A DNA stretch of 24,007 nt from a virus. The position numbers and the translations under genes are program-made. Where the stretch lies: the IMG/VR virus record IMGVR_UViG_3300017740_000081, positions 1 through 24,007 of that record. One strand, written 5' to 3'. Position 1 is the first letter of the stretch, and each line of letters opens with the position of its first letter. Shown in pieces: positions 1-24,007 of the stretch. The notes beneath the pieces are model-generated. The model had not been told where the DNA came from and searched no databases. It worked only from the letters and a program-made list of their open reading frames with translations.

Positions 1-2703
1 AGGTATGTTATAATATTCGTTTGAAGTTTCTTTTATGTAGAATTTAAACGACTTAACCCAAGGTGGTAAATCATTGTTCATTTTTATAAAAGGCTTAATA
101 ACGCTTGGAGAGTAATAATTAGAAACTGTCTTAGATGACTTTTTACTTGTCAAAACCGGCGTTTCTCTACCATACTCATCTCTAAATACAACTCCAACTT
201 CGTAAGTTCTGTTTGATTTCAAAGACTCTTTTAATGACACGGGGTATCTCTTGTCGTAAAAATGAAACGTAGATCCATCGTCTATACTCATACCTTGTAT
301 ATTCGCCGATGCTACAATTGTGTCAGCGTCTGTTATACTAGATATAGTTGTTCCAGCTGTGACAGAACTGTCAGCGTCTGCTCCAGATATAAACATACCT
401 GGCTCAAGATCGTAATTAGCACTAGTAAGGTTTAGCGTAGTAGTGCTATCGCTTGCAGATACTCCTGTGTAAACATTATATGTCGGAACGTTTTCAGCTG
501 GCCAATACTTTAGCTTAAAGTCGATGTCTATTTCTATAGGTTGGCCGTTGCTGTTTGTTATGTCGTAGTTTTGCAGGTAGTTACCATACATAAGTCTATT
601 GGCAGATATACATTGGCCAAGAGCTTTTCTAGGAACATTGTCAAAAGGTCTAAGCAATTGCTCTTCTTCTACAACTCTACCCGTAAGCTCTGATGTTATT
701 TCAAAAACTCCAACGTTATTAAATCTCTTGTCACTTTCAAAAGAAGTTCCTAGATGTATACTTTGAACCGAAGCTGGGTGAAAGTTGTTGGTTCCATTTT
801 CGTAAAACTCTTTCCGAGTAAACTCTTTAACTATAAAAACACTAGATGAGTTGCTAAAGCTTTGTAAAACCTCTACACTAACAACGTCTAAAGGAGTGCT
901 AGCAGGAAGTAAATCTATTAACTTAATTCTAGTTATCTGGTTTTCCATTGCCTTATTGTAAGCCTCAGCGTCGTTTGCCCCATCTGTGTTGGTAGCAAAG
1001 TCGTAGTCAGCTGGTACAAATAAAGGCTTTGTAAAAGGTGAAAAAGCAGAGTACCCTCCGTCCACATACCTCCATCTCGTAGCAAATCTAGGGAAAGAAT
1101 TTTTGTATATAGGCTTTTCATTAGCATCGCTTGTGATACCACTACCTAACGTAGCACTGTATGTACTAGCGCCGCTTATTGTAGTGCCTGAATTAGGTAT
1201 TGTACCTGCCGCTAAATCAGATGCGTCTAGATCTGTTTCAAATATACTAACTTCAAAACTAGCTACGTTGGAGGATATACCACTAAAAGATTCTATAACA
1301 ACTTGACAAGCTGCATCTGTGTTGCCGCTCAAGCCAACTAAAGTAACTAAATCTCCAGGTTGGAAAAACACATTGGTTGTAGTAACTAACGTACCGGTAG
1401 TAGATATTTGCATTGTAAATATATCGCCGTTAGTCAAGCTGGTTAAGTTTACACTGCTTATAGGTACAGAAGAATTATATCTACTTGTTTTAGCCGTTTC
1501 AACGTGAACTGTTGGTGGCTTCAAAGGATTTTTCTTTATAACCGTTATGTTCTCTTCTTGAACAATGTCACTAGGCATTACAGTAGCATTAACAGTTGAA
1601 GTAGTTGGAAGTGAATAACCACCTCCGACGTTTGTACCTGCGTAATCTGTTTCAGCGTTGCTTAATGGCCTTAGTAGTCTAGTTGTCTGAAATATCGTAT
1701 GAGTTGCTAAAGGAGCTGGTATTCCTTGTGGTCCATCAGCGTTTGACAAAGGGCTTATACCACCTTTTTTAAACCTTTCTATATTTATTTTTTTAGGCTC
1801 ACTGTTGTTGTCTGTCCAAAAAAGAAAACCGTCCATAACGTCTATACCGTTAACGGTGTTTTTGAAAGGCGTGTATGTAGAATCTGAACCTCCGATTGTT
1901 GTTGGCAGTAGTAAGCCTTCTCTAAAATTTAAAAACCTTGGCTTTTCGAATATCCAAACTAAAGCTGTGTTGTCAGGAGCTGGAGTGTTATCAGCTATAA
2001 ATACATTTTGATTGACGGTAACTGTTTTGTTGGCAATATTCATACCAGTTACAATAACTGGAGTGCTTATAGCGTTGCCGTTGCCGTCTACTAAAAAGCT
2101 TGTTCCAGCTTCGTTTTCAAGACCAACGGTCATGCCAAGCTCTATACCAACTAAACCCTCGTTAACGCTTACTCCAGAGATAGTTGCTGTTTGAGTAAGA
2201 GTAATAGTAGTTCCAACGCTCAAGTTGACTGCCGCTCTTTGTACTCTATACGCATCAACTAATACAGGCTGTCTAAAGCCATTTAGCCCAAGGCCTCTGT
2301 CTAACGTTTCGCATTCTATTATTGCATCAGATCTAACTCCTATGTAAGGCCAAGTAGTCGTAAAATCTGACGCATTTCTAACGTAGTTGTATATTTTATC
2401 TGTAGTTGGATCTGTAACAGCACCTACTGTTTCAGCGGTGCTTGACAAGTCGTTCTCAAGGCCGTAAACGTATCTAGACGTAATACCTCCGCCAAGAGTT
2501 CCTGTTCTGTGGTAAAGCTTTAAAAACCCTATTTTAGCATCTCTATAGTTTCCCCATAAATTTTGAACTGTACCAACATCACTGTCGTCAGAAGTAGAAA
2601 CTTGTATGTTTGACGCGTCTCTATATTCTCCCTGAGGTACAATTCTTTCATCAAGGTCTTTGTTCATTCGACCTTTTATAAAATTACGCTTAAATTCTGG
2701 CAT
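1..2703 (-). CDS. Tail nozzle / tail-tube-B-like structural protein, 3' end cut off by the window edge
   Basis: An uninterrupted 901-codon frame runs from ATG at 2703-2701 to base 1 without a stop, so the protein is longer than seen. The N-terminus has a GRMNKDLDERIVPQGEYRDA segment (residues 11-30) followed by NIQVSTS. The same kind of opening is found, from memory, in large virion proteins of marine podovirus-like phages, and recalls the arginine/glycine start of T7 tail tubular protein B. Ser/Thr/Val-rich beta segments follow (about residues 155-240, 395-500 and 720-790), then GVVFRDEYGRETPVLTS near residues 845-861, a motif I associate with crAss-like and marine tail nozzle proteins. It is the last gene of the visible late unit, two bases after the adaptor gene. 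The structural role is an inference from position plus these motifs; a different large tail protein is possible. Confidence 0.68.
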   Translation of the reverse strand, partial: MPEFKRNFIKGRMNKDLDERIVPQGEYRDASNIQVSTSDDSDVGTVQNLWGNYRDAKIGFLKLYHRTGTLGGGITSRYVYGLENDLSSTAETVGAVTDPTTDKIYNYVRNASDFTTTWPYIGVRSDAIIECETLDRGLGLNGFRQPVLVDAYRVQRAAVNLSVGTTITLTQTATISGVSVNEGLVGIELGMTVGLENEAGTSFLVDGNGNAISTPVIVTGMNIANKTVTVNQNVFIADNTPAPDNTALVWIFEKPRFLNFREGLLLPTTIGGSDSTYTPFKNTVNGIDVMDGFLFWTDNNSEPKKINIERFKKGGISPLSNADGPQGIPAPLATHTIFQTTRLLRPLSNAETDYAGTNVGGGYSLPTTSTVNATVMPSDIVQEENITVIKKNPLKPPTVHVETAKTSRYNSSVPISSVNLTSLTNGDIFTMQISTTGTLVTTTNVFFQPGDLVTLVGLSGNTDAACQVVIESFSGISSNVASFEVSIFETDLDASDLAAGTIPNSGTTISGASTYSATLGSGITSDANEKPIYKNSFPRFATRWRYVDGGYSAFSPFTKPLFVPADYDFATNTDGANDAEAYNKAMENQITRIKLIDLLPASTPLDVVSVEVLQSFSNSSSVFIVKEFTRKEFYENGTNNFHPASVQSIHLGTSFESDKRFNNVGVFEITSELTGRVVEEEQLLRPFDNVPRKALGQCISANRLMYGNYLQNYDITNSNGQPIEIDIDFKLKYWPAENVPTYNVYTGVSASDSTTTLNLTSANYDLEPGMFISGADADSSVTAGTTISSITDADTIVASANIQGMSIDDGSTFHFYDKRYPVSLKESLKSNRTYEVGVVFRDEYGRETPVLTSKKSSKTVSNYYSPSVIKPFIKMNNDLPPWVKSFKFYIKETSNEYYNIP

Positions 2704-2705
2704 AC

Positions 2706-3620
2706 TTAGTGCTTAATGTGTTTTGACTTACCTCTTAGTATTTGAGTGATCTCTTCTAGCTTGATGTTAGAAAGTCTAAGTTTAGCAACTCGTTTTGCTG
2801 CCCATGCTTCTTTCTTAAATCTTCCAACTAGATATTCTGGCGTATTTGCTCTTGTAGCAAGTATAGCGTGAGCTATGTACTTGTACATTGCTTCTTCAGC
2901 AAACTTATGCACTTTCATTTCTGACGTGCTCCCAAGACTATCACTTATGTATTTAAGTATCACAGTTTTACCAGACATGTTAGAGCTAAAATGTATTTTA
3001 CCAACGTGCTCATCAATATAAAAAGATCCATTTACCTGCGCATACTGAGGATCTATACCATAGCGTTGGCCAAAGTCGTCGTCATATACGTCGTCGTCGT
3101 AGTCAAAATCTTGCTGAGTTATTTCGCTAGCAGCTGAAGAATTATAAGCATCCCACGTGTCCGACTCCGTTTCATAAGCTAAAGCAGTTTCACCAGCATC
3201 ATCCGTGTCACCATCGTCGTTGTGATCAAAATCAAAGCTACCGTCAGCGTTTTGCTTTGGATTTCTAGGGTTGCTAGTTTTCGAGGCAGGATAAATAATG
3301 TGCTCAACGCCGTTGCCGTCTGACCAAGTTAGCTTAACGTAGTTAACATAATCTTGAGGTAAAGTTATCTGTAGTGTTGCTGGACATTTTAATTCTATAG
3401 CTTTAACAGACTTAAATGTATCAAAGCTTAGCTCTTGTAATCCACGCATAGCGTGAAAAGATACGTCCATTCTTTTTATCTTACTTATAATTTTGTCTTC
3501 GCCAACATAGGCTATTATAAATTGACTAATAATATCATCTAAAGATGTAAATTGATACCCACCAAATGATGAACCACCATAGTAAGCCGACTCTGTTGTT
3601 GTGATTGGATATTCTGCCAT
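2706..3620 (-). CDS. Head-tail adaptor / tail ring-like protein with an acidic insertion
   Basis: This 304-residue protein lies directly upstream of the nozzle-like gene, where podoviruses encode tail tubular A or ring proteins. The N-terminal part (about 24-70) looks helical, with LDDIISQFIIAYVGEDKI; the centre is beta-rich (PATLQITLPQDYVNYVKL, 80-97); the C-terminal 80 residues are helical and basic (FAEEAMYKYIAHAILATR and onward). That helix-beta-helix plan suits adaptor proteins docking under the portal. Residues about 125-182 form a strongly acidic, low-complexity stretch with a DFDHNDDGDTDD run and a second DFDYDDDVYDDD run, resembling calcium-binding acidic loops. Start: ATG at 3620 preceded by an A/T-rich leader. 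Family assignment is by position and layout, not by a recognised domain. Confidence 0.6.
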   Translation of the reverse strand: MAEYPITTTESAYYGGSSFGGYQFTSLDDIISQFIIAYVGEDKIISKIKRMDVSFHAMRGLQELSFDTFKSVKAIELKCPATLQITLPQDYVNYVKLTWSDGNGVEHIIYPASKTSNPRNPKQNADGSFDFDHNDDGDTDDAGETALAYETESDTWDAYNSSAASEITQQDFDYDDDVYDDDFGQRYGIDPQYAQVNGSFYIDEHVGKIHFSSNMSGKTVILKYISDSLGSTSEMKVHKFAEEAMYKYIAHAILATRANTPEYLVGRFKKEAWAAKRVAKLRLSNIKLEEITQILRGKSKHIKH

Positions 3621-3623
3621 TTA

Positions 3624-4355
3624 TTATTGTTTTTTCTGTTGGATTTCTTGAGCTATCTTTGTGTTAGCTCCTTGTACTACTTCTGGTGATTTTATAGAGA
3701 ACCCAGCTAGCTCTAGTATTTTTAATACTAAAAAGTTTTCCTCTGATGGATGTAGTTGAAAGTCTACAGCTGTGCCAGCGTTAAACAAAGGAAACTCATT
3801 ACCATTACTTGAATTAGGCACTACTACATATCCCCAGTAAGCGGTTGTTGGCTTTTGATAGTAGTTTATTTTAACATTGCTTGTTATAGCTGTTGTGCCA
3901 GTTATTGTTATAGCTGAAAAACAATTAATACCTGAGGATGTTTGAACAAAAACAGGTCTAGAAGCTGTTACTATAGGTAGAGGAGATATTCTATACTCGT
4001 GTAACTCTTTTTTAGTTATTCTTTCTATAGGTATAATGTTGTTACTACCATCTGTATAATACATGTTAGATATTCTGTACAGATCGTTTGGTAGTGTAAC
4101 GCCACTTGTTACAGTGGCATCGTGTATTTCAAACTCTGATAGTTTTTCTTGAAGAAACATTACAATGTCTGAGTGGCCAGTGTCGTTTCCGTGTATTTGC
4201 TCAAACTGCTTTAAATCATAGAAATATTTTTCAAATATATCCATTTGAGCTTGATTAGCAAATAGGTTAAATTCTTGAGGCGTTATAAAACCTCTTTGTT
4301 CTTTATTGGCAATAGCCAAAACTCTTTGATATACAGTATCTACACTAATCGCCAT
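3624..4355 (-). CDS. Putative tail adaptor / ring protein
   Basis: This 243-residue protein opens with a helical segment (VYQRVLAIANKEQRGFITP, about 7-25) followed by FNLFANQAQMDIFEKYFYDL, a pattern I know from adaptor-like proteins of marine and crAss-like phages. A beta-rich core follows (LPNDLYRISNMYYTDG, about 89-104; INYYQKP, about 163-169) and a short C-terminal helix (EENFLVLKILELAGF). It ends three bases before the next adaptor gene, so the two are probably co-translated and may form stacked rings between portal and nozzle. No catalytic motif is visible. It could instead be a head-completion protein. Start ATG at 4355 has an AT-only leader without a Shine-Dalgarno box. Confidence 0.55.
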   Translation of the reverse strand: MAISVDTVYQRVLAIANKEQRGFITPQEFNLFANQAQMDIFEKYFYDLKQFEQIHGNDTGHSDIVMFLQEKLSEFEIHDATVTSGVTLPNDLYRISNMYYTDGSNNIIPIERITKKELHEYRISPLPIVTASRPVFVQTSSGINCFSAITITGTTAITSNVKINYYQKPTTAYWGYVVVPNSSNGNEFPLFNAGTAVDFQLHPSEENFLVLKILELAGFSIKSPEVVQGANTKIAQEIQQKKQ

Positions 4356-4378
4356 ATTTTATATTTTTATAGTTTAGC

Positions 4379-4398
4379 AACCACCCCGAAGAGTGGCT
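4379..4398 (-). terminator. UUCG-capped hairpin after the 281-residue gene
   Basis: Read on the minus strand the sequence is AGCCACTC-TTCG-GGGTGGTT: an 8-bp stem with two G-T wobbles closed by a C(UUCG)G tetraloop, among the most stable RNA loops known. It lies in the 62-base gap between two leftward genes. No long U run follows, so it may be an RNA-processing or stability hairpin, or a weak attenuator, rather than a full terminator. Confidence 0.5.
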
Positions 4399-4417
4399 GC
4401 TCTACTACATAGGGTTG

Positions 4418-5263
4418 TTACGAATTTAATCGCTTTTCAATATTGGAGTAAATCTCCATTCCTTCATCAGTCTTAAACCATTGTGCTAGCGCCGAGTATG
4501 GGTGCTCATCAAATGGTACTGTCATTAGCTTTCTGTCGTTAGACGACCAAGTAAAGTGACGTTGATCAGAAGATAATCTAATTATCCCTAACTCAGTCGC
4601 TTTAATACCAAAGTTTCTAAGCGCAACGTTTTCATCAGTAACTAATTCTAAGAACAGTTTAGGATTTCTCTTTGCAAATACTAGCAAATCTCTTCTTAGC
4701 TCCTTAGAGCTCATCCCTGTTACTTCAGATCCCTTCTCTACACGCATTACAGCTTCAGCCATTTCAATATCCAAGTCTAAAGCAACTATCATAGCCTTAG
4801 CTTCAAACTCTAGCCAATCAACATGGCTTGCAGCTTCTTCTATAGGTTTGTGCTCTTCATATAGAACATCTTTATGCGGGTGATACACTGACAGTAACTT
4901 TTGAAGAACTGTTTTGTTCTTAGGAACAAACAATGCTCCGTTTTCAAAAATAATATGCTCTAGTCTAGCATCACCTTTAAACTCATCAACAAAAGGTGTT
5001 CTTTGATTTGTTGTAATCTTTAGCTCTCTCTCATATCCTTTTTCTTCATCAAAATAGAATATATTAGCACCTCTTATTGTATAAGTTAGTGGTGCTACAT
5101 TACCTTTTAAGTAATAGTACCTGTCTTTTATCTCCCAGTTGTCTTCTGGTCTTTTTTTAACAGGAGTTTTTACTTTTTTTTCTATAACTACTTCTTGCAT
5201 CTCGTTCGACGCTGTAGGTTGAGGTGTTTCTACCTCTGTATTTTTTGTTTGCTTTTTAGCCAT
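4418..5263 (-). CDS. Conserved virion-module protein of unknown function (281 aa)
   Basis: The gene sits between the major capsid protein and the adaptor genes, each side separated by a strong hairpin. The first 40 residues are Lys/Glu/Thr/Pro-rich and probably disordered. The next part (about 43-115) looks beta-rich (DRYYYLKGNVAPLTYTIRG, EKGYERELKITTNQRTPFVDE) and ends FENGALFVPKNKTVLQKLL. The C-terminal half is helical with MSSKELRRDLLVFAKRNP and ends in ALAQWFKTDEGMEIYSNIEK. I have the impression of close relatives in uncultured marine phages, always near the capsid gene, but no assigned function. Possible roles are a head-completion, capsid-cargo or scaffolding-associated protein; nothing in the sequence decides between these. 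Confidence 0.6.
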   Translation of the reverse strand: MAKKQTKNTEVETPQPTASNEMQEVVIEKKVKTPVKKRPEDNWEIKDRYYYLKGNVAPLTYTIRGANIFYFDEEKGYERELKITTNQRTPFVDEFKGDARLEHIIFENGALFVPKNKTVLQKLLSVYHPHKDVLYEEHKPIEEAASHVDWLEFEAKAMIVALDLDIEMAEAVMRVEKGSEVTGMSSKELRRDLLVFAKRNPKLFLELVTDENVALRNFGIKATELGIIRLSSDQRHFTWSSNDRKLMTVPFDEHPYSALAQWFKTDEGMEIYSNIEKRLNS

Positions 5264-5286
5264 AATATAATATAATAAAAATTAAT

Positions 5287-5317
5287 AAAAAACTACCCCA
5301 CCCGAAGGCAGGGTAGT
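5287..5317 (-). terminator. Rho-independent terminator behind the capsid gene
   Basis: On the minus strand an 11-bp stem (ACTACCC plus TGCC pairing with GGTG plus GGGTAGT, two wobbles) is capped by a UUCG loop and followed at once by six U residues. It begins 13 bases after the capsid gene's last base, and the next gene starts about 24 bases beyond the U run. This is the best intrinsic terminator in the window. Its position suggests partial termination that raises capsid mRNA relative to downstream tail genes (inference). Confidence 0.75.
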
Positions 5318-5329
5318 CAATAAATATGC

Positions 5330-6790
5330 CTACTTCATTAACATGAAGTTGTTAGCACCTTGAACAACTAAACATCTTTCAGATAAGTAGTTTACTTGCA
5401 TTGCATCAAGATCAGATGTAACGTTTCCGCCAACAGATCCAGTGATCCAAGTTTTTAATCTACGATCTTCCATTTGTGAAGCTCTGTAACGTACGTGTAA
5501 GAACGGACGCTTTAGGTTTTTACCTAAAACTTGGTCATACACAGAAGATACACCAGCAGGAATAACCATACCACGGATTGCTCCAGCAGTGTTGATTCCG
5601 TTAATGAATCCACGAGTAGACTTGTCGTTTAAGTATTTCATGTCAGACTTATAGAAGTCATAAGAACCTCTTCTAAATCCAGAGAAACCTAAGTTTAAAG
5701 CCATATCTTCAGAGTTGTTGAATACACCGTAAGATGTACCACCAGCACCGTAAGAGTTCATAGAAGCTAACATATCGTCCATAGCTAAGCTAGTAGATCT
5801 GTCAACAAATAACATGTTCTCTTCAATAGCACCGTTCTCATCAAACTTAGCTAAGATAGCATCAAATTCAGCTAAATCAGTAGCAGCGTTAACACCAGTA
5901 ACACCAGTTGTAACGTGACCTCTTGTAGTAATAGCAGAGAATAAACCTTCAGTACCAATGTTGTTGTCAGTAGCAGTTAGTCCTAAACCACCAGTAGCAT
6001 CGTTAATAGTAGAGTTAGTACCATCACCTTTTTCAGCCTCCATCATACTCATCTCTAAGTAGTCAGAGTAACGAGCTCTAGTATCACCTTCAGCTTTTAA
6101 ATACCATAAGTAACCTGATTGCCCTTCTTCACCTGAAACTTCAACCCAACCGATTTGAGATGCATCAGATCCTGATACTTCATATAAATCTTTTATGATG
6201 ATTGGCTTGTTAGTGTGAGATTTGAACTGTGGCTTATTACCTCTAGTTTTTCCTTCAGTACCTTTAGAGTGCTCAGAACCATATACTAAAACACGGATAG
6301 CATCTGTGTTTCCAAAGTAAGTGCTTAATGCAGCAGCTCCGTAAGGAAGAATAGTAACAGAAGCACTAGTAGCACCAGCTACAGAAACGTAACCTCTCAT
6401 TGTAGTACCTTCTTTAGCTAGTAAAACAGTGTCACCTACACGAATACCGTGATTAGCGCCGATTGTGTTACCGTCTACATCGTTTTGAATAGTAATAACA
6501 CCGTTAGATGCAGTACCTCCTACGACAGCAGTGTAAGATAAGTGTAGTCTACCTTGTTCAGACCAAATAACTTGATCAGAAGTCATAGCCTCTTCAGCAC
6601 CTACTTGAGATAAGAATCCTGAGATAGTTCTGTTTCCAAAAATCTCAGCCTCTTGCTCGATTAGGTCTGGTAAAAATTGTTGTGACCAGTCAACACCACT
6701 ACCCGTCGCGAAGTCGATGTAGTTAGTTGCTAGTGCAGCTTGAATTGGAGCGGCAGCAAACGTGCCTGATCCATAACTTGAAATTGCCAT
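5330..6790 (-). CDS. Major capsid protein (probable HK97-fold)
   Basis: This 486-residue protein follows portal and scaffold-like genes in the standard head-gene order and is itself followed by a strong terminator, as expected for the most abundant virion protein. The N-terminal region includes WSQQFLPDLIEQEAEIFGNR (about 35-54), typical of the N-arm and spine-helix part of capsid proteins. Residues about 85-165 are Gly/Thr/Val-rich beta, possibly an insertion domain, and the C-terminus (NYLSERCLVVQGANNFMLMK) looks like the closing strand of the P domain. I see no N-terminal prohead-protease substrate region. The HK97 fold is inferred from position, length and general pattern. Start ATG at 6790 has an A/T leader; no Shine-Dalgarno. 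Confidence 0.8.
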   Translation of the reverse strand: MAISSYGSGTFAAAPIQAALATNYIDFATGSGVDWSQQFLPDLIEQEAEIFGNRTISGFLSQVGAEEAMTSDQVIWSEQGRLHLSYTAVVGGTASNGVITIQNDVDGNTIGANHGIRVGDTVLLAKEGTTMRGYVSVAGATSASVTILPYGAAALSTYFGNTDAIRVLVYGSEHSKGTEGKTRGNKPQFKSHTNKPIIIKDLYEVSGSDASQIGWVEVSGEEGQSGYLWYLKAEGDTRARYSDYLEMSMMEAEKGDGTNSTINDATGGLGLTATDNNIGTEGLFSAITTRGHVTTGVTGVNAATDLAEFDAILAKFDENGAIEENMLFVDRSTSLAMDDMLASMNSYGAGGTSYGVFNNSEDMALNLGFSGFRRGSYDFYKSDMKYLNDKSTRGFINGINTAGAIRGMVIPAGVSSVYDQVLGKNLKRPFLHVRYRASQMEDRRLKTWITGSVGGNVTSDLDAMQVNYLSERCLVVQGANNFMLMK

Positions 6791-6818
6791 TTTTAATTAG
6801 TTTTAAATGGGTTAATAA

Positions 6819-7916
6819 TTATTTTCTTTTGAGTTTAACCTTAAAATCTCTAGAACCTTCACCTTGTAAAACTCTATACTTAGTGCCTCCAACTTCAACT
6901 TCTGGGTGAGACTGTCTTGGCTTCATGTCTACGTTCTTGCTGTTAGCAATACTGTTTTTTAAAGCATCAGCCCTACCTTGTTCGTAAAAGTGATTAGCAA
7001 TAGCATCCGAGTTCATTGCCGTAAACAAAGACTTGTGATAACCTTCGGCATCTGACATTTGATCATTTTCGTCTAGGAACTTCCCTATAAAATTATTAAT
7101 GTCGCCTTGAGTCGATTTTACTTTGTCTACATCATTAACGTTAAATCTAAACTTTTTATCACCAACCTTATATTCGAAACCTTCGAATTTATCAGTGAAG
7201 ACAGAATCTGTCTTTTGTTGAAATTGTTTAGCTATACGCTCTTGTTCAGCTTCTTGCTCTTTCGATTCTTTATTGTAACGATTAAAAAAGTCCATCGCTT
7301 TTTGCGCCTCTGGCGTTAGTTTAGAACCAGCTTTTATCTCGTCGTAATATTTAGACTTTTCCCCGTCTAAGTAGGTCTTAGCATTGGCAACTTGCTCTTT
7401 TAACGCTAATTTTTTTCTTTTAACCTCAGTATCTTCGTCTATTTCTTCGTCGTAAGAAAACTGATCTTCCATTAAGAAGTCTATCTCTTCGTTGTTAAGA
7501 TGAGGTTTTGTTTTTTTATAGTATTCTTGAAGAGCTGTCATATTGTCCATCTCTTCAACGTTTACGTTTAATTTAACATAGTCGTTTATATCTCCACCAG
7601 TTTCATTCATAAACTTTAATAAGTTACTAACATTATCTGGTAGATCTACACTACTTGTAGGCTCTGGAGCTTGCTCTATTATTTCTTTAGCTTGCTCTAC
7701 AGCTTCAACTTCAACTACTTTATTTTCCTCTGGAGCTTCAGGAACTTCTACTACTTTAGCAGGTTCTTTAATCTCTTCTTTATTAGCTAATAAGTCTACT
7801 TTAATAACACTTGGATCTCCAGCTGAATTAAACTTAGACTCATCTATTTTTTGTTCCGGCGCTTTTTCAACCGGCTGCGTAATCTCTTCGACTACTTTTT
7901 TTTCTTCTTGTTCCAT
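6819..7916 (-). CDS. Scaffold-like protein between portal and capsid
   Basis: This 365-residue protein is extremely acidic and Glu/Lys/Pro/Val-rich over its first 100 residues (VEVPEAPEENKVVEVEAVEQ) and Glu-rich helical in the middle, with a probable coiled coil around 160-240 (YNKESKEQEAEQERIAKQFQ). A more ordered C-terminal part ends in a short basic tail (RDFKVKLKRK). Highly charged, helical proteins encoded between portal and capsid are usually scaffolding proteins, and a basic C-terminus is what binds the capsid subunit in P22 and phi29 type scaffolds. No protease motif is seen. It could alternatively be an internal head protein. The role is inferred from position and composition. Confidence 0.6.
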   Translation of the reverse strand: MEQEEKKVVEEITQPVEKAPEQKIDESKFNSAGDPSVIKVDLLANKEEIKEPAKVVEVPEAPEENKVVEVEAVEQAKEIIEQAPEPTSSVDLPDNVSNLLKFMNETGGDINDYVKLNVNVEEMDNMTALQEYYKKTKPHLNNEEIDFLMEDQFSYDEEIDEDTEVKRKKLALKEQVANAKTYLDGEKSKYYDEIKAGSKLTPEAQKAMDFFNRYNKESKEQEAEQERIAKQFQQKTDSVFTDKFEGFEYKVGDKKFRFNVNDVDKVKSTQGDINNFIGKFLDENDQMSDAEGYHKSLFTAMNSDAIANHFYEQGRADALKNSIANSKNVDMKPRQSHPEVEVGGTKYRVLQGEGSRDFKVKLKRK

Positions 7917-7944
7917 GATAAAATATTATATAATTAGTTATTAT

Positions 7945-10350
7945 TTAAAACGATAATCCCTCAAAAGAACTATTACTCGTTTGCTCAAAGTTTTTAGGTG
8001 GTTTATTTTTTAATCTTTGGTCTATCATCTCAGATTGTTGAGACGCTTGGATCTTTGTTCTTTCATCTTTTCTATTTTCTCTTTCAGCTTCTCTTGTAGA
8101 TAATCCTTGAGTTTCTAGCTTCTTTAAACTATAGTTCATTAGATACTCTTGCTCCATCATCGCTTTTTTAGCCTCTTGCTCTGCTGCTAAAAATCTAATC
8201 TTTAATTCGTTCTTTCCAGCTTCTAACTCTAGTTGAGATTGTGTTAAAGCCTGCTGCTTCATAATTTCCGACTGAGCAGCTGCTTGCTGTGATTGAGCAT
8301 TAGCCTGCGCTTGAGCTTGTATATTTTGCTGTTGCAACAGTTGATCTCTTTGACCTTTCTTTTTTCTTCTAATCTTAAGCATTTGATTAGCAAGCTTTAC
8401 ATTTTTTATAGATCTTAAATCTATAGCATCTTCTAAGTCTATTAACTTATTAGCTAAAGCAACTTGTATGTTGTTTTCTAGCATTTGCTTTTCCTCTTCA
8501 TCTGGAGCTAAATCTATAAATATGCCAAAGTCGTAAAGATGTAGATCAGACATAGAGTCTAAAACACCTACGTTTTGAGCACCAACGGCTTGTATAAAAG
8601 CGTTTTTAGTTGGAGAGTACTCAAGTATATCAGATATTCTAAGCGATAAGCATTCTGCAGTTTCAGCTGTTAAAAATAAACCAGCTTGCAATATATGTCT
8701 TGTCGCCACGTTTGAATTTGCTGCTGCAAGTTTTTGAACACCTACTAAAGCGTTTTTGTCTGGTGTACTACCATCTCTAGCTTCGTTAAGTCCGGTCGTA
8801 TCTCTTATCATCTGTAGATAATAGTTATACGTTTGGATTAAGCTTTGCATTTTTGCTCCACCGTTTCCAGATTGTATTTCTTGAATAGGCACTTTACCAG
8901 GGTTCATATCTCCGTCAGAAGTAAATGATCTACCAATAACAGAACCTGTTTGGAAGAACATGTTTAAAGCTTCTTGGGGATTGTAGTTTGTTCCATTACC
9001 TAAATCTATCTCAGCTAAACCATCAGCGTCCATGTATATACCGTCAGGTATTATTCTAGACATAACTTGCTGTAGCTTTAAGTGAGTCAATTGAATCATG
9101 TCAGCAAAACCTGTTATTCTACTAACTATAGATTCTATTGATCCATTATACATTCTTGGAGCAACGATTGAGTAATTCATTTTAACTTTAGTAAAGTCAC
9201 TCTTAGGTCTCATCATGTTCTTAGACATCTCCCACTTGATGAGTTTGTCTGAGCCTAGTATTAAAGCACCTTCATATAGACACTCTACAGATCTCAGCAG
9301 TCTTTCGTATTCTCCTTGCTTTTCAGCTGGAGGATTAAACGTATCATCTTTAGGTATAGCTTTATCAGCGCCTGTTGAAACCGTTTTTACTTTATAAACT
9401 TCATTCATGTACGTCTTGTAATTAAAGTACAACACGTCTACTATATTAGTGTCTTTCTCTCTTCTGCCAGCGGAGTAACCTCTATTGTTTCTACCGCTAT
9501 AAGTTTTAGCTTGTTTCATTATATCTTCAAGCTCTTCCGGCATAATATGAGGAAATTGTTTTACAAGCTCGTTTACAGGTATTTGCTTTACTTCACCAAC
9601 GTAGTATATATCGTCAAAATACGGTGAGTCTGTATGAGAGTAAACTAAATTAGCTGGATCTACGTAGTCAACTGTAACTCCTTCAGAGTTGTTAAAACCA
9701 GTCTTAACAGCTCCAATACCTAAAACTGTTAAGTCGTAGAAAAATCTTTTCTTTGTTAATTCGTATTTATTTCCTTCTAACAAAACGTTTATGGCTTGCT
9801 CTTCAGCTATTTCAACAGCCTGCTTGTAGGTTAGCTGCATGTGTAAAGCTAATTCTTCTTCTGTTTCTGGAAGTTGAGCTTCATCGTTCTCGAAAGTATC
9901 TACACCTAATTCTTTTTTAGCAAACGCAGTTAAATCTTTAGTTTGCATGTCTTTTAGTATAGACTCCATGTACTCAGTTCTTTTTACTATACCGAATGGA
10001 TCTTGTGCAAACGCTTTTATATCGTAAGTTCTTTCCGCTATACCGTTTACAACAATATCAACAAACTTAGGAATTATTGGGACTGGCTTCCAGTCAAGGT
10101 TTAAGTAGCTTAAGTCACCATTTATAGACAACTCATCTTTATACTTTTGTATAGACTGTTCTCCACGAGCATATAATCTTCGCTTGTGATACTCGCCTTT
10201 ATTGCTTTGATACTTGTTGTTTTGGTAGTTAGTACCAAACCACTCTTGCTCAATAGCTTTAGCAACTTTTAATCCGTATTCAAAACTTATTTTTTCTAAG
10301 TCACTAACTACTTGACTAGGAAAGCTACTACTATAAATTGATTCAGCCAT
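7945..10350 (-). CDS. Portal protein with a long Gln-rich C-terminal tail
   Basis: This 801-residue protein lies directly after the large terminase gene (two-base gap) and before the scaffold-like gene, the canonical portal position. A helical N-terminal part (EKISFEYGLKVAKAIEQEWF) is followed by the wing and core with GIGAVKTGFN (211-220) and VDPANLVYS (230-238), a pattern typical of large podovirus portals in which a conserved Asp-Pro turn precedes the clip. Residues from about 659 onward are low complexity: a basic stretch RRKKKGQR, then a Gln/Ala-rich stretch to about residue 708, then charged coiled coil and a tail ending SSFEGLSF. Such an extension could form a portal barrel or bind internal proteins. 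Portal identity is fairly secure; the tail's role is unknown. Confidence 0.82.
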   Translation of the reverse strand: MAESIYSSSFPSQVVSDLEKISFEYGLKVAKAIEQEWFGTNYQNNKYQSNKGEYHKRRLYARGEQSIQKYKDELSINGDLSYLNLDWKPVPIIPKFVDIVVNGIAERTYDIKAFAQDPFGIVKRTEYMESILKDMQTKDLTAFAKKELGVDTFENDEAQLPETEEELALHMQLTYKQAVEIAEEQAINVLLEGNKYELTKKRFFYDLTVLGIGAVKTGFNNSEGVTVDYVDPANLVYSHTDSPYFDDIYYVGEVKQIPVNELVKQFPHIMPEELEDIMKQAKTYSGRNNRGYSAGRREKDTNIVDVLYFNYKTYMNEVYKVKTVSTGADKAIPKDDTFNPPAEKQGEYERLLRSVECLYEGALILGSDKLIKWEMSKNMMRPKSDFTKVKMNYSIVAPRMYNGSIESIVSRITGFADMIQLTHLKLQQVMSRIIPDGIYMDADGLAEIDLGNGTNYNPQEALNMFFQTGSVIGRSFTSDGDMNPGKVPIQEIQSGNGGAKMQSLIQTYNYYLQMIRDTTGLNEARDGSTPDKNALVGVQKLAAANSNVATRHILQAGLFLTAETAECLSLRISDILEYSPTKNAFIQAVGAQNVGVLDSMSDLHLYDFGIFIDLAPDEEEKQMLENNIQVALANKLIDLEDAIDLRSIKNVKLANQMLKIRRKKKGQRDQLLQQQNIQAQAQANAQSQQAAAQSEIMKQQALTQSQLELEAGKNELKIRFLAAEQEAKKAMMEQEYLMNYSLKKLETQGLSTREAERENRKDERTKIQASQQSEMIDQRLKNKPPKNFEQTSNSSFEGLSF

Positions 10351-10352
10351 AT

Positions 10353-12569
10353 TTAATTTTGTATTATTTTAGAGGTGCCACCTTTGTTGTCGAACCTCGA
10401 TATGCTTATATTTAGTTTAGGTTTTTCTACTTTGGTGTTTGGCGCGTATAAGTGCCTGTTGCAAGCCATGACAGCAAGTCCAGAGCTTATCGCGGCGTCA
10501 AACTTAGTTCTTTTGTTTATATCAAACTTAGCCCAATCGTTTAGCGTTTCGTTAAAATACATATCACCGTATTTTCCATCACCTAAATGACCAACGTGGC
10601 TTTGTATGTACATTTCTATTGCCGCTGCGTGAGCTTGCTTTATATCTTCACTTGAGTTAGGTATACCACCAATCTCTTTTTCAGCTACACTAAGCTTGTT
10701 CCAGGTTTTATCAGGTCTGTTCATACTAAATCCTCTATAGCCTCTTCTACGCATATAATACAGTAGTCTAGGCTTATTGTTTTCTGCGAGTATTGGCATA
10801 CCGTAAAAAACGCATGCCATAAGTACATCTTCAAAAAACATTTCAGCGGTCTGTGGTCTTGCTACATATTCTAAGAAAAATGCGTTAGCAGGTGCATCTT
10901 CCATTGAGAACTTTGTTAGTCCATGAAGAGATCCGTTGGATCCTCTACCATCGACAGTACCAGATATATCATAACTATCGCAACCAAAAGCGCCCATGTG
11001 TTCATTTCCTGGATATTTTATTCCGTTCTTAATTATTATTTTATTCTGAAGATGTGGTTGTGGCGTCCAGCTTATTTTAAACCTACCTTTTGGGTCTGGA
11101 TAAAATATTACGTTTGAATCCTTGACACCGTTAACCCATTGAAAATTACCTGTGTTTACTACAGAGGAGCTTCCAATACCTTCGTTATAATCTATTTGTT
11201 CGTATATTTTAACTAAGTTAAATATACTATTTTTTGTTTCGTCTCTAAAAGCGTGCTCGGTTGTTCTAGGAAACTGACGATAAAATTCATTTAAGCCATC
11301 TTGATCGTCTTTTAAGCCATCAACTTCGTTTTGCCAATGATCAATAACACCTATGTCTATTAGTTCACCGTCTGGTCCATAACATCTTTCATCTGGAGTT
11401 CTAAACACTGGCTGTCCAAACTCATCAATAAAACCCTCAAAGTTCCACTCCATTGGGATAAACAGAGAGTATAAACCAGACTTTGTTTGACCATTTTTAT
11501 TTCTTTTAGTGACATCACTGTCGTTATATAACTTTTTAAAGTTATCACCACCTTTGTCTAAAGCATTTGACGTTGATCCCATCATACACTTACCTATAAT
11601 CCTACTACCTAACCTTAGGCAAGTTTTTGTAACTCGCCAGTTATTGAGTATGTTATCTGGTCGTTCCCATTTACCACTCTCATCATGTACTAGTAGTGAA
11701 AGCTTTTCACCATCATAACTGTTGTCACCTGTGTTCTTCCAGTCAATTGTAGTATCTAAACCTTTTATCTCTTCTAGCTTTTCGTTAGTGTCTATTTTTT
11801 TACGAGTAAACTTACTCGCTGGCACACGATACGCTAGCTCAGACTTTGGTCTGTCCATACCATCTTGAATAGGTTTGAAAAAGAAGGGGTAGTTTATTGA
11901 TATAGGTACAACCTTGTCTGTAAACATTTTCTTTGCATCAGCTCCACTCTTGGATAGTATTCCGTATCTACTATCACTTGATATAGTAGCTTGATTAACT
12001 GTTTCTGCAGAACTCATAAAAGAAAAGCCAGAACGTCTATTTTTAAGATAGCACATACCGTAGCATCTTTTATCTACTTTACATGCTTCCCAAAATATAA
12101 AGAACAGTCTATTTGCTTCGCGAAAGTCTGGAGCTCCAACGTCTATTTTACTCCATTGCAAATACATATAGTGAGTGCCTGTTATATAGGTTGGCTTACC
12201 ATTGTTGTTAAACCAAAAGCCTTCTTCACGTCTATTGAACTCCTCGTCTATGTAGTCGTGCCACTGTTCTTTTTGCTCTTCTGGGTAAGCTTTCCAGTCA
12301 AATATTGTTTTTATTTTTTTAAGTATATCAGGCTTTTCTAGTTGCCTCCATTTTTCATCTTTGTTTGAGTGTGCGTTTTTTGGAGCTTTAGGCAAAGCTA
12401 TTTGTAAGCCTTGTATTTTGTATATCTCTCCTATTTGCCCATCGTGAGACAATACGATAACATCATGCTCCTTGTTGTAACCGTGAGCCCATTTCTTACC
12501 CTTATTAAGTCTACTTATAGTAGTCTTTTTTATAGGTTCAACTATTTCGTATAAAGTTTGTTCGTACAT
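10353..12569 (-). CDS. terL: Terminase large subunit
   Basis: This 738-residue protein is the ATP-driven DNA packaging motor and headful or end-cutting nuclease. The ATPase half has a deviant Walker A motif KNRRSGFS (176-183), in which the lysine sits at the start of the motif as in lambda gpA, a Walker B plus catalytic glutamate LLVHDE (292-297) and a coupling motif GSTSN (331-335). The nuclease half shows RNase H-like acidic residues: GCDSYDISG (D531, D534), PILAENN (E596) and KFDAAISSG (D691). The start ATG overlaps the upstream gene's stop (TAATG), implying translational coupling. It heads the packaging and virion block. Identity is strong; exact metal ligands are inferred from spacing. 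Confidence 0.92.
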   Translation of the reverse strand: MYEQTLYEIVEPIKKTTISRLNKGKKWAHGYNKEHDVIVLSHDGQIGEIYKIQGLQIALPKAPKNAHSNKDEKWRQLEKPDILKKIKTIFDWKAYPEEQKEQWHDYIDEEFNRREEGFWFNNNGKPTYITGTHYMYLQWSKIDVGAPDFREANRLFFIFWEACKVDKRCYGMCYLKNRRSGFSFMSSAETVNQATISSDSRYGILSKSGADAKKMFTDKVVPISINYPFFFKPIQDGMDRPKSELAYRVPASKFTRKKIDTNEKLEEIKGLDTTIDWKNTGDNSYDGEKLSLLVHDESGKWERPDNILNNWRVTKTCLRLGSRIIGKCMMGSTSNALDKGGDNFKKLYNDSDVTKRNKNGQTKSGLYSLFIPMEWNFEGFIDEFGQPVFRTPDERCYGPDGELIDIGVIDHWQNEVDGLKDDQDGLNEFYRQFPRTTEHAFRDETKNSIFNLVKIYEQIDYNEGIGSSSVVNTGNFQWVNGVKDSNVIFYPDPKGRFKISWTPQPHLQNKIIIKNGIKYPGNEHMGAFGCDSYDISGTVDGRGSNGSLHGLTKFSMEDAPANAFFLEYVARPQTAEMFFEDVLMACVFYGMPILAENNKPRLLYYMRRRGYRGFSMNRPDKTWNKLSVAEKEIGGIPNSSEDIKQAHAAAIEMYIQSHVGHLGDGKYGDMYFNETLNDWAKFDINKRTKFDAAISSGLAVMACNRHLYAPNTKVEKPKLNISISRFDNKGGTSKIIQN

Positions 12570-12844
12570 TATTTAGATCTACCTTCGGCAAAGCCCTTAA
12601 AAACTTTCTCTTTTTTCTCCTCAGCAACCTTACCCTCGAGTAAAGCTTGTTCTTCTTGTATACGATTAAGTATCTCAAAGGCATCGAATATTGCGAGTTT
12701 CTTTGTAGCAGCAGCGTTCTTAAGTCTATCGGCAGTAATGTCATCGCCACTATCAACAATAGCTTCTTTAGCAACTTTGATAAGTTCTTCAACCGCTCTA
12801 TGTCCAGCTTGGATTATACTCTTCTTCGTTTCCTTGATATTCAT
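12569..12844 (-). CDS. Small helical protein upstream of terL; candidate terminase small subunit
   Basis: This 91-residue, all-helical, Lys/Glu/Ala-rich protein (NIKETKKSIIQAGHRAVEEL, VAEEKKEKVFKGFAEGRSK) is encoded directly before terL, sharing one base with it. Position and size fit a small terminase subunit, which normally carries a DNA-binding helical head and coiled coil, but no helix-turn-helix is obvious, so the role is only inferred. The only in-frame ATG (12844-12842) lies inside the previous gene, giving a 47-base overlap in another frame; the frame has no later Met, so the overlap seems real. Confidence 0.55.
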   Translation of the reverse strand: MNIKETKKSIIQAGHRAVEELIKVAKEAIVDSGDDITADRLKNAAATKKLAIFDAFEILNRIQEEQALLEGKVAEEKKEKVFKGFAEGRSK

Positions 12845-13382
12845 ATTTAATTGTAATAAAACTTGATAATACTCTATATAACCTTTGTCCGTCTACAATA
12901 AACTCGTATTTAGAGCCTGGTCTAAAACCAACTAAATCTCCACGGTCAACTGTTCCGTCTGTATACTTGACAATACCAATCAAAGGTTTCTCGGCATCTA
13001 AATTATAGCTGTCAACATCTTTTATAGGTTGAACAAAACAATAACCTTTTGGTGCTGTCCATGTGTTGTTATTCTTTTGTAGAAAAATTTGATCTTGTTG
13101 AACTATGTAAGTGTTTTCATCAAAAAAGCTTTTGCTGTTTCTTTCTACGCCCTTGATGTCATGCCATCTTCTAAAAACATTATGATGAACTAAAACCGTA
13201 TCACCTGGCTTTATGCCTAGATCTTCACCTACCATAGGGCAAGATACAACTATAGCCTCTCTGTTTACGTATTGATGATTAAATATTTCAGTATTTATTA
13301 TTAAGCTTTTATCACCAATCTTCTTAGAGTTGTTGTATCTTTCGCCTTTTGGCTTTATAACAAAACCGTAAACACTTTGCAT
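12798..13382 (-). CDS. Tandem GroES-fold-like protein
   Basis: This 194-residue protein looks like two co-chaperonin-type beta-barrel units in one chain. Unit 1 (about 4-100) opens YGFVIKPKGER, has a flexible basic stretch with NSKKIGDKSLIIN (18-30) where GroES has its mobile loop, then GIKPGDTVLVHHNVF (56-70), matching the GroES pattern VKVGDIVIFN, and ENTYIVQQDQIF (89-100), matching the closing strand VLIMSESDIL. Unit 2 (about 112-180) repeats GYCFVQPI, VDRGDLVGF and QRLYRVLSSFI. T4 gp31 is the precedent for a diverged phage co-chaperonin needed to fold capsid protein. The window also encodes a true GroES and GroEL, so this may be a second cap or a structural use of the fold. It overlaps its upstream neighbour by one base and the downstream gene by 47. 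Confidence 0.5.
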   Translation of the reverse strand: MQSVYGFVIKPKGERYNNSKKIGDKSLIINTEIFNHQYVNREAIVVSCPMVGEDLGIKPGDTVLVHHNVFRRWHDIKGVERNSKSFFDENTYIVQQDQIFLQKNNNTWTAPKGYCFVQPIKDVDSYNLDAEKPLIGIVKYTDGTVDRGDLVGFRPGSKYEFIVDGQRLYRVLSSFITIKYEYQGNEEEYNPSWT

Positions 13383-13603
13383 TAGTACTCTAGGTTATAC
13401 TCTACAGATATTGCCATGTTTTTATTAAAAGACTTCCAAGGCAATACATCTTTGTTTTTTCTTATGTATACACTATACTTGTCTTTCTCGTCAAGTATAT
13501 CACAAATGGTATGCCCTCCATAAACCTCTTGGCCTACAGAGTAATGCATAGCATCTATTTTGTAATCTTTACCTATAGTGATCTTACGAATTAACTTGCT
13601 CAT
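13382..13603 (-). CDS. Small protein of unknown function (73 aa)
   Basis: The start MSKLIRKITIG (ATG at 13603) was preferred over an upstream ATG at 13648, because the latter would extend deep into the preceding gene and add an uncharacteristic Leu/Thr-rich stretch. The chosen start overlaps the preceding gene by 20 bases. The protein is beta-rich with GQEVYGGHTICDI, VLPWKSFNKNMAISVEYN near the C-terminus and no motif I can assign. From memory, relatives occur beside GroES-like genes in marine phages. Its stop shares one base with the start of the tandem GroES-like gene, suggesting coupled translation. Confidence 0.55.
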   Translation of the reverse strand: MSKLIRKITIGKDYKIDAMHYSVGQEVYGGHTICDILDEKDKYSVYIRKNKDVLPWKSFNKNMAISVEYNLEY

Positions 13604-13880
13604 TTTCCTCGTATTTAATAGTTCCATCAGCAATGTTAACGTCAACACTTCCGTACTCTTCTTTGAATTTTTGTTGAAGATTTTGCACCATACCCTGCAG
13701 TTGCATAACTTCGTGAAGTATATTGTGCTTTTGAGTTTCTATCATACCAAGCTCTCTTTGGCCTTGGTTGATAGCCTTAACTACAGTTTGTAGTTCTTGT
13801 AGTTGTTCTGTTGTAACTTTTTCCGCTTTAGGTTTTAAGTCAACAACTTTATCCTTTTTAGGGGTCTTTCTTTTTGCCAT
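13584..13880 (-). CDS. Coiled-coil protein of unknown function (98 aa)
   Basis: A lysine-rich N-terminus (AKRKTPKKDKVVDLKPKAEK) is followed by a long amphipathic helix (about 24-75) with heptad-like Leu, Ile and Val spacing, EELQ/LQQK segments and a Met-Gln patch (HEVMQLQGMVQNLQQKFKEE). A short beta tail (VDVNIADGTIKYEENEQ) ends it. The layout, a helical hairpin plus beta strand, resembles prefoldin-type or other small coiled-coil holdase proteins, but I would not claim this. It opens the group of four small genes leading to terL and follows a 56-base intergenic gap, one of the few in the late unit. Confidence 0.55.
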   Translation of the reverse strand: MAKRKTPKKDKVVDLKPKAEKVTTEQLQELQTVVKAINQGQRELGMIETQKHNILHEVMQLQGMVQNLQQKFKEEYGSVDVNIADGTIKYEENEQVNS

Positions 13881-13936
13881 TTTATTTAATTTAAGTTAAT
13901 TAGTTATTATGTAGTATTACTCGTAGTTAGCTACAA

Positions 13937-14716
13937 TTACGCTAGATCTGATATATTCCATTTTTCTTTTAAAGAGTCAATTACTGCTAAGCAACCCGCG
14001 TCGGATAGTTCAATATCCCAAAAAGCAAACTCACCTATATTACCGGTGAAGTCAGTGGAGGTTGCTCCTCCTATAAATCTAAAATCAAAAGTTGGCATAG
14101 CTAAAACGTCTGAGTTAGCGGTGTTTTGAACTGAAAGTCCATTTTGAGTATATATGAAAACGTGGCCAGATGTGTTTCTTCTTATTAAGATTACTACGTC
14201 TTGACCAGCTGTCAGTCTATTGCTTAGTGCAAATGTTTTTGCTGCGTTGTGGCCAGAGCCCATGTTTATAACTACGTTAGCGTTGCCGCTTCCTGTTATT
14301 TTTACATAAAACTTTCCTGCATTAGCAGTGTCATCTTCTGATACAACTATATCATTTGCAGCGTCTGATTTATTAAAAACAAGAAGCATTGTGCCTGCTT
14401 TGTTTGTAGATTGTACTACGCTCTGCATGTGTATAACGTCGTCTGTACCGTCAAACTTAATGCTTTGCCTGTGCATGTCGCCTAAGTTTGTTGCAGGAGT
14501 CCCAGCGTTCGCATTTATAGTAATTGCGTTTGATCCTTTGCTAGCTAAAGCAGTAGTAGAGTCGCTGCTAGGAAACTCGGAACCGTCAGCAGGAAAAACA
14601 CCATTTCTTAGTATCTCATCAAAAGCATACCATACCAATGGCTGTCTTGCACTGGCTATCTCAATGTTCCCTTTACCCGTGCCACTTTCGTAGCTTGCAC
14701 TAGAAAGACCTAACAT
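13937..14716 (-). CDS. LamG / concanavalin-like jelly-roll protein
   Basis: This 259-residue protein has the hallmarks of a laminin-G-like lectin sandwich: an early strand LVWYAFDEI (27-35), SIKFDGTDDVIHM (85-97), the paired strands GTMLLVFNKS (108-117) and GQDVVILIRRNTSGHVFIY (171-189), NGLSV (192-196), and the closing FTGNIGEFAFWDIELSD (223-239) followed by a short helix LKEKW. FDGxDDxI and GxIGEFxxW are the recognisable family signatures. Such domains bind glycans or decorate virions, so a head-fibre or receptor-binding role is likely. Its place between holin-side genes and packaging genes is unlike that of a tail fibre, favouring a capsid decoration. The start shares a base with the upstream stop (TAATG). 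Confidence 0.7.
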   Translation of the reverse strand: MLGLSSASYESGTGKGNIEIASARQPLVWYAFDEILRNGVFPADGSEFPSSDSTTALASKGSNAITINANAGTPATNLGDMHRQSIKFDGTDDVIHMQSVVQSTNKAGTMLLVFNKSDAANDIVVSEDDTANAGKFYVKITGSGNANVVINMGSGHNAAKTFALSNRLTAGQDVVILIRRNTSGHVFIYTQNGLSVQNTANSDVLAMPTFDFRFIGGATSTDFTGNIGEFAFWDIELSDAGCLAVIDSLKEKWNISDLA

Positions 14717-15075
14717 TACTCTCCGAAGTAACAGATTATTCCACCGTCAGCATCAGCAGTAGCCGTAACAGCTGTCCATCTTCCGTAGATAGTTAATCCT
14801 TTTGGAAAAATTTGGCTTGAGTCGGTAGCTTCAGCATTAGCTCCATGGATTACCGCTACTGGTGTCGTGTGGCTAAAAAAGCCAGTGTTACCTACTACTT
14901 CTGTAGCGTCGTGTTGAGCTGTATCAGCTACTAAAGCCGAAAGCGTAGTGTCTGCTAAAAACTGTATAGCTATAATTACCTTTCCAGCTGGTGGAGTAAA
15001 GGCACCGCCATCGTCTACAAAGCCACTACCAAGTTGGCCGAAAGCATAAGCTGTATCTGTTGAGTTAATTCCCAT
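14716..15075 (-). CDS. Small virion-type protein of unknown function (119 aa)
   Basis: The start at MGINSTDTAYAFGQLGSGF (ATG 15075) was chosen over an ATG at 15117, because the longer form adds a Lys/Gln-rich tail that would overlap the holin gene. The protein is small-residue and beta-rich (GKVIIAIQFLADTTLSAL, GLTIYGRWTAV, DGGIICYFGE) with alternating polar and hydrophobic residues, like decoration or fibre proteins. From memory, proteins beginning MGINS...YAFGQLGS are common next to LamG-type genes in marine phages, without a known role. It is translationally coupled to the LamG gene. Confidence 0.6.
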   Translation of the reverse strand: MGINSTDTAYAFGQLGSGFVDDGGAFTPPAGKVIIAIQFLADTTLSALVADTAQHDATEVVGNTGFFSHTTPVAVIHGANAEATDSSQIFPKGLTIYGRWTAVTATADADGGIICYFGE

Positions 15076-15079
15076 AATT

Positions 15080-15499
15080 TTATTTGTTTGTTTGTTCGTT
15101 TTTCTTTGAACTTCCACCGAAGAAGAAGTCTATTATTGTATTTACTTTAGCACTCATAGCTCCAAATATCGTTGATATAAAGCTAATTTCAAATTCGCCT
15201 AGTTCTAAGCTTTTAGTAACAAAGTAATTAAACATTACAAATGTAATACCAAAATACGCCACTGTAAACAACGTAGCTAGTACCTTTTGAATAATAGCAT
15301 CGTCTTTATAAAGATCACGTGCATCTTTGCGATCTTCAACTTCTTTTGCAAAAGCTTCGCGCTCTGCATCTAATAGTAGCTTTTTTATAGCAAGCTTTGC
15401 AGCATCTCTCTCTTTGTCTGTAGTAATAACTTTATCAAGTATTCCTTCGGCATTGTCTACTACTTTGCCTAATATTCCTCCTAGTAAATTCTGTATCAT
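15080..15499 (-). CDS. Holin-like membrane protein (resembles the GTA holin 3TM type)
   Basis: This 139-residue protein starts MIQNLLGGILGKV (ATG 15499), which may itself be membrane-associating. It continues with a charged helix (TDKERDAAKLAIKK, EDRKDARDLYKDD, about 27-67) and two hydrophobic spans: VLATLFTVAYFGITFVMFNYF (73-93) and ISFISTIFGAMSAKVNTIIDFF (105-126). It ends in a short basic tail GGSSKKNEQTNK. The order, helix then spans then FGAMSxKVNTIIDFFFGGS, is what I know from marine phage holins. An in-frame ATG at 15559 was rejected because it lies inside the upstream gene. It probably times lysis by opening the inner membrane. Confidence 0.72.
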   Translation of the reverse strand: MIQNLLGGILGKVVDNAEGILDKVITTDKERDAAKLAIKKLLLDAEREAFAKEVEDRKDARDLYKDDAIIQKVLATLFTVAYFGITFVMFNYFVTKSLELGEFEISFISTIFGAMSAKVNTIIDFFFGGSSKKNEQTNK

Positions 15500-15503
15500 A
15501 ATG

Positions 15504-15902
15504 TTAATGTTGCTCCCATGGAAACTCAATAGCACCTTCTTCGTGCCATTCGCCATCATAGAGAATGTGACCGTCTTTCCTTGGATATGTTACACCTTGA
15601 TAACGAACATAATCGTCACCATAAGCTAGCTTACCTGTTTTCATTTCAGTCATGTGAACCATTTCGTGGTTTAATATCTTTCTTTCTTCTTCAGATCCAG
15701 GCGTAACTTTATCGCTTATAAATATAGTTCCATCGTTGTTAGCTTCTCCTAATATACCTTCGCCCAACTTTTTTCTTATAACTGGAGTTTCTGTCTCTAA
15801 GTGATAAGGAGTTTTAGAGCTTGTAACATTGCCTTTAGGCATGTTAACACCTCTGCTAGCTGAACCTAGCTTAAAACCTTCGCTTTTTGGAAATTTAGGC
15901 AT
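15504..15902 (-). CDS. Small HExxH zinc-metallopeptidase-like protein
   Basis: This 132-residue protein carries HEMVH (79-83) within an amphipathic helix EERKILNHEMVHMTEMKTG, the classic zincin signature: two zinc-binding histidines and a catalytic glutamate. A third ligand may lie in the C-terminal WHEEGAIEFPWE (119-130). The N-terminus MPKFPKSEGFKLG is a variant of the FK[ML]K openings seen in genes further upstream. It lies four bases before the holin, so a lysis-related or virion-processing peptidase is possible; no signal peptide is evident. Target unknown. Activity is inferred from the motif alone. Confidence 0.6.
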   Translation of the reverse strand: MPKFPKSEGFKLGSASRGVNMPKGNVTSSKTPYHLETETPVIRKKLGEGILGEANNDGTIFISDKVTPGSEEERKILNHEMVHMTEMKTGKLAYGDDYVRYQGVTYPRKDGHILYDGEWHEEGAIEFPWEQH

Positions 15903-15903
15903 A

Positions 15904-16344
15904 TTATCTATCTTTATCTTTTATCATATCATCTATAGCTTTATTGAAAACTTTATCTGTATACGAGTTGTTATTGTAGAATACACTTCTTTCTGACGTT
16001 GGCATATCTTCTTCGCCTAACAATATTCTGTATATTCTACTTATAAGTTGGCTGCATTTAAAAGAGGTTTTGAAGACGCTGTATTTAATCGTAGTTCGAT
16101 TTCGATGACGCCAGACCTCTATCCAGCCTAGTTTTCTTAGTTTATCCCACCGGGTTTTATCCCAGCTCATGGTATAAGTACCATCAATAAATTCTTGTCT
16201 TGTAAACCGTTTTTGACAATCTAAAAATATTAGAAGTTCAAGATCGGCATCTGTTAACCCGTAAGTCTTACAAGCCCACTTTCTAGTGAGCCTGTAATAC
16301 TTTAGGATTTGTAATTCACGTAAATCGTGAGAAGTTAATCGCAT
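15904..16344 (-). CDS. Winged-helix-like DNA-binding protein
   Basis: This 146-residue basic protein has helices (LRELQILKYYRLTRKWACK; TDADLELLIFLDCQKRFTRQEF; WDKTRWDKLRKLGWI) followed by a basic beta hairpin IEVWRHRNRTTIKYSV (75-90) that looks like the wing, then helical SQLISRIYRILLGEE. This layout matches MarR/PadR-type winged helices. Sitting inside the late unit, it could regulate late transcription or bind DNA during packaging. I have seen similar proteins in marine phages but know no assigned role. Its stop is one base before the start of the metallopeptidase gene. Confidence 0.5.
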   Translation of the reverse strand: MRLTSHDLRELQILKYYRLTRKWACKTYGLTDADLELLIFLDCQKRFTRQEFIDGTYTMSWDKTRWDKLRKLGWIEVWRHRNRTTIKYSVFKTSFKCSQLISRIYRILLGEEDMPTSERSVFYNNNSYTDKVFNKAIDDMIKDKDR

Positions 16345-16347
16345 TTA

Positions 16348-16737
16348 TTATGCGAATGCAGCTCCAATTCCAATAGTGCTAAGACCTAGTACTTCTTTTA
16401 CAGCGTAAGTAGAAGATAAATCATCTGCAACCACTATAACGCCATCATGATGTATACCACCGTTAGCAGCTCCAGCAAATAATCTAGCTAAAGCAACCAT
16501 AGTGTCTTTATGGTCATTAGCAGCAACTGTCATAATAACTTTATCGTTATTAGTAAAGTCATCAGCTTGACCATCACCATTGTTTCTAATTTGTGGCGTA
16601 AAGTGAATAGCTAAAGTATCGTCAGCCGTTGGGTGCATACCTTTAAAAGCAGATAAAGGAAACATAGCTGATTGAGCAGCATCGTCGTCATCTCCTAGTG
16701 TAGCTTGTGTACGAAAGTACAAATAAACTTCTTTCAT
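16348..16737 (-). CDS. Protein of unknown function (129 aa), MKEVYLYFRT family
   Basis: The opening MKEVYLYFRTQATLGDDDDA with an acidic turn (D16-D19), the PLSAFKGMHPTADDTLAIHF block (27-46), the central HKDTMVALARLFAGAANGG helix (76-94) and IVVADD (101-106) suggest a compact alpha/beta protein. It is small-residue rich and acidic. From memory it belongs to a widespread marine phage family lying near late genes, function unknown; it might be a capsid-associated protein. It follows a 78-base AT-rich gap after groES, so a new leftward transcript could begin there, though I could not define a promoter. Confidence 0.6.
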   Translation of the reverse strand: MKEVYLYFRTQATLGDDDDAAQSAMFPLSAFKGMHPTADDTLAIHFTPQIRNNGDGQADDFTNNDKVIMTVAANDHKDTMVALARLFAGAANGGIHHDGVIVVADDLSSTYAVKEVLGLSTIGIGAAFA

Positions 16738-16815
16738 TTTTTTTTAGTTTTTAAAATGATTAATAATTAATTGATTGTGATTTTGTGTTTAAGGATTATG
16801 GTTTATAGTTTATGT

Positions 16816-17073
16816 TTAATCTACTAGTACAATATCACTTGCCTTTATAACAAAATAAAGTTTATCTTCAAATTGAACCCCGTGGCCAGCGTGTTTGTCG
16901 TAATATATAATATCACCATCTTTAACACCTTCAACGAGATTACCCGCAGAAACTATAGAAGCCTTGATATATCTGTTGTCTTGGTCTAAGTCTTCAGTCA
17001 TTATAAGACCACCTATAGTTTTTTGTTTGTTTTGAACTTTGTCTACTATAACGTAGTAATTAATTGCTTTCAT
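16816..17073 (-). CDS. groES: GroES co-chaperonin, phage-encoded
   Basis: This 85-residue protein (bacterial GroES is about 95-97) keeps the GroES plan: a first strand NYYVIVDKV (5-13), a mobile loop NKQKTIGGLIMTEDL (15-29) whose GGLIM corresponds to the GroEL-contacting GGIVL, then YIKASIVSAGN, the VKDGDIIYYDKHAG roof-loop region, and a closing KLYFVIKASDIVLVD. It is the lid of the GroEL folding chamber. It overlaps the end of groEL by 14 bases, so expression is coupled, but the order is groEL then groES, opposite to the bacterial operon. It most likely helps fold the capsid or tail proteins. Identity is secure. Confidence 0.88.
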   Translation of the reverse strand: MKAINYYVIVDKVQNKQKTIGGLIMTEDLDQDNRYIKASIVSAGNLVEGVKDGDIIYYDKHAGHGVQFEDKLYFVIKASDIVLVD

Positions 17074-18631
17074 CTTCTGCTCTAGCGTTTGATATTACAC
17101 AATCTGCAGAAACAATAGTCATTACAACACTCACTGCATTTTTAAGTGCTGATTTAGTCACTAGTACAGGATCAATAATTCCTGATTCGATCATATTAAC
17201 CTCTTCGCCGTTAGCGACATCTAATCCGTAGCCATCTCTAGTTGGATAACCTACAGTTTCAAAACCTGCGTTATTTAATATAGTAACAAAAGGTGATTTT
17301 ATAGACTCAAACAAAGCTTGCTCGCCATCGTTATCCGCATCTATGTTAGTTGAAGCGTTTAACAGTGCAACTCCACCGCCAGGTACAATACCTTCTTTTA
17401 ATGCTGCTTTCGTTGCGTAGATCGCATCTTCAACCCTATCCTTTTTTTCTTTGAGCTCGACCTTAGAGTCAGCACCGACTTTGATAACTGCAACTGAACC
17501 AGATAGCATAGACAATCTTTGTTCCAGCTTTTTCTTAATAAAACCATTTTTTTCATCAGCAACCATTTTAGATACTTGATCTATTCTTTCTCCTATATCT
17601 TCAGTATCAGCTTCTATAGTTAATACAGTGTTTCTATCATCCGTAGAAGAGTATTCTGCTTCACCCAATGCTTCAACACTAATCAAATCAAGATCATCTC
17701 CTAGCTCTTCGTTTATGACCGTAGCGCCTGTTAATATAGCTAGATCTTCGCAAGTGTCTTTTTTAGTAGGACCAAAGCCTGGTAAGTCAATAATATTAAT
17801 TTTAATATTACCTTTTACCTTGTTCATCAATAGTGCCGATTTTACTTGCTGCGAAACTGGTGCAACTATCAGTAAAGCTCGGTTGTTTTTGATAGCATAC
17901 TCTAATATAGTCTGTATTTTACGTATGTTTGGTATTTCAGACATGCATATTAGTACAAGTGGAGCTTCTAGCTCTGCTTTTTGCTTGTCTGTATTAGTTA
18001 TAAAGTGAGGAGATGTAATTCCACACTCAACTTGCACTCCATCTACAACATCTACGTAAGTTTCTTCAGTTGGAGACTCTTCCATTAATACTACGCCATC
18101 TTTTCCTACAGTTTTGTAAGCTTCGGCTATTATAGAACCAAGCTCCGAGTCGTTATTACAAGATATAGAAGCTACGTTGTTAAGAGTTTCGTCTGTAACA
18201 TCGATACTTATTGAATCTAAATAGTTGTTTATTTTCTTGAGACCACTATCGACGCCATTTCGTAGAACACGAGTGGCGGAATCCTTATACTTAGGAGAGT
18301 TTACAGTATTTAACAAGGATTCAGCTAGTACGGTAGCAGTTGTAGTACCGTCACCAGCTTCTTTTACTGTATTTTTAGCAGCTTCTTTGATCAAAGTAGC
18401 TCCTATATTTTCAACCGGATCATATAAGACTACGCTTTCTGCAACGGTTACTCCGTCTTTTGTGATTACCGGCATTCCTCGCGCGTCTTCGTATATAACG
18501 CACTTTCCTGATGCTCCAAGTGTTGATTTTACTGCTTTAGCTAGTTTTTCAACACCAGCACCGATTTTAGATTTAGCGCCCTCACCAAAGTTTAAGTCTT
18601 TGATAAGGAGACTAGGATTGTTGTACTCCAT
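17060..18631 (-). CDS. groEL: GroEL chaperonin, phage-encoded and diverged
   Basis: This full-length 523-residue GroEL keeps ITKDGVTVAES (56-66, equivalent of D52), AGDGTTTATVLAE (92-104, D94 = the D87 ATP-binding aspartate), LPGFGPTKKD in the apical domain, RVEDAIYATKAALKEGIVPGGG (399-420, D402 = catalytic D398) and the hinge IIDPVLVTKSAL (485-496). The C-terminus stops at NARAEDESN with no Gly-Gly-Met tail. In the apical domain E. coli GYLSPYF corresponds to GITSPHF (204-210), so two tyrosines that bind substrate are replaced, which hints at a narrower client set. It is coupled to groES. It most likely folds virion proteins. The function call is firm; the client idea is inference. Confidence 0.93.
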   Translation of the reverse strand: MEYNNPSLLIKDLNFGEGAKSKIGAGVEKLAKAVKSTLGASGKCVIYEDARGMPVITKDGVTVAESVVLYDPVENIGATLIKEAAKNTVKEAGDGTTTATVLAESLLNTVNSPKYKDSATRVLRNGVDSGLKKINNYLDSISIDVTDETLNNVASISCNNDSELGSIIAEAYKTVGKDGVVLMEESPTEETYVDVVDGVQVECGITSPHFITNTDKQKAELEAPLVLICMSEIPNIRKIQTILEYAIKNNRALLIVAPVSQQVKSALLMNKVKGNIKINIIDLPGFGPTKKDTCEDLAILTGATVINEELGDDLDLISVEALGEAEYSSTDDRNTVLTIEADTEDIGERIDQVSKMVADEKNGFIKKKLEQRLSMLSGSVAVIKVGADSKVELKEKKDRVEDAIYATKAALKEGIVPGGGVALLNASTNIDADNDGEQALFESIKSPFVTILNNAGFETVGYPTRDGYGLDVANGEEVNMIESGIIDPVLVTKSALKNAVSVVMTIVSADCVISNARAEDESN

Positions 18632-18662
18632 TTTATTATATTAAATTAAATTAGGTTTGAGT

Positions 18663-18953
18663 TTATTCGAAAGTTTTTACTACTTTTGGTCCTTTGGTAG
18701 CCTCTAACTTTTTAGAAAAGTGGTCGATGCTTCCGTCAATTGCTGACTCAGCGCCTTCCATTGTCTCTCGACGTGTGACATCGTGCCATTCATCGTTTTT
18801 AGGGTTAGATACTTCGGTTTGATAATAACCATTAGGTAACTGAGTTATTCTCCAGTTCTTTTTATCAGCTAAATGCTCCCATTCAGCCTTGGTTTTATCA
18901 TTTACTTTTATTTCGCCACCTGTCGAGGTGGTCTGGTAATATAGGTACGTCAT
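18663..18953 (-). CDS. Protein of unknown function (96 aa)
   Basis: Opening TYLYYQTTSTGGEIKVNDKT suggests beta strands, followed by AEWEHLADKKNWRITQLPNGYYQTEV and a helical, charged end (AESAIDGSIDHFSKKLEATK). No known domain is visible. It lies just upstream of groEL, 31 bases from it, and follows a 65-base intergenic gap that holds a small 5-bp hairpin (ATCGG/CCGAT, 18983-18997). Compact size and neighbourhood suggest a late protein. Start ATG at 18953 has an A/T leader without Shine-Dalgarno. Confidence 0.5.
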   Translation of the reverse strand: MTYLYYQTTSTGGEIKVNDKTKAEWEHLADKKNWRITQLPNGYYQTEVSNPKNDEWHDVTRRETMEGAESAIDGSIDHFSKKLEATKGPKVVKTFE

Positions 18954-19018
18954 AATAATTTGGTTTTAGGTTAATAACGTGGTATCGGTTTGTCCGATGT
19001 ATTTATTATTACTTGTTG

Positions 19019-20149
19019 CTAATTGTTTCTTAAACTATCTGCTAAAGCTTTATTCTTCTTCCTAGCTTCAGCCATGATCTTTTTAAATTGCGCGTCGCTA
19101 CTATTTAATCCTAGCCTCTTAATTTTATCTTTAGCCTTCTGAAAGTTAATGCCTGCTTTCCTCTCGTAAGTAGCGTTGTTACCATCCGTCTGCTTAGTAG
19201 GAGACTTCATCTTGTTAGGAGTCTCTGGCTTGTTTGCTTTGTCGTTAGGCACTGGTTTACCTTGTTTTTTCCATATAGCCTTACCTTTTTCATCTAAATC
19301 CTCGTATCTAACAATATCTTCGTTTTGTTCTTCCAAGAACTTTATATCTTCTTTAGTATAGCTTGATGGATATTTTTTTTCTTGGTCTTTTTGCTTGGCA
19401 GGAGACTTCATCTTATTTACTGTACTTGTAGGCTTTATTGGGTTATACTCGTACAAATCAGAGTCTTTAATTTTCGCAGCTTCTCTTTTGTTTACAATGT
19501 TATCTTTATACATAAGATCACCAAACTTGTTTTTAGAGTAAGGGTACTTAAGATCTTTTGTTACTTTTTCATTTTTCTTTAGCGGCTTATTTGCTCTATC
19601 GCTCTCAAGCTCTCTTTCGTAATCTTCAACTTGACCAGTGTGTAAAGTGCCATCAGAAGCTTTATAGTATTTTTTACCATCTTTGTATACTATTTTACCT
19701 TTATTCTGTTTTGGAGCAGCGTCTTTAATCGGCTTACCTGTATTCTTGTCAACAGGAACTTTAACAAGCTTACCGTCTACCAGCTTCATAGTATAACCGC
19801 GTTTTTTAGCTATTTCAATCATCTTAGCATCTTCTCTAGCAGCTTCGGCATCCATATCAGAGCTAGATCCTTTCTCTTTTTCTTCAACTTGCTTTAGTGG
19901 CTTACTACCACCAGCTAACATTTGCTCAGCTTCTTTTGGAGAAATACCTTGGTCTAAAAGTTCGTCCATCTTTTTAAGATAATCGTTTAGATTATCAGAT
20001 GTTTTAGCTTTTTCTCTAGCTTTTTCAGCAGCCTCTTCTCTTTTTAAGTTTTCTAACTCAAATTTACGTCTATCGTTTCTCTGCTTTAAAGCGGCTGCAT
20101 GGCCAGATGTACCTTGTACAATTGACTTTCCTTTTAGTTTAAATGCCAT
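19019..20149 (-). CDS. Lys-rich disordered protein with repeated KMKSPxKQ motifs (376 aa)
   Basis: The N-terminus MAFKLKGKSIVQGTSGHAAA is followed by a long Lys/Glu helix (about 22-75, with SPKEAEQML), then a basic stretch with several KYYKASDGTLHTG and DGKLVKVPVDKNTGKP beta turns. The C-terminal third holds two copies of a block beginning NKMKSPAKQ (245) and NKMKSPTKQ (312), 67 residues apart, and a final helical part (GINFQKAKDKIKRLGLN). The protein is very basic overall. Its motifs are shared by neighbouring genes. Very basic, disordered, repeat-bearing proteins made late are good candidates for internal or ejected virion proteins, but that is inference; no enzyme motif is visible. Confidence 0.6.
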   Translation of the reverse strand: MAFKLKGKSIVQGTSGHAAALKQRNDRRKFELENLKREEAAEKAREKAKTSDNLNDYLKKMDELLDQGISPKEAEQMLAGGSKPLKQVEEKEKGSSSDMDAEAAREDAKMIEIAKKRGYTMKLVDGKLVKVPVDKNTGKPIKDAAPKQNKGKIVYKDGKKYYKASDGTLHTGQVEDYERELESDRANKPLKKNEKVTKDLKYPYSKNKFGDLMYKDNIVNKREAAKIKDSDLYEYNPIKPTSTVNKMKSPAKQKDQEKKYPSSYTKEDIKFLEEQNEDIVRYEDLDEKGKAIWKKQGKPVPNDKANKPETPNKMKSPTKQTDGNNATYERKAGINFQKAKDKIKRLGLNSSDAQFKKIMAEARKKNKALADSLRNN

Positions 20150-20154
20150 ATTAC

Positions 20155-20523
20155 TTATTTTTTAGGCTTATTTGCCATCAATGTTTTAAGCTTTCCTTGA
20201 AGCGTAGCTATATCTTCCTTTTGTTGAGTAGAATCACCTCTTTCATTAAACATGTCTTCTCGTATGAACTCTATTCTATCTTCAAGATCAATAATCTTCT
20301 CTTGACGATTGTCACCGTCATAAACATAGGTGTCCGGATGCTCTGAACTAAGTCTTTGCTTAGCAGGGGCAGCTTCAATCTTAGCTTTTAACTCTTCTGG
20401 TAAGTTTTTTTGATTACCAACTAACTCTTTTTGATAAGGTGATTTACCACTTTGAGTATCGTGGCTTTTTTGTCTTATTCCAGGTAGAGTATGACCTTTC
20501 ATTTTAAACGGCTTGTAGCTCAT
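20155..20523 (-). CDS. Lys-rich FKMKG-motif protein (122 aa)
   Basis: MSYKPFKMKGHTLPGIRQKS opens the protein; GKSPYQKEL (26-34) is a variant of the SPxKQ motif. A coiled-coil-like C-terminal half (KIIDLEDRIEFIREDMFNE, QKEDIATLQGKLKTLM) ends in ANKPKK. The five-base gap to the 376-residue gene implies one operon. Function unknown. A hairpin (20541-20566) lies 17 bases upstream of the start. Confidence 0.55.
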   Translation of the reverse strand: MSYKPFKMKGHTLPGIRQKSHDTQSGKSPYQKELVGNQKNLPEELKAKIEAAPAKQRLSSEHPDTYVYDGDNRQEKIIDLEDRIEFIREDMFNERGDSTQQKEDIATLQGKLKTLMANKPKK

Positions 20524-20540
20524 AGTTTTATACTTAAATA

Positions 20541-20566
20541 AGTAGGGTAGATTTCTCCACCCTACT
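20541..20566 (-). terminator. Perfect-stem hairpin with GAAA loop between two leftward genes
   Basis: On the minus strand AGTAGGGT-GGA-GAAA-TCT-ACCCTACT forms an 8-bp perfect stem extended by three pairs (one wobble), closed by a GNRA-type GAAA tetraloop. No clear U run follows (TTATTTAAG). It sits after the 140-residue gene's stop and directly before the next start, so it may terminate, process or stabilise mRNA, or affect the downstream start. Confidence 0.55.
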
Positions 20567-20574
20567 AGTGTTGT

Positions 20575-20997
20575 TTACTTAATTTTCTTTTTAAGTTTGT
20601 TTAACTCTTTAACTTTCTTCTCATAAGCTTCCATAGTTAACGCGCCTTCTATAGTGCTAGGCAATTCTATTCTAGTTGAATCACCAACTTCGCCCGTAGT
20701 GTTATCAGCGATAAACTTTTTAAGATCTTGTACTGAGTTGTTGTACGCGGTGATCTTAGCATTATTTTTGTCTATCTTAGCGTTGGCTTTGTTTTGCTCC
20801 TTGACAGTCTTTTTCATGTCTTTAGAAGTTTGCTTATTAGGAGCGGCCTCATGAGCCATTTTGTTAGATGAGTGACCATACTTTTTCATTGGTTCACCTA
20901 CACCGTAGTTCTTGTACATTGGACCTGTTGCTCCTGACTTCATCTTAAAGCCAGACTTTTCGTCTTGAATTTTTTTATTACTTTTTTCGTAAGGCAT
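20575..20997 (-). CDS. Lys-rich FKMKS / PMKKYG-motif protein (140 aa)
   Basis: It contains GFKMKSGATGPMYKNYGVG (16-34), then PMKKYGHSSNKM and AAPNKQTSKD, with the N-KQ motif at 53-55. The second half is a Lys/Asn-rich helix (VKEQNKANAKIDKNNAKITA) and a C-terminal helix ending ELNKLKKKIK. The PMxKNYGxG type of segment is frequent in marine phage proteins of unknown role, from memory. Strongly basic throughout. It may be an internal virion or DNA-binding protein; this is inference. Confidence 0.55.
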   Translation of the reverse strand: MPYEKSNKKIQDEKSGFKMKSGATGPMYKNYGVGEPMKKYGHSSNKMAHEAAPNKQTSKDMKKTVKEQNKANAKIDKNNAKITAYNNSVQDLKKFIADNTTGEVGDSTRIELPSTIEGALTMEAYEKKVKELNKLKKKIK

Positions 20998-21048
20998 TTT
21001 CTTTATTTTTAATGCATTATTAATAATACTAGTAGATTGCGAATCTTT

Positions 21049-21285
21049 CTAGCAATTTTTACGCCTTTTTTTTCCGTGGATTCTTCTTCTACGGTAGGCA
21101 AAGGCTGCGACCTGCTGGTCTGGTTCTGTTGGTGTAGTTTTATCTTCTTGCGGTGTAGCTTGAATCTTTGTTAGCTGATCTTGTATTTGATCACCTGATG
21201 ATTCAGCACCATTATCTTGTACACTTTCTATACTTGTTCGTATATCCGCGGCTGTACCTGGTTCTCTAACCCCTTTCTTTATCAT
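21049..21285 (-). CDS. Small protein with acidic body and basic tail (78 aa)
   Basis: This 78-residue protein has a Gln/Thr/Asp/Glu-rich, probably disordered body (SIESVQDNGAESSGDQIQDQ; QATPQEDKTTPTEPDQQV) and ends in AFAYRRRRIHGKKRRKNC, which is extremely basic. Its start overlaps the end of the upstream gene by four bases (ATGA), implying coupled translation. The basic tail may bind DNA or act as a localisation tag. No family is recognised. A 51-base AT-rich gap follows before the 140-residue gene. Confidence 0.5.
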   Translation of the reverse strand: MIKKGVREPGTAADIRTSIESVQDNGAESSGDQIQDQLTKIQATPQEDKTTPTEPDQQVAAFAYRRRRIHGKKRRKNC

Positions 21286-21731
21286 GATCCGCTTTGTTTC
21301 TTGTTGTAGTAATCTACCATTCGCGAAAAACCTGATTCATAGTCACTAGGCTTTAGCTCCTGATTTTTAATCTGAGACTGAACGTATCTATAACCAGTTA
21401 AATCTCTATCGATCCAATTAGCGCGCTTTGTACGCCTTGGGTCTTTCTTGTTCTTATTCTTTGTTTCTGTATTCTTTGCTTTTATAACTTCACCGTCACG
21501 ATCTAAAACAATCTTAGATTTATACCCATCGTCACCTTTAGTCTTTATAATAGTCTTACCGCCTCTAGTCTTTACTTTAGATTTGAATTTAGGCTTTGTC
21601 TGCTTGTTAGGGCTTTCCATTTTGTCGATGTGTTTTTCAATCGTTCTCGCCTGCTTGCCGTGGGCTATAACAGCTGAGTCTAATTGTTTAACAACCTCTT
21701 TAAGGTTTTTGTACTTCATCTTGAATGCCAT
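21282..21731 (-). CDS. First gene of the leftward unit: basic FKMK / SPNKQ protein (149 aa)
   Basis: It starts MAFKMKYKNLKEVVKQLDS, has a helical N-terminal domain to about residue 37, then DKMESPNKQTKPKFKSKVK (36-54), a Lys/Arg-rich middle (KTIIKTKGDDGYKSKIVLDRDG), and a C-terminal region with YRYVQSQIKNQELKPSDYES. It is the first coding sequence transcribed leftward from the divergent control region. The basic SPNKQ motif links it to the four following genes. No enzymatic motif. Possibly an internal virion protein; this is inference. Confidence 0.55.
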   Translation of the reverse strand: MAFKMKYKNLKEVVKQLDSAVIAHGKQARTIEKHIDKMESPNKQTKPKFKSKVKTRGGKTIIKTKGDDGYKSKIVLDRDGEVIKAKNTETKNKNKKDPRRTKRANWIDRDLTGYRYVQSQIKNQELKPSDYESGFSRMVDYYNKKQSGS

Positions 21732-21768
21732 GACTATATTATTACTTACATAGTAAATATATTAAAAG

Positions 21769-21816
21769 TGTGACAGTTGCCCCTTACTCTTACTCTATTA
21801 ACAGGCTAATGTCACA
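21769..21816. repeat. Inverted repeat TGTGACA...TGTCACA (possible operator)
   Basis: The arms TGTGACA (21769-21775) and TGTCACA (21810-21816) are perfect 7-base inverted repeats separated by 34 bases, with further GCC/GGC pairing inside. It lies just upstream of the first leftward gene, about 38 bases from its start. It could be a repressor operator or an RNA stem in the leader. Confidence 0.4.
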
Positions 21817-21836
21817 TAAAAGTTATTATAAATATT

Positions 21837-21854
21837 GGGGTGAAGTGTTACCCC
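21837..21854. repeat. GC-rich hairpin GGGGTGA-AGTG-TTACCCC
   Basis: A 7-bp stem with one G-T wobble and a 4-base loop. It is unusually GC-rich for this AT-rich region. Neither strand has a convincing U run after it, so it is not a clear terminator; it may separate the two divergent promoter zones or serve as a protein-binding site. Confidence 0.4.
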
Positions 21855-21940
21855 CTACCTACCCAGGCCTCCTCTCTATACAAAACTCAATCTTTTTGAC
21901 CACCCCCGGTGTCGTTTTTCGTTTTACTATCATTTTTTAC

Positions 21941-21977
21941 ACAACTTTAATACGACTTTACATTGATATTATATACG
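21941..21977 (+). promoter_or_regulatory. Shared early promoter-like element, copy 1
   Basis: ACAACTTT-AATACGAC-N8-GATATTATATACG. It is one of five gaplessly aligned copies with consensus ACAannTA, AATACGAC, eight variable bases, GATAATATAtaCG. It ends 38 bases before the 76-residue gene's ATG. The AATACGAC block, preceded here by T, matches the start of the T7 promoter (TAATACGAC), and the GATAATAT block can act as a -10-type box. Confidence 0.62.
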
Positions 21978-22015
21978 TAACAAATAAATAACTCAAACTT
22001 TTTAAATATTTTACT

Positions 22016-22246
22016 ATGCAAAATTCAAACACACTTACTACTAAAAGATTCGTAATCAGAAAAACATTGATCGGCTCTAACACTATCATTACATTCACTA
22101 ATAAGAAAAATGTAACATATACCTACGATCACGATGCAGTGTATTCACTCAATCAAGAAAAGTTAGAAACTATGGAATGTTTCCAAAAGTATGGTAACTA
22201 CACTAACAGTAACAACTTACCTACTTGGGCACGACTTACAGACTAA
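22016..22246 (+). CDS. Early small protein, duplicated family copy A (76 aa)
   Basis: It contains KRFVIRKTLIGSNTIITFT (10-28), then VTYTYDHDAVY and KLETMECFQKYGNYTNSN, which together look like a small beta-plus-helix fold. A second gene at 23251 encodes a paralogue identical at about 36 of 64 aligned positions, including KRFV, RK, HD, VY, KLETM, C, KY and YT. Unknown function; the family looks like a host-take-over or regulatory early protein. Its leader has no Shine-Dalgarno. It is the first rightward gene after the divergent region. Confidence 0.65.
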   Translation: MQNSNTLTTKRFVIRKTLIGSNTIITFTNKKNVTYTYDHDAVYSLNQEKLETMECFQKYGNYTNSNNLPTWARLTD

Positions 22247-22274
22247 ATACTACTCTAATTTGATAATATAATCG
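22238..22274 (+). promoter_or_regulatory. Shared early promoter-like element, copy 2
   Basis: ACAGACTA-AATACTAC-N8-GATAATATAATCG. It begins inside the last codons of the preceding gene and ends 21 bases before the ATG of the 62-residue gene. Spacing between blocks is identical to the other four copies; one G in AATACGAC is T here. Confidence 0.58.
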
Positions 22275-22295
22275 AAACTAATAAATAAATAAATT

Positions 22296-22484
22296 ATGAC
22301 TACATTAAAGATCTACACTAATCACTCTGACAAACTAATTGTTACTATCCATAACATTGAAGATCTCTTCCACCAATACGGGATCGATCCAACGGATCAA
22401 GATCTATTCGAATCAGAGATCCTCGAGGATATATTCGAAGAGGAATGTCTAAACTCTTCTCATGTGTACTATGAGTTGATCTAA
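22296..22484 (+). CDS. Small acidic protein of unknown function (62 aa)
   Basis: It starts MTTLKIYTNHSDKLIVTIHN with two probable strands, then an acidic helix-rich part (DPTDQDLFESEILEDIFEEE) and ends SSHVYYELI. The net charge is strongly negative. The size, acidity and position among early genes fit DNA mimics or enzyme inhibitors, but no family is recognised. The leader AATAAATAAATAAATT is the same type as that of the 75-residue gene. Confidence 0.6.
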   Translation: MTTLKIYTNHSDKLIVTIHNIEDLFHQYGIDPTDQDLFESEILEDIFEEECLNSSHVYYELI

Positions 22485-22517
22485 CAAACTAATAATTAAC
22501 TAATAAATAATACTAAT

Positions 22518-22631
22518 ATGAAAATCACTAATAAATATACAGGTCGTGATGTTACTAAGTACTACATCGCTCTACTCGAAGGTTTGATCACTAACGATGA
22601 ATTTGAATTACTAACTTTAACAATAAAATAA
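22518..22631 (+). CDS. Microprotein with ITxxxFE motif, duplicated family copy A (37 aa)
   Basis: The ATG at 22518 opens MKITNKYTGRDVTKYYIALL, followed by EGLITNDEFELLTLTIK and TAA. It matches the 37-residue protein at 23590 at 23 of 37 positions. The pattern [LY]LEGxITxDxFExLT resembles the helical SHOCT-type segment (GxITxEEFE), a short oligomerising helix pair, though this similarity is weak. Its stop overlaps the start of the next gene (TAATG). The conserved duplicate makes it a real gene despite its size. Confidence 0.68.
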   Translation: MKITNKYTGRDVTKYYIALLEGLITNDEFELLTLTIK

Positions 22632-22705
22632 TGAAAACTAGAACACTACTATGTCTGATCGCCGATCTACTAATTGTCACAATACTAATACTAATCTTTT
22701 ACTAA
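22631..22705 (+). CDS. Membrane microprotein (24 aa)
   Basis: MKTRTLLCLIADLLIVTILI followed by LIFY is one hydrophobic span of about 19 residues after a short basic N-terminus (K2, R4). The start overlaps the preceding stop (TAATG). It is too small to identify, but composition, coupling and the following membrane microprotein support it as a gene. Confidence 0.45.
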   Translation: MKTRTLLCLIADLLIVTILILIFY

Positions 22706-22706
22706 T

Positions 22707-22817
22707 ATGGAAATTATACACGATATTACTATACTAATTGTACTTGGAATTATTTTACAATTTATTGAAAAGTGTATTGTAAATCGAGACGAGTCGGACA
22801 GTACACCTCAACTATAA
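22707..22817 (+). CDS. Membrane microprotein with charged tail (36 aa)
   Basis: It starts one base after the previous stop: MEIIHDITILIVLGIILQFI, then EKCIVNRDESDSTPQL. One hydrophobic span (about 8-20) is followed by a charged, probably cytoplasmic tail with one Cys. Together with the preceding 24-residue protein it forms a pair of tiny membrane proteins in an early-type operon, reminiscent of superinfection-exclusion or host-membrane proteins; this is inference. Confidence 0.45.
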   Translation: MEIIHDITILIVLGIILQFIEKCIVNRDESDSTPQL

Positions 22818-22847
22818 TTATTCTATAAACAAATTATATACTTTTGT

Positions 22848-22884
22848 ACAACTTAAATACGACCTATATTAGATAATATATACG
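22848..22884 (+). promoter_or_regulatory. Shared early promoter-like element, copy 3
   Basis: ACAACTTA-AATACGAC-N8-GATAATATATACG, closest to copy 1. It ends 39 bases before the ATG of the 77-residue gene and lies in the 106-base gap after the membrane microproteins. Confidence 0.62.
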
Positions 22885-22923
22885 AATAAAATAAATAATA
22901 TAAACTTTAAAAAATAATAAATT

Positions 22924-23157
22924 ATGAACTCAATTAAAAACTCTCAAATCAAAATCTTAAAAATTAATAATAAAACTTATTTACCATATCAATTACATCA
23001 ATTACCAAAGTTCTTTGATAAATATACAACTGACTTCTTTAACTTAAAAGGTTACTGTTATATAAACTTAAATGATCACTCTGATTCGTTTAACTTCCAA
23101 AACTTTAAAAATCGATTAACATTCAATAAAGATATACACTACTCTTTAAAACGTTAA
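22924..23157 (+). CDS. Small protein of unknown function (77 aa)
   Basis: It begins MNSIKNSQIKILKINNKTYL, with YQLHQLPKFFDKYTTDFFNL and a C-terminal FKNRLTFNKDIHYSLKR. It is rich in Asn, Lys, Phe and Tyr, basic, and probably mixed strand and helix. No motif is recognised. It lies under its own promoter-like element, and its stop is one base before the next one. Confidence 0.55.
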   Translation: MNSIKNSQIKILKINNKTYLPYQLHQLPKFFDKYTTDFFNLKGYCYINLNDHSDSFNFQNFKNRLTFNKDIHYSLKR

Positions 23158-23158
23158 T

Positions 23159-23195
23159 ACAATATAAATACGACAGTTAACTGATAATATATATG
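23159..23195 (+). promoter_or_regulatory. Shared early promoter-like element, copy 4
   Basis: ACAATATA-AATACGAC-N8-GATAATATATATG. It starts one base after the preceding gene's stop and ends 55 bases before the 75-residue gene's ATG, the longest leader of the set because of an AAT microsatellite. Confidence 0.62.
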
Positions 23196-23206
23196 AACGT
23201 CAACTA

Positions 23207-23227
23207 AATAATAATAATAATAATAAT
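23207..23227 (+). repeat. (AAT)7 microsatellite in a 5' leader
   Basis: Seven uninterrupted AAT units, continuing into AACTAATAATAAATAAATAAATT before the ATG at 23251. It lies between promoter element copy 4 and the second copy of the duplicated early gene, so slippage could change leader length and translation. Confidence 0.7.
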
Positions 23228-23250
23228 AACTAATAATAAATAAATAAATT

Positions 23251-23478
23251 ATGTCTAAATTAAATTCAAAAAGATTCGTACTAAGAAAGTCTCTAGTCGG
23301 TCAAAATCAAATCATCGAAGTAACATTCAAAAATGGTAACACAGTAACTTACAATCACGATAAAGTGTATGAGTTAATGAAAGATAAACTTGAAACAATG
23401 AACTGTTGGGAAAAGTACAAGTCGTACACTTCAAGTAATTCATTACCAGTTATTGTAAGAGATAAAGAAATTATCTAA
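23251..23478 (+). CDS. Early small protein, duplicated family copy B (75 aa)
   Basis: It contains KRFVLRKSLVGQNQIIEVT (8-26), VTYNHDKVYELMKDKLETM and CWEKYKSYTSSNSLP. It is the paralogue of the 76-residue protein at 22016, with the same length and order of blocks. Strong conservation of KRFV, HDxVY and KLETMxC shows that both are translated and under selection. Unknown function. Confidence 0.66.
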   Translation: MSKLNSKRFVLRKSLVGQNQIIEVTFKNGNTVTYNHDKVYELMKDKLETMNCWEKYKSYTSSNSLPVIVRDKEII

Positions 23479-23497
23479 TACAAAGTAAAGTCCAGTT

Positions 23498-23575
23498 AGT
23501 TTAGTGTTTACTGGTAGATCAAAATGAACACATAAGTATAAATGGTTAATAGTGGTTCGATTCCACTCTATACTA
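23498..23575 (+). ncRNA. tRNA-like element: perfect T-arm and acceptor, no normal anticodon arm
   Basis: AGTGG-TTCGATT-CCACT (23551-23567) is a perfect 5-bp T-stem with a canonical T-loop, followed by CTATACT-A, which fits a 7-base acceptor strand plus discriminator. A 5' strand AGTTTAG (23498-23504) pairs at six of seven positions, then T and G at positions 8-9, and a D-loop-like ACTGGTAGATC closed by TTT/AAA. No 5-7-5 anticodon arm can be drawn between 23525 and 23550. Other possible 5' partners are AGTAAAG (23484) and AGTATAA (23535). It could be a decayed tRNA gene, a tRNA mimic, or the 3' end of a host tRNA gene kept as an attachment site. Boundaries are uncertain. Confidence 0.4.
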
Positions 23576-23589
23576 CTAAAATAAATAAT

Positions 23590-23703
23590 ATGAAAGTAAC
23601 AAATAAAATTACAGGTGAAGACGTAACTAAATACGTACTACAATATCTTGAAGGTAAAATAACTAAAGATCAATTTGAAAAGTTGACAGGAGTTACAAAA
23701 TAA
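23590..23703 (+). CDS. Microprotein with ITxxxFE motif, duplicated family copy B (37 aa)
   Basis: MKVTNKITGEDVTKYVLQYL then EGKITKDQFEKLTGVTK and TAA: the paralogue of the 22518 gene. The region holds one gene of about 75 codons followed by one of 37 codons in both copies, with other material between, so the pair was duplicated as a cassette. The C-terminal GVTK differs from copy A. Confidence 0.66.
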   Translation: MKVTNKITGEDVTKYVLQYLEGKITKDQFEKLTGVTK

Positions 23704-23731
23704 TTACGATCAAGTATGGATAATATAACTG
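23695..23731 (+). promoter_or_regulatory. Shared early promoter-like element, copy 5
   Basis: ACAAAATA-ATTACGAT-N8-GATAATATAACTG, the most diverged of the five copies. It overlaps the last codons of the preceding microprotein gene and ends 21 bases before the next ATG. Confidence 0.52.
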
Positions 23732-23752
23732 AATCAAATAAATATAAATAAT

Positions 23753-24007
23753 ATGACTCAAGAAACAGTAGAAAGAATAATAGATGAAACAGTAGATACT
23801 ATAATAGATAATATAGATGAGAAAACAGTAGATTACATGTTTGAATATGGTAACTATGAAGAAACAAATGATCAATTTGTAGAAGACTTGATAGTATTTA
23901 AACAACCAAACTTTCACTTTAAAATGATAAATGATGTAGTGGTTATCAACAGAAGAAAACCAGTGGAATTTAACCATTGTGAGATCGCAGAGTGGAAATC
24001 AATCAGA
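23753..24007 (+). CDS. Acidic early protein, 3' end cut off by the window edge
   Basis: An open frame of 85 codons from ATG at 23753 reaches the last base without a stop. It starts MTQETVERIIDETVDTIIDN, a repetitive ETVxxIIDxxVD helix pattern, then EKTVDYMFEYGNYEETNDQF, and later VVVINRRKPVEFNHCEIAEW. It is acidic in its first half. It follows promoter-like copy 5 and so is probably an early gene. No family is recognised, and the full length is unknown. Confidence 0.55.
   Translation, partial: MTQETVERIIDETVDTIIDNIDEKTVDYMFEYGNYEETNDQFVEDLIVFKQPNFHFKMINDVVVINRRKPVEFNHCEIAEWKSIR

Follow-up and report, generated by a model that had tools for sequence, protein, structure and literature searches.

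Early transcription in phages usually starts with the host holoenzyme. The T7 promoter reads TAATACGACTCACTATAG, T4 middle promoters combine a MotA box near -30 with a sigma-70 -10 box, and N4, possibly together with crAss-like phages, carries an RNA polymerase in its virion. In phiEco32 and 7-11, structural genes occupy one strand and functional genes the other, a phage sigma factor is encoded in the functional cluster, and the first part of this cluster is under recognisable host promoters (PMC4331800). The main promoter box of flavobacteria is TAnnTTTG, and the classes described for them comprise TAnnTTTG variants, a sigma-54 type, TAnnTTGY and an ECF type with CGT (PMC9723704).

The stretch of DNA analysed here, the window, is a virus record of 24,007 bases that ends inside an array of early genes. 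Its leftward genes encode the terminase, the portal, virion proteins, GroEL and a GroES-like protein. The terminase is 64% identical to that of MW202828 and 47% identical to those of Flavobacterium elemo phages, with further kin in Cellulophaga phages (Pachyviridae, Pervagoviridae) and in Tenacibaculum phage Gundel. Judged by sequence, the window phage belongs to an uncultured lineage with Elemovirus, Pachyviridae and Pervagoviridae among its relatives. The rightward early array contains the following small genes and copies of a recurrent element, which we term class 1:

21941..21977, + strand: class-1 element, copy 1 (ACAACTTTAATACGACTTTACATTGATATTATATACG), in the divergent intergenic region, preceding the gene at 22016
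22016..22246, + strand: small early gene for a 76-aa protein, paralogous to 23251-23478
22238..22274, + strand: class-1 element, copy 2, overlapping the 3' end of gene 22016-22246 and preceding the gene at 22296
22296..22484, + strand: small early gene for a 62-aa protein without a family match
22848..22884, + strand: class-1 element, copy 3, preceding the gene at 22924
22924..23157, + strand: small early gene for a 77-aa protein without a family match
23159..23195, + strand: class-1 element, copy 4, abutting the 3' end of gene 22924-23157 and preceding the gene at 23251
23251..23478, + strand: small early gene for a 75-aa protein, paralogous to 22016-22246
23695..23731, + strand: class-1 element, copy 5, overlapping a small reading frame that ends at 23703, with the frame from 23754 next
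23754..24007, + strand: next early reading frame, start only, cut by the end of the record

Class 1 probably represents the early promoters of a phage-specified cascade that leads to a sigma factor, which would then open a second promoter class, class 2. Like phiEco32 and 7-11, the lineage displays a strand split, a sigma factor in the functional cluster and a corresponding layout of sigma promoters (PMC4331800). Unlike in those phages, the first genes of the clade are under a further phage-specific class, class 1, and the promoter sequences differ (phiEco32, TAATGTATA). The element resembles T4 middle promoters in having a -10-type box and a separate upstream box at about -30, but the box of the clade is longer and unrelated, the host belongs to another phylum, and the position is early instead of middle. 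An early gene array under a phage-specific signal is shared with the N4 virion-polymerase promoters; however, the element consensus shows no hairpin dyad by eye, and a search of 23 clade records found no recognisable single-subunit polymerase. The string AATACGAC is held in common with the T7 promoter, but the spacing and the downstream half are different, relatives keep only AATACGA, and no T7-type polymerase was found in these 23 clade records. Finally, the Bacteroidota sigma-A promoter (TAnnTTTG at about -7) is used by elemo and MW202828, which have no sigma gene, and is not matched by the element.

The sequence-only reading had described five gap-free copies with identical block order, lying 21-55 bases ahead of rightward genes. 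All five were confirmed in the window, on the + strand, and the distances from the end of the element to the next ATG were 38, 21, 39, 55 and 22 bases for copies 1-5. Two copies had been said to overlap the end of the preceding coding sequence; this holds for those at 22238 and 23695, and the copy at 23159 additionally abuts one. The blocks vary, reading AATACTAC at 22238, ATTACGAT at 23695 and GATATTATA at 21941. A pattern search of the window allowing 3 mismatches returned five forward matches, none on the reverse strand and none for the reversed control, while dinucleotide shuffles of the early region gave a mean of 0.01 match at two or fewer mismatches, against the five real ones. With leave-one-out matrices, the held-out copy scored 21.5-35.1 bits and non-members always scored lower, at 16.1 bits at most. 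A standard sigma-70 promoter scan of the region remained at chance level. Given the paralogous genes 22016 and 23251, two of the copies may have originated in an old duplication. The elements before these paralogues are, however, 73% identical, compared with 25-30% for their 40-base flanks, which indicates that the element was kept and not merely carried along with the duplication.

An exact 17-letter pattern scan of IMG/VR found the element in at least 119 stretches. We tested 40 large records, drawn from the listed pattern stretches plus two terminase hits, and 39 of them encode a relative of the terminase, mostly 71-83% identical. As the pattern search is blind to the terminase, this shared kinship shows that the element marks a lineage. 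One record, IMGVR_UViG_3300030107_004520, has a terminase 83% identical to that of the window and carries both a sigma gene and the element. In another (G020, 28873-31066), the terminase relative lies in several overlapping, partly disrupted pieces, possibly as a result of an insertion or an intron.

The position-matrix scan of relatives that the sequence-only reading had proposed did not yield random scatter over both strands. In ten near-complete relatives, a matrix refined on the very genomes in which sites were then counted identified 86 sites, 85 of them on the early strand and with no intermediate scores, whereas the control, the reversed matrix, gave 0 matches. The sites precede small genes and also replication and recombination genes. 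When dyads were counted de novo, without any motif given in advance, class 1 again emerged as the top signal of the early side, present in about 50 of 161 early upstream regions. The consensus refined from relatives is TTACAAAcTAAATACGA-N9-GATAATA(T)AwATR. The five copies first described are real, but the upstream block is longer than had been claimed, and relatives conserve the final C of AATACGAC weakly. The majority of predicted starts fall no more than 60 bases ahead of an ATG, and a purine predominates at the predicted start. Between genomes, GATAATA is unvarying, whereas the upstream box drifts genome by genome (0.091 within, 0.148 between), which hints at two readers.

The element is present in 32 of 35 sigma-bearing IMG/VR records and in none of five cultured or named relatives; as the spacing control of this search, a pattern with the spacer one base too long had 0 matches anywhere. 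Since sigma, class 1 and class 2 all fall within one clade, their co-occurrence may count as one ancestral event, which weighs against the cascade reading. The pattern search found no element in the sigma-bearing records G041, G042 and G070, and the matrix revealed drifted copies in two of these (L280, L324). The sigma locus L321 has no element nearby and few early genes around its sigma gene.

We compared the element with the promoter code of the host. In the sigma-free relatives MW202828 and elemo, TAnnTTTG occurs before genes 31 times versus 6 for the reversed box, while in ten clade members the counts are 31 versus 25, without enrichment. In elemo phage 7-9A (L207/L208), several late genes lie behind TATCTTTG host-type boxes, some of them right after terminator-like stretches. 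The box is missing from the class-1 consensus, in agreement with the earlier statement that the element does not fit the Bacteroidota promoter. A search of the clade for a single conserved host-type bootstrap promoter found none. In 300 Flavobacteriaceae genomes, a set representing the family of a Flavobacteriaceae MAG, the class-1 element matched 10 times, as did its control (10), and is therefore not enriched. From these sequence patterns, the clade appears to have replaced the host promoter code by two phage-specific ones.

It is improbable that host RNA polymerase with a host sigma factor reads class 1 as an unusual strong host promoter. Such a reading would accord with the customary use of the host holoenzyme by early phage genes and with the resemblance of GATAAT to the general sigma-70 -10 box. 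However, none of the described flavobacterial classes fits the element (PMC9723704), which is unenriched in the 300 host-family genomes, and the two sigma-less relatives retain TAnnTTTG. By comparison of sequences, the element is strongly supported as a phage-specific early-gene promoter, through its strand, its position before genes, its restriction to the clade, its non-enrichment in hosts and the missing host-type boxes. This is what the sequence-only reading had suggested; the comparison does not separate its two options, a host polymerase with a phage factor and a phage polymerase.

Most of the longer element-bearing records also encode a sigma factor, paired with a helix-turn-helix (HTH) protein. 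The sigma factor has about 250 aa with Sigma70 r2 and r4 regions in profile searches (PHROG 351, E 4e-25), and its identity is backed by its fold and by PDB sequence matches, the best of which is Aquifex FliA. The PHROG 351 sigma was detected in 26 of 37 clade records tested, and the misses are mostly shorter records; one sigma-less record (G035) appears to end where the sigma gene is expected. Profile searches found no sigma factor in MW202828, elemo, phi46:3 or phi38:1, and one weak partial match in Tenacibaculum phage Gundel. A sigma-like match in a 2888-aa protein of G034 was weak. Among 40 non-redundant loci, preselected for a gene of about 206-aa size at this very position and for four or more elements, the HTH gene lies directly 5' of the sigma gene in all 40; its product has about 206 aa with a C-terminal HTH. 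The predicted structure of the HTH partner is confident, and a fold search with it found no significant match to known structures. Neither the sigma factor nor the HTH protein matched any of 50,697 phage records. In relatives, both genes lie some kb beyond the counterpart of frame 23754; since the window stops short of this region, a sigma factor of the window phage itself is presumed from its relatives.

The usual count is one sigma gene per genome, against two promoter classes. G009 has two non-identical sigma genes (3695-4447 and 64909-65661), each with an HTH partner and an ERF gene, at opposite ends of the record; they reflect either a duplication or two strains joined at assembly ends. 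Contigs assigned to Aliivibrio and Ilumatobacteraceae MAGs (L332, L333, L334) also carry the sigma gene of the lineage; they are probably phage contigs that were misassigned to these bins.

Dyad counts on late upstream regions revealed class 2, GTAAAT-N13-TGTRAYTATAnTA, which is unrelated to class 1. Of the strong class-2 sites, 26 precede late genes and 6 lie on the early strand, and the reversed matrix gives 0 strong matches. In 67 of 84 loci, class 2 is found 743-792 bases after the sigma start, just beyond the sigma stop; at the lower threshold of this sigma-locus scan the reversed matrix has 19 matches, so that single class-2 calls are uncertain and the post-sigma position is not. The window itself has one candidate:

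21728..21771, - strand: weak site resembling class 2 (ATGTAAGTAATAATATA), ahead of 21282-21731, the first of the leftward genes; its score of 11.4 bits does not exceed the reversed control in the window

Across 86 sigma loci, 441 class-1 sites lie on the sigma strand, 426 of them upstream of the sigma gene and 15 downstream, with 2 further sites on the opposite strand and 0 in the control. Class 1 before the sigma gene and class 2 right after it form the layout of a cascade from class 1 through sigma to class 2. Promoters before late genes and downstream of sigma, as in phiEco32, are a feature of class 2 and not of class 1.

From these arrangements we infer that the element works as a promoter, where transcription starts, in what order the genes are expressed and which class each protein reads. 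In class 1, a -10-type box, GATAATA, would lie about 6 bases before a conserved purine at which transcription probably starts, and the 15-base upstream box, ACAAAcTAAATACGA, would span about -36 to -22. The polymerase is most likely the core enzyme of the host; a phage-specified factor would recruit it to these sites, which the host primary sigma would not do alone. Class 1 would drive the early genes and the operon encoding the HTH protein and sigma, and sigma would then most likely open class 2 before the post-sigma genes and the late operons.

A difficulty for the cascade reading is that, if the host sigma is not the reader, something else must read this non-host-like promoter before the phage sigma is made; the analysis identified no virion-borne factor. 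The role may fall to the host core together with a phage factor that is packaged in the virion or made very early, to carried-over sigma, to a distant polymerase from the virion or to an undescribed sigma of the host.

One possibility, which we consider rather unlikely, is that the phage sigma itself, perhaps with the HTH protein, reads class 1, the loop being started by virion-carried sigma or by leaky transcription. Sigma co-occurs with the element across the clade. GATAATA is similar to GATAA as found in sigma-28 promoters, Aquifex FliA is the best PDB sequence match of the phage sigma, and the drift of the upstream box beside an invariant GATAATA looks as if there were two readers. Motif distance is weakly correlated with HTH-partner distance (r 0.17, p 0.017), but uncorrelated with sigma distance (r 0.003). 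When the letters of the motif were tested for covariation with residues in sigma, in the HTH partner and in the product of the post-sigma gene, nothing was outstanding given the number of tests. Moreover, nearly all class-1 sites lie before sigma and class 2 right after it, and one sigma gene would generally have to serve two classes. Of the readers first envisaged, a phage factor has candidates in the sigma and HTH proteins of the clade, but sigma fits class 2 better, and a T7-type polymerase was not found in 23 clade records.

A virion-carried phage RNA polymerase reading class 1, with sigma and the host core reading class 2, seems quite unlikely. It would suit an element that stands on the first genes and is unenriched in host genomes, in a clade without host-type boxes, and the clade encodes giant late proteins of about 1600-3400 aa. 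However, PF00940 is absent from 23 clade records, with a positive T7 control, and both giant-protein profiles match no PDB polymerase at E up to 5, although sequence tests may miss very distant enzymes. A DxDxD polymerase motif scan of the large proteins produced scattered, meaningless matches only and was discarded. The second giant late gene (G012, G016 and relatives) encodes proteins of about 2300-3900 aa whose C-terminal region is conserved and in which a HAD-like motif can be made out by eye; they had no match among PDB sequences. A broader scenario, in which the lineage left the host promoter code entirely, a virion-delivered factor or polymerase reading the first genes and then making sigma for class 2, is conceivable but speculative.

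That the element is no promoter and serves instead as an operator, a shared leader or a signal for replication or packaging is very unlikely. Such a role could be entertained because the function of class 1 is read from sequence comparison and because the early region of MW202828 has a palindromic repeat that also occurs inside genes. Against it, the consensus has no dyad by eye, and the element is strictly confined to one strand and located ahead of genes, in many cases reaching into the end of the frame before it. Late operons carry the other class instead, and a -10-like box stands at a fixed distance from a purine. The MW202828 palindrome, GTGTCGTTAACGACAC, occurs in at least 14 perfect copies at about 43745-55154 (L205/L206), many of them 20-40 bases before a gene and some inside genes, and is a different early signal in the nearest sigma-free relative.

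Our literature search found nothing comparable to this two-class element and sigma system. With class 1 as the probable early promoter, an uncultured lineage with many IMG/VR members would have a two-class promoter code, from which the order of expression becomes predictable from sequence. Relatives with and without sigma offer a natural comparison of a phage leaving an unusual host promoter code, and the element and its reader could become an expression pair in Bacteroidota.

Two further features lie within the early array of the window. A tRNA-like sequence with an intact T arm is located at 23498-23575 on the + strand; it scores 24.5 bits with the Rfam tRNA model (gathering score 29), and ARAGORN called no tRNA there. 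By eye, the array also contains tandem paralogues, a protein of 36-37 aa being encoded twice, at 22520 and 23590.
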